Assembly: GCA_028289425.1 (NCBI GenBank)
Contig: JANQPL010000004.1
Location: 310,001-374,000 of the forward strand
Direction: 5' to 3'
Origin: Alphaproteobacteria bacterium
GTDB taxonomy: Bacteria; Pseudomonadota; Alphaproteobacteria; JANQMY01
Length of the DNA stretch: 64,000 nucleotides
Shown piece after piece: positions 1-64,000 of the stretch. The translations under genes and the position numbers were made by a program. The notes under the pieces are model-generated. The model saw only the letters and a program-made list of their open reading frames with translations. It was not told the origin of the DNA and searched no databases. How positions within the stretch are numbered: position 1 is the stretch's first letter; every line of letters begins with the position of its first letter.

Positions 1-1317
1 CCGCCGGTTCAGAAACAGCAAGGCCTGCTCGCCGGCGTCAAAGGCGTCGGTCAAGGCGCTCGTCAGGGTCGGCGACAGCCAGGATTGCCGGTCCGGCGGG
101 TCTTTCCGCAAATCGATCAGTTTGACGTCCGGCAGCTCTGCGCTGCCGTGCCGTGTTGGGAGTTCGTAATGGGCATAACGGCCCGATTGGGCATTGGCGA
201 CGGTTTCCAGCGACGGTGTCGCCGAGGCCAAAACGATCGGCACATCCGCCAACTGCGCGCGCACCACCGCCATGTCCCGCGCGCCATAGATCACGCCGTC
301 TTCCTGCTTGAAAGAGCCGTCATGTTCCTCGTCAACGACAATGAGCCCCAGCCGCGGGAACGGCAGGAACAGCGCGGACCGCGCGCCCACCACCACGTCC
401 ACCTCACCGGCGGCAACGGCCCGCCAGGTCCGCCTGCGTTCGTTGGATTTTATGTCCGAATGCCATTGGGCGGGCTTGCAGCCGAAACGCTGCTCAAACC
501 TTTCCAGGAACTGGACGGTGAGCGCGATTTCCGGCAGCAGGATGAGCGCCTGGCGCCCTTCCCGGATCGCTTGGGCCACCGCCTCGAAATAGACTTCGGT
601 TTTCCCCGACCCGGTGACCCCATCCAGCAGGCTGGGCGCAAACCGGTCATGCCGCACCGCGTCGCGAAAGGCCGCCGCAATTCCCGCTTGCTGGTCGGTT
701 AGATCGGTCGGTTGGAAATCCGGATCCGGCTTTGGAAAGGGCAGATCCCCCGGCAGCTCGATTTCGCGCAACGCGCCTGTCTTTACCAAGCCGTGCACCA
801 CACTTGTGGAAACGCCAGCGATGGTGGAAAGGTCCCGCATCATCAAGGGCGGCGTCTCGGAAAGGGTTGCCAAAACGCGCGTTCTGGCCGCCGTTGCGCG
901 CGGCGGTGCTTCCCCCGTAGGCTCATAGGCGATCCGCGCTTTGGGCGGTGCATAGGTGTTGGGCCCGCGCATGGCCAAACGCAGAACCGCCCCCAACGGG
1001 TAGCAGGTGTAGTGCGATACCCACTCAATAAACTTACGTAATTCTTTCGGCATGCCCGTCACGGGCAAGCGCATCAAGACGTCTTTAACTTTGGCCTGCT
1101 CGATTTCGCGGCTTTCATCCTCGCCTGCGTCGTCCCACACCACCCCATTGACGGTTCGGTTACCAAGGGGCACGGAAACATAATCGCCGGGTTCCAGCGT
1201 TAACTCCGCTTGAACCGCATAGTCGTATGGTCCTACAAGAGGAAGCGGGATCAAAACCTTCACTCTTGGTTTTGGTTCTTCCTCCAACAGGGGGGGTATG
1301 GCGGCGTGGTCTGCCAT
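1..1317 (-). CDS. priA: Primosomal protein N' (replication restart helicase PriA), N-terminal part
   Basis: Reverse-strand frame open from the ATG at 1317 to the left edge, giving the first 439 residues. PriA is the 3'-5' DNA helicase that reloads the replisome at stalled forks. The fragment shows the N-terminal DNA-binding region, then a Walker A motif GVTGSGKTE near residue 232 and a DEEH Walker B/helicase II motif near residue 331, followed by the SATPS helicase III motif. The zinc-binding and C-terminal domains lie outside the window. It is divergent from fsa with 42 bases between starts. Truncated only by the window edge; no internal stop seen. Confidence 0.93.
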
Positions 1318-1359
1318 GGTCTCCTAATTATAAAACACACAAACGAGATAAGGCGTCAG

Positions 1360-2013
1360 ATGAAGTTCTTTGTCGACACGGCCGACATTGATGAGATTCG
1401 GGATCTCGCCGCAACCGGTATGGTGGACGGGGTGACGACCAACCCCTCTTTGGTCGCGAAATCAGGCCGCAATTTTTTTGAAGTTTTAGAGGAAATCTGC
1501 AGCGTTGTATCAGGTCCGGTGAGTGCCGAAGTGGCCGCCACCGAGCATGAAGCCATGATGGCCGAAGCGCAAAAGCTGACCAGCGTTGCCAAAAACATCA
1601 CTATCAAGGTGCCGCTCACCTGGGACGGGCTGAAGACCTGCCGCGCGCTGGCGGACCAAGGCACCATGGTGAACGTCACCTTATGCTTTTCGCCCAACCA
1701 GGCGCTTCTGGCGGCAAAAGCGGGGGCGGCGTTCATTTCCCCCTTTGTGGGACGGCTTGACGATATCACCCATGACGGGATGGCTCTGATCGAAGAAATC
1801 AAGACCATCTATGACCATTACGATGCGCTGACCACGCAAATTCTCGTGGCCTCGGTGCGTCATCCAATTCATGTGCGCGATGCGGCCCTGCTGGGAGCCG
1901 ATGTTGCCACCCTGCCCCCCAATGTGCTGAGGGCCTTGGCCAATCATCCGTTGACGGATAAAGGCCTGGCCGCGTTTTTGGCCGATTGGGAAAAGACGGG
2001 CCAAACCATATAA
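1360..2013 (+). CDS. fsa: Fructose-6-phosphate aldolase / small transaldolase
   Basis: 217-residue protein of the short TalC/MipB/FSA transaldolase subfamily, a cytosolic TIM barrel handling C3 transfer between sugar phosphates. It opens with [10 protein letters not shown], and the Schiff-base lysine is K83 in [17 protein letters not shown] is present near residue 26. The frame stays open upstream to 1210, but the ATG at 1360 gives the family-typical N-terminus and is preceded by AAGG at good spacing. Sequence cannot decide between fructose-6-phosphate aldolase and true transaldolase activity. It is followed by the DUF484 gene after 26 bases, probably co-transcribed. Confidence 0.93.
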
Positions 2014-2039
2014 GTGAGTAAGTGAGGCGATAGAGTATC

Positions 2040-2765
2040 GTGGCGTACCATTCTGGAAACTCAACCGCACAAACGCGGCATATTCCCCTGACGGCCGAAG
2101 AGGTCAAAACGTACCTCCGCGAGAATGCGGAAACCGTGCACGACGATGCGGAATTGATGGCCTTGCTGCTGCCGGGCATCGAAGACGACGGCAATGTGGT
2201 GAGCTTTCAGTCTCACCTGGTGCGTAAGCTTCAGACCGAGCTGGCGCTGGCGCGGACGGATCAGTCGGATCTGTTGCGCACGGCGCGCGGCAATATGAAC
2301 GCGCAAGAACGCGTCCATGTGGCCGTGCTGCGGTTTCTGGAAGCGCAATCCTTCGCCCACCTCATCCACATAATCAGCCATGAAATGGGCGCGTGTTTGG
2401 ATGTGGATGCGGTGCGCTTGTGCGTGGAAGTGGCGAGCGACGACGTGCCCACCGATGCGGGGCTTCAGGACATTGTCATGCTGCCCATCGGCATGACGGA
2501 CATGCTGATCGGTCCGGAAGAGCCGGCGCTGCTGCAGAGTTCTGAGCTGCGCATGCCGGAGCTGTACGGCTTTGACGATCACGGCCTGCAATCGGAGGCG
2601 CTGGTGCGCTTGAACATCGCATCGGAAGCGCCGGGCGCCATGCTGGCCATGGCAAGCCTAGACCCCGACATGTTCTGCCCGGACCATGGCACGGAGCTGT
2701 TGGATTTCCTCGCCCGGGCCCTCGAACGCTGCCTGCGCGCCTGGCTCGACCTGCCCGAGGGGTGA
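2040..2765 (+). CDS. DUF484 family protein (GAF-like)
   Basis: 241-residue protein matching the DUF484 family, which is often found next to xerC. The N-terminal third is charged and probably helical (YLRENAETVHDDAELMALLL); the rest looks like a degenerate GAF-type sensor fold. No enzymatic motif is visible and the family has no firmly assigned biochemical role. The start is a GTG at 2040, 26 bases after fsa. In related genomes xerC usually follows directly; here four reverse-strand genes intervene, so the DUF484-xerC pair has been split. Confidence 0.85.
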   Translation: MAYHSGNSTAQTRHIPLTAEEVKTYLRENAETVHDDAELMALLLPGIEDDGNVVSFQSHLVRKLQTELALARTDQSDLLRTARGNMNAQERVHVAVLRFLEAQSFAHLIHIISHEMGACLDVDAVRLCVEVASDDVPTDAGLQDIVMLPIGMTDMLIGPEEPALLQSSELRMPELYGFDDHGLQSEALVRLNIASEAPGAMLAMASLDPDMFCPDHGTELLDFLARALERCLRAWLDLPEG

Positions 2766-2809
2766 GCACGCGCCCTCGGCTCAGCCGCGGGGCGAACGAA
2801 CGGCCCTTG

Positions 2810-3652
2810 CTACTCCAGATCGACGCTGAAGTCGCCCTCAACGCGTTTCCAGCAGGGTTCCAAGGCCTCCACAAACTTGACGGCCCACTCCGCCGGCGTG
2901 CCTTCTTCAGAGGGCTTGCCTTGGTAGGTGCTTTGTTCCGCCGCCGCGCTGAACTGCACTTCCACCATACCGGTGTACCGAGATACATCCGCTTCTTTCA
3001 CGGGCGCAAACTTTAGGCTCCAAAGTTGCTCCAGAGCCTGTTGTGCCGGTTTGCAATGCTCAAGCTTTGTCTCGAACCTTTCAAAGGGAATTTGCCGAAC
3101 AATTTGATTGAGCGGCACATCGGGAGCCTGCGCTCTTAGCTGCTTGAACAAGTCCCAAACATACGTTCCGCGCTGCTCCGCGGTTGCGCCTTGGTGGCCC
3201 GCCGGCCGCGGTGAACGCACCATTCGAATGAAATGTTGGCGCTTCACCAATGCTCTGTCATTGCTGTGACGCGTCAGGATCTCGACCATACCAAGACCGA
3301 GCACGGGACTTCTGCCGCGGGGGATGTGGTGCCCATACTGTTGAACGTAGAGCGTCGTTCCCGTTCGATGGAATTGATCTGTTCCATCCCCCATGCGGCT
3401 TGCACGAACCCCCACATCGCCAATGATGGTAACGGGATCGAGAACCACCTGGTTGAGGACCCATCTTTCCATCAGGAAATAGGGGATCTCATTCGGATCA
3501 AGCTTTTCAGCGCGATTTTTTTCAAATGCATCAACCCGAGCGGCGACGCGCTCATCATAGGTACGGATCGGGTGGTCATTGCCGGCGGCCCATGCGCTGC
3601 CCAAAATGAAGCCGCTGAAAGCAAGATACCCTGCAAGCCGGAGCATGCTCAT
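2810..3652 (-). CDS. Secreted protein of unknown function
   Basis: 280 residues beginning with a convincing signal peptide (MSMLRLAGYLAFSGFILG, cleavage probably after AWA). I do not recognise a family. The mature part is soluble, rich in R, D and H, and has a GDGTDQFHRTGTT segment in the middle but no obvious catalytic motif. The ATG at 3652 is chosen because it has a strong Shine-Dalgarno (GGAGGAATT); the longer frame to 3718 would bury the signal peptide. It starts 23 bases after the mnmH stop, so it is probably co-transcribed. A run of ten Gs directly precedes its ribosome binding site. Confidence 0.72.
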   Translation of the reverse strand: MSMLRLAGYLAFSGFILGSAWAAGNDHPIRTYDERVAARVDAFEKNRAEKLDPNEIPYFLMERWVLNQVVLDPVTIIGDVGVRASRMGDGTDQFHRTGTTLYVQQYGHHIPRGRSPVLGLGMVEILTRHSNDRALVKRQHFIRMVRSPRPAGHQGATAEQRGTYVWDLFKQLRAQAPDVPLNQIVRQIPFERFETKLEHCKPAQQALEQLWSLKFAPVKEADVSRYTGMVEVQFSAAAEQSTYQGKPSEEGTPAEWAVKFVEALEPCWKRVEGDFSVDLE

Positions 3653-3659
3653 AATTCCT

Positions 3660-3669
3660 CCCCCCCCCC
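3660..3669 (-). repeat. G10 homopolymer at a ribosome binding site
   Basis: Ten consecutive C on the + strand (G on the coding strand) immediately upstream of the AGGAATT Shine-Dalgarno of the secreted-protein gene. Long G/C tracts slip easily during replication and are also a sequencing hazard. Confidence 0.9.
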
Positions 3670-3675
3670 TGAAAT

Positions 3676-4773
3676 TTAAGCGTCGACAAAACCTGATTGA
3701 TGCGCGCGGGGATTGCAATCATGTTTCTCTTCCACAATTCCCGCTAAGATCTGGGCCGCCCGGTCGAGATCCGTGTCCAACAAGTCCGGCAGCGAGATCG
3801 TCTCTACCAATTTGGCCTCCCTGCGCGCGCGGTGTTTGGCGTAGCGGCCGTCGTAATGGCGGGCCATGAGGTCGGTGGCCAGCTCTTCGAACGCGCCACC
3901 CGCCGCCAGCTTGAGCCAGTCCTCGATCACCTCGGCGGCATGATAGGGACGCAGTCGGTTAATCACGTCCACCAGAAGTTTTTGGTTGTCCACAATGTCT
4001 CGGTAGGCGTGGGTGAGGTAGCGGGCGCGGGCCGCCAGCGGCGCTTCCAGGCGGATGCGCGGGGCGCCGCGCATGGCTGCCCAAATGGATGGCGGGATCG
4101 ACCGGGCGCCGATTTTGTTCGATTCCGATTCCACCACTACGGGGCGCGTGGGGTCGAGGCCGGCGATCGCAAGACCCAATCGACCTTCGAAAGTCTTCTG
4201 GGTCGGTTGCTCCGTAGACTGAGCACCGAAGAGGGAGCCCCGGTGATTGGCAGCGCCTTCCAAATCGATGATCTGCACCCCCAATTGGGCGGCGCGGTTC
4301 AGCACATCGGTTTTGGCCGTGCCCGTATTGCCCTCCAAAATGATGAGCGGTGCGGGGAAGGGCCCCGTGTGGGTCGCGTCCACCACCAGGCGGCGATAGG
4401 TGCGGTAGCCCCCGGCCAGCGTTTCCACGGGCCAGCCGATTTGCTTGAGGATCGTCGCGAAAGAGCCCGAGCGCTGCCCGCCGCGCCAGCAATAGACAAG
4501 CGGCCGGTAGCCCCCCGGCTTGTCGGCGAGATAATTGTTCAAATGACGCGCCGCGTTTTGGGCCACCAAGGCAGCGCCGATCTTGCGCGCCCGGAACTTG
4601 CTTTCCTGCACATAGATGGTGCCCACCCGCGCGCGTTCTTCATCGTTCAGCACCGGCAGGTTGACCGCCCCCGGCAGATGATCTTCAGCGAACTCCGACG
4701 GCGAGCGCACATCGATCACGTCATCGAAGGGCAGGTCGAGGAAGTCCGAAAGGCCTTTTGGTTCCAGAGCCAT
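3676..4773 (-). CDS. mnmH: tRNA 2-selenouridine/geranyl-2-thiouridine synthase
   Basis: 365-residue protein that converts 2-thiouridine at tRNA wobble position 34 to 2-selenouridine using selenophosphate, through a geranylated intermediate. The N-terminal rhodanese domain carries the active-site C95 in VYCWRGGQRSGSF, and a P-loop GNTGTAKT follows at residues 148-155. The family-typical start MALEPKGL is the ATG at 4773; a TTG at 4791, four bases after AGGAG, is an alternative. The expected partner selD is not in the window. It lies in a reverse-strand block inserted between DUF484 and xerC. Confidence 0.9.
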   Translation of the reverse strand: MALEPKGLSDFLDLPFDDVIDVRSPSEFAEDHLPGAVNLPVLNDEERARVGTIYVQESKFRARKIGAALVAQNAARHLNNYLADKPGGYRPLVYCWRGGQRSGSFATILKQIGWPVETLAGGYRTYRRLVVDATHTGPFPAPLIILEGNTGTAKTDVLNRAAQLGVQIIDLEGAANHRGSLFGAQSTEQPTQKTFEGRLGLAIAGLDPTRPVVVESESNKIGARSIPPSIWAAMRGAPRIRLEAPLAARARYLTHAYRDIVDNQKLLVDVINRLRPYHAAEVIEDWLKLAAGGAFEELATDLMARHYDGRYAKHRARREAKLVETISLPDLLDTDLDRAAQILAGIVEEKHDCNPRAHQSGFVDA

Positions 4774-4838
4774 GGGCGCAAGGAATAGCAAAGAGCTCCT
4801 ATTGCTGTCGAATGCGATAGGCCTAGCTGTTTGCCATG

Positions 4839-5453
4839 CTAGTCATCCTCTGCGCGGGGCTCTACGCCGGCAAATTTCAGCAAAGATGAAAAATCGTGGC
4901 CGTCAGCGGCGCGTAGAGCATGAATGTATTCCTTCCGTCGGGGGCTGTCGCTGGTGAGTGTCTGCCCGCCCGACCAGTCGATGGGCTTGTGGTCAAAACA
5001 CTCTGACAGATAGACGTCGGCAGCGATACGGGCGTGGCGGCCGTTACCATTGGCGAAAGGGTGTATTTGGACGAGGCGGTGATGAAACCTCGCACCGGCT
5101 TCTAGCGGCGTATAGGTCTGGTTCTCCGCCCAAAATCGGGCGTCGTCCAATAACACGCGCAGTTGCACGGCGATTTGAACCGGATCGATTCCGATATTTT
5201 TCTCCGTTAGCCGGAATGTCCCCGCCCAATCCCACACTTGCCCAAACAGCCTTTTGTGAAGTTCACGCACAAAGTCCTCCGACAGCACGTCTTGTTTGCG
5301 CCTTTTCGACAGCCACTGAAGACCTTCCTGGACATTTGCTTGTTCTAGTTGATCCAACTCGCCACGCGTGGTGACGTGCTTAAACTTGAGGCCTTCGAGT
5401 TCATCCGGATCGAGAGGGGTTGCCCCGAAAGGCTCCTGCGCGATCGGCGTCAT
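4839..5453 (-). CDS. Mobile mystery protein B, Fic-domain protein
   Basis: 204-residue Fic protein. Fic enzymes usually transfer AMP from ATP to protein hydroxyl groups. The motif HPFANGNGRHAR at residues 131-142 has the catalytic H131 and the GNGR anion hole; the acidic residue usual after HPFx is Asn here. Sequence and pairing match mobile mystery protein B (TIGR02613), found with protein A on plasmids and other mobile DNA. Its ATG overlaps the upstream gene's stop by four bases (ATGA), implying translational coupling. Toxin, regulator or housekeeping modifier cannot be told from sequence. Confidence 0.85.
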   Translation of the reverse strand: MTPIAQEPFGATPLDPDELEGLKFKHVTTRGELDQLEQANVQEGLQWLSKRRKQDVLSEDFVRELHKRLFGQVWDWAGTFRLTEKNIGIDPVQIAVQLRVLLDDARFWAENQTYTPLEAGARFHHRLVQIHPFANGNGRHARIAADVYLSECFDHKPIDWSGGQTLTSDSPRRKEYIHALRAADGHDFSSLLKFAGVEPRAEDD

Positions 5454-5920
5454 TCTTCGTCCCAGAGGTTGCGCGGTATCTTTCGAATGAGTTCGCGCGT
5501 CACGCGTTCGATCTCTTCTTCGATGATATCTTTTGGCTGGGATTGGTTTTCCAACGCCATATGAGTGCTTGCCCGTTCTACAAGGGCCACAGCCTTCTTG
5601 TAGGCTTGAGCGGCGATAACGTCCTCGATGCGGCCATGTTCGGGGACAATCGCGTAGACGAAACGGCACCCCATGGCGGATGCGGCGGACTGCATCGTTT
5701 TCAGGGTCACGCCGCCGCTTTTCTCGGACTTCTCTAAATGGGAGATCCGCTGTTGTATGACCCCAAGCCGGTTGCCAAGCTGACGCCCGGACATGCCGAT
5801 CGCTTTGCGCACACTTGTGATCCATCCTTCCGGAGGCGGCCCGAACTGGGCTGTCCCGCCTTCCGCTGCGCGGTTTACAAGAGTTTGATACTGCTTTCTC
5901 GCAAGGTCTTTTACGCTCAT
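5450..5920 (-). CDS. Mobile mystery protein A, helix-turn-helix regulator
   Basis: 156-residue protein matching mobile mystery protein A (TIGR02612). It has an Xre-type helix-turn-helix around residues 42-62 (MSGRQLGNRLGVIQQRISHL), followed by a charged helical C-terminal region ending RKIPRNLWDEE. It is the first gene of a two-gene operon with the Fic partner, which it overlaps by four bases. A perfect 9-bp inverted repeat begins 31 bases upstream of its start and is a candidate self-operator. The antitoxin-like role is inferred from the arrangement, not shown by sequence. Confidence 0.85.
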   Translation of the reverse strand: MSVKDLARKQYQTLVNRAAEGGTAQFGPPPEGWITSVRKAIGMSGRQLGNRLGVIQQRISHLEKSEKSGGVTLKTMQSAASAMGCRFVYAIVPEHGRIEDVIAAQAYKKAVALVERASTHMALENQSQPKDIIEEEIERVTRELIRKIPRNLWDEE

Positions 5921-5951
5921 TTGTCTATATTTTTATCGTTGGATGGTATTT

Positions 5952-5975
5952 TTCAACTATTTTTACATAGTTGAA
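5952..5975 (-). promoter_or_regulatory. Perfect dyad upstream of mobile mystery protein A
   Basis: TTCAACTAT, six bases, ATAGTTGAA: a perfect 9-bp inverted repeat in an AT-rich 218-base divergent region between mobile mystery protein A and xerC. Position and symmetry suit the operator of the adjacent helix-turn-helix protein; binding is inferred. Confidence 0.55.
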
Positions 5976-6101
5976 TGTGACTTAAAAATCTATTTATGTA
6001 TAGTGAAAAAATTGTGCAAGAAGCGGCCAAGCATACGTAAAACGCCATTGAAATTAACCCTTTAGGGTCATTGGGGAAATTCAGATCAAGCCGCAATCGA
6101 C

Positions 6102-6107
6102 TATACT
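6102..6107 (+). promoter_or_regulatory. Possible -10 element for xerC
   Basis: TATACT lies 31 bases before the xerC ATG, in the AT-rich divergent spacer. No convincing -35 box stands at the usual distance, so this is tentative. Confidence 0.3.
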
Positions 6108-6138
6108 GGCACGAGCGAATCACAAAGCGACGGAACGG

Positions 6139-7071
6139 ATGCCTAAATCCGGCAAAAGGAAAACGGCGGAAGAGTATCTGCCCGACTGGCTCGCCCATCT
6201 GGCCAGTGGGCGGCGCATGAGCGCCCATACCGTGGCGGCCTATGAGCGGGACATTGAGAAATTCTTCGAGTTTCTGGGCGAGCACTTGGGCAAGACGGCC
6301 CGCCTCGGAGATTTGTCCACTCTCGCGCTATCGGACTTCCGCGCCTTCCTCGCCTGGCGGCGGCGGGACGATGTGTCGGTGAAAACCCTGGCGCGGCTGC
6401 TATCATCGGTGCGGGCCTTTTTCCGCTATCTGGAGCGGCAAGAACTGGTGGAGAACGCCGCCATTCACAGCGTGCGTTCCCCCAAACTGCCCCATGCGGT
6501 GCCGAAACCGCTCGCAGTGGAGGCTGCCGCAGCGGTGACCCATGCATCGCCGGTCAACACCCAAGAAGCGTGGGTATCGGCGCGCGATGCCGCCGTCTTG
6601 ACCTTGCTTTACGGCGCGGGCTTGCGTGTTTCGGAAGCTTTGGGGTTGGACGGTAAAGACTGGCCGGCGGACGGGCCGTTGCGGATCGTCGGCAAGGGCA
6701 ACAAGGAGCGCGTCGTGCCATTGATCCCGGAAGTCCGTACCCTGATTGAACGCTATCTGGATCTGCGGCCGACACCGCTGACGGACGGTGCGCCCCTGTT
6801 CATCGGTGTGCGCGGCGGACGGCTGGGGGCCCGCGCCGTCCAGAAACTGATGGTGCGCCTGCGCTCGGCCCTGGACCTTCCCGACAGCGCAACGCCCCAT
6901 GCGCTGCGCCATTCCTTCGCAACGCACTTGCTGGGCAATGGCGGCGACCTGCGCGGCATTCAGGAACTGCTGGGTCATGCGAGCCTGTCCACCACCCAGC
7001 GCTACACGGAAGTGGATAGCGCCACTCTGCTGGACGTCTACGACAAAGCCCATCCGCGCGCGGACGGATAA
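6139..7071 (+). CDS. xerC: Tyrosine recombinase XerC
   Basis: 310-residue site-specific recombinase that, with XerD, resolves chromosome dimers at dif. The N-terminal SAM-like core-binding domain covers about residues 10-110. The catalytic set is complete: R163 (GAGLRVSEALGL), K186 (GKGNKE), H254 and R257 (HALRHSF), H280 (LLGHASL) and nucleophile Y289 (TQRYTEV). Length is normal. Position near fsa and DUF484 suggests the housekeeping recombinase rather than a phage integrase, although foreign-looking genes now sit directly upstream. Confidence 0.93.
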   Translation: MPKSGKRKTAEEYLPDWLAHLASGRRMSAHTVAAYERDIEKFFEFLGEHLGKTARLGDLSTLALSDFRAFLAWRRRDDVSVKTLARLLSSVRAFFRYLERQELVENAAIHSVRSPKLPHAVPKPLAVEAAAAVTHASPVNTQEAWVSARDAAVLTLLYGAGLRVSEALGLDGKDWPADGPLRIVGKGNKERVVPLIPEVRTLIERYLDLRPTPLTDGAPLFIGVRGGRLGARAVQKLMVRLRSALDLPDSATPHALRHSFATHLLGNGGDLRGIQELLGHASLSTTQRYTEVDSATLLDVYDKAHPRADG

Positions 7072-7074
7072 CCC

Positions 7075-7890
7075 CTACCCCCACAAGCCCGGCAGGACGA
7101 TTGCCGCGCTAAAGACGGCAATGGCCAATGCCGCTGTTCCGCCCACCGGCGCCAAGTGGCGATCATTTGAGCGTGTTCTGACCAATGACCACGCAAGCGC
7201 CAGAATGAGCCCGTAGGCGAGCCCATGGCTGATGAGCAACAGGGGCCCCAGCACGGCGAAGGGGCCGCCCAATTGTTCGAAGGTATACACCCCCACCATC
7301 AGGCCCGTGCCGATCCATAACCAACCGATCCACTTTTGGCCAAGCCCGGGCTGGCGCAAGGCAATGCCCGTCCCGATGAGCCAGGCGCACATACCCCAGA
7401 AGCTCAAATTCTCGCCGATGGCATTTCCCGCATAGTGGTGAAACGCCTCCAACATCAGTAGAACGACCTTGCCCTGGGGCCCGGACAAATCGTGACCGGC
7501 GGCGTGGTTCGCGAAAACCGGAATTAGGATCGGCCAGCGCAGAAAGCCCATGGTCTGCGCCACCCCGTAGAGCACACCGCCGCCGGTGGCGATGGTCAGC
7601 CAAGGTCCGTCTCCTGCGGACAAAGCACGCGGCAAGGTCAGAACGGCCGCAGCGAACAGCAAATGCGAGACGGCAAACAGATAATAGAACCCCCGCACCT
7701 GGGCTTCGCTGGCGCGAAACGCCTCCAATATCTTCGGCGCCGGTGCGCGCAGGATGTCCGGAAATCCAAAGGCGGCCGCAAGCCCCAAATAGGCTGTCAG
7801 TGAAAGCCCTACAAACATGAACAGCAGGGTTGCAGGCACGGCGCGGTCGGCGGCTGTGGGGTCATGTGTGGAATGCGGAGTGGCCGTCAT
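7075..7890 (-). CDS. Multi-pass membrane protein, DUF4386-like
   Basis: 271 residues with about seven predicted hydrophobic helices, starting after a short polar N-terminus (LLFMFVGLSLTAYLGLAAAFG) and ending at IVLPGLWG. The pattern resembles the DUF4386 family of bacterial membrane proteins, whose function is unknown. No transport or catalytic signature was found. It converges with xerC, with only three bases between stop codons. Confidence 0.65.
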   Translation of the reverse strand: MTATPHSTHDPTAADRAVPATLLFMFVGLSLTAYLGLAAAFGFPDILRAPAPKILEAFRASEAQVRGFYYLFAVSHLLFAAAVLTLPRALSAGDGPWLTIATGGGVLYGVAQTMGFLRWPILIPVFANHAAGHDLSGPQGKVVLLMLEAFHHYAGNAIGENLSFWGMCAWLIGTGIALRQPGLGQKWIGWLWIGTGLMVGVYTFEQLGGPFAVLGPLLLISHGLAYGLILALAWSLVRTRSNDRHLAPVGGTAALAIAVFSAAIVLPGLWG

Positions 7891-7968
7891 GATCCTGATC
7901 TCTCTTGTTAGGGCGGATCATGGGGCATGAGGCGGCGCTGCGTATTGAACAATCGCGCCAATCGAGTG

Positions 7969-9189
7969 TCAGCGGCTTTGCAGCGCCTCCAGCACTGCTG
8001 CCGGCACCATGCCGATGGTGACATGTTTCGGCCCGCGCCCGGCGGGCAGGCGCGCCACTTCGGTTTGGCTTTCGTAAGAAACGATCGACACGTCATCACT
8101 GCGGGTGTTGGCCACCACGCAATAGCGATCATTGGCGCTCGAGGCCGACCAGCTCGGCGCATCGCCAGAGGGAACCGTTCTGATCAAACTGAGGTCTGTT
8201 GTGTTCACCAATGCGGTGTAATCGGATGCTCGGCCCGCGATGCAGAGAGTGGTTTCGTCTTCCGTCATGGCGAGCCCGTGGTGAGGCGCTTCGAAATCCC
8301 AATCATCTTCCGTCACCCCATCTTGGACCGGCAGATCGATGCGCCGGATGATCTCGCGGCTTGCCAAGTCATAAGCGATGACCGCGTGAGTGTTGGAAAG
8401 CTGTCCGTAAAGGGTGGCGTCGTCTTGCGTGACCTGGAATGGCCGCACGCCGCGTTCGAAGCTGTGTGTGGTCAATATGCCCAGCGTGTTCACATCCGCG
8501 ACCGTTACCAGATAGGCATCCTGCGCCTCGCCGCGCTCGAGCTCGTCCACAATCATATTGCCCAGGCTGGCGTTATAGATTCGCCCCCCGTCATGAGACA
8601 CGTGATTGTCATGGGGAAAGATTCCGGTTTTGAATTCGCCCACCAGCTCGGCCGTTGCCGTATCGAACACTTCCACGCGTTCGCTGGTCATGGCGGACAC
8701 AAACAGCCGCGCGCCATCTTTTGACAAAGTCATGTGATCGGCGCGGAAGCCGGCCACCCGGTGCCGCCACATGAGATCGCTCGAGGCCACATCGAATGCC
8801 GCCACGTCGCCCAAATGGCCGCGCGCCACATAGAGCACCCGCCCGTCCGGCGAGAGATCCGTATCCTGAGCAAAATTCAATCCGCCGAAGCGTTGGATGA
8901 TGGGCTGACCGATCACCGATTGAATGGGGTCGCGGAAGAAGCCCACCGTATCGCCATCGGGCAGGACGTTCATCTCGCCCACCACGGCCAAATCATCCAA
9001 ATCGATCAGGGTAATGGTGCCGCCCACCGCATTGGCGACAAATGCAATTTCGCGCGTGGGCCCTTCAGGCAACGGTCCGGTGGCAACTGGTCCTGTCCCC
9101 ACCTGCTGGGCGCGCCACATGCCGATGGCCGTGACGGCGAAAAAGGTCACCAGAAACACACCCGCAAAGATGAAGATACGCCGAACCAT
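7969..9189 (-). CDS. Membrane-anchored beta-propeller (YVTN-type) protein
   Basis: 406 residues. An N-terminal hydrophobic segment (IFIFAGVFLVTFFAVTAIGMW) anchors or exports the protein. The rest is repeated beta-propeller blades with typical phrases such as FVANAVGGTITLIDLDD, LYVARGHLGDVAAFDV and CVVANTRSDDVSIVSY, about 45 residues apart. Such periplasmic propellers (YVTN, cytochrome d1-like) often bind partners or cofactors; no heme or metal motif is evident here, so the role is unknown. Stands alone, 24 bases downstream of lpdA, and might be read through from that operon. Confidence 0.75.
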   Translation of the reverse strand: MVRRIFIFAGVFLVTFFAVTAIGMWRAQQVGTGPVATGPLPEGPTREIAFVANAVGGTITLIDLDDLAVVGEMNVLPDGDTVGFFRDPIQSVIGQPIIQRFGGLNFAQDTDLSPDGRVLYVARGHLGDVAAFDVASSDLMWRHRVAGFRADHMTLSKDGARLFVSAMTSERVEVFDTATAELVGEFKTGIFPHDNHVSHDGGRIYNASLGNMIVDELERGEAQDAYLVTVADVNTLGILTTHSFERGVRPFQVTQDDATLYGQLSNTHAVIAYDLASREIIRRIDLPVQDGVTEDDWDFEAPHHGLAMTEDETTLCIAGRASDYTALVNTTDLSLIRTVPSGDAPSWSASSANDRYCVVANTRSDDVSIVSYESQTEVARLPAGRGPKHVTIGMVPAAVLEALQSR

Positions 9190-9213
9190 CTACGCCCCCG
9201 AACTCAGCACCCT

Positions 9214-10605
9214 TTACATCTGCATGGTCCAGCCTTCGACCCCCATGGCCGCTTGGCGTACGGCTTCTGTTAGTGTGGGATGGGCATGGCAGGTGCGCGC
9301 GATGTCTTCGGAACAGGCGCCGAATTCCATGGCCAAGGCCGCTTCGGCGATCATATTGCCCACTTCCGGGCCGATCATATGCACCCCATAGACCTTGTCG
9401 GTCTTGGCATCGGCGAGCACTTTGACAAATCCTTCGGTCGTGTCGTTCACCCGCGCGCGGGCATTGGCGGTGAAGGGAAACTTGCCCACTTTGTACTCGA
9501 TGCCGGCGGCCTTCAGCTCTTCCTCCGTGCGGCCCACCGTGGCCACTTCCGGATAGGTGTACACCACCGCCGGGATGACATCGTAATTCACATGGCCCGG
9601 TTCACCGGCGATCAACTCCGAAACGGCCACACCTTCGTCTTCCGCTTTGTGGGCGAGCATGGGCCCGTCGGTCACATCGCCGATGGCAAAAATGCCATCT
9701 ACATTGGTCTTGTAGTGACTGTCGGTGATGACCCGGCCATTATTGTCGAGCTGCACGCCGACGGTTTCGAGGCCCAGTCCTTCCGTGTACGGACGGCGGC
9801 CGATGGACACCAGCACAACATCGGTTTCGATGGTCTCAGAATTGCCGCCGGCCGCATCTTCGATGGTCACGCCAAGGGCGCCGTTGTCGCGGGCAACGCC
9901 CGTTACCTTTTTGCCCAGGCTGAATTTAATGCCCTGCCGTTTCAGGATTTTCTCGAATTGCTTGGAGACTTCCTCGTCCATGCCCGGTGTGATGCGGTCG
10001 AGAAATTCGACCACCCGCACTTTGGAGCCCAGACGCCGCCAAACAGACCCCATTTCAAGGCCGATATAGCCGCCGCCCACAACCACCATGCGCTCCGGTA
10101 CTTCCTTGAGCGACAAAGCGCCCGTGGAGGAAACGATTTTTTCTTCGTCGATGTCGATGCCGGGCAGGCCCATGATTTCGGAGCCGGTGGAAATCACGAT
10201 GTTCTTGGTCTCCAGCGTCTGGCCTTCCACCGTCACCTTACCGGCACCTGAAATCGCGCCAGCGCCCCGGATGTATTCCACACCATTCTTTTTGAACAGG
10301 AACTCAATGCCTTTGGTGAGCTGATCCACGGATTTGGCTTTGTGGGCCATCATGGCGTCCAGATCCAAGGACACATTGTCCACTTTGACACCTAGCTTGC
10401 TGATGCCGTTAGTGGCTTCCTCATAGACTTCCGAGGCGTGCAGCAAGGCCTTTGACGGAATGCAGCCCACATTGAGGCACGTGCCGCCCAAGGTGCCGCG
10501 CTTTTCTATACACGCAGTCTTGAGCCCGAGCTGGGCGGCGCGAATGGCGCCGTTATAGCCGCCCGGCCCGCCGCCGATGAAGATTACGTCGTAAGAATCC
10601 GCCAT
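9214..10605 (-). CDS. lpdA: Dihydrolipoyl dehydrogenase (E3)
   Basis: 463-residue FAD disulfide reductase that reoxidises lipoyl groups of the 2-oxoacid dehydrogenase complex with NAD+. The FAD-binding GGGPGGYNGA is at residues 11-20, the redox pair C43/C48 in GGTCLNVGCIPSK, and the NAD site GGGYIGLEMGS lies mid-protein. The catalytic dyad H442/E447 sits in HAHPTLTEAV near the C-terminus. Last core gene of the mdh-suc-odh block, so it most likely serves 2-oxoglutarate dehydrogenase. It is separated from odhB by a palindromic repeat that could lower or separate its expression. Confidence 0.96.
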   Translation of the reverse strand: MADSYDVIFIGGGPGGYNGAIRAAQLGLKTACIEKRGTLGGTCLNVGCIPSKALLHASEVYEEATNGISKLGVKVDNVSLDLDAMMAHKAKSVDQLTKGIEFLFKKNGVEYIRGAGAISGAGKVTVEGQTLETKNIVISTGSEIMGLPGIDIDEEKIVSSTGALSLKEVPERMVVVGGGYIGLEMGSVWRRLGSKVRVVEFLDRITPGMDEEVSKQFEKILKRQGIKFSLGKKVTGVARDNGALGVTIEDAAGGNSETIETDVVLVSIGRRPYTEGLGLETVGVQLDNNGRVITDSHYKTNVDGIFAIGDVTDGPMLAHKAEDEGVAVSELIAGEPGHVNYDVIPAVVYTYPEVATVGRTEEELKAAGIEYKVGKFPFTANARARVNDTTEGFVKVLADAKTDKVYGVHMIGPEVGNMIAEAALAMEFGACSEDIARTCHAHPTLTEAVRQAAMGVEGWTMQM

Positions 10606-10630
10606 GAGACCGCCTCTAACTTATAATGTG

Positions 10631-10773
10631 TCATTGCGAGGAGCGTTTTCGCGACCTGCCTGCGCGAAGCCAAGCTTCGCTTCGGCGAAGGCAGGCGACG
10701 CAATCCAGGGCTGCTTACTCCGTGCCGGTTGCTCTGGATCGCGTCGTCGGTGCAAAACACCTCCTCGCGATGA
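10631..10773. repeat. Nested palindromic intergenic repeat (REP/MITE-like)
   Basis: The outer arms TCATTGCGAGGAG (10631-10643) and CTCCTCGCGATGA (10761-10773) pair with one G-U wobble. An inner pair, GCGACGCAATCCAG (10695-10708) and CTGGATCGCGTCGT (10734-10747), and a third hairpin around 10655-10695 with CCTGCC/GGCAGG arms are nested inside. The TCATTGCGAGG...CAATCCAG pattern is a dispersed repeat seen in many bacterial genomes. It fills the odhB-lpdA spacer. Confidence 0.75.
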
Positions 10774-10798
10774 CGTATAGGTTTCATCTCGCTCGTTT

Positions 10799-12028
10799 CT
10801 AAAGGTCGAGAAGAAGCCGCTCGGGCCCTTCCAGATTTTCTTTGACCCGCACCAAGAAGGTGACCGCTTCGCGGCCGTCCACCAAACGGTGGTCATAAGA
10901 GAGCGCAATATACATCATCGGGCGCACGACCACTTCGCCACCGACCACCATGGGCCGCTGCTGGATCTTATGCATGCCTAATATGCCCGACTGGGGGGCG
11001 TTCAGAATGGGTGTTGACATAAGCGATCCGTACACCCCGCCATTGGAGATGGTGAACGTGCCGCCCTGCAATTCCTCAAGCTTTAGGTCGCCGGTACGGG
11101 CGCGGCCGCCGAAATCATTGATGTCCTTCTCGATTTGGGCAAGCGGTTTGGTGTCGCAATCGCGCACCACCGGCACCACCAGTCCCCGTTCCGTGCCCAC
11201 CGCAACACCGATGTGATAGTAGTTCTTGTAAATCACGTCGGTGCCGTCGATTTCGCCGTTGACGGCTGGAATATCTTTCAACGCCGCCACGCAGGCCTTC
11301 ACGAACAAGCCCATAAAGCCCAGACGCACGCCGTGCTTTTGTTCGAACTGCTCTTTGTACTGACTGCGCAAGTCCATGACCGGCTTCATGTCCACCTCGT
11401 TAAAGGTGGTGAGCATGGCAGCCGTGTTCTGCGCTTCTTTGAGGCGCGTGGCAATGGTACGGCGCAGGCGCGACATGGGCACCCGTTCTTCACGAGGCTC
11501 TGCCTCCCGGGCCGCTACCGGAGGGGGTGCAGCGGGCGCAGACTTGGGTGCAGGCGCCTCCGCCCGCGTTTCGAGGGCCGCCAGCGCATCGCCCTTGGTG
11601 ATCCGGCCATCTTTGCCGGTGCCGGCGATGCCGGACGCATCCAGCTCATTCTTTTCGATGATGCGGGCCGCCGCCGGCATGGGCTCAGGCGTCGAAGGCG
11701 CTGCCGGTGCCGCTTGGGGCGCTGCTGCCGGTGCGGGCGCTGCGGGTGCAGGCTTTGCCTCCGCGGCAGGGGGCACTGCCGTCGCGCCATTGCCTTCTCC
11801 GATCTTGCCGATGATGGCGCCTACTTCAACGGTCTCGCCTTCTGCCGCAATAATCTCCGTCAGCACACCGGCCGCCGGCGCCGGGATCGGCATGTTCACC
11901 TTGTCGGTTTCCAGCTCGCAAATCTCTTCGTCGGCCGCAACCGCCTCGCCCGGCTTCTTGTACCACTGTCCGACCGTTGCCTCGGTGATCGATTCACCAA
12001 GGGCAGGCACCTGAATTTCCGTGGCCAT
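10799..12028 (-). CDS. odhB: 2-oxoglutarate dehydrogenase E2 (dihydrolipoyl succinyltransferase)
   Basis: 409-residue core of the 2-oxoglutarate dehydrogenase complex; transfers the succinyl group from lipoate to CoA. Domains: one lipoyl domain (residues 1-78) with the lipoylated lysine K43 in ELETDKVNM; an Ala/Pro-rich linker (about 80-118); an E3-binding domain (about 120-155, [27 protein letters not shown]); a second linker; and the catalytic domain ending in [13 protein letters not shown], which holds the active-site His and Asp. The ATG at 12028 is family-typical. Lies 211 bases after odhA, with a hairpin between. Confidence 0.96.
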
Positions 12029-12113
12029 GTCACATCATTCCTTCTCGGCTGAGACACGGGCTGTGGGCGCGGGGGGCTTCGGCCGATGTCCGGTATACTG
12101 ATCGTCTGTGCTA

Positions 12114-12150
12114 GGGCATGATCATTTTTCACAGAAACATGATCATGCCC
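12114..12150. repeat. Hairpin between odhA and odhB
   Basis: Perfect 12-bp inverted repeat GGGCATGATCAT / ATGATCATGCCC (12114-12125 and 12139-12150) with a 13-base loop, in the 211-base odhA-odhB spacer. No clear T-run follows on the coding strand, so it may act as an RNA-stability or partial termination structure, or be a dispersed repeat. Confidence 0.7.
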
Positions 12151-12239
12151 CAGATTCTTTGTTAGTCGCGCGATCGGACGGTTAACGTTCGGCGCTCTTT
12201 TTGGTGCCTCACCCACTTAACCTGATCGCGCTCTGGATA

Positions 12240-15182
12240 TTACGTTGAAAGCGCCTCATTCAAAAACGCTTTCAGTTCTTTTTGGTGGCGGCTCATGAGG
12301 CCCGTCGCCGTTGACGCGGTTGCCGCGCGGCCCGCATAGACGGGGCGCCGGTAATCCGCCTCGATCCGGTTCAAAACCCATTCAATATTGGGCTCCATGA
12401 AGCTCCAGGCCCCCATATTCTTGGGCTCTTCCTGGCACCAAACGAATTCCGCCTGGCGGAAGCGTTGCATTTCATGGATCAGCGAACGCGCCGGGAACGG
12501 ATAAAGCTGCTCCACCCGCAGGATCTGAATATTGTCGATGCCGCGCCGTTCCCGCTCCTCGAACAAATCGTAATAGACCTTGCCGGAGCACAGCACCACC
12601 CGCCGGATATCCTTATCCGGCTTCAGAGCAACGGAGCTGCCTTTGTAGATTTCCGCATCGTCCCACAACACCCTATGGAAGGACGAGCCAGGACCCATTT
12701 CATCCAATTTCGAGACGCAGCGTTTGTGGCGCAAGAGCGATTTAGGCGTCATCAACACCAGGGGCTTGCGGAAATTGCGGTGAATCTGCCGCCGCAGAAT
12801 GTGGAAATAGTTGGCAGGGGTGGTGCAGTTCGCCACCTGCATATTGTCTTCCGCGCAAAGCTGCAGATACCGCTCCAGCCGGGCCGACGAATGTTCCGGC
12901 CCCTGACCTTCATAACCATGGGGCAGCAGCATAACGAGCCCGCACATGCGCAGCCATTTGCGTTCACCGCTGGCGATGAACTGGTCGATGATGACCTGGG
13001 CGCCATTGGCGAAGTCACCGAACTGTGCTTCCCACATGACAAGCGCCCGCGGTTCCGCCAGAGCGTAGCCATATTCGAAACCAAGCACGGCCGCTTCCGA
13101 CAACATGCTGTCGACCACTTCGTATTCGGCTTGGCCCTCTTGAATGTTGTTAAGCGGGGTATAGCGGTCCGCCGTTTCCTGATCAACCAAATATGAGTGA
13201 CGCTGACTGAACGTGCCGCGCCCGGAATCCTGACCCGACAGGCGGACGGAAATGCCTTCCGTCAGCAGGCTGCCGAAGGCAAGTGCTTCCGCCATGGCCC
13301 AATCGATGCCTTCGCCGGTTTCGATCATCTTTTGCCGGTTGGCAAGCAAGCGGCTCACGGTTCGGTGGACATTGAAACTTTCCGGCTCTTTGGCCAGGGC
13401 ATCGCCCACGGTCCGCAGGACCTGCAAATCCACCGGCGTCTCGCCGCGCCTGTCATCGCCTTCGGCCTGACCGTAGCTCGACCACAATCCATCGAGCCAA
13501 TCGGCCTTGTTGGGTTTGAAGGTGGGCGCGACTTCCAGTTCCGCATCCAAATGGGCGTGGAAGTCGGCCTTCATCTGTTCCACTTCTTGCGCGGTCACCA
13601 ACCCTTCCTTGACCAGCCGCTCGGAATAAATGGTCAGCACGGTGGGGTGCTCTTTGATGCGCTTGTACATGATCGGCTGGGTGAAGGCGGGTTCGTCCCC
13701 TTCATTATGGCCATGACGCCGGTAGCAGAACATGTCGATCACCACATCCTTGTGGAATTCCTGGCGGAACTCCGTGGCGATCTTGGCTGCGTGCACCACC
13801 GCTTCCGGATCGTCGCCGTTGACGTGGAAGATGGGCGCTTCCACCATTTTCGCCACATCGGACGGGTAGGGCGACGAACGGGAATAGATGGGGCTGGTGG
13901 TAAAGCCGATCTGATTGTTCACGATGATGTGGACCGTGCCGCCGGTCCGGGCCCCCTTCAGGCCGGACAGTCCGAAGCATTCGGCGACAATGCCTTGGCC
14001 CGCAAAGGCCGCATCCCCATGGAGCAGCAGCGGCAAGACCGCGGTGCGTTCTTTGTCCTTATACTGATCTTGCTTGGCGCGGGCCTTGCCCAAGACCACT
14101 GGATCGACCGCTTCCAAGTGAGACGGGTTGGCCGTCAACGACAGATGGACGCTGTTGCCGTCGAACTCCCGGTCGGAGGACGCGCCCAAGTGATATTTCA
14201 CGTCACCGGAGCTGGAACTGTCTTCCGGCGTTGCCGACCCCCCCTGAAACTCATTGAAGATCACCCGGTAGGGCTTCGACATCACATTGGCCAGCGTGTT
14301 CAGGCGGCCCCGATGGGGCATGCCCAGGATGATTTCTTTGACGCCCAAATTGCCGCCGCGCTTGATGATCTGTTCCATGGCCGGTACGCAGGATTCCCCG
14401 CCGTCCAAGCCAAAGCGCTTCGTGCCGGTGAACTTCACATGGAGGAACTTTTCGAAACCTTCCGCTTCCACCAGCTTGTTCAAGATGGCTTTGCGGCCTT
14501 CCGGCGTGAAGGACACTTCTTTATCGCGGCCTTCGATGCGGGCCTGAATCCATGCCTTTTGTTCCGGATCGGAAATGTGCATGAACTCAACGCCAATGGT
14601 CGAACAGTAGGTGCGCCGAAGGATTTCCAGAATTTCGCGAACCGTCGCCGTTTCCAGACCCAGCACATAGTCAATGTAAATGGGCCGGTCCATGTCGGCT
14701 TCCGTGAAGCCATAGGTTTCAGGCATGAGCTCGGGATGCAGCGCCTTTTTTTCGAGCTTGAGGGGATCGAGATCCGCATCCAGATGGCCGCGCACGCGGT
14801 AGGTGCGGATCATCATGATTGCGCGCACGGAATCGAGGGTGGCCCGGCGCACTTCTTCTAATGAAATGTCCGGCGACCGGTCGGCAATCTTTCGCTGGAG
14901 CGTTTTTTGTTCTTCTGGACTGACGAACGCTTCCGCCAGTGCCCCCAAATCGCCGCCATTGGGCTTCACTGGCAGCTCGGCGGGCGCCCAGCTCGGCCCG
15001 TTCACATCTTTTTCGATGGCTTTGGGTTGGTCCTTCAACTCACCAAAAAACGTCTGCCAGCTTTGGTCCACCGAGTTGGGGTTTTCCAAATACTTCGCAT
15101 ACAGCTCTTCGATGAACGGCGCGTTGGCCCCGTACAGGAATGAGGTTTGTTCCAAAACCTCATTAGCTTGTTCTTTTCGCAT
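12240..15182 (-). CDS. odhA: 2-oxoglutarate dehydrogenase E1 component
   Basis: 980-residue thiamine-diphosphate enzyme that decarboxylates 2-oxoglutarate and succinylates the E2 lipoyl arm. It starts with the conserved FLYGANAPFIEELYAKYLENP segment, which binds E2. Other hallmarks are MPHRGRLNTLANV, the ThDP/Mg region NGDDPEAVVHAAKIA with YRRHGHNEGDEP, and the C-terminal half with FEYGYALAEPRALVMWEAQFGDFANGAQ written here only in part: WEAQFGDFANGAQ. Length is normal for the family. Fourth gene of the mdh-sucC-sucD-odhA-odhB-lpdA run. Confidence 0.97.
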   Translation of the reverse strand: MRKEQANEVLEQTSFLYGANAPFIEELYAKYLENPNSVDQSWQTFFGELKDQPKAIEKDVNGPSWAPAELPVKPNGGDLGALAEAFVSPEEQKTLQRKIADRSPDISLEEVRRATLDSVRAIMMIRTYRVRGHLDADLDPLKLEKKALHPELMPETYGFTEADMDRPIYIDYVLGLETATVREILEILRRTYCSTIGVEFMHISDPEQKAWIQARIEGRDKEVSFTPEGRKAILNKLVEAEGFEKFLHVKFTGTKRFGLDGGESCVPAMEQIIKRGGNLGVKEIILGMPHRGRLNTLANVMSKPYRVIFNEFQGGSATPEDSSSSGDVKYHLGASSDREFDGNSVHLSLTANPSHLEAVDPVVLGKARAKQDQYKDKERTAVLPLLLHGDAAFAGQGIVAECFGLSGLKGARTGGTVHIIVNNQIGFTTSPIYSRSSPYPSDVAKMVEAPIFHVNGDDPEAVVHAAKIATEFRQEFHKDVVIDMFCYRRHGHNEGDEPAFTQPIMYKRIKEHPTVLTIYSERLVKEGLVTAQEVEQMKADFHAHLDAELEVAPTFKPNKADWLDGLWSSYGQAEGDDRRGETPVDLQVLRTVGDALAKEPESFNVHRTVSRLLANRQKMIETGEGIDWAMAEALAFGSLLTEGISVRLSGQDSGRGTFSQRHSYLVDQETADRYTPLNNIQEGQAEYEVVDSMLSEAAVLGFEYGYALAEPRALVMWEAQFGDFANGAQVIIDQFIASGERKWLRMCGLVMLLPHGYEGQGPEHSSARLERYLQLCAEDNMQVANCTTPANYFHILRRQIHRNFRKPLVLMTPKSLLRHKRCVSKLDEMGPGSSFHRVLWDDAEIYKGSSVALKPDKDIRRVVLCSGKVYYDLFEERERRGIDNIQILRVEQLYPFPARSLIHEMQRFRQAEFVWCQEEPKNMGAWSFMEPNIEWVLNRIEADYRRPVYAGRAATASTATGLMSRHQKELKAFLNEALST

Positions 15183-15297
15183 CTTTCGCTGGATGCGGGG
15201 AGCGCCCGCACCCCCTCATACAAATTGCGGCTAATCTTCGGTCAGAAGATCACTTAAGTCCCACATTCCAACGTACAAGTGCTTTACGTCACTATTA

Positions 15298-16173
15298 TCA
15301 ACCATCAAGGACACTTTTGAGTGTTGTGCCGAGAGCGGACGGCGAATCCGCAACCGTAATCCCGGCAGACCGCATGGCTTCCATCTTGTCGGCCGCAGTT
15401 CCCTTGCCGCCGGCGATAATGGCGCCCGCATGGCCCATGCGCCGGCCGGGCGGTGCCGTGACCCCAGCGATAAAACCGACGGTCGGCTTTTTGACTTTCG
15501 ACTGTTTCAGAAAGTCGGCCGCCTCTTCTTCCGCCGACCCGCCGATCTCACCAATCATGATGATCGATTTGGTTTCGTCGTCGCCCAAGAACATGTCGAG
15601 ACAGTCGATAAAGTTCGTGCCGTTCACCGGATCGCCGCCAATGCCGATGCAGGTGGATTGCCCAAGATCGACGGCAGTCGTCTGCGCCACCGCTTCATAA
15701 GTGAGCGTGCCGGAGCGCGACACAATCCCCACGCTACCGCGCTTGTGAATGTGACCGGGCATGATGCCGATCTTGCAGGCATCGGGCGTGATCACGCCCG
15801 GGCAGTTGGGCCCCACGAGCCGCGTTTTCGAGCCCTGTAAAGCGCGTTTCACCCGCACCATGTCGAGCACGGGAATGCCTTCGGTAATACACACCGCCAG
15901 ATCAACTTCCGCATCGATCGCTTCAAGGATGGCATCGGCCGCAAAAGGCGGCGGCACGTAAATCGCCGAGGCGGTCGCGCCGGTGGCTTCCACCGCGTCA
16001 CGCACCGTGTCGAACACGGGCAGATCCAAATGTTTGGAGCCGCCTTTGCCGGGGCTTACCCCGCCCACCATCTTGGTGCCGTAGGCAATGGCTTGCTCCG
16101 AATGGAACGTACCCTGATTACCGGTAAAACCCTGGCAGATGACTTTTGTGTTTTGATCGACAAGAACGGCCAT
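15298..16173 (-). CDS. sucD: Succinate-CoA ligase, alpha subunit
   Basis: 291-residue subunit that binds CoA and carries the phosphorylated histidine of the succinyl-CoA/succinate step, which makes ATP or GTP. CoA-binding residues lie in [14 protein letters not shown] near the N-terminus; the active-site histidine is H248 in RMGHAGAII. Its ATG overlaps the sucC stop (TAATG), indicating translational coupling and equimolar synthesis. It is followed by a 115-base spacer before odhA in which I see no gene. Confidence 0.97.
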
Positions 16174-17342
16174 TACGCAGCCTCCTTCACGGCGGAGACA
16201 ATTTTTTGAGCCGCATCCCCCAGATCGTCCCCGGAAATGATCGGCAACCCGGACTCCGCCATAATCTTCTTGCCCAGTTCCACATTGGTGCCTTCGAGCC
16301 GCACCACCAAAGGCACCTGCAGGCTTACTTCCTTGGCCGCCGCCACCACGCCTTCGGCGATGATATCGCAGCGCATGATGCCACCGAAGATATTGACCAG
16401 AATGCCTTCCACATTCTTGTCCGACAGAATGATCTTGAAGGCTTCGGTCACCTTCTCTTTGCTGGCACCGCCGCCCACATCCAGGAAGTTGGCGGGCTCC
16501 GAGCCGTAGAGCTTGATGATGTCCATGGTGGCCATGGCAAGACCCGCGCCGTTCACCATGCAGCCGATGGTGCCGTCGAGCTTCACATAGTTGAGGTCGT
16601 GCTTGGCGGCTTCCACTTCCGCCGGATCTTCCTCCGATTCATCGCGCAGCTCGGCGATCTGCTTGTGCCGGTAAAGCGCGTTGTCGTCGAAATTCATTTT
16701 GGCATCGAGGCACACAACCTCGCCACCTTTGGTGACCACCAGCGGGTTGATCTCCACCAGGCTTGCGTCGGTTTCCGTGAACGCTTTGTAGAGGTTGGCG
16801 ATGAGCTTCACGCCTGCTTTGTTCTGATCGCCTTTGAGGCCCAGGGCAAAAGCGATGGCACGTCCATGAAAGGGTTGCACACCCGAGGCAGGATCGATCG
16901 TCAGGGTGAGGATTTTTTCCGGGGTCTTTTCGGCGACCTCTTCAATGTCCATGCCGCCTTCCGTCGACGCGATGAAGGCGATGCGCGAGGTGGCGCGGTC
17001 CACCAAGCACGACAGATAGAGTTCCCGGTCGATGTCGGACCCGTCTTCCACGTAGATCCGATGCACTTCCTTGCCTTGCGGTCCCGTTTGGTGGGTGACC
17101 AGCGTCATGCCCAGCATGCGTTCCGCTTCGGCGCGCACTTCGTCAATGGACTTGACCACTTTGACGCCGCCGCCCTTGCCCCGGCCACCCGCATGGATCT
17201 GTGCTTTGACGACCCAGACAGGGCCGCCCAATTCCTCAGCCGCTTTGACGGCTTCGTCGACGGTGAACGCCGGAATGCCGCGTGCAACCGGCACTCCGAA
17301 TTCCTTCAGGACCGCCTTGGCCTGATATTCATGAATGTTCAT
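16173..17342 (-). CDS. sucC: Succinate-CoA ligase, beta subunit
   Basis: 389-residue ATP-grasp subunit that binds nucleotide and succinate and sets nucleotide specificity. It begins [19 protein letters not shown] and shows [14 protein letters not shown], the acidic Mg site EINPLVVT, and [14 protein letters not shown] near the C-terminus; the length is typical. One-base overlap with sucD. The strand and spacing make it part of one transcription unit beginning at mdh, 145 bases upstream. Confidence 0.97.
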
Positions 17343-17487
17343 GGGACCCCTTAAGCGTGGCTCAGCACAATACGTTCATGAGCCAAAGCTATTAAGACAA
17401 TGTTAACCCTGAGATTCCGCTTTATAGCACCGGCAGTCCGGCGCGCAACCGTTACCGGCTGGCGCCTTGCCCGGCTCAAAACCGGCC

Positions 17488-18924
<1,437 letters not shown>

Positions 18925-19500
18925 ATGCGCGTCTTTGTAATTGCGCTGGGTATTTGCGTTTCGAGCGCCATGGTGAGTGCGGCGTTCTTCATGACGGTCT
19001 TTCAGAACAAGGCGACATATGAAGTAAAGCTGGCCGAGCCGAAAACGGACGAGCCGGCGGCCGCAGTGGAGGTGCCGGCGGCACCGACCATTGATCTGGC
19101 GGCCCTGGCCCTCAAAGGGCCGGATGCCAGCGACTTGATGGGCAACCGGGCGCGGGGCGCCTACCGAGTGCCCGTGCCGCGGCCGAACCCGTTCGATCAA
19201 GTGGCAGACATTAGTGAACTACTCCCCATGAGCGGCGAAGACTTGGACGACCAAAGCGCCGCCATCGGCTTGTCGCCGACCTTGGAACTGGCCAAGGAGC
19301 AGCTCGACGAACTGGGCGATGATCGGGCGCTCACGGGGGTCATTGAGCCGGAAGTGCTGGACGACATCACCGTGGATCCCGGCAGTCTGGGTCTTTTGGG
19401 CGTGATCATCGACACAGCCCTTAATCATGGCGGCCAGCAGGTTCAAACCAATCGCGATGTGGGTCCGACCACCCCGACCGTGCGGGTCGGCGGCCCTTAA
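18925..19500 (+). CDS. Hypothetical exported or membrane-anchored protein
   Basis: 191 residues. An N-terminal hydrophobic stretch (FVIALGICVSSAMVSAAFFM) acts as signal anchor; the rest is acidic, proline- and alanine-rich and low in complexity, ending VGPTTPTVRVGGP. No known domain recognised. The ATG at 18925 follows GGAGAAA; a GTG at 18916 in the same frame is an alternative. It converges with zapE and is divergent from mdh. Codon usage looks like its neighbours, so it is probably a real but lineage-restricted gene. Confidence 0.6.
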   Translation: MRVFVIALGICVSSAMVSAAFFMTVFQNKATYEVKLAEPKTDEPAAAVEVPAAPTIDLAALALKGPDASDLMGNRARGAYRVPVPRPNPFDQVADISELLPMSGEDLDDQSAAIGLSPTLELAKEQLDELGDDRALTGVIEPEVLDDITVDPGSLGLLGVIIDTALNHGGQQVQTNRDVGPTTPTVRVGGP

Positions 19501-19514
19501 GGCTTAAGGCAAAG

Positions 19515-20672
19515 CTAGTCGTAAACCGCATGGCCGGCGGCCATGTACTCTTCTGACTGCATTTCAATGAGACGCGATACGGTGCGTTCGAACTCGAACG
19601 CGCCGTCTCCTTTCGGATAAAGCTCGTCCGGCGGCGCGTCCGCCGAACAAACGAACTTCACCTTGTTATCGTAGAACGCATCGATCAGCGTCACGAACCG
19701 TTTGGCTTCGTTGCGCAATTCCGGCCCCATGCGCGGGATGTCGTCGATCAACACCGTATGGAAATGATGGGCAATGCAAAGATAATCCGCCGCGCCCAAA
19801 GGTTGCCCGCACAGATCGTCGAAATCGAACCGGGCAACGCCTTTATCTGCCTGCGGAACATTGAGCGTTCGGCCCTGCACCGTCAATGTGCACGGCGAGC
19901 CGTGGGCATGGTCCGTCAAACGCCGCCACGCCGCGTCCATTTGGGTGCGGGCTTCGGCATCGAGCGGGTGGTGATAAATCTCAACGCCCTTGAGCCGTGC
20001 CAGCCGGTAGTCTTCCGGACCGTTGAGTTCCAGAACCTGAAGCTTCTCCTTCAATAGATCGATAAAGGGCAGGAACAGCTGGCGGTTTAGGCCGCCCTTA
20101 TAGAGGTCGTCCGGGTGGCGGTTCGAGGTGGCCACCAGCACGACGCCATTGTTGAAAAGCTCCGTAAACAGACGGCCCAGAATCATGGCGTCGGTCACGT
20201 CCAGCACCTGGAATTCATCGAAGCACAGCAAAGTCGTCTCATGGGCGATGCGCTTGGCCACCGGCGGGATCGGATCGTCCATGTCCCCGCCCGCGCCTTT
20301 GTAGTTCAGGCCCGCCACCTTCTGGCGCCGCTGCTTAGGCGTGAGCTGCCGCCATTCGTGGATCGCCGCGTGCGTCTCCAGCATGAACTCATGGAAATGG
20401 GCCCGGCGCTTCTTTGTCATGGGCACGCTGTCGAAGAACAAATCCATCAGCATGGATTTTCCGCGGCCGACACCGCCGTGCAAATAGAGCCCGCGGGGTG
20501 GGGCCGAGGCGCGCCGAAACCACAAAAACCCGGCGCCCCGCGGGTTGTAGCTGTGCAAATCGGCGAACAAACGCTGCAGGGCCTCTATGGCGTGCGCCTG
20601 GGCAGGATCGGGCTTGAGCTCGCCATCCTCGAGCATTTGCCGGTAGGCAGGTTGAGGTCCTGCTGCCTTCAA
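19515..20672 (-). CDS. zapE: Cell division protein ZapE / AFG1-like ATPase
   Basis: 385-residue AFG1-family P-loop ATPase. In bacteria ZapE contacts FtsZ at the division site; the mitochondrial homologue handles respiratory-chain proteins. Walker A is GGVGRGKS (66-73), Walker B LLCFDEFQV with D152/E153, and a sensor-like ATSNRHPDDLYKGGL follows. The frame has no ATG at the expected N-terminus: it opens with a TTG at 20672, one codon set after an in-frame TGA, and lacks a good Shine-Dalgarno. Start therefore uncertain. It often neighbours mdh in Alphaproteobacteria, as here. Confidence 0.92.
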   Translation of the reverse strand: MKAAGPQPAYRQMLEDGELKPDPAQAHAIEALQRLFADLHSYNPRGAGFLWFRRASAPPRGLYLHGGVGRGKSMLMDLFFDSVPMTKKRRAHFHEFMLETHAAIHEWRQLTPKQRRQKVAGLNYKGAGGDMDDPIPPVAKRIAHETTLLCFDEFQVLDVTDAMILGRLFTELFNNGVVLVATSNRHPDDLYKGGLNRQLFLPFIDLLKEKLQVLELNGPEDYRLARLKGVEIYHHPLDAEARTQMDAAWRRLTDHAHGSPCTLTVQGRTLNVPQADKGVARFDFDDLCGQPLGAADYLCIAHHFHTVLIDDIPRMGPELRNEAKRFVTLIDAFYDNKVKFVCSADAPPDELYPKGDGAFEFERTVSRLIEMQSEEYMAAGHAVYD

Positions 20673-21117
20673 GATTGTTCAGCGGCACTCATGCTCGCCC
20701 CCGTCTTTGCCTTGCTCTTGCTTGCCCCGCAAACCCGACGGACCTACACCAAAGGGGGGCGTGAGAGCAACTCTCACAAGTCTCCAATGGCATCTCGGCA
20801 GTCAACGATTGTTATTTCCCGACCATGCTTCTCTCTCCAGGAACGGACTTCTTAGCACACGCCTTTCAACTTACCAGTTCCGCAAAATGCGAGAGCTTCA
20901 CGTTAGTCACGAAGAAATACCGAAGTTTTTGAAGACACCGCCCGTGCGATCCGACTGGGAGAGGCAAAAAAGCACATGGCTTGAACGATATACGGCTGAC
21001 GACCCAATATAGAAACTTGCCTCCTTGGAAGGACCTGGGTGAACCAACCCCACCTTGATATCGTGACCTCACATGCTAGACGAACCTAGTTTCAGCTTCT
21101 CCGAACCCGATTAGCAA
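20673..21117. other. Spacer between zapE and the TetR gene
   Basis: About 440 bases. A 101-codon + strand frame (20707-21012) spans much of it, but it has no recognisable homology and no ribosome binding site; its end (KSTWLERYTADDPI) could be the remnant of a lost gene. Otherwise nothing is supported beyond the likely promoters of zapE and tetR. Confidence 0.4.
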
Positions 21118-21768
21118 ATGACCCCAAAGCAAAAAGAACGCCGCGCACGCATCCTGCGCGTGACCTTAAGTCACCTTCGTCAGTACGGATACGAGAACGT
21201 GAACATGCGGGACCTCGCAGAGGCCGCGGACGTTTCCCCCACCACACTCTATCGATTGTATGACAGCAAGGACATCTTAATTCTGGCCACCGTCCGGGAT
21301 CAGATCGATCACTTAACGTCCAGGGTTGCTGAAAAAGAACAACCTGGCCTCAAACGCCTCATTGAGTTGCTTAGAACATTTGGCCGGAGTTTTTCGAGTG
21401 AGCCGATTATTGGCGATGTCATTCCGAAACTTCTGTTTTTTGCCGAGCCAGGCAGTCCCGCAACAGAGGTGCTTCTGATAAACGCAATCAGGGCCCGCCG
21501 CGCGTCCGTGGTCGATATGCAAGAAGTCGGCGACATTACTCCAAAAGCCAACGTTGAACATCTGGCTCAACAGCTGACGACGGCCACTTGGGGTCCCCTG
21601 TTAATGTGCGCGAAGGGGCTGTCCACGGTCGACGAAGTCGCCGACGAATTGGTGAAGGCCTCTCTGTGGGCCTTGCTGCCGGTTTTCACGGACGAGGGCA
21701 GGAAGAAGGCCCTGCGCGAAATTAGGCAGCATCCCGCCCTGTCAGTATTGAAGCCCTATCTACGCTAG
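21118..21768 (+). CDS. TetR family transcriptional regulator
   Basis: 216 residues. The N-terminal TetR DNA-binding domain is clear: RARILRVTLSHLRQYGYENVNMRDLAEAADVSPTTLYRLYDSKDIL, of which the helix-turn-helix is VNMRDLAEAADVSPTTLYRL (about residues 33-52). The C-terminal ligand domain is unclassified. It is followed after 165 bases by a co-oriented operon whose promoter overlaps a large dyad, the likely target. Ligand unknown. Confidence 0.88.
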   Translation: MTPKQKERRARILRVTLSHLRQYGYENVNMRDLAEAADVSPTTLYRLYDSKDILILATVRDQIDHLTSRVAEKEQPGLKRLIELLRTFGRSFSSEPIIGDVIPKLLFFAEPGSPATEVLLINAIRARRASVVDMQEVGDITPKANVEHLAQQLTTATWGPLLMCAKGLSTVDEVADELVKASLWALLPVFTDEGRKKALREIRQHPALSVLKPYLR

Positions 21769-21854
21769 AGCTCTGTGCGCTCCCTAAACTCCAAACAATA
21801 ATTCGAGTTTTGAGCACTCTTTTGGCGACAAAGAGTTTTGGACGAGTTGCCTCT

Positions 21855-21904
21855 TGACGAATTTCGGTAACACGTTACATATAATAACACGTTACCGAAA
21901 TTCG
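21855..21904 (+). promoter_or_regulatory. Promoter with overlapping TetR-type operator
   Basis: Perfect 14-bp inverted repeat CGAATTTCGGTAAC (21858-21871) / GTTACCGAAATTCG (21891-21904). Inside lie two direct copies of TAACACGTTAC (21868-21878, 21885-21895), 17 bases apart. A TTGACG at 21855-21860 and TATAAT at 21880-21885 form a sigma-70-like promoter with a long 19-base spacer, so a bound repressor would cover both boxes. 30 bases upstream of the next ATG. Confidence 0.7.
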
Positions 21905-21933
21905 AACCGTAACAACGCCAAAGGAAACGCATC

Positions 21934-22446
21934 ATGACCATGGATGCCGCTGAACGCCGCGATTTCGTGAAAAACAACCATACCTGTGTCGTTGGATACA
22001 CGCGCAAGAAGGGGCCCCCGTCTATGTCTATCGTGTACTACGTCATGGACGGCGACGACATTTGCTTCTCGACAATGCGTGAGCGTCAAAAGGCGAAAGC
22101 CGTCGAGCGCGAAGGCGAACTGTCAATCGCCGTATTGGATGGCCAATGGCCGCCCACCTATTTGGTCGTGTACGGCGACGCTCAAATTGAAGAGGACCAA
22201 GAACAAGCCATCAATGTGGGAATGAAAATCGGGGGCGTCATGGCAGGCGAGGAACTGTCCGAAGACGCCCGGCCGTTTGTGAAAGACATGGTCGAGAAGG
22301 AAGGGCGAATTGTGGTTCGCGTCACGCCGCGCTCGACCTTCTATACGCCGCCCGTTCATCTCAACAAGGCAGAAGAAGTTCACGACGAGGAATTCCGGAA
22401 AAAGTTCAAACACGGTCTCGGCGCAAATCTGCCGTGGCGTGATTGA
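21934..22446 (+). CDS. Pyridoxamine 5'-phosphate oxidase-fold (FMN/F420-binding) protein
   Basis: 170-residue split beta-barrel protein of the PNPOx-like superfamily, which binds FMN or F420. The pattern MDAAERRDFVKNNHTCVVGY, SMSIVYYVMDGDDICFSTMR and KAKAVEREGELSIAVLD is typical. The family includes flavin reductases, F420-dependent reductases and heme-binding proteins, so substrate and cofactor remain open. First gene after the TetR-type operator. Its stop is adjacent to the next start (TGATAATG). Confidence 0.8.
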   Translation: MTMDAAERRDFVKNNHTCVVGYTRKKGPPSMSIVYYVMDGDDICFSTMRERQKAKAVEREGELSIAVLDGQWPPTYLVVYGDAQIEEDQEQAINVGMKIGGVMAGEELSEDARPFVKDMVEKEGRIVVRVTPRSTFYTPPVHLNKAEEVHDEEFRKKFKHGLGANLPWRD

Positions 22447-22448
22447 TA

Positions 22449-22904
22449 ATGGTTGCCGATGTTGCGTTCGCGGCTGGTCAACAGGCGGTCGCCGCAACAG
22501 AATTGACGCCCTTCTCCGTATGGAACGAGGAGGCTCGAGCGGCATCTCCCATATGGGTGCAAAGATGGATCGTTTTCATGCTTTGCACTTTTGCTGCAGG
22601 TTTGCTCTTCGTTCGAAATCACTTAGCAGCGCGATGGATTGTTGCTTCTGTCGTGATGAGCCACATGGCTTCCGCTCTGGTTTTGTTGGTGCTCGGACCA
22701 ACGGCTCTGACGATTGGTGTGGTTGCGATCAATCATGTGGTGTTTTGGACGCCCGACGCCATTTATTTGGCGGTGAAAAGGGCGTCCAACTTTCCGGCGC
22801 CCCTTTATGGCATTTGGCGCTATCTCATGTTGGCGGTGATTGCTTTCTCGCTCGTTTTCGATGTCAGAGACGCCGTTGTTTTCCTGTTCACCCATCCTGA
22901 ATGA
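22449..22904 (+). CDS. Small four-helix membrane protein
   Basis: About 151 residues with four hydrophobic helices (WIVFMLCTFAAGLLFV; WIVASVVMSHMASALVLLVL; ALTIGVVAINHVVFW; YLMLAVIAFSLVFDV). No family recognised with certainty. ATG 22449 follows the previous stop by two bases; a TTG at 22443 would overlap it. Tight spacing implies co-translation with the flavin-fold protein upstream and the transporter downstream, so it may form a membrane complex with either. Confidence 0.7.
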   Translation: MVADVAFAAGQQAVAATELTPFSVWNEEARAASPIWVQRWIVFMLCTFAAGLLFVRNHLAARWIVASVVMSHMASALVLLVLGPTALTIGVVAINHVVFWTPDAIYLAVKRASNFPAPLYGIWRYLMLAVIAFSLVFDVRDAVVFLFTHPE

Positions 22905-22910
22905 CCGGGG

Positions 22911-24371
22911 ATGCGGATGTCTGAGGCACGACTCAACCCCGTGAGGCTTGCAGCCTTCGTATCGCCCGAGGCGCCATTCTCGGCTTTTCTTATGGCCGTG
23001 GTTGTCTTTGTACCCCCTTTCTATGCTGGCACTGTAGGGCTCGGGCTCAGCACCGTTGGATTCATCTTTGGACTGACAAAGCTTTGGGACATGGTTACCG
23101 ATCCCGCATTTGGCGTGTTGTCAGACCGCTGGCATACAAAATGGGGGCGCCGCCTACCTTGGGTCGTGATGTCCGTCCCCCTCTTGGGATTGTGCACCTA
23201 TATGACATTCGTACCAGGTCCCAACGTAGGAGGAGCCTACTTCGCGATCTGGATGGTTTTGCTTTACGTCGGCTGGACAATCGGGTCCGTGTCCCACATC
23301 GCATGGGCCGCAGAACTCTCCACCGAATATCATGAACGGTCCAGAATCTCCGCATACAAACAAGCTGCGGCATTAATCGGAAGCGTAGGCCTTATTCTTC
23401 TGGTCGCATATTTTGACAGTGTTCGTGGGCTTGATGAAGCGGGCCGGATGCGGTTGATCGCGGTAGTTTTACTAATTCTACTTCCGCTATCTGTGTCGGC
23501 CGCGTTGTGGGCAACGCCCCAGCCGAAGGCCGGCGTAAATGCTCGGCGCCCGTCTCATAACACATTGAAAATGTTGTGGCGTAATGGTCCGTTGCGCTCT
23601 TTGTTGGTGACCAATCTGTTGCTGGGGATCGCGGCGGGCGGTTCGGCAGGGATGATCCTCTTTTACGTCGAGGATGTGCTCCAGCTTGGGAACCTGGCAT
23701 CATTCGCATTGGTCCCGTTTCTTTTTTCGGGCTTATTGTTCCTGCCCGGTTTTGTCGTTCTTGGCCGGCGAATCGGAAAACACCGTACACTGTGTTATGC
23801 GCTTATCTATCAGATCTGCGCGAGCCTTCTCTATCTCATCATTCCCGCTGGAAGCGTCGTGTTTGCCAGCCTGGCATTCCTGCTGCTGGGGGCAAATCAG
23901 GCCGTGGGCACCTACATTCCACGCGCCATAATGGCCGATGTGACCGATCTGGATACGGCAGAATCAGGTGTTCAGCAGACGGGACTTTACATGTCGCTTT
24001 TGCAATCCACCAGCAAGATTGCCGCCGCACTTGCGATCAGTCTGAGCTATCCGATCTTGGGTATGATCGGCTTCGACCCGTCGCCGGATGCGGTCAATTC
24101 TGACGCTTCCTTGTTCGGTCTCCGCATGATGATGGTGTTGTTTCCCGGGGTAACTTTTGGACTCGTGATCTTGCTTATGTGGAATTTCCCGCTCGGCGAA
24201 GAGAAGCATACAGCCATCCGCAAACAGATCTCCGATCTTGGGTTGATGCACGGCCATGGCACACCGGGCGTTGCCGCTCTTGCCGCTTCGAAATCTGAGA
24301 GCACGAATTCTGTCCAAGAGCAAGCAAGGGCTCCGTCAGAACTGCTTCAATCTAGGTCAGATCTGGTCTAG
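22911..24371 (+). CDS. MFS transporter, glycoside-pentoside-hexuronide:cation symporter type
   Basis: 486 residues with about twelve transmembrane helices. The signatures TKLWDMVTDPAFGVLSDR and KWGRRLPWVV in the first cytoplasmic loop are diagnostic of the GPH/MelB-type subfamily, which carries sugars or sugar-like compounds with Na+ or H+; some members move other organic compounds. The C-terminal tail beyond residue 440 is hydrophilic. Last gene of the TetR-linked operon, six bases after the membrane protein. Converges with hemY. Substrate unknown. Confidence 0.85.
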   Translation: MRMSEARLNPVRLAAFVSPEAPFSAFLMAVVVFVPPFYAGTVGLGLSTVGFIFGLTKLWDMVTDPAFGVLSDRWHTKWGRRLPWVVMSVPLLGLCTYMTFVPGPNVGGAYFAIWMVLLYVGWTIGSVSHIAWAAELSTEYHERSRISAYKQAAALIGSVGLILLVAYFDSVRGLDEAGRMRLIAVVLLILLPLSVSAALWATPQPKAGVNARRPSHNTLKMLWRNGPLRSLLVTNLLLGIAAGGSAGMILFYVEDVLQLGNLASFALVPFLFSGLLFLPGFVVLGRRIGKHRTLCYALIYQICASLLYLIIPAGSVVFASLAFLLLGANQAVGTYIPRAIMADVTDLDTAESGVQQTGLYMSLLQSTSKIAAALAISLSYPILGMIGFDPSPDAVNSDASLFGLRMMMVLFPGVTFGLVILLMWNFPLGEEKHTAIRKQISDLGLMHGHGTPGVAALAASKSESTNSVQEQARAPSELLQSRSDLV

Positions 24372-24399
24372 CCGAACAGTAACCCGATGTATGGCCACG

Positions 24400-26136
24400 T
24401 CACGGGTTCGGCGCCCTTGGTCCGGCCTTGCGGTCCTCGAACACTTCGCCCTCGGGCCCTGGATCATCCGGCGCCCGCGGGTTCTGAAAAATTTCGGGGT
24501 CCGGCGGAACCATGGCATCGATATCCACGGGAGCTTCTTGCTGATCCGGCGGCGCGGCGCTGGGACTTTGGCCGTTGGGTTTGCGCGGGGCCAAAAAGGC
24601 GACCGCCTGTTTGAGGCGGTCGCGCGTGCGCTGCGCATCTTTCTTGATTTGGTCCGTCACCACCTGGACCGAGCGGGCCGCCCGGTTGCGAGTGACGCGA
24701 ATTTGAGTGCCCATTTTTTTGAGCGGTGTGGGCGCCGCTTCCGTTTCATCAGCCGTCCTTTCCTGCGGCCGGCCGGGCGGGGCATCGGCGATGAGATCCG
24801 TCGTCAACGCTTGCCCCGGCTCATTGGCAATTGGCAGACTTTCGATCTCGTCCGTCACCGGTTTGCGCCAAGCGAGCGAATCGAAGGCTTGGCAATTGGG
24901 ACACACCGGCGCCCAATCGGTGGCAGCGTTCTGGCAGGCGTCGCACATCCACGCGGCATCCCGCGGGGCGTGGGCCACCCGGGAAAGCCATTCCCGCGCC
25001 CGATAAGGATCGCCTGTATCCTGCTGCTCGATTTCCGCCATCAGCGTGCAGACGCGCGCGGTTGGGAACCGTTTGGCCACATCCTGCAACGTCTCCCGCG
25101 CGCGGTCATAGTCCCGCATTTCGAGCTGGAGCGTCGCCATCAATAGTTTGCTTTCCGGATGGCTCGGCTTCATGTCCGCCAGCATCTGCATGCGCCGGCA
25201 GCGCTGTTCCGGCGTTTCATCGGGTTTGAGGTCACGGTACAGCCGCGCAAGTTCCGGATGCGGTGTCTGCGACCAGGCGGTTTCGATCAACCCTGCGGCT
25301 TTCCACAAACGCCCGTCGCTCTTGAGGCGCCGGGCCGCCAAAATCGCTGCCGGCACCAATCCGGGCACCAGCCGCAGGGCCGCCATGACCCGATCAAGCG
25401 CCTTTGCAGGTTGGGTTTCCATGAAATCTTGCGCCTGGGCCGTCAGCAGCACCGCCCGGCGGCGCCGTTCCACATCGCTGGTCAACAGATGCTGACGCTG
25501 GGCCTGACCCAGCGTGTCGGCCGCTTCAAGCCAGCGCCCGGTTTGGGTTTGGAGATCAAGGCGCGCATTCACCACCCATGGCGTGTTCGGCCGCAATTGA
25601 TGGGCCCGCTCTGCATACGCCAGCGCCGCCTCGAAATTGCCGGCACGGCTTGCCTGCATGAACAGGCCGCGCAGCCCCAGAAACTCGGTATCCTCATTAT
25701 CGAGCATTGCCGTGAAGTAGTCCTGGGCCGCTTTTTCTTTACCGCCCAGTTGTGCGGCCTGGGCCGCCAGCAACAGGGTGAGCGGGGGATCGTCAAGCAG
25801 GGAACGGGCGCGCTTGGCATACCGCTCCGCTTCGGCGGCATCGCCCGCGGCCACAGCCAGCATGCCGCGGGACAGTGCCGTGTAGCCGCGTTCTTGCCGG
25901 CGCTTGCCCATGAAGTTCTGGAACTTACGCGGGCTTGCCACCATGAGCGTCAGCATGCGGATGATAATGAAAAGGGTGAAGAACAGGGCAAGCAGCGCGA
26001 AAGCGGCGACACCCACCTGCATTTCATATTGGCGCGCGCCCAAGGAGACCAACACCGTGCCCGGCACATCCCACAATGTGGCCACCGCCGTCGCCAAAAG
26101 AACGACAAAGATGAAGATGACGACCGCGCGGATCAT
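24400..26136 (-). CDS. hemY: HemY-like tetratricopeptide membrane protein (Orf52 type)
   Basis: 578 residues. Two N-terminal transmembrane helices (AVVIFIFVVLLATAVATLW and VAAFALLALFFTLFIIIRM) are followed by TPR-like helical repeats (about 80-380), then a small zinc-ribbon-like segment CDACQNAATDWAPVCPNC and a charged low-complexity tail. Matches the HemY N-terminal family found with heme genes; despite the name it is not protoporphyrinogen oxidase. In purple bacteria the homologue Orf52 neighbours Mic60 and is implicated in intracytoplasmic membranes. It lies nine bases after the Mic60-like gene. Confidence 0.85.
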   Translation of the reverse strand: MIRAVVIFIFVVLLATAVATLWDVPGTVLVSLGARQYEMQVGVAAFALLALFFTLFIIIRMLTLMVASPRKFQNFMGKRRQERGYTALSRGMLAVAAGDAAEAERYAKRARSLLDDPPLTLLLAAQAAQLGGKEKAAQDYFTAMLDNEDTEFLGLRGLFMQASRAGNFEAALAYAERAHQLRPNTPWVVNARLDLQTQTGRWLEAADTLGQAQRQHLLTSDVERRRRAVLLTAQAQDFMETQPAKALDRVMAALRLVPGLVPAAILAARRLKSDGRLWKAAGLIETAWSQTPHPELARLYRDLKPDETPEQRCRRMQMLADMKPSHPESKLLMATLQLEMRDYDRARETLQDVAKRFPTARVCTLMAEIEQQDTGDPYRAREWLSRVAHAPRDAAWMCDACQNAATDWAPVCPNCQAFDSLAWRKPVTDEIESLPIANEPGQALTTDLIADAPPGRPQERTADETEAAPTPLKKMGTQIRVTRNRAARSVQVVTDQIKKDAQRTRDRLKQAVAFLAPRKPNGQSPSAAPPDQQEAPVDIDAMVPPDPEIFQNPRAPDDPGPEGEVFEDRKAGPRAPNP

Positions 26137-26145
26137 GGGCAGTTC

Positions 26146-27762
26146 TTAGTCCGATCCGCCGCTGGCCGCAATGGCCGCCAGCACGTCGGCATTGAGATTG
26201 GCGATCGCCGCTTCCAGGTCGGCCCGCGGCCGCGCCTGATTAAGCCATGGGGCAATCGCTTCTTGCGCCGCGGGGCTCAAACTGCCGGCCGCCAACAGCG
26301 CGTCGTTCAGCCGCCCTTCCACAAGCAGCGTTTCGATCCGGCTTACAATCGCGGTCACCGTATCGCCTTCCGTTTCTTCAATGTCCCGCACGGTGATCAT
26401 CGACTGCAAATTGGCGAGCAAGCTTTCCCACCAGCTTGTGGCGCCCGCTACCCGGTCCGCCCTGATGGCCGCACGGCCAAAGGCGGGAAATTCAGACCGC
26501 AATGCCGCGATGGTGGGAAGCCCGGTGGGGGCATGGGCCGCCAAGGCGGCAAGCTGCGGCTGATCCGGCGCCAAGGCTTGAACCACGGTTAGTTCGTGCA
26601 CGAATGGCGTGGACCCCGCCGCGGCGCGGGACAGATTGGCCACGGCCATGGCAAGGCTTGCGGCCCGCATGACTTGCGCATCATTGCCGGTTTCAAGCGC
26701 CACCACGCGTTGTTCGATGTCGGAAAATTGGCTTTGGTCCACGGCTGACGCCAGGCCGGTTTCGACGGAGTCAAGACGGCCCGCCGCGTCCGTATCGGCA
26801 ATCAGGCCTTCGACGGCCTGCAATCTTTGCTGCAGGGCTTCGGCGCCGCCCGCATCGATTTGGTCGATGCGCGCTTCAAGATCCGCAATCAGATCGAGGG
26901 CTGCCGCCAGCCGGCCCGCAGGCGCGGGCTGACCTTCCGCACCCGCCGGCTCACCATCCGCTGCCTCAGAATCCTGGACGGGCGTTTCGCTTGACGCTCC
27001 AAGTGCAGCCATTTGTTGAGCCAGCGCCTCCACCTGCTCGCGAAGCTCTGTCAGGTCGCTGCCGTCTTGTACTGGGGTGGGATCTGCCGCCTCCAGTTTC
27101 CCGACGCGCGCTTCAAGATCGTTGAGCCGAGACCCAATGGCAGTAAACGCCGCGTTATCGTCCACACGCGGCAAAGGCTGGCCCCAGGGATAAGTCCAGA
27201 CGGCTACGCCCCCCGCAATCAAAATCGCTGCGAGGGCGCCAATGCCCAAATAGTTGCGGCTTTGCTTCTCCACTGGTGGCGGGGGCGTGGAATCGGAGGA
27301 AGCGGGTTCCGCAGACGTTTCGGCCGCAGGTGCGGGGCCGTCCGCCGGGGTGGCTTCCGTTGACGGCGTGGCGTCTTCCTTGGCGTCGGTTTCCGGTTCG
27401 GATTCATCCGGCTTTGCCATGTCGTCGGTTGACAAATAACCACTTGGCACGGAACCGCCGGCCACCGTGTCTTCCACCGCCGGTTTGGTGTCGTCTTTCG
27501 CATCCTGCGGATCGGCCGACGATGGCGCTCCGGACATATTTGGCGATGGCGCCTCTTTGGAAGCGCTTGTGTCCAGTTTGGCGGGAGCCTTTTTTCGCGG
27601 CCGGGACGTCCGTTTTTTGGCCCCAGATTTAGCCGTCGGCTCTTCGGACGACTCCGCGCTCGCAGCGTCATTGGACACTGCACTGTCACCTGCCGTCTTT
27701 TCTTCATCCTTCTTCGGTGAAGGTTCTTCCGGCGTGTCGGGTTTTTCTGGGGTGTCCGGCAT
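26146..27762 (-). CDS. Mitofilin/Mic60-like inner membrane protein
   Basis: 538 residues with the architecture of alphaproteobacterial Mic60, the ancestor of mitochondrial mitofilin. A long charged low-complexity cytoplasmic part (1-165, Pro/Ala/Ser/Glu-rich) is followed by one transmembrane helix (about 171-190, YLGIGALAAILIAGGVAVW), a coiled-coil periplasmic region (about 205-360) with repeated LEARVGKLEA-type heptads, and a C-terminal mitofilin-like domain. Sits between hemD and hemY, its conserved place. Known homologues shape membrane invaginations and contact outer-membrane proteins. Confidence 0.85.
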   Translation of the reverse strand: MPDTPEKPDTPEEPSPKKDEEKTAGDSAVSNDAASAESSEEPTAKSGAKKRTSRPRKKAPAKLDTSASKEAPSPNMSGAPSSADPQDAKDDTKPAVEDTVAGGSVPSGYLSTDDMAKPDESEPETDAKEDATPSTEATPADGPAPAAETSAEPASSDSTPPPPVEKQSRNYLGIGALAAILIAGGVAVWTYPWGQPLPRVDDNAAFTAIGSRLNDLEARVGKLEAADPTPVQDGSDLTELREQVEALAQQMAALGASSETPVQDSEAADGEPAGAEGQPAPAGRLAAALDLIADLEARIDQIDAGGAEALQQRLQAVEGLIADTDAAGRLDSVETGLASAVDQSQFSDIEQRVVALETGNDAQVMRAASLAMAVANLSRAAAGSTPFVHELTVVQALAPDQPQLAALAAHAPTGLPTIAALRSEFPAFGRAAIRADRVAGATSWWESLLANLQSMITVRDIEETEGDTVTAIVSRIETLLVEGRLNDALLAAGSLSPAAQEAIAPWLNQARPRADLEAAIANLNADVLAAIAASGGSD

Positions 27763-27803
27763 CCTGCTCCGGTGATTCGGTTTTTGGTCGGGGCAACGAA
27801 AGC

Positions 27804-28520
27804 CTAGGCTTGAGACGCCAACATCTCAAGGGCCTCCAAAACCGCCATTTTCGTGGGCGCAGAAGACACCCGAACATCGGCAAACGGCAATGGTTTTATG
27901 GCTGTAGCGACATTTTGTGACATGCAAATGGCTACCGATTGCCCAAGCCCCGCCCGCAGTTTTTCGTCAAATGCGAGCTTTGCGAAAATAGCCGCCGTGC
28001 GCGGCGAAAAGAACAAGGCGGCCTGCACTTCATGGCGCCGGAGGGCAGCGGCGGCAGCGTCCGGAAGTTGTTTAGCGGCCTTCGCCTCATACATTTTTTG
28101 CGAATTGACCTGGATGCCGAGCGCTTGAAGACGCCCCGCCAAATCGCCGGCAATGTGGGCGCCGGAGGCATGGAAGATCTGGTTGGGCAGGTAATCGTGT
28201 TCGCCGATCAAGTTGGCCAGGGACTCCACATCGCCGCCCGCCGCGTATACTTCCGAAAACCCCATTTGCCGTGAAAGCTCGGCCGTTGCTTCGCCCACGG
28301 CAAAAACCGGCCAATGCCTTTCCGACACAAGGTGGCAAAACGCACGCACGCCATTGGCGCTCGTAAAGGCAAGATGGCAGTCGCCGCTGATTGCCGGTGG
28401 AGGTCCTTCTTCAAACGCGATCGTCATCATGGGCGCGAGAATGGGTGTGTGACCCAGCGCGCTGAGTTCCTGCGCCAGCGCGCTTCCATCCGGTTCCGGT
28501 CGTGTGACCAGCACCTGCAT
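27804..28520 (-). CDS. hemD: Uroporphyrinogen-III synthase
   Basis: 238 residues; closes the linear hydroxymethylbilane with inversion of ring D to uroporphyrinogen III. The family is weakly conserved, but the N-terminus MQVLVTRPEPDGSALAQEL, the middle FTSANGVRAF and the position directly after hemC fit well. The ATG at 28520 was preferred to the longer open frame to 28787, which would run through hemC. Starts five bases after the hemC stop. Confidence 0.9.
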   Translation of the reverse strand: MQVLVTRPEPDGSALAQELSALGHTPILAPMMTIAFEEGPPPAISGDCHLAFTSANGVRAFCHLVSERHWPVFAVGEATAELSRQMGFSEVYAAGGDVESLANLIGEHDYLPNQIFHASGAHIAGDLAGRLQALGIQVNSQKMYEAKAAKQLPDAAAAALRRHEVQAALFFSPRTAAIFAKLAFDEKLRAGLGQSVAICMSQNVATAIKPLPFADVRVSSAPTKMAVLEALEMLASQA

Positions 28521-28525
28521 GAGGC

Positions 28526-29464
28526 TTACCTGGGCCCCGCAAGAAACGCTTTCATGAAAGTTTCGCCCGCTTCTTGCTTTAGGGCTTCTGCCGCTTCGGT
28601 GGCCACTTCCGCCAGGCGCTCGGCGCTGCTTTCCCGTTCGGTACGGAAGACTTGGCTGCCGTCTACCGCCAGAATTTCTCCTTGGAAAGCAAACTGCGCG
28701 GATCCCAGCGGTTGCGCCAGGGCGGCGATGGGCGAGCGGCAACTGCCGTCCAGCGCGGCCAAGAAGGCGCGCTCCGCGTGCACGCAAATCTCCGCTGTCT
28801 GATCATTGATGGCGGCAACGAGCGACGCGGTCGCATCGTCGCCCGCACGGATCTCTATGCCCACTATGCCCTGCGCCGCGGCAGGCAACAATTCGTCCGT
28901 ATCCAGAACATAACCCTCGGGGACGTCGACGCCCAGCCGATGCAACCCTGCACAGGCAAGCAGGGTGGCGTCCACCTCGCGGGCCCGCACCTTTTTAAGG
29001 CGCGTGTCCACATTGCCCCGCAGCAAGGACAGTTCCAGATCGGGCCGCCGGGCCAGGATCTGCGCCTGACGGCGCACCGATGCGGTCCCCAACCGAAAGC
29101 CTTTCGGCATGTCGGCAATGTTGTTTCCGCCGGCGCTGATCCACATATCCCGCACGTCTTCCCGGGGCAGAAAAGCCGCCAGCTTCAGGCCGTCTGGCAG
29201 GAAGGTGGGCACATCCTTCATAGAATGGACCGCTAGGTCGATTTCATCATCCAAAAGAGCGCGTTCGATTTCCTTGGTGAAAAGACCCTTGCCGCCGGAC
29301 TCAGCCAATGTGCGGTCTTGGATGCGGTCGCCCGAGGTTCGAATGGTCACGATCTCAAGCTGGTCCGCCAAGTGCGGATGTGCATCGCCAAGCAAATTGC
29401 GGACGGTTTCCGCCTGTATGCGGGCCAAAGGCGAGCCGCGCGTCCCGATACGTATGGAGGCCAT
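28526..29464 (-). CDS. hemC: Porphobilinogen deaminase (hydroxymethylbilane synthase)
   Basis: 312 residues; polymerises four porphobilinogens into hydroxymethylbilane. The dipyrromethane cofactor is attached at C242 (LDGSCRSPIA), the catalytic aspartate is D84 in HSMKDVPT, and substrate-binding arginines occur in IGTRGSPLA and ASVRRQAQ. Head of the hemC-hemD-mic60-hemY operon. It diverges from tsaD across 81 bases. Confidence 0.96.
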   Translation of the reverse strand: MASIRIGTRGSPLARIQAETVRNLLGDAHPHLADQLEIVTIRTSGDRIQDRTLAESGGKGLFTKEIERALLDDEIDLAVHSMKDVPTFLPDGLKLAAFLPREDVRDMWISAGGNNIADMPKGFRLGTASVRRQAQILARRPDLELSLLRGNVDTRLKKVRAREVDATLLACAGLHRLGVDVPEGYVLDTDELLPAAAQGIVGIEIRAGDDATASLVAAINDQTAEICVHAERAFLAALDGSCRSPIAALAQPLGSAQFAFQGEILAVDGSQVFRTERESSAERLAEVATEAAEALKQEAGETFMKAFLAGPR

Positions 29465-29492
29465 AGGGCCTTTCTTTCATTTTGTTGATCTT

Positions 29493-29510
29493 GGGCCTTA
29501 TATATGGCCC
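29493..29510. promoter_or_regulatory. Small dyad in the hemC-tsaD divergent promoter region
   Basis: GGGCC TTATATAT GGCCC, centred in the 81-base spacer between the hemC and tsaD starts. The AT-rich core could be a -10 on either strand, and the dyad would put both genes under one binding site. No regulator is identified. Confidence 0.35.
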
Positions 29511-29545
29511 GGCATGATGGAAATTGATAGACGCCAAGGCCGGCC

Positions 29546-30619
29546 GTGACAAAGGCAGCCAAATCGCAACAAGAATTGACCGTGCTGGGCATCGAAACCA
29601 GCTGCGATGAAACGGCTGCGGCCGTGGTTCGGGGACGGCCGGGGGCGGTCCCGACAATCCTGTCCAATGTCATTCTGAGCCAAGTCGACGAGCACCGGGA
29701 CTATGGCGGGGTGGTGCCCGAAATTGCGGCGCGGGCCCATATCGACCATTTGGACCGCATTGTCAGAGAGGCCATGGCCGGGGCCGGCGTTGCATTTGAG
29801 GATCTGGACGGGATTGCCGGAACGGCAGGACCGGGATTGATCGGCGGCGTCATCGTGGGGCTGATGACGGCAAAATCAATCGCCTTTTGCCATAAGAAAC
29901 CATTTCTGGCGGTCAATCATTTGGCGGGCCACGCGCTTTCCCCGCGGCTTACTGAAGATCTGCCGTTCCCCTATCTGTTGTTGTTGGTGTCGGGCGGTCA
30001 CTGTCAGCTCTTGGCCGTCGAGGGACCGGAAGCGTACACGCGCTATGGCACGACCATCGACGACGCGGTGGGCGAAGCCTTCGACAAAACCGCCAAGCTG
30101 TTGGGGCTGGGATATCCCGGCGGACCGGCGGTCCAGCGCATCGCCGAACAGGGCAATCCTGACGCCATCGACCTGCCGCGTCCGCTGACCGGCCGGCCCG
30201 GATGCGATTTTTCCTTTTCCGGCCTGAAGACCGCCATCGCCCGCGCGGCCGACGCCGTTAGAGCACCATCAGCGCAGGAAGCCGCCGACATTGCCGCGTC
30301 GTTTCAGGCAGCGGTCTGCGACGTCATCGAAGACCGCTCTGGCAACGCCATGGAGCAGTTTACCCAAGCGCATTCCACTTCGGACCGCACGCTTGTGGTT
30401 GCCGGCGGGGTGGCCGCAAACACGGCGATCCGGGAGCGCCTTAACGATCTTTGCGCACGCAACGGCTTCCGCTTCGTCGCGCCGCCACTTCATTTGTGTA
30501 CGGATAATGCCGCCATGATTGCCTGGGCCGGCATCGAGCGCCTGGCGCTCGGGCACAGCGACCCTTTCGACGTCTCGCCCCGCGCGCGCTGGCCGCTTGC
30601 CGAGACCGCGGGGAATTAA
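29546..30619 (+). CDS. tsaD: tRNA N6-threonylcarbamoyladenosine synthase subunit TsaD
   Basis: 357-residue ASKHA-fold protein that transfers threonylcarbamoyl to A37 of ANN-decoding tRNAs, with TsaB and TsaE. Nucleotide motif [10 protein letters not shown] is at 15-24; the metal ligands H125 and H129 are in VNHLAGHAL, and the aspartate in [11 protein letters not shown] near residue 320. GTG start at 29546. The stop codon and last codons fall inside the left arm of a 27-bp inverted repeat, so the C-terminus may have been altered by an insertion. Confidence 0.95.
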
Positions 30620-30703
30620 AGGGACACAATACTTAATTCCAAGGGCATCATTCGGCACATTCATGCCTCACCAACCGAATTAAGTATTGTGTCCCTTTAA
30701 TTC
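30613..30703. repeat. 27-bp perfect inverted repeat hairpin overlapping the tsaD stop
   Basis: Arms 30613-30639 and 30677-30703 are perfect reverse complements over 27 bases; the loop is 37 bases. The arm contains GGGACACAATACTTAATT. This resembles the GGGGACACCATACTTAATT family of palindromes that accompanies REP-associated (IS200-like) tyrosine transposases in many Proteobacteria. No transposase is present in the window, so this is a non-autonomous copy. It could also act as a terminator for tsaD. Confidence 0.85.
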
Positions 30704-30726
30704 AACTCGGCAATGACGCAGAGATT

Positions 30727-31125
30727 TCAGCCTCGCCACCAATCCTGAACTTCAGCGGGCATCATTTCGAAATAGCGCTTTACGATATCGTTGGCGCCTG
30801 GGGGCAAGTCTTGCATGGCCGTCTGGCTAAGCGGCGAAGCGCCGTCCAACGGATTCACCCATTCAAGGCGAATGTCCGCGATCACATCGCCCAACGGCGC
30901 TGCCGCCGTTTCGTGGTGATCGCTCGACTGGTGTTCCAGGAAGCCGTGATAGTCGTCGAAGGACAGCAGCGTGTAATAGAGCCCCGGCTCGGCGCCCTTC
31001 CAGTATTCATACCGCTTCACGTTCTTTTCGTGCTTGTGGGTGCCTTCATAAAGCGCCCGGGCGATGTCTTCGAATTTCTTTTCCGACCCGGGTTTTATCT
31101 TGATGTGCGCCAAAATCGTGGCCAT
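30727..31125 (-). CDS. Antibiotic biosynthesis monooxygenase (ABM) domain protein
   Basis: 132 residues. The first about 95 fit the ferredoxin-like ABM/quinol monooxygenase fold (ILAHIKIKPGSEKKFEDIARALYEGTHKHEKNVKRYEYW, of which KPGSEKKFEDIA is the typical start), followed by a tail. Such small dimeric proteins oxidise quinols or merely bind aromatic ligands; the substrate cannot be predicted. It is followed by the DUF4345 gene on the same strand, upstream by 18 bases, so the two may form an operon. Confidence 0.65.
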   Translation of the reverse strand: MATILAHIKIKPGSEKKFEDIARALYEGTHKHEKNVKRYEYWKGAEPGLYYTLLSFDDYHGFLEHQSSDHHETAAAPLGDVIADIRLEWVNPLDGASPLSQTAMQDLPPGANDIVKRYFEMMPAEVQDWWRG

Positions 31126-31145
31126 GGCCGCGTTGCCTCCCTCAA

Positions 31146-31544
31146 TTAATCCGCCAATACCAATCGGTCGCGTTGGTTGATCAGTATGGCAACAGCCCCT
31201 GCCAACACCAAGGCCTCAAACGCGATGAATGACCAGAAGTAGGGTTCCGGCGCCCCGTCGGCGATCAGCGCATAGGCACGCCCGAAGATGTAGCCGCCCA
31301 TATAGGCCACCAGGAACCACAGGGCGGGCCGGGCATAGCGCAGGCGAAAACTGCCCACAAAGCACAAGGCGGCGGCCCCCAGGCTAACGCCGCCATAAAT
31401 GCCGCGTAGCTCGAATGAAGCGTGAGGGCCTGTTGCATCAAGCCCTAGGCCGCTGGTCATGATGAGGGGGGATGTCAGCGAGTAAAGTCCGAAAACCGCG
31501 AACAACACGCCCACCAAATTGAGAAAACCGCGCAGAATCAGCAT
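31146..31544 (-). CDS. DUF4345 family membrane protein
   Basis: 132 residues with four predicted transmembrane helices ([67 protein letters not shown]) and the ELRGIYGG motif of DUF4345. Function unknown. The ATG at 31544 is chosen over an upstream GTG (31580) because it places the first helix near the N-terminus. It is divergent from ttcA. Confidence 0.75.
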
Positions 31545-31612
31545 TTTTGTGCCGCTCCCTTTTGTGCTACCCACGCCCAATACGTGCGGTAAAGGGCAAT
31601 GGATCCACAGTC

Positions 31613-32494
31613 ATGAGTGAAACCTTAGCACAGGCTATCAACCCTGCTGGCGCGGTCGATGATCTGGCGCAAACGTCTCATCCGATCTTTCGCGACGCGC
31701 CGAAGTCAGTGGCCTTTAAGAAACTGCGCAAGCGGCTCCTGCGCAATGTGCGCCAGGCGGTGGAGGATTTCGGCATGGTGCCGGAGGGCGCGCGCGCGCG
31801 GCCGCCGCGCTGGCTGGTCTGTCTGTCGGGCGGCAAGGACAGCTACACGCTGCTGGCAACTCTGTTGGATCTGAAATGGCAGGGCCTGCTGCCCGTGGAG
31901 CTTGTCGCCTGCAATTTGGATCAGGGTCAGCCGGGCTTCCCGAAACACGTGCTTCCCGAGTTTCTGGCGAAGACCGGCGTTCCCTATCGCATCGAAACGA
32001 AAGACACCTATTCGATCGTCACCGAGAAAGTGCCGGAAGGTCAGACCTATTGCGCGCTTTGCTCGCGGCTGCGGCGGGGCATTCTGTACAACATTGCGCG
32101 GCAAGAAGGATGCGACGCCGTGGTGTTGGGGCATCACCGGGACGACGCGCTGGAAACCTTCATGATGAACCTGTTCCATGGCGGGCGCCTGGCGGCCATG
32201 CCGCCCAAGCTGGTCAATGATGAAGGTGATTTGTTCGTCTTGCGGCCACTTCTTCTGTGTGCGGAGAATGATATCCAAAAGTTCTCCGACGGCATGAAAT
32301 TTCCGATCATTCCCTGCGATCTGTGCGGCTCGCAGGATGGGCTACAGCGCGCCGCCATGAAGAACATGTTGGATGAATGGGAAAAGACCCATCCCGGTCG
32401 CCGGCAGGTGATGTTCCGTGCCCTGATGCATGCCCGGCCTTCCCATTTGGCGGACCCGAAGCTGTTCGATTTCGCGGGGCTGGAGCACCGCTAA
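31613..32494 (+). CDS. ttcA: tRNA 2-thiocytidine(32) synthetase
   Basis: 293-residue iron-sulfur, ATP-dependent PP-loop enzyme that thiolates C32 of certain tRNAs. The PP-loop [11 protein letters not shown] is at 71-81. Cluster-type cysteines C147 and C150 ([11 protein letters not shown]) and C235/C238 (CDLCGSQ) are present. The ATG at 31613 gives the expected N-terminus; upstream frame to 31547 is likely untranslated. The next gene begins 13 bases after its stop. Confidence 0.94.
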
Positions 32495-32507
32495 AAGGAG
32501 GGGACCG

Positions 32508-33284
32508 ATCGCCACAGATCCAAAGGAAATAGGCCGTTTCGTCTGGCACGATTATCTGACCGATGACGTTTCATCGGCCAAGCGCTTTTACGCGAGCCTC
32601 TTGGGGTGGGAGTACCATGTGGAGCACGCGGACGCATTTGCCTGGACCGGCGAGGCGGCGGATTACCCCCTGATCATCGCCGGCGGGGCGGCGCATGGCG
32701 GCTTCGTCGGCCTCCCAAAACCGACCGCCGCCCATTGGTTGCCGTATATTGCCGTTGCGGACGCAGACCATTCGGCGGAGCGCGCCGCTGCGCTCGGCGC
32801 GGAAATCGCCCGGCCGGCCTTTGACGTGCCCGGCGTCGGGCGCAGCGCGGTCATCCGCGACCCACAAGGCGCTGCATTCTGCTTGTTCACGAAAGCCCAT
32901 GGTTTTCCGGTTCCGGCAGGCGCCTTTCTGTCGAATGTATTGTTAACGGATGACCTCTCGGCATCGGCAGAATTCTACACACACTTGTTCGGGTGGAAGG
33001 CAAACTCGGCGGCGGGGCCTGAACATCGTCAGCATACATTCTTCCAGCACGCACAGGGCGCGGTGGTGGCCGGCGCACAACAAACACCGTCCGTCTTTGA
33101 GGGGGAACCCGCATGGATTCCCCTTCTGGCCGTGCAGAATTTGACGGCGTCGACCGAAAAAGCAACGGCGCTGGGTGCACGCGTTCTTGGCCCATTAGAT
33201 ACGATCCACCAGGAAGCGTCGGCCTCTTTGATGCTGGACCCTCAAGACGCACCTGTCACATTGATGCAGCCTGGCGACCATTAA
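32508..33284 (+). CDS. Two-domain glyoxalase/VOC fold protein
   Basis: About 258 residues with two vicinal-oxygen-chelate modules. The first starts IGRFVWHDYLTDDVSSAKRFYASLLGW-like (key: WHDYLTDDVSSAKRFY) and ends GAAFCLFTK; the second starts FLSNVLLTDDLSASAEFYTHLF and ends DAPVTLMQPG. Resembles hydroxylase CFP30-type proteins; enzymatic activity unknown. The start is unusual: AAGGAGG (32495-32501) lies six bases before an ATC codon at 32508, and no ATG, GTG or TTG is nearby. The only ordinary start is an ATG at 32430 inside ttcA. Confidence 0.78.
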   Translation: MATDPKEIGRFVWHDYLTDDVSSAKRFYASLLGWEYHVEHADAFAWTGEAADYPLIIAGGAAHGGFVGLPKPTAAHWLPYIAVADADHSAERAAALGAEIARPAFDVPGVGRSAVIRDPQGAAFCLFTKAHGFPVPAGAFLSNVLLTDDLSASAEFYTHLFGWKANSAAGPEHRQHTFFQHAQGAVVAGAQQTPSVFEGEPAWIPLLAVQNLTASTEKATALGARVLGPLDTIHQEASASLMLDPQDAPVTLMQPGDH

Positions 33285-33331
33285 GCTCGCACATCACCTC
33301 CAAAGACGGGTATGCTGCCCCAAATTAGAAA

Positions 33332-33952
33332 ATGGGGGACGTCATGGCTGGGTTTTTCGCGGGCATTGGCCGCTTTTTCGGCATTATTCTAGTCCTTTTG
33401 GGGATCGCGGTGTTCGCGATCCGGCTGCAGCATGCGGGGCCTTACCCCATGCCGGAAGGCGGCAATCTGCTGGGCGCCATTCTGGCCTTTGTGCTTGCGG
33501 CCTGGTTCTTCCGCCCCTTCCTGAGGACCGGGGCGCTTTCTCATATTCTGGGATGGCCGGCAGTGCTGGCCACGCCGCTCGTCATGTTCTTCACCCTGTT
33601 CTCCACGCTGGGCGAAATGGAAGAGGTGATCGCGCTGAGCGTCATGGACCCGGACGGCAATCCGGTCACATTGCGCCTTTGGGTGGTGGATCGCGACGGC
33701 AGCGCCTGGACCACCATGTCGGACGAAAAAGCAATCACCAATGGATTGGACGGCAGTACCGGCGAGCTGTTGCGCAATGGCGAGACATCTTGCGTTGTCA
33801 TTTCCCGGCATGACGACCAGGCATCGGTGAGCACGACGCATAATCAGAAATACGAAAAATACGCCGTACACAGATTAGCTGTGGCGATCGGGGTCTTCCC
33901 GCTAGAGGCCCGCGACACGTCTACCGCCATCCGAATGGACCCCTGTCCGTAA
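33332..33952 (+). CDS. Membrane protein with C-terminal soluble domain
   Basis: 206 residues. Three hydrophobic helices occupy the first half (FFGIILVLLGIAVFAIRL; LLGAILAFVLAAWFF; VLATPLVMFFTLFSTL). The second half is a small beta-rich domain (VIALSVMDPDGNPVTLRLWVV, then LRNGETSCVVISRHDD) that faintly recalls the split-barrel nitroreductase/deazaflavin fold, without a cofactor signature. I do not assign a function. A second ATG at 33344 is possible. Confidence 0.65.
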   Translation: MGDVMAGFFAGIGRFFGIILVLLGIAVFAIRLQHAGPYPMPEGGNLLGAILAFVLAAWFFRPFLRTGALSHILGWPAVLATPLVMFFTLFSTLGEMEEVIALSVMDPDGNPVTLRLWVVDRDGSAWTTMSDEKAITNGLDGSTGELLRNGETSCVVISRHDDQASVSTTHNQKYEKYAVHRLAVAIGVFPLEARDTSTAIRMDPCP

Positions 33953-33973
33953 CCGGCCGAGAGAAGGGAAGAA

Positions 33974-34777
33974 ATGCTGACTCATCAGGTAGAGGCCTAT
34001 AACACCGCCACCGATTCCGAGAACAAAATCCATGACGATGCGACGGCGCAGAGGTTCGGCTTTCGGGGCGGGCTGGTGCCGGGTGTGGAAGTCTATGCCT
34101 ATATGTCCCACATCCCCGTGGCCAAATGGGGCTTGGATTGGCTGGCCGGTGGCGAAGCGTCCGCGCGCTTTGTGAAGCCCGTCTATGACGGGCACAAAGC
34201 GCTGATTAAAGGCACCGAGAGCCAAGACGATCCTGGGACACTTGAATTGTCCGTCGAAAGCCTGGGCCAGCTGTGCGCTTCCGGCTCGGCCCGATTGCCC
34301 GATACGCCTGCGCTGGCTTTGTCTGCGGATGACATCGGCACCGCCGCCTTGCCACAGACGCGTCCGCCCGCATCACCAGACTCCCTGATGCCCGGGCAGG
34401 TCTTAGGTACCGTCCCCTTCTGTTGGGATGACGCGGCACTTACCTATTTGGCGGATATCCGTGAGACCTCCGACCTCTACACAAAAGAAGGGGTTTGCCA
34501 TTCGGGGTTTCTCCTGCGCGCCGCCAACAGCGCGTTGTCGCAAAACGTCAAGCTCGGCCCGTGGATCCATGTGGGCAGCCACATCCAGCATCATTCGGTC
34601 GCGCGCAAGGACGAGCCTCTGGAGGCCCGAGCGCGGGTCCATGAAAACTACGAGCAAAAAGGGCATTTGTTCGTGGTGTTGGACGTGTTGATCCTAGGTC
34701 CGACCGAAAGAGCTGTGGCGAGTATCCGCCACACGGCAATTTATGAGCCAAGACAGGTCCGGGATCACGCCGCCTGA
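33974..34777 (+). CDS. MaoC-like double hot-dog protein (acyl dehydratase-like)
   Basis: 267 residues with a MaoC/hydratase-2-like signature near the N-terminus (NKIHDDATAQRFGFRGGLVPG) holding the candidate catalytic Asp-His type residues, and a second hot-dog half later (FLLRAANSALSQN, HIQHHSV). Family members hydrate enoyl-CoA or related thioesters. Preceded by AGAAGGGAAGAA. Its 3' end overlaps the convergent desaturase gene by 13 bases. Confidence 0.75.
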   Translation: MLTHQVEAYNTATDSENKIHDDATAQRFGFRGGLVPGVEVYAYMSHIPVAKWGLDWLAGGEASARFVKPVYDGHKALIKGTESQDDPGTLELSVESLGQLCASGSARLPDTPALALSADDIGTAALPQTRPPASPDSLMPGQVLGTVPFCWDDAALTYLADIRETSDLYTKEGVCHSGFLLRAANSALSQNVKLGPWIHVGSHIQHHSVARKDEPLEARARVHENYEQKGHLFVVLDVLILGPTERAVASIRHTAIYEPRQVRDHAA

Positions 34778-35688
34778 GGCTGCGGGGTCGCTGGCGCCGA
34801 TGCACTGGACGCCCGGCGCAGCACATCCAGATACCCCGTCGCGATGCAATCGAAGCCGTCATAGTAGCCGCGCGACTTCAGCAAGGCATGCAGCTTCGGC
34901 AAATTATAGCCGGGCACGGCCGCGAAGTGATGGTGCTCCAAATGGAAGTTCACGTAATTGGGACCGATCAACAGCCGCTCCCACCAAGAGATCAGCGTGG
35001 TACCGGTGTTTTCCCGCGGGTCCAGGCTGTCGCGGTCAATGGCCACGCCATGTTCACCAATCTGCCGTATACGGACGATCAGCGGATAGACTGTTAGATT
35101 GGCGGCCCACCACAGAAGATAGGCCCAGGGCGCGCCCACGGCCGTCAGTGTGCCGAGCAGGAGGATATGGAAGATCAGCCAGGGATGGTTTTTGGACAGT
35201 TTGAACGCTTTGATTTGGCGCCAGGTGTCACGCACGCCCGTGCGGCCGGTAATGTCGCGCATGAGCTTGCGGCGCAGCCGCTCGCGGGTGATCGGATAGT
35301 CTTTCACCATCCACTTGTCCGGATCTTCCGGCGTGCCTGCATGTTTGTGATGCTTCAGATGGTAGGCGCGATAGGCGTGGACCGACGTGTTGATGGCCGC
35401 GCCCGACAGCCAATGGCCGACGAATTCATTGACCTTCTGGTTCGAAAAGAAGGCATGGTGGGAGCAGTCATGCTGGATGACGCCCAGGCCAAGCTGACGG
35501 CCGCCCAAGATCAAAATGGCGGCAAGAATGGTGAGCGGATTGGGCCACGCAATCGCCAAGGCAAAGGCGCCTGCAATCATGCCCCAGTTGATGAACACAA
35601 TCCCCAACGCCCGCATATCTGAAGCCTTGGAGAATTCCTGCAGCTCTTCCTTCGTCAAATAGTCCGACAGTTTGAGCGGTTTGGCCAT
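34765..35688 (-). CDS. Fatty acid desaturase
   Basis: 307-residue membrane di-iron desaturase. All three histidine boxes are present: HDCSHH (73-78), HLKHH (110-114) and HLEHHH near residue 258. Several hydrophobic helices separate them, so it sits in the inner membrane and likely introduces double bonds into acyl chains or hydroxylates a lipid-like substrate. The start at 35688 follows AGGTG; an upstream ATG at 35709 is possible. Divergent from a PaaX-like regulator over only about 50 bases, which suggests control by it. Confidence 0.88.
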   Translation of the reverse strand: MAKPLKLSDYLTKEELQEFSKASDMRALGIVFINWGMIAGAFALAIAWPNPLTILAAILILGGRQLGLGVIQHDCSHHAFFSNQKVNEFVGHWLSGAAINTSVHAYRAYHLKHHKHAGTPEDPDKWMVKDYPITRERLRRKLMRDITGRTGVRDTWRQIKAFKLSKNHPWLIFHILLLGTLTAVGAPWAYLLWWAANLTVYPLIVRIRQIGEHGVAIDRDSLDPRENTGTTLISWWERLLIGPNYVNFHLEHHHFAAVPGYNLPKLHALLKSRGYYDGFDCIATGYLDVLRRASSASAPATPQPQAA

Positions 35689-35741
35689 TTGCGCACCTGT
35701 GGCTACCATAGGATGAGCTGTATATAACCATAAATGACATA

Positions 35742-36584
35742 ATGAGTCAATTGTTGTTTTATTCCGAGGTTGAAGCGGGGCTCACGGCGCGGCGGCTGGT
35801 GCTTTCATTGCTCAATGTGAGCGGCAAGGCACAGGAAACCATCGCCCATTTGGTGGCGGCGGGGCGCCTCTTCGGCATCGAAGCCAGCAGCATCCGCATG
35901 GCGGTAGGCCGCCTCATGAAGGAAGGGCTGCTGGTGAGCGAGGCGCGGGGCCGCTATGGCATCGGCCCGAAAGGAGAGGCCTTGCGCGTAGAGCTGCGCG
36001 GCTGGCGAGACGCTCTTTCGCGCACCAAACCTTGGGCGGGCGATTGGCTTGCCGTGCACACGGCCCATCTGGGCCGCACCGACCGGAAGCAGCTGCGCAC
36101 CCGGAACCGCGCCCTCAAACTCAGCGGCTTTGCGGAGGCCCTTCCCGGCTTTTGGGTCAGGCCCGCAAATCTGGCAGAGCCGCTCTCGGATCTTGGGCGC
36201 CGTTTGGTGGGCATCGGGTTAGACGAAGACGCCTTGGTGTCACGCATCGCCGAGTTCGAAAGCGATGTCTGGTTTGATCCGGCCGATTTGTGGCCGACCG
36301 ACGAATTCGAACCCCGCTACAAAGAAGCGATCAAGGCCATGGCAGACAGCACCAAGGACATCCCGACCCTGGCGCCCGCCGACTCTGCTCGGGAAACGTT
36401 GCTAGTGGGGCAAACCGTTCTGCACATCATCAATTTGGACCCACTGTTGCCCCAAGAGATCATCGATCAGTCCCTGCTGGCCCGCATGATCGACGACATG
36501 CGGGAGTACAACCGGCTGGGTCTTGCGTGTTGGCAGAAGTTCTATGCGGATGTCGACGCTCCGCAGCCTGCTTCGGTCGATTGA
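35742..36584 (+). CDS. PaaX-like transcriptional regulator
   Basis: 280 residues. The N-terminal winged helix (TARRLVLSLLNVSGKAQETIAHLVAAGRLFGIEASSIRMAVGRLMKEGLL; core SSIRMAVGRLMKEGLL) matches PaaX-type GntR-like repressors, followed by the PaaX middle and C-terminal domains (WFDPADLWP, DPLLPQEI). PaaX regulators respond to phenylacetyl-CoA; related ones sense other acyl-CoAs. Head-to-head with the desaturase gene, its most likely target, with overlapping promoters and a TATATAACC sequence in the spacer. Confidence 0.85.
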   Translation: MSQLLFYSEVEAGLTARRLVLSLLNVSGKAQETIAHLVAAGRLFGIEASSIRMAVGRLMKEGLLVSEARGRYGIGPKGEALRVELRGWRDALSRTKPWAGDWLAVHTAHLGRTDRKQLRTRNRALKLSGFAEALPGFWVRPANLAEPLSDLGRRLVGIGLDEDALVSRIAEFESDVWFDPADLWPTDEFEPRYKEAIKAMADSTKDIPTLAPADSARETLLVGQTVLHIINLDPLLPQEIIDQSLLARMIDDMREYNRLGLACWQKFYADVDAPQPASVD

Positions 36585-36613
36585 AGAAGCGGCGCGCTGC
36601 CGCCCAATCCAAC

Positions 36614-36640
36614 AAAAAAGAGGCGAGCGAAAGCCCGCCT
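36614..36640 (-). terminator. Rho-independent terminator, reverse strand
   Basis: Read on the reverse strand: AGGCGGGC, loop TTTC, GCTCGCCT (one internal mismatch) followed by C and six T. It would end transcripts coming from the small membrane protein/TetR side. Confidence 0.7.
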
Positions 36641-36844
36641 CCTAAAGATGAGGAGCGCTAACTAGAGGCGTCTAGCGAAATATGTACGACTTTACGCGGC
36701 CGGAGACCTCGTAAAGCGCGAGAAGCGACACCAGTTTTTTACAAAGCGACATGTCAACTCATCCAAATGTGATGGGCGCGGAGACAACCGAGGGGTCATC
36801 GGGAGGTTCGGGTGGGGTCCGGTGGTCCCCGCGCCAACTAATTT

Positions 36845-36890
36845 GTGGACCAACCCGCCCTTACTTGGGGGATCTGGGCGGGAGGTCCAC
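36845..36890 (-). terminator. Strong two-part hairpin after the small membrane protein gene
   Basis: GTGGACC (36845-36851) pairs with GGTCCAC (36884-36890), and CCCGCCC (36854-36860) with GGGCGGG (36876-36882): 14 pairs with a two-against-one internal loop. It begins ten bases past the stop of the 50-residue gene. No T-run follows, so it may protect the 3' end or act with the downstream terminator. Confidence 0.65.
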
Positions 36891-36899
36891 GGGGTTAAG

Positions 36900-37052
36900 T
36901 TAGATGGCCGTGTAGGTGGTCATGGCCTGGACGATGTACCCGATTACCGGTACTGCGACTGCGATCATGACAACGCCGGTGATGATGCGGGCGGCCAAAG
37001 GGGCTTGGTGCAGTTCCAGGTTTTCAGCAACTTTCTCAGTATTGCGGCTCAT
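36900..37052 (-). CDS. Small single-pass membrane protein (50 residues)
   Basis: MSRNTEKVAENLELHQAPLA followed by a hydrophobic helix (ARIITGVVMIAVAVPVIGYI) and a short tail VQAMTTYTAI. An excellent Shine-Dalgarno GAGGAGA stands seven bases before the ATG at 37052. Support for a real gene: ribosome site, single clean helix, hairpin right after the stop, and a 26-bp palindrome 126 bases upstream. The frame extends to 37202 but that part is charged and lacks a ribosome site. Function unknown; not recognised as a known toxin or respiratory subunit. Confidence 0.65.
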   Translation of the reverse strand: MSRNTEKVAENLELHQAPLAARIITGVVMIAVAVPVIGYIVQAMTTYTAI

Positions 37053-37177
37053 TTCATTCTCCTCTTCAAGTCGATCGCCCATTCTTGGGCGGTTCTTTAA
37101 CTGGTCCGGCTTTTTCGAGCTTTTCTCTCTTTGCCCGCTGCCGATGAACTCAATATGGGTTGGTCTGAACAAAAAAC

Positions 37178-37203
37178 AATGAACAAAATCCATTTTGTTC
37201 ATT
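37178..37203 (-). promoter_or_regulatory. 26-bp palindrome, likely TetR-family operator
   Basis: AATGAACAAAAT, CC, ATTTTGTTCATT: perfect 12-bp arms with a two-base centre. On the reverse strand a TTGTTT and CATATT pair at promoter-like spacing lies just downstream, leading to the 50-residue gene. The adjacent TetR regulator (37342-37953) is the natural candidate to bind it. Confidence 0.6.
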
Positions 37204-37341
37204 TTTTACAAAAGAATTGCGGTTGAGAAACGTTTTGAAACAGAAGAATCGAGGGAATCTGCCGCCCGGGCCCCGGCCTGTTACAGACGCGTTACAAAGA
37301 AAATTTTAAAAAAGTGGTCTGAAATAGAAGGGAAAGGCCAA

Positions 37342-37953
37342 CTAGGCCACTTCCGAGACCCGAGAATGGGGGCATTGCACCCCGCGCAGGATCAAATCGG
37401 TCACCCCGCGCAGTTCCCGGACCAAGTCGTCATAGGGAAGCTGGGTCCATAATTGGGGATAACGGAATTTCATGGTGGCGCATTGGATCATCTCCGCTGC
37501 ATTCACCACATCGGGAATATTGAACTCCCCGGCCGCATTCCCGGCCGACAGGATTTCGGCCATTAAGGCGCGGTCTTTCGCCATTTGCTCGTTCGCGAAG
37601 GTCGGCCTTTCCTGAGAAATCGTGGTCGCCACTTCGTAGATGCGAGGGTCGTCTTCCAGCATGTCGAACGTGGTTTTCAGCGCCGTTTCCAGATAGGCGC
37701 GCAACTTCTCGCTGGCAGTCTTGCCGGTCATCCGGACCACTTCGCGCAAGGCCTCTAGGTGCTCCTCGGACGACTCCCGCGCAATCTCCTCTGCTATGTC
37801 CAATTTCCCTTGGAAATAGCGGTAAAGATTGCCCGGCGACATGTTGCAGTCGCGCGCAAGCTCAGCGATGGTGGTCTTGTTATAGCCGTAGTGTAAGAAC
37901 CGTTCCTTCGCCGCCTTTATTATGTTCTGACGGACCGTATCTGGGCATTTCAT
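37342..37953 (-). CDS. TetR family transcriptional regulator
   Basis: 203 residues. The DNA-binding domain is typical: RQNIIKAAKERFLHYGYNKT, then TIAELARDCNMSPGNLYRYF as helix-turn-helix (about 28-47). The C-terminal part resembles the TetR_C_33-like group (MTGKTASEKLRAYLETALKTTF). It precedes the 50-residue membrane protein gene on the same strand, with a 26-bp palindrome between. A 7-bp dyad CAGTGAA/TTCACTG (37975-37981, 37996-38002) lies upstream of its own start. Confidence 0.88.
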   Translation of the reverse strand: MKCPDTVRQNIIKAAKERFLHYGYNKTTIAELARDCNMSPGNLYRYFQGKLDIAEEIARESSEEHLEALREVVRMTGKTASEKLRAYLETALKTTFDMLEDDPRIYEVATTISQERPTFANEQMAKDRALMAEILSAGNAAGEFNIPDVVNAAEMIQCATMKFRYPQLWTQLPYDDLVRELRGVTDLILRGVQCPHSRVSEVA

Positions 37954-38036
37954 AAAACCTACTTAGAGCCATTCCAGTGAAGAATCAATAAAACATTCAC
38001 TGTTAAATCGTCATTTCCGGAGAATGTGACCTCTTG

Positions 38037-39050
38037 GTGAATCCATCACAATCGGACCTACAAAAGGTGGGAATCGTCGGCGGCGGGGCCTGGGGAACGG
38101 CCCTTGCGGTGGTGGCCGCCGAGGCGGGCCGGAACGTCACGATCTGGGCGCGCGAACCGGAGGTGACCGACAGCATCAACACACATCACGAAAACCGCCT
38201 GTTCTTGCCGGGAGCAGTTCTGCCCCCGCAAATAACGGCAACGGCGGAGCTGGAACCGCTGGCGGCTTGCGATGTTCTGCTGATGGTTGTGCCGGCTCAG
38301 TTCATAGGCAAAACGCTTGCCCTGCTTGGGCCCATGGTGCCGAGCGGCACGCCGGCCATCTTGTGCGCCAAAGGAATTGAGCAGGGCTCCTTGCGCCTCA
38401 CCACTGACGTCCTCAAGGCCGAAGCGCCCCACTTAGTGCCGGCCGTTTTGTCGGGGCCGAGCTTTGCCGTGGACGTGGCCAAAGGCTTGCCGACAGCGGT
38501 TACGCTTGCGGTTGAGGACTCAGATCTGGGCGACCGACTGATGCATGCGATCGGTCAGCCCTTCTTCCGGCCTTACTTGTCCAATGATCTCGTCGGCGCG
38601 CAGATCGGCGGCGCCGTCAAGAACGTGCTCGCGATTGCCTGCGGTATTGTGGAAGGGAAGAAATTTGGGCCGTCGGCGCGCGCGGCGCTCACCGCACGTG
38701 GTTTTACCGAAATGACCCGGTTGGGCGCAGCCCTTGGCGGGCGCCCGGAAACCATGGCGGGGCTCTCGGGCTTGGGCGACCTCATCCTTACCTGCAACAG
38801 CACCCTGTCGCGCAACATGTCGCTCGGCAAAGCGTTGGGCGAAGGCCAAAGCCTGCAAGATATTTTGGCTGAACGGACAAGTGTGGCGGAAGGGTATTAC
38901 ACGGCCAGCGCCGTGCGTGCGCTGTCGCAGAAGCACCAGATCGACATGCCGATCTGTGACGCTGTGGCCGATATTGTCGACGAGGCAAAAGAGGTAGATC
39001 AAGCCATCGCCGATTTGCTAAACCGGCCCTTCACCCAAGAAGGTCTGTAA
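38037..39050 (+). CDS. gpsA: Glycerol-3-phosphate dehydrogenase [NAD(P)+]
   Basis: 337-residue cytosolic enzyme making sn-glycerol-3-phosphate for phospholipids. The dinucleotide motif VGIVGGGAWGTALA is near residue 12, GPSFAVDVAKGLPTAV mid-protein, the catalytic lysine in GGAVKNVLAIACG, and GLGDLILTCNSTLSRN later. The start is either GTG 38037 or TTG 38034; neither has a good ribosome site. gpsA commonly follows tsaD; here 7.4 kb separates them. Confidence 0.95.
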   Translation: MNPSQSDLQKVGIVGGGAWGTALAVVAAEAGRNVTIWAREPEVTDSINTHHENRLFLPGAVLPPQITATAELEPLAACDVLLMVVPAQFIGKTLALLGPMVPSGTPAILCAKGIEQGSLRLTTDVLKAEAPHLVPAVLSGPSFAVDVAKGLPTAVTLAVEDSDLGDRLMHAIGQPFFRPYLSNDLVGAQIGGAVKNVLAIACGIVEGKKFGPSARAALTARGFTEMTRLGAALGGRPETMAGLSGLGDLILTCNSTLSRNMSLGKALGEGQSLQDILAERTSVAEGYYTASAVRALSQKHQIDMPICDAVADIVDEAKEVDQAIADLLNRPFTQEGL

Positions 39051-39085
39051 GCGGACCACATGGCACTCAAGCCACGGAGATCATC

Positions 39086-39370
39086 GTGTTTATCGCCGTC
39101 ACCTACATCGACAAACCGAACCATCTGGAAACGCGGCTTGCCAATCGAGACGCCCACCTGGCCTATGTGGCGGAAACGGGCAAGGTGAAAATGGCCGGTC
39201 CGTTATTGGCAGATGACAGCGAAACCATGTGCGGCAGCCTGATCATCTTGGAGGTGGATGATCTGGCAAGGGCCAAGGCGTGGACCGAGAACGACCCTTA
39301 TGTGAAGGCGAACCTGTTCGAGCGGATCGAAATCCGCCCCTGGAAATGGCTCGTCGGCAAGCCTGATTGA
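39086..39370 (+). CDS. YciI family protein
   Basis: 94-residue ferredoxin-like YCII domain protein: starts MFIAVTYIDKPN, has the conserved histidine in RDAHLAYV, AGPLLADD, GSLIILEVDD, and ends with the DPYVKANLFERIEIRPW pattern. Members are small dimeric proteins with suspected dehydrochlorinase-like activity; function unknown here. Follows gpsA, as in related genomes, and precedes the EVE protein after a long hairpin. Confidence 0.85.
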   Translation: MFIAVTYIDKPNHLETRLANRDAHLAYVAETGKVKMAGPLLADDSETMCGSLIILEVDDLARAKAWTENDPYVKANLFERIEIRPWKWLVGKPD

Positions 39371-39383
39371 TGTAATTTACTTT

Positions 39384-39455
39384 GCCGTCCCACTCCCCCT
39401 CCCAACCATCCCAAAGGTACCCTGGTCGGGTGGTTGGGAGGGGGAGTGGGACGGC
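39384..39455. repeat. 25-bp perfect inverted repeat hairpin
   Basis: Arms 39384-39408 and 39431-39455 are exact reverse complements over 25 bases, containing CCGTCCCACTCCCCCTCCC on one side; the 22-base loop centres on GGTACC. Fills the yciI-EVE spacer almost completely. It may be a transcript-processing hairpin or a dispersed miniature element. Confidence 0.85.
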
Positions 39456-39481
39456 TAGGCCCCTAAACAAGGAGACACACC

Positions 39482-39907
39482 GTGGCCTATTGGCTTTTCA
39501 AATCGGAACCCAACACTTGGGGCTGGGATCATCAAGTTGCCGCAGGCGATAAAGGCGCTGAATGGGATGGCGTGCGCAACCACCAGGCCAACAACAATAT
39601 GAAGGCGATGAAGGTGGGCGACCTCGGCTTCTTCTATCATTCAGTCAACGAAAAGCAGATCGTCGGCATCGTCCGTGTGGTGAAGGAACATTATCCCGAC
39701 CCTAGCGACGCCAGCGGCAAGTTCGGCATGGTGGATGTGGCGGCCATTGAACCGATGCCGTCGCCGGTGACACTCGCGGACATCAAAGCCAATGAGGATC
39801 TATCGGAGCTGGTGCTGGTGAAGAATTCGCGCTTATCGGTGCAACCGGTGGACAAGGCGCATTGGAAGATCCTGTGCAAGATGGGTGGCCTGAAGAAGGC
39901 GCCTTAA
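39482..39907 (+). CDS. EVE domain protein (thymocyte nuclear protein 1 homologue)
   Basis: 141-residue PUA-like EVE domain, a fold that reads modified bases in DNA or RNA. It begins AYWLFKSEPNTWGWD and has EWDGVRNHQANNNMKAMKVGDL and FFYHS, the ligand-pocket motifs. GTG start at 39482 after AAGGAG. Neighbouring YciI and gpsA are its usual partners. The bound modification is unknown. Confidence 0.9.
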   Translation: MAYWLFKSEPNTWGWDHQVAAGDKGAEWDGVRNHQANNNMKAMKVGDLGFFYHSVNEKQIVGIVRVVKEHYPDPSDASGKFGMVDVAAIEPMPSPVTLADIKANEDLSELVLVKNSRLSVQPVDKAHWKILCKMGGLKKAP

Positions 39908-39928
39908 TACTCGGACGAGAGGCAATGG

Positions 39929-40041
39929 ATCACCCGGACTCGCTGTCGCTCGCCGGGTGATGACGATTCAATTCTCGTTGGTGACTCCACCCTCGCGTCA
40001 TTGCCCGGTAAGCGATCCCAAGGATCGCACGTCCGGGCAAT
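39929..40041. repeat. Two hairpins between EVE and creatininase genes
   Basis: First: ATCACCCGG (39929-39937) with CCGGGTGAT (39953-39961). Second: ATTGCCCGG (40000-40008) with CCGGGCAAT (40033-40041), enclosing GCGATCC/GGATCGC (40012-40018, 40022-40028). The second has the TCATTGCC...GGCAATCCA layout of dispersed palindromic repeats. Both genes read toward it, so it may also stop transcription. Confidence 0.65.
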
Positions 40042-40095
40042 CCACACTCAGGCGCCATTGACAGCCGACTTGGTTGGAGCTCGATTCGCAAAGCA

Positions 40096-40845
40096 TCACC
40101 CCTCCAAAAACTTCTTGTAGTCTTTGACCAAACTCTTCGACGCCAGGTCCACCAAAGCCTTGCCGTCTTCCGGCGTGGCAAGTCCCGGATTGGAACCGAT
40201 GCGGCCATCGGGAAAACGGTTGCGGTAGTCTTCCGCGCCGCGGATCGCCCCCATGGGCGCAATCTCCGGATCGAGTTTCGCGTCTTTGATGGCTTCGGGA
40301 TAGGCGTAATAGGTCACTGCCACTTCCGACGGTGTCGCGTGGGACCCATGCCCCTTCGGGTACAATTTCTTGCACAGAGCGAAAACCCCTTCCAGTTCCC
40401 ACCAATTGCGCAGCATCATGGTTAGGTCCGGACGGTTGGCCCCGCGTGGATTAAGGCTGTCGTCCGCATAGATCTCCGAGAAAGCCGCATTGATGGTGGC
40501 CACGTTGCCCCCATGGCCGTTCAAAAAATAGATGCGTTCAAAGCCGTGGCGGGCGAGTGACGTTACCCAATCATGCAACGCGGCAATCATGGTCGACGGG
40601 CGCAAGGTCATGGAGCCCGGAAAGGCCATATGATGCTGGGCGCAGCCCACATTGAAGGTGGGGCCGATCAATATGTCCGCATCTTCCGCCGCCGCTTCAT
40701 TGGCGATAATTTCCGGGCACAAAGCATCGGTGCCGATGAGCCCGTTGGGCCCGTGCTGTTCGATCGAGCCGATGGGAATGATGATGCCCTTCGACCGCGT
40801 CAGATAGTCTTCGATTTCCGGCCAGGCGCTTAAGAGCAATCGCAT
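40096..40845 (-). CDS. Creatininase family amidohydrolase
   Basis: 249-residue metal-dependent amidohydrolase of the creatininase/MftE superfamily. Metal ligands appear in GSIEQHGPNGLIGTDA (E29, H31, D40) and NGHGGN, with HATPSEVAVT later. Family members hydrolyse creatinine, cyclic amides or peptides; this one is unlikely to be confined to creatinine and its substrate is unknown. Single-gene unit, divergent from acs across 168 bases. Confidence 0.85.
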   Translation of the reverse strand: MRLLLSAWPEIEDYLTRSKGIIIPIGSIEQHGPNGLIGTDALCPEIIANEAAAEDADILIGPTFNVGCAQHHMAFPGSMTLRPSTMIAALHDWVTSLARHGFERIYFLNGHGGNVATINAAFSEIYADDSLNPRGANRPDLTMMLRNWWELEGVFALCKKLYPKGHGSHATPSEVAVTYYAYPEAIKDAKLDPEIAPMGAIRGAEDYRNRFPDGRIGSNPGLATPEDGKALVDLASKSLVKDYKKFLEG

Positions 40846-41013
40846 TCAATAATCCTTCCGCAGATAAACGAGCGGAGAAAAACGCCTTGCTTGCGAGACA
40901 CCGCCGTTCAAGACCATAATAGCAAACGCTAAACGGCGCCAAGCACGCGACAGGGGCTCACAACCGGCGGCGGCGCACTAACAGTCCACTCATTGCATTT
41001 GCGGGAGGAATTT

Positions 41014-42966
41014 ATGGCTGAGCAAAGCCACAACGACGACCTTATTCCGGTGCCGGCCGACATGGCCAAAACCGCCCATGTGGATGACGCCAAATACCAG
41101 GACCTCTACAAGCAAAGCATCGCGGACCCTGAAGCATTCTGGGGTGAACAGGGCAAACGCGTCGACTGGATCAAACCTTACAGCCAAATCAAAGACGTGT
41201 CGTATGACGCCGCCGATCTTCACATTCGCTGGTATTATGACGGCACACTGAACGTTGCCGCCAATTGCATCGACCGGCACCTGGCAACCCGAGGCGACCA
41301 AACCGCCATCATTTGGGAAGGCGACGACCCCAAGGATCACAAACACATCACCTACAAAGAGCTTCACGCAGAAGTCTGCAAGCTTGCCAATGCCATGAAA
41401 GACCGGGGGGTTAAGAAAGGCGACCGGGTCACCATCTACATGCCCATGATCCCGGAGGCGGCCTATGCCATGCTGGCCTGCGCCCGCATCGGCGCCATCC
41501 ACTCGGTGGTGTTTGGCGGCTTCTCGCCGGACTCGCTGGCCGACCGCATTCTCGATTGCGAGTCCACCTGCGTGATTACGGCCGATGAAGGCATTCGCGG
41601 CAACAAGCACATCCCGCTCAAGAACAATACCGACGAAGCCCTTGCCCAATGCCCCGATGTGAACACCGTTTTCGTGGTGAAGCACACGGGCGGCAACGTG
41701 CAGATGAAGGACGGCCGCGATGTCTGGTATCACGAGACGGCCGGGACGGCATCCGCCGATTGTCCGCCCGAAGAGATGAATGCGGAAGACCCGCTGTTTA
41801 TTCTGTATACGTCGGGATCCACCGGCAAACCAAAAGGCGTGTTGCACACCAGCGGCGGCTATATCGTTTATGCCTCCATGACCCATGAATATGTCTTCGA
41901 CTATAAGGAAGGCGAGATCTATTGGTGCACCGCCGATGTGGGCTGGGTGACGGGCCACAGTTACATCGTGTACGGACCACTCGCCAATGGCGCCACCACG
42001 CTGATGTTCGAGGGCGTGCCCAATTACCCCGACAATTCGCGCTTCTGGCAGGTGGTCGACAAGCACAAGGTGAGCATCTTCTACACCGCGCCCACCGCCT
42101 TGCGGGCCCTCATGCGCGAAGGCGAAGGGCCCGTGAAATCAACCAGCCGCAAAAGCCTGCGGTTGCTGGGCAGTGTGGGCGAACCGATCAATCCGGAAGC
42201 CTGGCTTTGGTATTACAAAGTGGTGGGCGACAGCCGCTGCCCCATCGTGGATACCTGGTGGCAGACCGAAACCGGCGGGATCATGATCACGCCCCTGCCG
42301 GGCGCAACGGCGCTGAAACCCGGTTCCGCCACGCGGCCGTTCTTCGGCGTTAAGCCCCAAGTGGTCGATGCGGACGGCAAGGTCCAGGAAGGTGCCACGT
42401 CGGGCAATTTGGTGTTGACCGATAGTTGGCCGGGTCAAATGCGCACGGTCTATGGCGATCATGACCGGTTCATTCAGACCTATTTTTCCACCTACAAAGG
42501 AAAATACTTTACGGGCGATGGTTGCCGCCGGGATGAAGACGGTTACTACTGGATCACGGGCCGCGTCGACGATGTAATTAACGTGTCCGGGCACCGCATG
42601 GGCACGGCGGAAGTGGAGTCCGCGCTGGTGGCCCATGACAAGGTGGCCGAGAGCGCCGTGGTCGGCTTCCCCCACGACATTAAGGGGCAAGGCATCTACG
42701 CCTATGTGACGCTTAATGCGGGCGAACCGTCGTCAGAAGATCTGCGTAAGGAGCTTGTGCAGTGGGTGCGCAAAGAAATCGGCCCCATCGCCACGCCCGA
42801 TCACATTCAATTCGCGCCGGGTCTGCCCAAGACCCGCTCGGGCAAGATCATGCGGCGGATCTTGCGCAAGATCGCAGAGAATGAGTTCGGAAATCTCGGG
42901 GACACCAGCACTCTGGCGGACCCGGGCGTGGTCGATGATTTGGTCGAAAATAGGCAGAACAAGTAG
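41014..42966 (+). CDS. acs: Acetyl-coenzyme A synthetase
   Basis: 650-residue AMP-forming ligase that converts acetate, ATP and CoA to acetyl-CoA. The adenylation motif [15 protein letters not shown], the WWQTETGG motif, and the hinge/C-terminal [12 protein letters not shown] are present. The lysine in [13 protein letters not shown] is the usual acetylation switch. ATG 41014 follows GGGAGGA, better than the in-frame ATG at 40993. Confidence 0.97.
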
Positions 42967-42980
42967 CCGCCGGCTTTTTT
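42965..42980 (+). terminator. Possible terminator of acs
   Basis: AGCC GCC GGCT followed by T6, starting at the acs stop codon. The stem is only four pairs, so it is weak. Confidence 0.4.
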
Positions 42981-42999
42981 GCAGAAGCAGTTAACAGCA

Positions 43000-43064
43000 G
43001 GGTATCCAGAACCACAAACACCAAGGATGAATTCCGCGCTCCTGGTCCCCCGCCCTGGATACCC
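43000..43064. repeat. Inverted repeat downstream of acs
   Basis: GGGTATCCAG (43000-43009) and CTGGATACCC (43055-43064) are perfect 10-bp arms around a 45-base loop, in the spacer between acs and the SDHAF4-like gene. Confidence 0.5.
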
Positions 43065-43146
43065 GAAACGCGCTAACACGCGCACGGGCATGACGCAGAT
43101 GTGGGCCAGAGCACCATGAGATAAGAAGGAATCACTGGATCAAGAA

Positions 43147-43332
43147 TCAGAAGTCGCTGATGATGCCTTTGAGTTCCCAATCCCCGTAGCGGGTGGGTTC
43201 GGCACCGTCGCGGCCGCCGAGTTCTTTGGGCATCTTGTTCTTGGCCGCCTCGGCATCGGCTTTTTTGCGCCGCTCTTCAGCCTCTGCAAGGGCCCGTTTG
43301 GCCGCTTCGGGCAAGTCTTTTCGTGTGGTCAT
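43147..43332 (-). CDS. Succinate dehydrogenase assembly factor 4-like protein (DUF1674)
   Basis: 61-residue protein ending in the family hallmark [14 protein letters not shown], preceded by a charged helical region ([20 protein letters not shown]). SDHAF4 proteins bind flavinylated SdhA during succinate dehydrogenase assembly. Length is typical for bacterial members. It stands alone, opposite htpX, with no sdh genes nearby. Confidence 0.85.
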
Positions 43333-43471
43333 TGGTCTGTTATTGGCACATTTCTGCCATTTTTCAAGAGGTTCATGCCGCTTGAAGCGCGGCGCGATCC
43401 GCTTACATTATATGGGACGCGTGGCCCCAAAAGCCACCCGTCTGTGTTCCATTGGAGATCTAAGGACCCTC

Positions 43472-44305
43472 ATGAACTACGCGCGCACCGCATTATTGCT
43501 GGCGGCCATGACCGCCCTGTTCCTCACCATCGGCTACATGCTGGCGGGCGAGGCAGGCATGATCATTGCGCTGCTGGTCGCCCTGGCCATGAACGGATTT
43601 GCTTATTGGAATTCAGACAAGATGGTGTTGCGCATGCACGGTGCGCGCCTGGTGGACGAAAGCACGGCCCCCGACTATGTGCGCATGGTGAAGCAGCTTG
43701 CCGACAATGCGGGCCTGCCCATGCCCAAGACGTACATCATGGAAAACCCACAGCCGAACGCGTTCGCCACCGGCAGGAATCCTGAAAACGCGGCGGTCGC
43801 CGCCACCACGGGATTGCTCGATATGCTGACGCCGCAAGAAGTGGCGGGTGTGATGGCGCACGAACTTGCGCATGTCAAAAACCGCGACACGCTGATCATG
43901 ACCATCACGGCGACCATCGCCGGCGCCATCAGCATGCTGGCGAACTTTGCCTTGTTCTTCGGCAACAACCGGAACAGTCCGCTGGGACTGATCGGCACCA
44001 TCGCCATCATGATCTTGGCGCCGCTGGCCGCCATGTTGGTGCAGACCGCCATCAGCCGCGCGCGCGAATACGAAGCCGACCGGATCGGCGCCGAGATTTG
44101 CGGCCGGCCCCTGTGGTTGGCATCGGCCTTGGCGAAGATTCAAAACGGGGCATCGCGCATCGACAATGTGGCGGCCGAAAACAACCCGGCGACGGCGCAC
44201 ATGTTCATTATCAACCCGTTGCATGCCCGGTCGATCGACAGCCTGTTCTCCACGCATCCGAACACGGACGAACGCATTCGGCGTCTGCAGGAAATGGCGG
44301 CTTAA
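43472..44305 (+). CDS. htpX: Membrane zinc protease HtpX
   Basis: 277-residue M48 metalloprotease of the inner membrane that degrades damaged membrane proteins. Two N-terminal helices, zinc motif HELAH (130-134), two more helices, and third ligand in [12 protein letters not shown]. The ATG at 43472 follows AAGGA; the open frame extends to 43193 without support. Stop codon overlaps that of the convergent nitrilase-family gene (TTAA). Confidence 0.94.
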
Positions 44306-45114
44306 GCCGGCTGCAACTTGGGTTGGATGACATCTTCCGCCGTCTGGTCGTAGTGCAAAAACCCTTGGGATTTGCGATCTTCGCGAAACGCCGCCAGGGC
44401 CGCGAGGTCAACCGTGTGGACGGAGAAGGGTCCGCTGTCCAGCGGTGTGAAGAGCGCCGCCGGATCATGTTGGGTAGGATCGGCAAATCCGGCGACGCCG
44501 CTTGCTGACGGCCGTTTTTGGGCGTCATAGGTCCAATCGCTGACGCCCACAAAAGCCCCCAGCTCATACGCCTTGGCCACCGCCATGTGGCGCCATACGG
44601 CGCGGGAGAAATGCGGAGACGGCTTGCGGCTGGTGGACAAGGCGGCCACCAAAACAAGATCGGGACGCGGCGCCGCGTGGAAGCCCGAATAGAAAAAATC
44701 CGCGCAGATGAAAACGCGGATGCGGCAGCCGCCAATCAAAAAATCCTGCGGGCCGATGCCGTGCTGTACGAACTCCCTTTCGCCCGAGTACAGTTTCTTT
44801 TTTTCATAGTGCGCTTTGGCATCGCCGGTGCTGTCGAACACAATCCCTGAATTGGTAATGGTGTCGTCCCCGGCCGCACGAAAATAAGACCCCCCCACCA
44901 CGTGACAGCCCAAACGCTGGGCAAACTCGCTCATTTCCTCTTTATACGAATGATCTACTTGCGACATGCCGATATCGCTCACAACCTCCGGCAGAAGGAC
45001 CACATCCTCTGCGCCGAGCCCGAGATCCATCAGCGCCGCCAGTTGATCCACGCCATGACGGGTGTTGTTTGTGCCCCGCTCCCGGCGGGTGAGTTGGGTC
45101 AGAACAAGTCTCAT
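44302..45114 (-). CDS. Carbon-nitrogen hydrolase (nitrilase superfamily)
   Basis: 270 residues. The Glu-Lys-Cys triad is visible: E43 (LLPEVV), a lysine in YEKKKLY (105-107) and C137 in VFICADFF. Such enzymes cleave amides or nitriles; the substrate is not predictable, and the sequence is more divergent than Nit2 or omega-amidase. ATG 45114 follows GGAGAG. Tail to tail with htpX, stops overlapping by four bases. Confidence 0.82.
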
Positions 45115-45267
45115 GCAATTGCTCTCCACATTGCGGCGGCGGAACTATCCGACCCGCTGCCAACATAAGTCAATTCTTAGAAATCGACGGACTATTTTAG
45201 GGTTTACTAAGAGCCCAACCTGCTGCGGTTGCTGGACAAACTGGGCCACAGGGGGCACAAGGCGCCG

Positions 45268-46623
45268 ATGAGCACCCGACGCCCGAAATCATCCGGAGGA
45301 GAGACTGGCCGCAGTCTGGCGGCACGGCGGCTCGCCCAGACGGTACTCGACGATGTTTTGGACAAGAAGCAGCCTTTGGATCGGGCGCTCGATGACCGGC
45401 TTGCCAAAGCGGCCGGCGGCGACATGGCGGGGCGCGACCGGGCGTTTGCGCGCACCATCGCCACAACCACCATAAGGCGCCTTGGCCAAGTGGATGACGC
45501 GATCCGGCGCTTCACCAAAAAAGGCAAATTGCCGAGCCGCTCCCGGGCGGCGCTGGACATCTTGCGCGCCGGCGTGACCGAGCTGATCTTTCTGAACGTG
45601 CCGCCGCACGCAGCGCTTGATTCAGCCAATCGCCTCACCTCACGCCACACGGTTGCCCGGCACTTCCGCCCACTGATTAATGCGGTGCTGCGCCAAATCA
45701 CCGAGAACAAATCCTCGCTGGCGGATCAGGACGCCTACGAATTGAACATTCCGGCTTGGCTGCGGAAGCGGTGGGAAGACAGTTACGGTGTGGAGGCGGC
45801 ACGCGCTATTGGCGACGCCTGCCTTGTCCCCCCACCTCTCGATCTAACGGTGAAGTCAGCTGACAAGGCCGATGCATGGGCCGGTAAATTGGAAGCCACC
45901 CTGTTGCCCACGGGAAGCTTACGGCTTCAAGACGCTGGCCAAGTGGACCGGCTTACCGGTTTTGCTGAAGGCGAATGGTGGGCCCAAGATGCGGCCGCGA
46001 CGCTTCCCGTTCGCCTGTTCGGACCGGAGGTGAGGGATCAAACTGTCATCGATCTGTGCGCAGCGCCCGGCGGCAAAACGGCTCAGCTTGCCGCGGCAGG
46101 CGCGGAGGTCATCGCCGTCGACAGATCGGCCGGCCGCCTCAAACGGGTGCATGAGAATCTGGAGCGACTGAGCCTTGCCGCCGCCATCATCGAGGCTGAT
46201 GCCGCGTCCTGGCAGCCACCCGAGCCGGCACCTTTTGTGTTGCTGGATGCGCCCTGCTCCGCCACCGGCACCTTGCGCCGGCACCCGGACATTCTGCGAC
46301 TTAAGTCGGAAGCGGATGTGGCAAGTGCGGCAAAGCTGCAGTCCGACCTATTGGACGCGGCAAGCCGCATGGTCGCGCCGGGGGGGCTGTTGGTCTTCTG
46401 CTCCTGTTCGCTGGAGCCGGAAGAAGGCGAGCACCAAATCGAGGCGTTTCTCGAACGCCACGGCGATTTCTCGCGGTCGCCGGTGACCGGCGCCGATGTG
46501 TTCCAACAAACCGAGTTCATTACGACGGCAGGCGATATACGCACCCTGCCTTGCCATTGGGAAAGCCACGGAGGGCTTGACGGCTTCTATGCCGCCCGCC
46601 TTCGGCGCAGTGGCGCAGCCTAA
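45268..46623 (+). CDS. rsmB: 16S rRNA (cytosine-967-C5)-methyltransferase RsmB
   Basis: 451 residues: an N-terminal NusB-like RNA-binding domain (about 20-150) and a C-terminal Rossmann methyltransferase domain. The SAM motif LCAAPGGKTAQLAA lies near residue 262, the PC motif DAPCSATGTLRRHPD near 328 and the catalytic-cysteine motif CSCSLEPEEGE near 378. ATG 45268 preceded by AAGG; a longer frame begins at 45229. First gene of the rsmB-rpe-heparinase group. Confidence 0.93.
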   Translation: MSTRRPKSSGGETGRSLAARRLAQTVLDDVLDKKQPLDRALDDRLAKAAGGDMAGRDRAFARTIATTTIRRLGQVDDAIRRFTKKGKLPSRSRAALDILRAGVTELIFLNVPPHAALDSANRLTSRHTVARHFRPLINAVLRQITENKSSLADQDAYELNIPAWLRKRWEDSYGVEAARAIGDACLVPPPLDLTVKSADKADAWAGKLEATLLPTGSLRLQDAGQVDRLTGFAEGEWWAQDAAATLPVRLFGPEVRDQTVIDLCAAPGGKTAQLAAAGAEVIAVDRSAGRLKRVHENLERLSLAAAIIEADAASWQPPEPAPFVLLDAPCSATGTLRRHPDILRLKSEADVASAAKLQSDLLDAASRMVAPGGLLVFCSCSLEPEEGEHQIEAFLERHGDFSRSPVTGADVFQQTEFITTAGDIRTLPCHWESHGGLDGFYAARLRRSGAA

Positions 46624-46682
46624 TCTGCCACCCCGCTAAGTCCTTGCTTGCACGCCCAGAATCGCGGTGTTAAGCAGGATTC

Positions 46683-47348
46683 ATGAGCGATTCGCCGAAG
46701 ATCGCGCCGTCCATCCTGGCGGCCGATTTCGCGCGGCTAGGCGAAGAAGTCAAGGCCGTTACAGAAGCAGGCGCCGACTACATCCATGTGGATGTGATGG
46801 ACGGCCATTTCGTGCCCAACATAACGATCGGGCCGGATGTGGTGCGCGCTTTGCGGTGCTGCTCTAAGCTTCCGTTCGATGTTCACCTGATGATTTCGCC
46901 GGTGGATCCGTTTATCGCCGATTTCGCTGACGCTGGTGCCGACATCATCTCGGTCCATCCCGAGGCAGGCCCACACCTGCATCGGACCATTCAGCTTATC
47001 AAAGACGCAGGCAAAAAGGCCGGCGTGGTTTTGAACCCAGCAACGCCTTTCGCCGCCGCGCTGCCCGTGCTGGGCGATGTGGACCTGGTCCTTATCATGA
47101 GCGTCAATCCGGGTTTCGGCGGCCAGAGTTTCATCGAAAGCCAAATCGACAAAATCAAAGAAGCCGCCGCCGCTATCAAAGCGAGCGGACGCACCATCGA
47201 GTTGGAAGTGGATGGCGGCGTCAATTTCGAAACCGCCCCACGCGTACGCGCCGCCGGCGCAAATGTGCTGGTCGCGGGCACCGCCACATTCAAGGGAGGA
47301 CCGGCGTCCTATGCGGACAACATTGAACGCCTCCGTCGCGGAAGCTGA
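46683..47348 (+). CDS. rpe: Ribulose-phosphate 3-epimerase
   Basis: 221-residue TIM barrel interconverting ribulose- and xylulose-5-phosphate. Metal and catalytic residues: H35/D37 in [14 protein letters not shown], the histidine in VHLMIS, and D near 178 in EVDGGVN. Its end overlaps the heparinase-family start by 38 bases. Confidence 0.96.
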
Positions 47349-49179
47349 CGTCGCACCGATCGTCCACGAGGCCGAAGCGCCGACCGAACGGCGGCGCAAC
47401 CCCCATGTGGATGTGGCGCTGAGTTTCGATGCGGTGATCGATCTTGCGCGCGCCACCAGCCGCGCCGGCTACAATTTGCTGCTGGAACAGGTTTTTCAGT
47501 CGCCGCTTTATCACGTCACCCTGCGCGGCCCCATGCCCGACCACATCATCCGTGCGCCGCAGGAATTGCGCCCCGGCAAGGTGCGACTAGCAAAGCAGCT
47601 TCTGAACGGCCAATACACATTTTGCGGCCATACCCTGCAATGTTCCGATCAAAACCCGTTTGCCGCACGGCCCATCAACAAGCCTTGGGCGGCGGAACTG
47701 CATGGCTTTGCGTGGATCCGTCATCTGGCCGCAGCCGATGACACCCAAAAGCGCGCCCGCAGCCTAGTGGATGCTTGGTACGACAGCGCGGGCACCTGGG
47801 ACACGATCGCGTGGCGCCCGGATGTGATTGCCCGTCGGCTGATGTCGTGGATGGCCCACAGCAAATATCTGTTCGACGGGGCCGACATCAAATGGCAAAG
47901 CGACTTTATCCGCCGTATGGCCCGGCAAGCCCGCCACTTGCGCCGTACCGCCACCATCGCCGCCCCCGGCGAACGTAAAATGACCGCAGCGATCGGCCTT
48001 GCCCTGTCCGGCCTGTGCCTGTCCGAAGGGGCGCGGCGCAGCGACAAAGGGTTGCGGCTTGTCGAGCGGGAGCTTGACCGCCAGATCTTGTCCGATGGCG
48101 GCCATGTGAGCCGCTGCCCGTCCATTCACCTGTCCATCTTGCTTGACCTGATCATGTTGCGGCAGGTGCTGACCAACACGAACACGCCGTGTCCGGACAA
48201 AATCCAACACGCCATCGACCGAATGACGCCCATGTTGCGCTTTTTCCGCCATGGGGACGGCCGGCTGGGTCTATTCAACGGGTCGACCGAAGAAGAGAAT
48301 GGTGCGGCCGATGCGGTGCTGTCCCGCGACGAGATCAACGCCGCGCCTCTGCTGGATGCCCGGCATTCCGGCTATCACCGAATTAAGGCGGGAAAAACGA
48401 CGGCGCTGATCGACGCCGGCCCGCCGCCGCGCGGGCGCTTTAGCCAGCGCATGCATGCAGGATGTCTGTCGTTCGAATTGAGCGCCGGCCCGCACCGTAT
48501 CGTTGTTAATTGCGGCGACGCCCGCGACCACGGCCTTGACTGGCGCATCGCCTGCCGGGCAACGGCCGCCCATTCCACCTTGACCATCGACGACACGTCG
48601 TCCGCCGCATTTTTGTGGGGACGGTTTTGGACCGGCCTGCTGGGCGAGCGCCTGATTGCCGGCCCGTCTCACGTTGCCGCCGACCGGCAAGAGGAAAGCG
48701 GTGCCACATGGATCAACGCCTCCCATGACGGTTATGTGGAAAGCTTCGGGCTCACCCATGAACGGCGCATCTATATGGACGCCAAGGGGGAAGATTTTCG
48801 GGGTGAAGACAATCTGCTGCGGGATGTGCCGCGGGATAGCGACATTTTGGAGACGCGAGACTTTACGCTGCGTTTCCACTTGCATCCGGATGTGCGGGTT
48901 TCGCTGGCGCGCGACGAACAAAGCGTCTTGTTGCTGCTGCCCAACGGAGACGGCTGGCGGTTCCGCGCCGCAGGCGGGCGGGTGATGCTGACGGAAAGCA
49001 TCTATCTGGGGAAACCGGGCGCGATGCGCAAATCCACCCAGATCGTCGTGTCGGGCATAACCTCGGGGCAAGGGGAGGTGGCGGGGTCCGTCAAATGGGC
49101 CTTCCACCGCCTAAAAAGTGCAGCGACCAAACCGGCAAAACGCAAAAAAGTCGAAGAAGCCGAGAAAGAACCGGCCTGA
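47311..49179 (+). CDS. Heparinase II/III family protein
   Basis: 622 residues: an N-terminal alpha-helical (alpha/alpha toroid) domain (about 80-340) and a C-terminal beta-sandwich lyase domain (about 350-580; [41 protein letters not shown] in pieces: HAGCLSFEL). It lacks a clear signal peptide. This cytosolic-looking heparinase-family protein beside rpe and purH is a conserved alphaproteobacterial arrangement with unclear role. ATG 47311 lies within rpe; the basic tail ends [11 protein letters not shown]. Confidence 0.85.
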
Positions 49180-49767
49180 TCATCGGTGGGATTTAGCGGC
49201 TGTCTCGTCCAGGAACAGTTCGATCATCCGGCGTAAGCTCGATTTAATCTCGCTCACCGGCATGTTGTAGATATCCCGCAAATCAAAAACGGCCTCGGCC
49301 CGCACGGTGGAGATGATCAGCGCGGTTAGCCGTTCGATGCTTGGTGCGTCGCGGAGACGCTCAGCCAAGGCGTCCCGCAGACTTTGAGCGTGTGCCAGTT
49401 TGCGATAGCTGCGAACGTCTTTCGACAAGCCCGTCGACATCTGCGCACGGATAAGGATTTCGTTTTGAAGAATGTAGTCAATGAGTCGTTCCACATAGAA
49501 CGGCACATCGTCGAACGATTTGGGATAGACGCAGCTCATATCCACTTGCGCATTGATCCAAAGATTAATCGCTTCGATCCGCGCCGCCTTGTCCGGAAAA
49601 TGCTGGTATACCGTGCGCAAAGAAACCCCTGATTCCTTCGCCAGTTCCGCCACCGACAGATCATCGCGGCCGTCCGCCATTTGCGACACCATCGTCTGCA
49701 CAATGGCATCGCGGCTCTGCTGTTTCTTCAGCTCCCTGTTGGCGTTGTTGTAAGCGCGCTGACTCAT
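49180..49767 (-). CDS. TetR family transcriptional regulator
   Basis: 195 residues with the TetR helix-turn-helix LSVAELAKESGVSLRTVYQHF (about 37-57; read here as ELAKESGVSLRTVYQHF). It overlaps the upstream cupin gene by four bases (ATGA), so both are co-translated and the repressor probably controls its own operon through the paired dyads at 50232-50279. Ends at the heparinase-family gene, with which it converges. Confidence 0.87.
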   Translation of the reverse strand: MSQRAYNNANRELKKQQSRDAIVQTMVSQMADGRDDLSVAELAKESGVSLRTVYQHFPDKAARIEAINLWINAQVDMSCVYPKSFDDVPFYVERLIDYILQNEILIRAQMSTGLSKDVRSYRKLAHAQSLRDALAERLRDAPSIERLTALIISTVRAEAVFDLRDIYNMPVSEIKSSLRRMIELFLDETAAKSHR

Positions 49768-50216
49768 GAAAGGTCCGAATACGGATTGAAATTGACACCA
49801 AAACGCTTGCCCAGCTTTGTGAGTTTTTCTGCGTCGCGAGGCATTTGATCGATTTCGGCGTCCATGGCCGCAAACATCTGTCCGCCTTTGCAGTCCGAAA
49901 CGATCGCCAGAATTTTCGTGGTCTTGGTGGCATTTCGATAGGCGTGGATGGTGTTCGCCGGAATGTGAGCAAACGAGCCCGGGGCCAAGGTCTGGGTTTC
50001 GCCGTTGATGGTCAGGTCCAACTGCCCTTCCAAGACATAAAAGGCCTCGTCCCAGGGATGATAGTGGGGCGGGGGGCCGCCCCCTTCCGTGCCCTCTTGG
50101 ATATGCACCTCAAATGGTTTCGAGGAGTCTTCGGGGCCAAAAACGGTGATGGTTTCGCCGATAACCGAAAGCGTTTCCGGGGGGTGTTTGGCGCTGATGA
50201 TGTGGAGATCTGACAT
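49764..50216 (-). CDS. Cupin domain protein, quercetin dioxygenase-like
   Basis: 150-residue single-domain cupin. Motif 1 is PPHYHPWDEAFYVLEG with two His and the Glu ligands; motif 2 ends PANTIHAYRN with the third histidine, so a metal site looks intact. May be a dioxygenase or a binding protein. First gene of the operon with the TetR regulator. Confidence 0.8.
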   Translation of the reverse strand: MSDLHIISAKHPPETLSVIGETITVFGPEDSSKPFEVHIQEGTEGGGPPPHYHPWDEAFYVLEGQLDLTINGETQTLAPGSFAHIPANTIHAYRNATKTTKILAIVSDCKGGQMFAAMDAEIDQMPRDAEKLTKLGKRFGVNFNPYSDLS

Positions 50217-50231
50217 GACAGGCTTCCTTCA

Positions 50232-50279
50232 TTGCACAACTTATGCAATGAAATTAATTTAGATGCACTATTCATGCAA
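50232..50279 (-). promoter_or_regulatory. Two tandem 17-bp dyads upstream of the cupin-tetR operon
   Basis: Reverse strand: TTGCATAAGTTGTGCAA (50232-50248) and TTGCATGAATAGTGCAT (50263-50279), sharing TTGCATrAnTwGTGCAw, with centres 31 bases apart. They lie 16-63 bases before the cupin start, overlapping any promoter. Likely operators of the operon's own TetR protein. Confidence 0.65.
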
Positions 50280-50287
50280 CTAAATTC

Positions 50288-51160
50288 TTACCCCGGCCGC
50301 AACACCACGTCGAAATCGCAGACCATCAGGTCGTCTTCCGGTACATCCTTGAACTGGGGGGCAAATTTTTCCGGCGGTGTAGGGATTTCCGGGAACTGGC
50401 GCACCCCCGTCACGCAAGTGTCGAATCCCGCTTCCTCGAACACATCGACCATCTCGAAGAAGCGGATGCGGTTCGTGTAGAAGCCGGACGTCGCCATGAA
50501 GTCGGATTCCCAGATCCGATCGGAAAACCGCAAATTGTGAAGCGCATTGGCCAAATGGTCCTGAAGATCGATGCGGTGGCTTGCAAACCCGCCCGGTGCC
50601 AGCAGACGCCGAAGCTGCATCATGACCGGCAGAAACTCCGCCCGGCGCACATGTTCAAGCACCGCTTGCGACATTTGGAAGGTCACACTGTTTGACGGAA
50701 TCGTCCGTAGACTGACAAGCCCTTGGGTAAGATAGACCGCATTGCACGCGGCCAGCATGCCGTCGAAAGTACGCGCCTCAAGAACGGCCGTCATGTCATG
50801 GCCCCACGCCTCCAATGCCTGGGCGAGGGCGTGATAGGGGCCCAGCTCCTTTTGTGCAAAGTCGCCTTCGTCAACCAAATAGGTTTTGGCCGACCCGGCG
50901 GCATAGGCTGTGAGGGCCGTTGTTACCGCATCCCCGGGACCCAGTTCGAGCATCGTGAAACCTGGTGCCAAGGGCGTGTCGCCCGCGCTCGAGTGAAACT
51001 CGAACACCTCGATGGCCCGGGATGGGTCATCCATATAACCCAGGCGAAACAGATTGAGCCGCTGCCACAGCCCATAACCGAAGGGCAGGCGCGACAGCAC
51101 GATCTTTGCCGCGATTTTGCCGTACCAGGGGATGCTTTGCTTGACGCGCTCGGAAATCAT
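50288..51160 (-). CDS. SAM-dependent methyltransferase
   Basis: 290 residues with a class I Rossmann methyltransferase core: motif I TMLELGPGDAVTTAL near residue 75, acidic loop YLVDEGDFA, and a post-motif block VTFQMSQAVLEHVRRAEFLPVM. Resembles methyltransferases of polysaccharide clusters. ATG 51160 has GAGGGGG just before it. It is divergent from the glycosyltransferase gene across 105 bases, and the substrate is probably a sugar or glycan. Confidence 0.75.
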   Translation of the reverse strand: MISERVKQSIPWYGKIAAKIVLSRLPFGYGLWQRLNLFRLGYMDDPSRAIEVFEFHSSAGDTPLAPGFTMLELGPGDAVTTALTAYAAGSAKTYLVDEGDFAQKELGPYHALAQALEAWGHDMTAVLEARTFDGMLAACNAVYLTQGLVSLRTIPSNSVTFQMSQAVLEHVRRAEFLPVMMQLRRLLAPGGFASHRIDLQDHLANALHNLRFSDRIWESDFMATSGFYTNRIRFFEMVDVFEEAGFDTCVTGVRQFPEIPTPPEKFAPQFKDVPEDDLMVCDFDVVLRPG

Positions 51161-51265
51161 GGGCCCCCTCATACAGCAAGTCGGAAGTAGCGCCACGCGA
51201 AATTTGCCAGCGCGCCTTTCATTGGCTATGCACGGATCTCACTCTCGCTTTCCAGGCCCCACCTC

Positions 51266-52444
51266 GTGCCCGTACTTCTTATCGTTGTCATCGATGCGCC
51301 CTTCTTCGTGACCCATCGGCTGCCCATTGCCATTGCCGCGAAACAGGAAGGCTATGAGGTGCATGTGGCGGCCCCCATCGACCACACGTCACCGCGAGGC
51401 GACGCGGCGGCCCAAAAGACCATTGAAGACCAGGGCATCACCTTTCACACCATTCCACTCAAACGCTCGAGCTTGAACCCATTCAAAGAATTGCGCGTGG
51501 TGCTGGCCATCCGTCGGTTGATCAACACCCTGCGCCCCCAGGTCCTGCACTGCGTCGGCACCAAGCCGGTGGTTTATGGCGGGCTGCTGACGCGTCTGTT
51601 CGGCGGCCCGATACCTGTCTTCGCCGTCACCGGCCTTGGCACGGTTTTCATGCAGCGGGGGCAGCGGCACGATCTCAGGCAGAGATTGATGCGCGCGGGC
51701 TTTCTCAACGCCTTCCGCACCCGCGGCTGCCAAATCATCTTTCAGAACCCGGAAGATGAAGAGGTCTTCTTCGACAGCGGGGTCTTGAAGGAAGGGCGCT
51801 ATCACATGGTGGGGGGTGTGGGCGTCAACCTTGATCGGTTTCACCCCTCGTTACGCAGCGACCGGTCCACCGACGCGGAAGCACTGACAATCATGTTGGC
51901 CGCGCGTCTGATCGAAGCCAAAGGCGTGCGCCTCTTTGCTGAAGCCGCGCGCCGGTTGAAACAGATGCACCCAAGCACGCGATTCATCCTGCTTGGTCAC
52001 AGCGACCCGGAAAGCCCGACCGATATTGGTCAGAGCGAAATCGAGACCTGGCAGAAGGACGGCGTGGTCGAATGGTGGGGCCATGTGGACGACATGCCGT
52101 CGGCCATGGCCAAGGCGGACATTTTCTGCCTGCCCAGCCACTACCGGGAGGGCGTGCCGAAAGTGCTGCTGGAGGCGGCCGCCATGGGCCTGCCCATCGT
52201 GTCCACCGATATGCCCGGATGCCGGGATGTGGTGGACGATGGAGAGACGGGTTTGCTGGTGCCGCCGAGAGACCAGGGCGCCCTGACCAAAGCGCTTGAG
52301 CGGCTCGTTACCGATCAGGACTTTCGAACGGAAGCCGGGAAGGCCGGGCGCGCCAAAGCGGAACGAGAGTTTTCGGAGGCCGAATTTGTCAGGAAATCCC
52401 TGGAAATCTACAGCTTGGCGGCCCGCTATGGCCGCGCCACATAA
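51266..52444 (+). CDS. Glycosyltransferase family 4 protein
   Basis: 392-residue GT-B glycosyltransferase. The N-terminal acceptor domain has DAPFFVTHRLPIAIAAKQEGYEVHV (core DAPFFVTHRLPIA); the C-terminal donor-binding site is SHYREGVPKVLLEAAAMGLP with the usual EGxPxxxLEA glutamates. Resembles bacillosamine-type lipid-linked glycan transferases (PglA group). GTG start. Placed before a CapD-like dehydratase, so both probably build a surface glycan. Confidence 0.88.
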   Translation: MPVLLIVVIDAPFFVTHRLPIAIAAKQEGYEVHVAAPIDHTSPRGDAAAQKTIEDQGITFHTIPLKRSSLNPFKELRVVLAIRRLINTLRPQVLHCVGTKPVVYGGLLTRLFGGPIPVFAVTGLGTVFMQRGQRHDLRQRLMRAGFLNAFRTRGCQIIFQNPEDEEVFFDSGVLKEGRYHMVGGVGVNLDRFHPSLRSDRSTDAEALTIMLAARLIEAKGVRLFAEAARRLKQMHPSTRFILLGHSDPESPTDIGQSEIETWQKDGVVEWWGHVDDMPSAMAKADIFCLPSHYREGVPKVLLEAAAMGLPIVSTDMPGCRDVVDDGETGLLVPPRDQGALTKALERLVTDQDFRTEAGKAGRAKAEREFSEAEFVRKSLEIYSLAARYGRAT

Positions 52445-52541
52445 TTAGGCCGCACGGCCCCGGTTTTTGCTATAGTTTGCCGGCTCTCCGGTGGGGCATT
52501 TTCTTGGACTTAGATAATAGTTTCAGGCGTCGGTAATAAGA

Positions 52542-54491
52542 ATGGCCAATCCAAAAGAGTCTCTGACTCGCCGGCAACGCATTCTGATCATGGGCGCTCT
52601 TGCCTTCCATGACGCCGTCATGGCCGCTCTTGCGATGGAAGTGGCCCTGTGGCTGCGCTATCAATTCTCGTCGACACCTCAGCCCTTCTTCAGCCTTTGG
52701 GAGGCCACGTTTACGTTCACAATGGTGGCGGCCGCCGTGTTTTACGCCCATGGCCTACACCGGGGTATTTGGCGTTATACGGCGTTTTCCAATCTGGTGA
52801 CCATTGTGCAGGCGGCCGCCATCAGCGTGCTGGTTTTCGTGCCCGCTTTGTTTGTCGCCACACGGCTCGAAACTCTGCCGCGCTCGACCATCTTCTTGGT
52901 CTTGCCTTTGCTGGTCATTTTTCTGGCGCTGCCGCGGACCACCTATCGGGTCTTCACCAGCGGCAATTGGCGCAGTGCGTTCTTGCGCGAGGACGTGACG
53001 CGCATTCCCGTGCTGCTGATCGGCTCCGGCGACGATGCGGACGGTTTCATTCGAGAAACCCAGCGCGCCAAGTCCCATGCCTTTCGCGTCGTCGGCATTG
53101 CGGTGCGCGATGCCGCCATGGTGGGGCGCGACATTCGCGGTGTGCGCATCATGGGCACAGTGGATGACATCGACCGCATTTTCGACAGGCTGTCGTTTCA
53201 AAACCGGCGCCCGCAACGATTGGTGCTGACTGGTCCGCGGTATGATGACGGTACCGAGGTGCGCCGGATCTTGGAGATTGCCGACCGGTTGGGCGTGAGC
53301 CTGTCGCGCGCCGCCCGGCCTACCGAATTGCGCGCGGAAGATGCCAATGGCGGCGCGCTGGAATTGCAGCCCATCGATGTATCCGATTTGTTGGGCAGGC
53401 CCCAGAAAGTGCTCGATCGCCCGGCCATGCAGGCGCTCGTGCAAAACCGGCGTGTCATGGTTACCGGCGCCGGAGGCTCGATCGGCTCCGAATTGTGCCG
53501 ACAGATCGCTGCGCTCAATCCGTCCAGCCTGTTGTTGCTCGATCAGGGGGAATATGCCCTCTACCAGATCGATTTGGAAATCGGCGAGAGCTTTCCGGAC
53601 CTTTCGAAGGACATGATCCTCGCCGATGTGCGCGATGATGCGCTGGTCGACCGGATCTTCCGCGACTCTCGCCCGCAAATCGTCTTTCACGCGGCGGCCC
53701 TCAAACATGTTCCGCTTATCGAATTTAATTCGCGCGAAGGCGTCCTCACCAATGTGGGCGGCACGAAGAACATCGCGGACGCCTGTATCGCCCACGGCGT
53801 GAGCGCGATGGTGCTGATTTCTTCAGACAAGGCGGTGAACCCGACCAGTGTGATGGGCACCACCAAGCGCATCGCCGAGTTGTATTGTCAGTCCCAAGCG
53901 ATTGCCCAGCAGGGCACCCGGTTCGTCACTGTACGCTTCGGCAATGTGTTGGGGTCCACCGGCTCGGTGGTGCCGTTGTTCCAGCGGCAGATGGCGCGGG
54001 GCGGACCGATCACCGTGACCGATCCAAAAATAACCCGCTATTTCATGACCACCCGCGAAGCCGTGGAGTTGGTGTTGCAAGCGGCGGCCTTGCCTGCGGA
54101 CGCGTCCGAGCCCGGCAGTCTCTTCGTGCTGGATATGGGCGAGCCGGTGCTGATTGCGGACCTGGCGCGTCAAATGGTGCGTCTGGCGGGGCTGCGGCCG
54201 GGCGTCGACATCCAGATCGAATTCACCGGTCTGAGGCCGGGCGAAAAGCTCTACGAGAATGTGTTCCATGAGGGAGAACCACCCGCGCCCACGCCCGCAG
54301 AGGGCGTCTTGCTGGCCCATCCCCGAGCGGTCGATCTGAAGATCCTGAAGCCTGACATCGAACGATTGTTGGAGGCCGCCCGCGCCCATGATGACGAATC
54401 CCTGTTCCGATTGGTTCATCTGCTGGTGCCAGAATTTGATTCAAGCCGAACGGTCCAGGAACGCACAAGGCGCATCGCTAAGTCCGACTGA
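52542..54491 (+). CDS. Membrane-bound nucleotide-sugar 4,6-dehydratase (CapD/PglF/WbpM type)
   Basis: 649 residues. Four N-terminal transmembrane helices (about 15-130), a first nucleotide-binding region (155-290), and a C-terminal SDR domain with VTGAGGSIGSELCRQI near residue 306 and SSDKAVNPTSVMGTTKR near 425, which contains the active-site Lys with Met replacing the usual Tyr, as in this subfamily. Makes UDP-4-keto-6-deoxy sugars for glycan assembly. Follows the glycosyltransferase after 97 bases. Confidence 0.9.
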   Translation: MANPKESLTRRQRILIMGALAFHDAVMAALAMEVALWLRYQFSSTPQPFFSLWEATFTFTMVAAAVFYAHGLHRGIWRYTAFSNLVTIVQAAAISVLVFVPALFVATRLETLPRSTIFLVLPLLVIFLALPRTTYRVFTSGNWRSAFLREDVTRIPVLLIGSGDDADGFIRETQRAKSHAFRVVGIAVRDAAMVGRDIRGVRIMGTVDDIDRIFDRLSFQNRRPQRLVLTGPRYDDGTEVRRILEIADRLGVSLSRAARPTELRAEDANGGALELQPIDVSDLLGRPQKVLDRPAMQALVQNRRVMVTGAGGSIGSELCRQIAALNPSSLLLLDQGEYALYQIDLEIGESFPDLSKDMILADVRDDALVDRIFRDSRPQIVFHAAALKHVPLIEFNSREGVLTNVGGTKNIADACIAHGVSAMVLISSDKAVNPTSVMGTTKRIAELYCQSQAIAQQGTRFVTVRFGNVLGSTGSVVPLFQRQMARGGPITVTDPKITRYFMTTREAVELVLQAAALPADASEPGSLFVLDMGEPVLIADLARQMVRLAGLRPGVDIQIEFTGLRPGEKLYENVFHEGEPPAPTPAEGVLLAHPRAVDLKILKPDIERLLEAARAHDDESLFRLVHLLVPEFDSSRTVQERTRRIAKSD

Positions 54492-54601
54492 TTGTCGCGG
54501 GTTGAAATAGGGCGCGAAACTTTGCGCATCCTGCAAAGTATGCTATCGGCCCTTGCTTCCCACCCCCTTTGTCCTTCGGTTCACAAGGCTCAATCGTCAC
54601 C

Positions 54602-56212
54602 ATGGAAGCACCCTCCGCCCCGCCCCCTGATCTTCATTCCCTGAAACGCGCGCTTTTGTCTGTGTCGGACAAAACCGGCCTGACCGAGTTTGCCAGCGCG
54701 TTGCACGACCGGGGCGTTGAACTGATTTCCACGGGGGGAACGGCGCGGACCTTGCGCGACGCCGGGCTACCGGTGATCGATGTGTCCGACGTAACCCAAT
54801 TCCCCGAAATGATGGATGGACGGGTGAAAACCCTGCATCCCAAAATCCATGGGGGTTTGCTGGCGGTACGCAACGACGACACTCACGCGGCCGCTATGTC
54901 TGAAAACGATATCGGCGGCATCGATCTGCTGGTGGTGAATTTATATCCGTTTGAAGAGACGGTTGCCGCCAAGGCCGATTTTCCCACCACCATCGAGAAC
55001 ATAGACATCGGGGGGCCCGCGCTGATCCGTGCCGGCGCCAAGAATCATGGCTTCGTGTCGGTCGTCGTCGATGTGGATGACTACGATCAAGTGCTGTCGG
55101 AGCTGAAGGAAAACAACGGCGCCACGCGGCTCGACTTCCGCAAGCATCTCGCTGCCAAGGCCTACGGAAGAACCGCGGCGTACGACGCCGCGATCTCTCA
55201 ATGGTTTAACCGTACACTGAGTATCGATAGCCCGAAATATCGGGCAGCGGCCGGCACGCTGAAGCAGACGCTGCGCTACGGGGAAAACCCCCACCAGTCG
55301 GCAGGCTTTTACCAAAGCGTGGACACACGCCCCGGCATCGCCAGCGCGGAACAGGTGCAGGGCAAGGCGCTCAGCTACAATAATCTCAACGATACGGACG
55401 CGGCCTATGAACTGGTGGCGGAGGTCGACCCGGCAAAAACCGCCGCCGTTGCCATCATTAAGCACGCCAATCCCTGCGGTGTGGCCCAAGGGCCGAGCCT
55501 AGCGGCCGCCTATCAATCCGCCCTCAAATGCGATCCGGTTAGCGCCTTTGGCGGGGTGATTGCAGTTAACCGGCCGCTGGATGGGGGAGCGGCGAGGGAG
55601 ATCACCAAGATCTTCACCGAAGTGATTATTGCGCCCGACGCATCGGCTGAAGCGAAGGAAATTATCGCCAAGAAAAAGAACCTGCGGCTCTTGCTGGCGG
55701 GCGGATTGCCGGACCCGGCGGCCGAAGGCGCGACCGTCAAGTCGGTGGCCGGCGGTCTGTTGTTTCAGACCCGGGACAATGGCCGTATGAGCGCCGCGGA
55801 CCTCAAAGTGGTGACCAAGCGCGCGCCCACCGATCAAGAACTTGAGGATTTGCTGTTCGCCTTCCAAGTGGGCAAGCATGTGAAGTCAAACACCATCGTC
55901 TATGCCAAGAACGGCGCCACGGTAGGGATCGGCGCGGGGCAAATGAGCCGGGTGGATGCCGCCCGCATCGCCTTTCGAAAAGCACAAGATGCAGCACAAG
56001 AAGCCGGAGAGGACCAACCGCTCACCCAAGGCAGCGTTGCGGCGTCCGATGCATTCTTTCCGTTCGCGGACGGTTTGCTGGTTACGGTGGAGGCTGGCGC
56101 GACGGCGGTTATCCAACCGGGCGGATCAATCCGCGACGACGAGGTGATCGCCGCCGCGGACGAGGCCGGTATCGCCATGGTCTTCACGGGCATGCGCCAT
56201 TTCCGCCATTAG
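54602..56212 (+). CDS. purH: Bifunctional AICAR transformylase/IMP cyclohydrolase
   Basis: 536 residues carrying out the last two steps of purine synthesis. N-terminal MGS-like IMP cyclohydrolase domain (about 15-160; [31 protein letters not shown]) and C-terminal AICAR transformylase domain with the KHANPCGVA motif and [17 protein letters not shown] 54602 gives the family N-terminus; the open frame reaches back to 54569. Often follows the heparinase-family gene directly; here five genes intervene. Confidence 0.96.
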
Positions 56213-56319
56213 TGCATTTCGGCTTCGTTCAAATTTGAACGAAATTGCGACTACAACCGCTTCTTAACCTCGCCTTGGCCTAATGGCAGGTCAGTATTTG
56301 GGGCTGAGAGGTGAGTAAG

Positions 56320-56841
56320 ATGTGGAACAATGTCCTGGCCATGGGCATCTTTCTGGCGCTGTGCGTTGGATTTGTGAAGCATACCGATCCCAGCCTGCTA
56401 TCCGGGGGGCCGGGGGGCGCTCAAGAAACAGCTTTCAGCCACCAGCCCCAACGGCAATCCAATGACGGTTACGGCGTGGTCACCTTGTTCGCCGAGCGTC
56501 ATGGCCACTTCTTTGCCGATGCCACTGTGAACGGCACCCATATCGATTTCCTGGTGGATACGGGCGCCAGCATGATCGCGCTGACGGAACTGGACGCCCA
56601 ACGAATCGGGCTTGACCTTAATGCGCTCGACTATCGCTATAAATCCAACACGGCGAATGGTGTGGTTCCGGTCGCCCTGATCAATCTCGAGCAAGTCGAG
56701 GTGGGGGGGATTACCGTTTACAATGTGGGCGCTTCGGTGCACCGCGGGGCGGGCCTGGACCAGTCCCTTTTGGGCATGAGTTTCCTGCGCAAATTGTCCA
56801 GCTTCCGGGTGGACGGCACGCGCCTGGTGATGCGGCAATAG
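56320..56841 (+). CDS. Retropepsin-like aspartic protease, membrane-anchored
   Basis: 173 residues. An N-terminal hydrophobic helix (NNVLAMGIFLALCVGFV) is followed by a pepsin-like half domain with active-site FLVDTGASMIAL near residue 78 and LLGMSFLRKL at the C-terminus. Matches the TIGR02281 clan AA family; such proteins act as dimers in the periplasm. ATG 56320 is eight bases after AGAGG; a GTG at 56311 is possible. Confidence 0.87.
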   Translation: MWNNVLAMGIFLALCVGFVKHTDPSLLSGGPGGAQETAFSHQPQRQSNDGYGVVTLFAERHGHFFADATVNGTHIDFLVDTGASMIALTELDAQRIGLDLNALDYRYKSNTANGVVPVALINLEQVEVGGITVYNVGASVHRGAGLDQSLLGMSFLRKLSSFRVDGTRLVMRQ

Positions 56842-57003
56842 CTCAATCGAAACCTCCTGTCTGATCCCACGGCTTGGCGACACGCCCAGCCGCGGCCTAT
56901 GCTTACCCTGAAACAAGAAACTAACGGCGACACCGTCCGCGCGGAGCGCGCATCGGCGATGTTCGCCGCCGCAATGCCCATTGAGCATCGAGAGGAAACC
57001 CCG

Positions 57004-57870
57004 ATGAAAACCAGTGTCTTTTCAACCTTCATGTCGCCGCTGGCCACGCCGGAGATGATCGCCGATTTCGGGCGGCGTGCGGAAGACGCAGGGATCCACG
57101 CCCTGTGGCTGGGCGAACATGTGGTGCTGTTCGACGAAATGGAATTCGGCTATCCCGGTTCGGCCGATGGCCGCATTCCAACACCCCCAGGCGGTGGACT
57201 TTTGGACACCGTTTCCACCTTCGGCTTTCTCGCAGGACAAACCAAGTCATTGCGCTTCGGCACCGGCATCTGCCTGATTTCGCAACGCAATCCGGTCTAC
57301 ACCGCAAAGGAATTCGCCACGCTCGATTGGTTGACCAATGGCCGCATGGATTTCGGTGTGGGTGTGGGCTGGTGCAAGGAAGAGGTGATTGCCTGCGGCT
57401 ACACCTGGGAAGACCGCGGCACCCGCAGCGATGAGTTCCTTGCACTGACGAAAAGCTTTTGGACCGACCCGGTGACGAACTTCGAGGGCAAATATTTCTC
57501 GGTCAAAGGCGCCCGAATGGACCCCAAGCCTGTGCAGAAGCCCCATGTGCCGATCATCGTGGGCGGACATACCAAAGCAGGCTTGCGCCGCGCCGCACGC
57601 TATGGCTCGGGCTGGTACGGCTTCAATCTTGATCCGGAAACCACCAAGGACCTGTTGAGCGGTTTGGACGACGCCCTGGCGACAGAGGGCCGGACGCGCG
57701 ATGGCTTCTCCATTATCATCACACCGCCCTTCAATGCCGCCGAAGAGGCTGCGCGCGCCTATGCGGATCTGGGCGTGGATCAGGTGGTATGGCAGCTTGG
57801 CAGCCAAAAGCCCGAAAAGATCGCCCAGCGATTGGGCCAATTGGAGGAGATCGCCAAAATCGCGGCTTGA
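57004..57870 (+). CDS. LLM-class flavin-dependent oxidoreductase
   Basis: 288-residue luciferase-like monooxygenase-fold protein. Features are WLGEHVVLFDE, LRFGTGICLISQRNPVYTAKEFATLD (core RFGTGICLISQRNP), GVGVGWCKEE and IIVGGHTKAGLRRAARYG. The subfamily resembles TIGR03619-type probable F420-dependent enzymes, although FMN is equally possible in this group. ATG 57004 follows GAGAGGAAA. Followed after 58 bases by a cupin gene preceded by its own dyad. Confidence 0.85.
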   Translation: MKTSVFSTFMSPLATPEMIADFGRRAEDAGIHALWLGEHVVLFDEMEFGYPGSADGRIPTPPGGGLLDTVSTFGFLAGQTKSLRFGTGICLISQRNPVYTAKEFATLDWLTNGRMDFGVGVGWCKEEVIACGYTWEDRGTRSDEFLALTKSFWTDPVTNFEGKYFSVKGARMDPKPVQKPHVPIIVGGHTKAGLRRAARYGSGWYGFNLDPETTKDLLSGLDDALATEGRTRDGFSIIITPPFNAAEEAARAYADLGVDQVVWQLGSQKPEKIAQRLGQLEEIAKIAA

Positions 57871-57882
57871 ACGGCATATTTA

Positions 57883-57913
57883 TTTATAATACGTTTCGTA
57901 ACGTAATTATAAA
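57883..57913 (+). promoter_or_regulatory. Near-perfect 31-bp dyad before the cupin gene
   Basis: TTTATAAT ACGTT TCGT AACGT A ATTATAAA: 13 paired positions with one extra A. It lies 16 bases before the cupin ATG and contains the only AT-rich promoter-like sequence in the spacer. Symmetry suggests an operator for a regulator not encoded next door. Confidence 0.55.
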
Positions 57914-57928
57914 GCTAGGAGAAAAACC

Positions 57929-58333
57929 ATGGCCATTGCTCCCGGTCCCCATAATCTTGATGCGATCCGGCCCATTTTGGGCCCCAAGGGCGACGCCCTC
58001 TTGAAGAAGGTCACGCCGGATTTCTACGAAACCTTGGGCAAGGATGTTCCTGATTTTCAGGGGCATATCCTGATCCAGCATTTCGAGTTCAGCGACCCCT
58101 GGCCCACTTGGGAGGTCCACCCTGTGGGTGATGAGTTCGTCTATCTCATTTCCGGTGATGTGGATTTTGTTCTCTGGGAGAACGGCCGGGAAAAAACCGT
58201 GCGCGTTAATGAGCCGGGCAGCTATGTGATGGTGCCCATGAACACCTGGCACACGGCCCGTCCGCGCAATAAAACCACAATGCTGTTTGTCACGCCCGGT
58301 GAAGGCACGCTCAACGCGGAGAAACCCCAATAG
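57929..58333 (+). CDS. Cupin domain protein
   Basis: 134-residue small cupin. The barrel runs from IQHFEFSDPWPTWEVHPVGDEFVYLISGD (motif core HPVGDEFVYLISGD) to VPMNTWHTARP. One of the usual two His in motif 1 is replaced (TWEVHPVGDE), so metal binding is uncertain. Preceded by AGGAG at six bases. The putative operator upstream suggests separate control from the LLM oxidoreductase. Confidence 0.75.
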   Translation: MAIAPGPHNLDAIRPILGPKGDALLKKVTPDFYETLGKDVPDFQGHILIQHFEFSDPWPTWEVHPVGDEFVYLISGDVDFVLWENGREKTVRVNEPGSYVMVPMNTWHTARPRNKTTMLFVTPGEGTLNAEKPQ

Positions 58334-58366
58334 CCTAAAGAGCAGCCGAGTTTTGCGGTCGGATCT

Positions 58367-59776
58367 TCAACACGCGCCGGCAATCGCCGGCCATTTTTCC
58401 TGCCAGGGACAGGCCAGCTCCAGCTGCCCCGCTACATGAAGCAGCAGATCGTCCCGCCCCATGGCGCCGACAATCTGAACGCCCACCGGCAGTCCGTCTT
58501 CTGTCCAATGGACAGGCACCGACAAAGCCGGCTGACCGGTCACGCTGAACGGCACCGTGAACACGCCGGAATGAAACGCCGCCGGGCTTGGCTCCCCTAA
58601 CGGCCAAGGCGGTTGACGCAATGTGGGCGTGACCAGCAAGTCGAAGCCATCGCTCCACCATTGGGGGATCGGGCGGACCGCATGGCGGATCACGTCGATG
58701 GCTTCCGTCCAATCGCTGGGGGTGCACCGTTTGGCATCTTCCGCTTCGGACAAAAGCTGGATATCCAGATCATTTTGTTTCAACGGCCTGCGCAGCCGGT
58801 CTTCGATCCACTTCACTTGAGCGGACCGGGACACCACGGAAATCACATCAAGGGCTGGTGCGATGGGCCCGAACAGATTGTCGAGCGCTTTTGGGTAGGC
58901 TTCGGAGACGTTGTGGCCGAGTTGTTCCAGCGCCTGCCCGGTCTTCTTCACCGCATCGATGCAGGCGCCGTCGAGCGCCAGCGGCAGGAACGGGTCGTGC
59001 ATCAGTAAGCCGACCCGCAGCGGCCTTATAGGGTCGTGCAGACTTTTCAGGAACTCCATCCCGGAGCTGCCATTGGCCGTCACATCCAGGATCGACGCCA
59101 AATCGCGCACTGTCCGTGCCAGGATGAAATCGGTCCACAGCTCAAGGTCGTCGGGCGCGCCCGCAGGACTGACCGATGGCACGCGGCCCCGGGACGGCTT
59201 AAGCGTCAACACACCGCAAGAGCTTGCCGGATAACGCAAGGACCCGGTCTCGTCGGAGCCATGGGCGATGGACACCATGCCCGCCGCCACGGCCGCCGCC
59301 GACCCGCCGCTGGACCCGCCCGAGGTGCGGGTCAAATCCCACGGATTACGGGTGGGACCGAAGGCGTGCGGCTCGGTGGTGATGCCGGAACACAGCTCCG
59401 GCACGTTCGATTTACCCAAAACGATGAAGCCCGCCCGCTCCAGCCGGGACACAAATTCCGTGGTGCAATCGGACCGAAACCCCGCATCCTTCAGGGCGGG
59501 TGTGCCCAAAAAATGGGGCGTTCCTTCGATTTGCTGACCCGAATCCTTTACCAGGATCGGCACACCGGCAAATTCAGCCTCCATCTCTATATGAGCCGCT
59601 TGTATGCGCGCCCGATCGAACAATTCGATCGTGACCGCATTGACGTCCGGGTTGAGCTTTTCAATGCGTTCCAGCAGATGGTCCACCAGCTCGACCGGCG
59701 AGATGCTCCCTTCCCGCAACAGGGCTGCTTGGCCGAACGCATCCAACTGCCATAATGAGTCCGTAACTTGCGACAA
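58367..59776 (-). CDS. Amidase (amidase signature family)
   Basis: 469 residues. Ser-cisSer-Lys triad: K77 in PILVKDSGQ, cis-serine in [16 protein letters not shown] (151-166) and nucleophile S179 in [13 protein letters not shown]. Family includes aryl-amide and acylamide hydrolases as well as GatA; the standalone setting, absence of gatB/gatC and divergent C-terminus argue against GatA. Starts 18 bases downstream of the glutamate dehydrogenase stop. Confidence 0.88.
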
Positions 59777-59794
59777 GTCTGAGGGCGACCTTTC

Positions 59795-62700
59795 CTATGA
59801 CGATGTGAGGCGGCGCATCTGGCTGGCCGCGACGCTGATTTTCGCCATATTAAGCCCCCCAGCTTCCAGGTCACCAATCATCTCGCGCAAACTTTGGACG
59901 GCGTTGCCAGCCCCCGCCGCCCATTCTTCGATGGCCGACACACCCACGGTCCCGGAGGTTTCACGCAGCACCTGGGCCGTCAGCACTCGTTGCTGTACCG
60001 CCAGATCATCCATAGTGCGGGCGAGCGCCAGGCGTTCCCAATGGTCTTCGAGGCCAATGGTGTCGGCCGACGCTTTCAAACGGTCGAAGCCGAGATAAGC
60101 GCCCATGGAGAAATGGGTGCAGGCCACGTCGCCAATGCTGCGCCCCGCCTGTTGGGCGACCAGAATGATGTCCGGTGCCGCGGAAAGCGGCTCAAGACAG
60201 GCAACCCGATAGGCCAGATCTTCCGGCGCTCCGCCGTCAATCAGGCGGATTTGGCGCGCCGTTGTCCGTTCTTTCTGAAAGTCGGAAATATGATTAAACA
60301 GCTCGTCCCGCAGGCCGGCGATGCCCGGCCCGAACACCTCGATGGTTTTCTCGATCGCCAAAGGCTGCGGGCCATTCTGCAGGAACCACATGGATTGGCG
60401 CCGCAGCAACGTTTTGCAGTAGAGGTGCAGGGTGGTCTGCACATCCGCCGGGGCCTTGTTGTCCAACGCATTGATCTCGTCATAGAGCTTGTCGAGACCA
60501 TAGGCGTTGCGGACGATCATGTAGGCCCGCACCGTATCTTCGGCACTGGCCCCAGTCTCGTCATTCATCCGAGTAATGAACGTGCTGCCGCCGGTGTTGA
60601 CCACAATGTTGGACAGTTCGGTGGCAATGATCTCGCGGCGGAGCTGGTGATTAGCAATCTCGTTCGCGTAAGGCTCACGTAACGCGTCGGGGAAGTACAG
60701 AGACAAGTCGCTCATGAATTGAGGATCGTCCGGCACGCTACTCGTCAGCAACGCGCTGTAAAGCGTGTTCTTGGAATAGGCCATCAGAACCGCCATTTCG
60801 GGGCGCGTCAGCCCCACACCGGCACGTTCGATTTCGCCCAAGGTCTCGTCATCCGGCAGGAATTCCACCGCCCGATCCAAATGGCCGGCGCGCTCCAACG
60901 CCTTCATGAGGCGTGTCTGAACCCCCACATCCGCCGGTGCCGTCGCCTGGCTGACCGTCAGCGCCAGCGTCTGCCGGTAATTGTTTTTGAGCACCAGCGC
61001 CGAGACATCGTCATCCATGGATTCCAGCAGCACATTTCGCGCCTCCATGTCCATGTGTCCGGTGCTCACAAGGCCGTTGAGCAGGATCTTGATGTTGACC
61101 TCGTGATCCGAACAGTCAACGCCGGCCGCATTGTCGATGGCATCCGTGTTGATGCGCCCGCCGGCCTTCGCATATTCGATGCGGCCGCGTTGGGTGGCCC
61201 CCAGATTGGCCCCTTCGCCGATGACTTTGGCGCGCACCTCTTCGCCATTCACCCGCAACGCTTCGTTGGCTTTGTCACCAACGGAGTCATTCGGTTCTTC
61301 CGATGATTTGATATAGGTGCCAATGCCGCCGAACCACAGCAAATCCACCTGCGATTTGATCAGCGCCTTGATCAGTTCGTTTGGCGTCACGTCAGATTTC
61401 TGAATGCCGGTAATCTTCTTTATCTCATCCGTCAGCGGCACGGATTTGGCGCTGCGCCGGAAGACCCCGCCTCCCTGAGAGATCAGCGATTTGTCATAAT
61501 CCTGCCACGTCGCGCGGGGCAACTCGAACAGGCGTTTTCGTTCCGCATACCCCCGGGCGGGATCGGGATCTGGATCGATGAAGATGTCCCGGTGATCGAA
61601 GGCCGCCACAAGTTTGATTTGGTCAGACAGCAGCATGCCGTTGCCGAAGACGTCGCCGGACATGTCCCCCACACCGACCACGGTGAAGGGCATGGTTTGG
61701 GTGTCAATCCCCATCTCGCGGAAATGGCGCTTCACCGCCTCCCACGCGCCTTTGGCGGTAATGCCCATTTTCTTGTGGTCATAGCCGTTGGAGCCGCCCG
61801 AGGCGAAGGCATCGCCCAACCAGAAGCCCCGGTCGACCGCGACCCCATTGGCAATGTCCGAAAAGGTAGCGGTGCCTTTATCGGCCGCCACCACCAGATA
61901 GGGGTCGTCCTCGTCGTGGCGCACCACATCGATTGGCGGCACAACATTGCCATCGACAATATTGTCCGTGACATCGAGCAACCCGCCGATGAACATCTTG
62001 TAGCAGGCGATGGCTTCTTTCTGCAGCACCTCCCGGTCATCGGTGGCCGGCAATCGCTTGGGCACAAAACCACCCTTGGAGCCCACGGGCACAATGACAC
62101 TGTTCTTGACCTGTTGCGCTTTCACCAGACCCAAGATCTCGGTACGGAAATCCTCTGGCCGGTCGGACCAGCGCAAGCCCCCGCGCGCAACTTTACCGAA
62201 CCGCAAGTGCACGCCTTCGACCCGCGGGGCGTAGACGAACACTTCCACATATGGCCGCGGTAGCGGCATATCGGCGATGGCGTTACTGTCGATCTTGAAC
62301 GCCACATAGTCTTTAGGCTGACCGCTTTCGTCCATCTGATAGAAGTTTGTGCGCAGCGTGCTTTCGATCACATTCAGAAAACTGCGCAGGATGCGATCTT
62401 CATCAAGGCTTTCCACCCGGTCCAATTCGGTTTGAACCGCATTGCGCACGGAGCTAATGCACGTATCGCGGTCGCCGATATCAGGCGCAAAGCGAGCGGC
62501 GAACAGCGCCGTCAAAAGCTTGGCGGCATGGGGGTGCCGCTGCAGCGTTGCCACCAGATAATGCTGCGAATAGGCGACGCCAATCTGCCGCAGATACTTT
62601 GCAACGCCGCGCAGGATGACCACATCCCGCCAAGGCATGGCTTCGGCGACCACCAGTGCATTGAAGCCGTCGGCCTCGGCGCGGCCTTGCCACACGGCCA

Positions 62701-64000
62701 AGAAAGTTTCTTCGAAGGTGTCCTGAATGCGGTCGAGATCAAGGCTCGTTTGGTTCTTGAGCTCGAACCGGAACGTATGAAGGGAGACGGGGGACGCCAA
62801 ACGGATGGGATAGGACTGTTCGTCGAGAACCTTGAGGCCCATATCCTCCAGGATCGGCAGATAGTCGCTCAAGACCAGCAAGGGTCCCACATGGTACAGG
62901 CGCAATCTGAACACTTCCGGCTCGTCCACCGAGCGGTGATGCAGTCGGGCGCCAATATCCCCATCGCCCTCCAAGGTCTCGATCTTGATGATGTCGTCGA
63001 CGGCACCGTCGGGCTCGATCCCCTCTCGATAGGCCGCGTTGAAAGCGTTGCCATATTTGGAGAATAGTGTCCGTGCGGTATCCGGATCGAAGCGTTCGGC
63101 CAACGCTTGACGCAATCGGTCTTGCCATGAGCGCGCGGCCTCCACAATCAGGGCTTCCACGTGGGCGCGGTCGGGCATGACGTCCAGCATGGGATCGCGC
63201 GAAATGGTGAAATAGATGCGGGCCAGCGGCTCGTCCGTAAAGCGCGGATAGAACGACAGCAAGCGTCCGCCATAGGTGTCGCACAAAATGTCGCCGATCT
63301 TGAGACGTAGCTCAGTGGCGTAACGGTCACGCGGCACGTATACGATTGCGGAAACGAACCGATCGAACTGATCGCGCCGTACAAAGAGTTTTGTCTGGGG
63401 GCGTTCCTCCAGGTTCAACATACCAAGGGCCGTGTCGTATAATTCGGCTTCCGACACTTGGAACAGCTCGTCCCGCGGATAATTCTCAAGAATGTTGAGG
63501 AGCGCCTTGCCGTCATGGCTCGCAGGGCTGAAGCCCGCTTTGACCAGCGTGTTGGAGACTTTGCGGCGCAAAAGCGGAATATCCAGCGGGCTGCGGTTAT
63601 ACGCTGCCGAGGTGAAGAGCCCCACAAACCGGCGCTCGCCGATCACGCGCCCCGCATCGTCGAATTTCTTGATGCCCACATAGTCCATATAGACCGGCCG
63701 GTGCACGGTCGACTTGGCATTGGCCTTTGCGATCACCAGCGGATAGGGCGACAGCATGTGATCGATAAGATCCTTGCGTGTGATGGTGCCCTGATCGTCG
63801 CGCCAAACCACGCGCTTGTGAGTGTCATGCAAAAGGCCCAAACCACTTTCGGCAATTGGTGCGAAGTAAGGTCCATCGGCGCCCTCACGCACTTCGTAGT
63901 CGCGGCAGCCAAGGAACGTAAAGTGATTGGCCCGAAGCCAGTTCAGAAAGTCGACGACTTCATTCAATTCAATCCCATCCAGCGCCGTCTCCGACCGTAC
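59795..64000 (-). CDS. gdhB: NAD-specific glutamate dehydrogenase, large type (partial)
   Basis: The frame continues past the right edge; 1,401 residues of an enzyme of about 1,600 are present, missing the N-terminal end. Oxidatively deaminates glutamate to 2-oxoglutarate. Substrate-binding region FGKVARGGLRWSDRPEDFR is followed by PVGSKGGFVPKRLP with the catalytic lysine. NAD region and long helical flanking domains fit the GDH-180 class. Its 2-oxoglutarate product feeds the odh operon elsewhere in this window. Confidence 0.95.
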   Translation of the reverse strand, partial: VRSETALDGIELNEVVDFLNWLRANHFTFLGCRDYEVREGADGPYFAPIAESGLGLLHDTHKRVVWRDDQGTITRKDLIDHMLSPYPLVIAKANAKSTVHRPVYMDYVGIKKFDDAGRVIGERRFVGLFTSAAYNRSPLDIPLLRRKVSNTLVKAGFSPASHDGKALLNILENYPRDELFQVSEAELYDTALGMLNLEERPQTKLFVRRDQFDRFVSAIVYVPRDRYATELRLKIGDILCDTYGGRLLSFYPRFTDEPLARIYFTISRDPMLDVMPDRAHVEALIVEAARSWQDRLRQALAERFDPDTARTLFSKYGNAFNAAYREGIEPDGAVDDIIKIETLEGDGDIGARLHHRSVDEPEVFRLRLYHVGPLLVLSDYLPILEDMGLKVLDEQSYPIRLASPVSLHTFRFELKNQTSLDLDRIQDTFEETFLAVWQGRAEADGFNALVVAEAMPWRDVVILRGVAKYLRQIGVAYSQHYLVATLQRHPHAAKLLTALFAARFAPDIGDRDTCISSVRNAVQTELDRVESLDEDRILRSFLNVIESTLRTNFYQMDESGQPKDYVAFKIDSNAIADMPLPRPYVEVFVYAPRVEGVHLRFGKVARGGLRWSDRPEDFRTEILGLVKAQQVKNSVIVPVGSKGGFVPKRLPATDDREVLQKEAIACYKMFIGGLLDVTDNIVDGNVVPPIDVVRHDEDDPYLVVAADKGTATFSDIANGVAVDRGFWLGDAFASGGSNGYDHKKMGITAKGAWEAVKRHFREMGIDTQTMPFTVVGVGDMSGDVFGNGMLLSDQIKLVAAFDHRDIFIDPDPDPARGYAERKRLFELPRATWQDYDKSLISQGGGVFRRSAKSVPLTDEIKKITGIQKSDVTPNELIKALIKSQVDLLWFGGIGTYIKSSEEPNDSVGDKANEALRVNGEEVRAKVIGEGANLGATQRGRIEYAKAGGRINTDAIDNAAGVDCSDHEVNIKILLNGLVSTGHMDMEARNVLLESMDDDVSALVLKNNYRQTLALTVSQATAPADVGVQTRLMKALERAGHLDRAVEFLPDDETLGEIERAGVGLTRPEMAVLMAYSKNTLYSALLTSSVPDDPQFMSDLSLYFPDALREPYANEIANHQLRREIIATELSNIVVNTGGSTFITRMNDETGASAEDTVRAYMIVRNAYGLDKLYDEINALDNKAPADVQTTLHLYCKTLLRRQSMWFLQNGPQPLAIEKTIEVFGPGIAGLRDELFNHISDFQKERTTARQIRLIDGGAPEDLAYRVACLEPLSAAPDIILVAQQAGRSIGDVACTHFSMGAYLGFDRLKASADTIGLEDHWERLALARTMDDLAVQQRVLTAQVLRETSGTVGVSAIEEWAAGAGNAVQSLREMIGDLEAGGLNMAKISVAASQMRRLTSS

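Follow-up and report, generated by a model that had tools for sequence, protein, structure and literature searches.

Paired inverted repeats upstream of a cupin-tetR operon point to a putative self-repressing cassette in an alphaproteobacterium

In the part of the B. subtilis work that is set out in PMC8481877, the regulator QdoR binds two operators in the promoter PqdoI and one in PqdoR; quercetin releases QdoR, and two operators are needed to increase repression. Most of the studied members of the TetR family are repressors, according to an excerpt of PMC3511530. The operator predictor Snowprint, as outlined in an extract of PMC10858194, follows the same logic as is used here, combining autoregulation, an inverted repeat and conservation across homologues. 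We analyzed a 64-kb stretch of DNA, referred to below as the window, in which a cupin gene and a tetR gene follow two inverted repeats. By analogy, QdoR/QdoI is the nearest working counterpart of this locus, the likeness lying in a repressor paired with a cupin enzyme, two (here putative) operators in the enzyme promoter and (here proposed) self-control of the repressor, as far as the excerpted account of QdoR/QdoI goes (PMC8481877). The two systems differ in layout: in that same excerpt (PMC8481877) each of the two B. subtilis genes, regulator and enzyme, has its own promoter, whereas the window genes share one. Moreover, QdoI has two domains and about 337 amino acids, against 150 in the window cupin. 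QdoR was absent among the best 60 profile matches and 30 single-sequence matches to solved structures and among 50 VIA rows for the window TetR, and since these matches revealed no specific relationship, the window TetR was not filed as a QdoR, although a true relative could be missing from such lists. QdoR, which we take to be a TetR-family protein, presumably has an operator sequence that differs from the window operators.

The two genes and the paired repeats

The frames of the cupin and tetR genes overlap (Table 1), and co-transcription is for this reason almost sure. TetR scored 30.3 bits against PF00440 (cut-off 24). Its predicted fold spans residues 10-194 (model pLDDT 78.7), and the model could be aligned with many TetR structures over 159-185 residues, with VIA Z values up to 12.9. 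In the cupin, the motif residues are all there (G45, H51, H53, E57 and G64; G80, P86, H91 and N95), as assigned with what we take to be the motif pattern, and H51, H53, E57 and H91 make up the His/His/Glu/His metal-ligand set. Among solved structures, the cupin matched YxaG/QdoI, the quercetin dioxygenase of B. subtilis, best by sequence (summed E for two domains 3.8e-25), with the metal-ligand positions aligned. By structure, TM1459 ranked first, on a low-confidence model (pLDDT 61) that was used as support alone.

An earlier note on this DNA had described two copies of a 17-bp consensus, three helical turns apart, ahead of a cupin-tetR operon. We recovered both copies as exact matches in a pattern scan with TTGCATRANTWGTGCAW, both on the minus strand, and the place ahead of the operon and the spacing were borne out as well (31 bp from centre to centre). 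There was no further match to TTGCATRANTWGTGCAW in the 64-kb window or in the 5.42-Mb genome, a uniqueness that by itself is weak proof because the pattern was derived from those two sites. The form of the consensus had to be revised: both sites fit the 17-bp pattern, but this is non-palindromic, and each 17-mer forms the centre of a longer inverted repeat, better described as an inverted repeat of the half-site ATTnRTTGCAY. A 7-nt gap separates the TGCA words within each window repeat.

The minus-strand upstream sequence reads ...TTTAGTTGCATGAATAGTGCATCTAAATTAATTTCATTGCATAAGTTGTGCAATGAAGGAAGCCTGTCATG, running into the cupin start codon, and the outer end of the proximal repeat touches the putative ribosome-binding site. 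On the far side, the upstream gene on the same strand (50288-51160) stops one base short of the distal repeat. Its 290-aa product is 83% conserved in the sister species and had no Pfam or NCBIfam match.

Table 1. Positions of the genes, putative operators and related features in the window
Feature	Position	Strand	Remark
Whole cassette, operators + cupin + tetR, 1.1 kb	49180..50287	.	absent at the orthologous place in the sister species (L098)
TetR-family regulator, 195 aa, TetR_N (PF00440, E 3.7e-7)	49180..49767	-	start overlaps cupin stop by 4 nt
Cupin, 150 aa, Cupin_2 (PF07883, E 1.8e-19)	49764..50216	-	
Putative Shine-Dalgarno AAGGAAG, 6 nt before cupin ATG	50223..50229	-	read from sequence
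Proximal operator (putative), 25-bp inverted repeat TTCATTGCATAAGTTGTGCAATGAA; core 50232-50248	50228..50252	-	
Three-base gap separating the two extended repeats	50253..50255	-	
Distal operator (putative), 31-bp inverted repeat AATTTAGTTGCATGAATAGTGCATCTAAATT; core 50263-50279	50256..50286	-	

Relatives and distribution of the cassette

A scan with the TetR protein covered 84,980 species genomes and reached close relatives only, since it used an exact-peptide prefilter. It returned one full-length relative, in L044, a Pseudomonadales MAG. The second match, L045, comprised the DNA-binding domain alone (33%, residues 15-74) and was dropped. L099, from the same gammaproteobacterial family as L044, came from a profile search among 140 genomes of that family. 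Both loci were found via the TetR protein, with the DNA motif not used, and in both a cupin gene is followed by tetR. The proteins of L044 are 49% (cupin) and 47-48% (TetR) identical to those of the window; for L099 the values are 48% (cupin) and 44% (TetR, across the alignment; 47% over the blastp stretch).

The conservation that the earlier note proposed as a check was found: the pair, its spacing and its position recur in L044 and L099, where the TetRs are 47% and 44% identical. The tandem pair is TTGCATATAGTGTGCAA and TTGCACTTCATGTGCAG in L044, spaced by 30 bp, and TTGCATATTGTATGCAA and TTGCAGTTACAGTGCAT in L099, spaced by 32 bp. Inverted repeats are thus present and conserved in all three close members, which are also all that the searched genomes contained, two of them in one family. 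Over the half-sites of the three loci, TGCA is invariant (12/12), a pyrimidine follows it in 11/12 and a T precedes it in 9/12. The TetRs of the window and L044 have the same recognition-helix stretch, GVSLRTVYQHFPDKAAR; that of L099 differs (GVATRTVYVHLPDRESR) while the half-site is kept. In the window and L044, 12-16 bp separate the proximal site from the cupin start codon; in L099 the distance is 77 bp, and the proximal site is therefore not over the ribosome-binding site.

Two loci with more distant TetRs (27%), L046 and L100, are also cupin-then-tetR operons and have TGCA-N6-TGCA upstream of the cupin, in one copy in L046 (before 1064) and in two copies 37 bp apart in L100 (before 1067). 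At least one N6 or N7 repeat arose in 57 of 20,000 shuffles for L046 and 77 of 20,000 for L100, and none of the 20,000 L100 shuffles produced two copies; the N6 class is suggestive only, as it was noticed after inspecting the sequences. Note that the L100 cupin frame (1067-1495) contains one internal stop codon, which could reflect either gene decay or a sequencing error. Five loci whose related TetRs have no upstream cupin (L047, L061, L071, L072 and L073) were free of N6 and N7 repeats. Four of them (L047, L071, L072 and L073) have a TGACATGAAT-type sequence at their own tetR start instead, and the recognition-helix stretch aligned for L047 differs (GVQERTVYRHFPTK). In these four, ACATTCATGTCA-N7-TGACATGAATGT-type inverted repeats, exact in L047, lie over the tetR start; apparently, they would be the operators of that related TetR group itself. 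With the pair kept alongside the cassette and absent at the five loci, the best reading of the window repeats, as the earlier note had suggested, is as TetR-type operators of an autoregulated cupin-tetR operon. The DNA itself documents the symmetry and spacing of the repeats, linkage, gene order, recurrence and the absence of the cassette from the sister species.

Searches for further relatives gave little more. The 41 genomes of the own genus and class neighbours held distant TetRs and nothing closer, the 385 genomes of the class two distant TetR relatives only (26% and 28%), and the 398 genomes of the phylum the own genome only. Among 244 genomes of the order to which L044 belongs, only L044 itself was recovered; the 140 genomes of its family yielded L099 and L100. 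A broader TetR profile matched in 71 of the 385 class genomes, and among the best 30 of those loci (L068-L097) a cupin match was confined to the own locus and L069 (G092 again). Plasmids contained four distant TetRs, none close, and phages and viral contigs no TetR relative. Cupin relatives on plasmids amounted to 100 records, all below 60% identity; records from Cupriavidus (without annotation) and Acaryochloris were checked for context, and the Acaryochloris plasmid cupin had no adjoining tetR.

In the sister species (G001, the sole further member of the genus among the genomes searched), the corresponding locus lies on one contig without N. There, the genes that flank the cassette (83-84% protein identity) are convergent and directly adjoining, with a 4-nt overlap at their stop codons. 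DNA similarity between the window and the sister species ends at ~49118 and resumes at 50291. The abutting flanks indicate that operators, cupin and tetR came or went as one unit, and the genes with their putative operators are thus a self-contained one. The G+C content is 55% for the two genes, 59-63% for the neighbours and 34% for the spacer. The cassette was probably acquired, the alternative being loss in the sister species; acquisition is favoured because the TetR is rare in the class, phylum and order samples and has relatives in another class.

The earlier note had also proposed searching for additional targets genome-wide, and here nothing stood out as a second target. With at most one mismatch, the motif and its reversed control occurred at 35 and 29 places, respectively, in the own genome, and at 29 and 55 in that of L044. 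An extended 25-bp motif with at most three mismatches had 2 matches in the own genome, both of them the operators, against 1 in the control, and 2 in the L044 genome, one being its own operator, again against 1. Fourteen near-match loci of the own genome, drawn from 142 strand matches and the 35 places, were examined: 11 fell within open frames of 100 codons or more, the others being L018, L023 and L026, and none of the 14 was among the extended-motif matches. A regulon was rejected, the motif counts being at control level in both genomes, and the circuit is therefore probably local. At L023 (1490-1520; C12 near 447,950 in the own genome), we noted an intergenic CTAATGTGCAAATTTGCACTAATGTTGCAAAC with the 14-bp palindrome GTGCAAATTTGCAC, probably a site of another regulator.

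Proposed working and rival readings

The cassette is very probably self-repressing, with TetR acting on both sites to repress the cupin and itself until a small molecule releases it. For binding, repression, cooperativity and promoter position, this model draws on the TetR family. TetR would bind each inverted repeat as a dimer; with centres 30-32 bp apart, about three turns, both dimers would lie on one face of the DNA, favouring joint binding. No sigma-70 promoter was recognisable in the window by promoter scan. The best -35/-10 pair scored 7/12 in the window and 8/12 in L044 (TTGCAT-16-TATATT, at the matching place), and the A+T-rich stretch around 50253-50255 presumably holds the -10 region. 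With TetR bound, the A+T-rich DNA that the sites cover and enclose, and in which the promoter is placed, would be closed; in the window, TetR occupancy would also reach the cupin ribosome-binding site, so that expression of both cupin and tetR would stay low. Release of TetR would come from a small molecule, probably the substrate of the cupin or a similar compound. The cupin may consume this molecule, and upon its removal repression would return. As a guess, the ligand could be a phenolic compound, for instance a flavonoid, and the cupin a dioxygenase.

Chance resemblance would be the simplest alternative, as the spacer has merely 33.8% G+C and repeats can be found when patterns are picked by eye. 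Its probability seems close to negligible. A TGCAY-N5-RTGCA pair at 29-33 bp arose in 0 of 60,000 composition-matched Markov shuffles of the 160 nt upstream of the window cupin, and in 0 and 1 of 60,000 in the same test of L044 and L099; recurrence in these two genomes also disfavours chance. Any such tandem pattern (gap 11-18) occurred in just 4 of 398 phylum genomes, the own genome included (the other three were G676, G536 and G466), near the reversed control of 3 of 398. A tandem pair anywhere in a genome is about at background (~1 genome in 100), whereas a pair at one given promoter is not. We consider it very unlikely that the proximal repeat is a terminator or mRNA hairpin, serving 50288-51160 or an opposing transcript, with the distal repeat a degenerate copy of it. 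On the plus strand, a terminator scan did pick up the proximal repeat, with a stem of 9 pairs. However, only 3 of these are G-C, making the stem poor in G-C, one terminator was found against 0.9 expected in shuffles, and none was reported on the minus strand, which carries the genes. A hairpin would also leave the second repeat, the 30-32-bp spacing and the conservation of TGCA in three genomes unexplained.

The link between sites and regulator is circumstantial, and isolated weak motif matches occur at other places in the genome, so that the repeats might belong to a different, unlinked regulator while tetR acts elsewhere. This is improbable, given that the sites accompany the cassette in three genomes, two of them gammaproteobacterial and one alphaproteobacterial, and do not occur where it is absent, and that the motif and its extended form show no excess over their controls. 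TetR could instead be an activator or dual regulator, the distal site aiding and the proximal site limiting transcription. The window has no clear -35 box, and a missing -35 box is common at activated promoters; in L099, moreover, a good distance separates both sites from the start codon downstream. Activation is nevertheless unlikely, as the proximal site of the window and L044 is close to the start codon, a repressor position, and repression prevails among the studied family members, to go by the excerpt of PMC3511530.

Comparison with known systems

FrrA, a flavonoid-responsive TetR (PDB 6g8g), has the same overall fold as the window TetR (VIA Z 11.0, 174 residues, rmsd 3.4), but it is tied with dozens of other TetR proteins and is 15% identical to the window TetR. 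TM1459, other single-domain manganese cupins and the Ni-quercetinase QueD share the single-domain cupin fold, as comparisons of both the sequence and the model (pLDDT 61) indicate, at about 22-27% identity to the window cupin. On a plasmid of Sinorhizobium sp. K101, a distant TetR relative (26%) adjoins a cupin gene (N0Q91_RS23135/RS23140), but the order is reversed, with tetR first, and there is no TGCA repeat upstream. A full-text literature search, judged by title and abstract opening and with subscription papers partly outside its range, found no description of this cupin-tetR pair; the family and its operator sequence seem, apparently, to be undescribed.

Tentatively, the cassette could be a sensor unit portable between proteobacterial classes, its operator sequence kept although the repressors have drifted to 44-47% identity, with the family and its signal compound new to description. 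A wider clade would then retain the TGCA half-site, its gap shifting by one base (N7 to N6) together with the regulator. The regulator-operator pair is well bounded, by 12 half-sites from three genomes, which makes it useful as an orthogonal repressor part, and the adjoining cupin suggests a short list of candidate ligands. Ideas on how such circuits work are unchanged. In all likelihood the cassette is a chemical sensor that represses itself, ordinary and of a kind already known.
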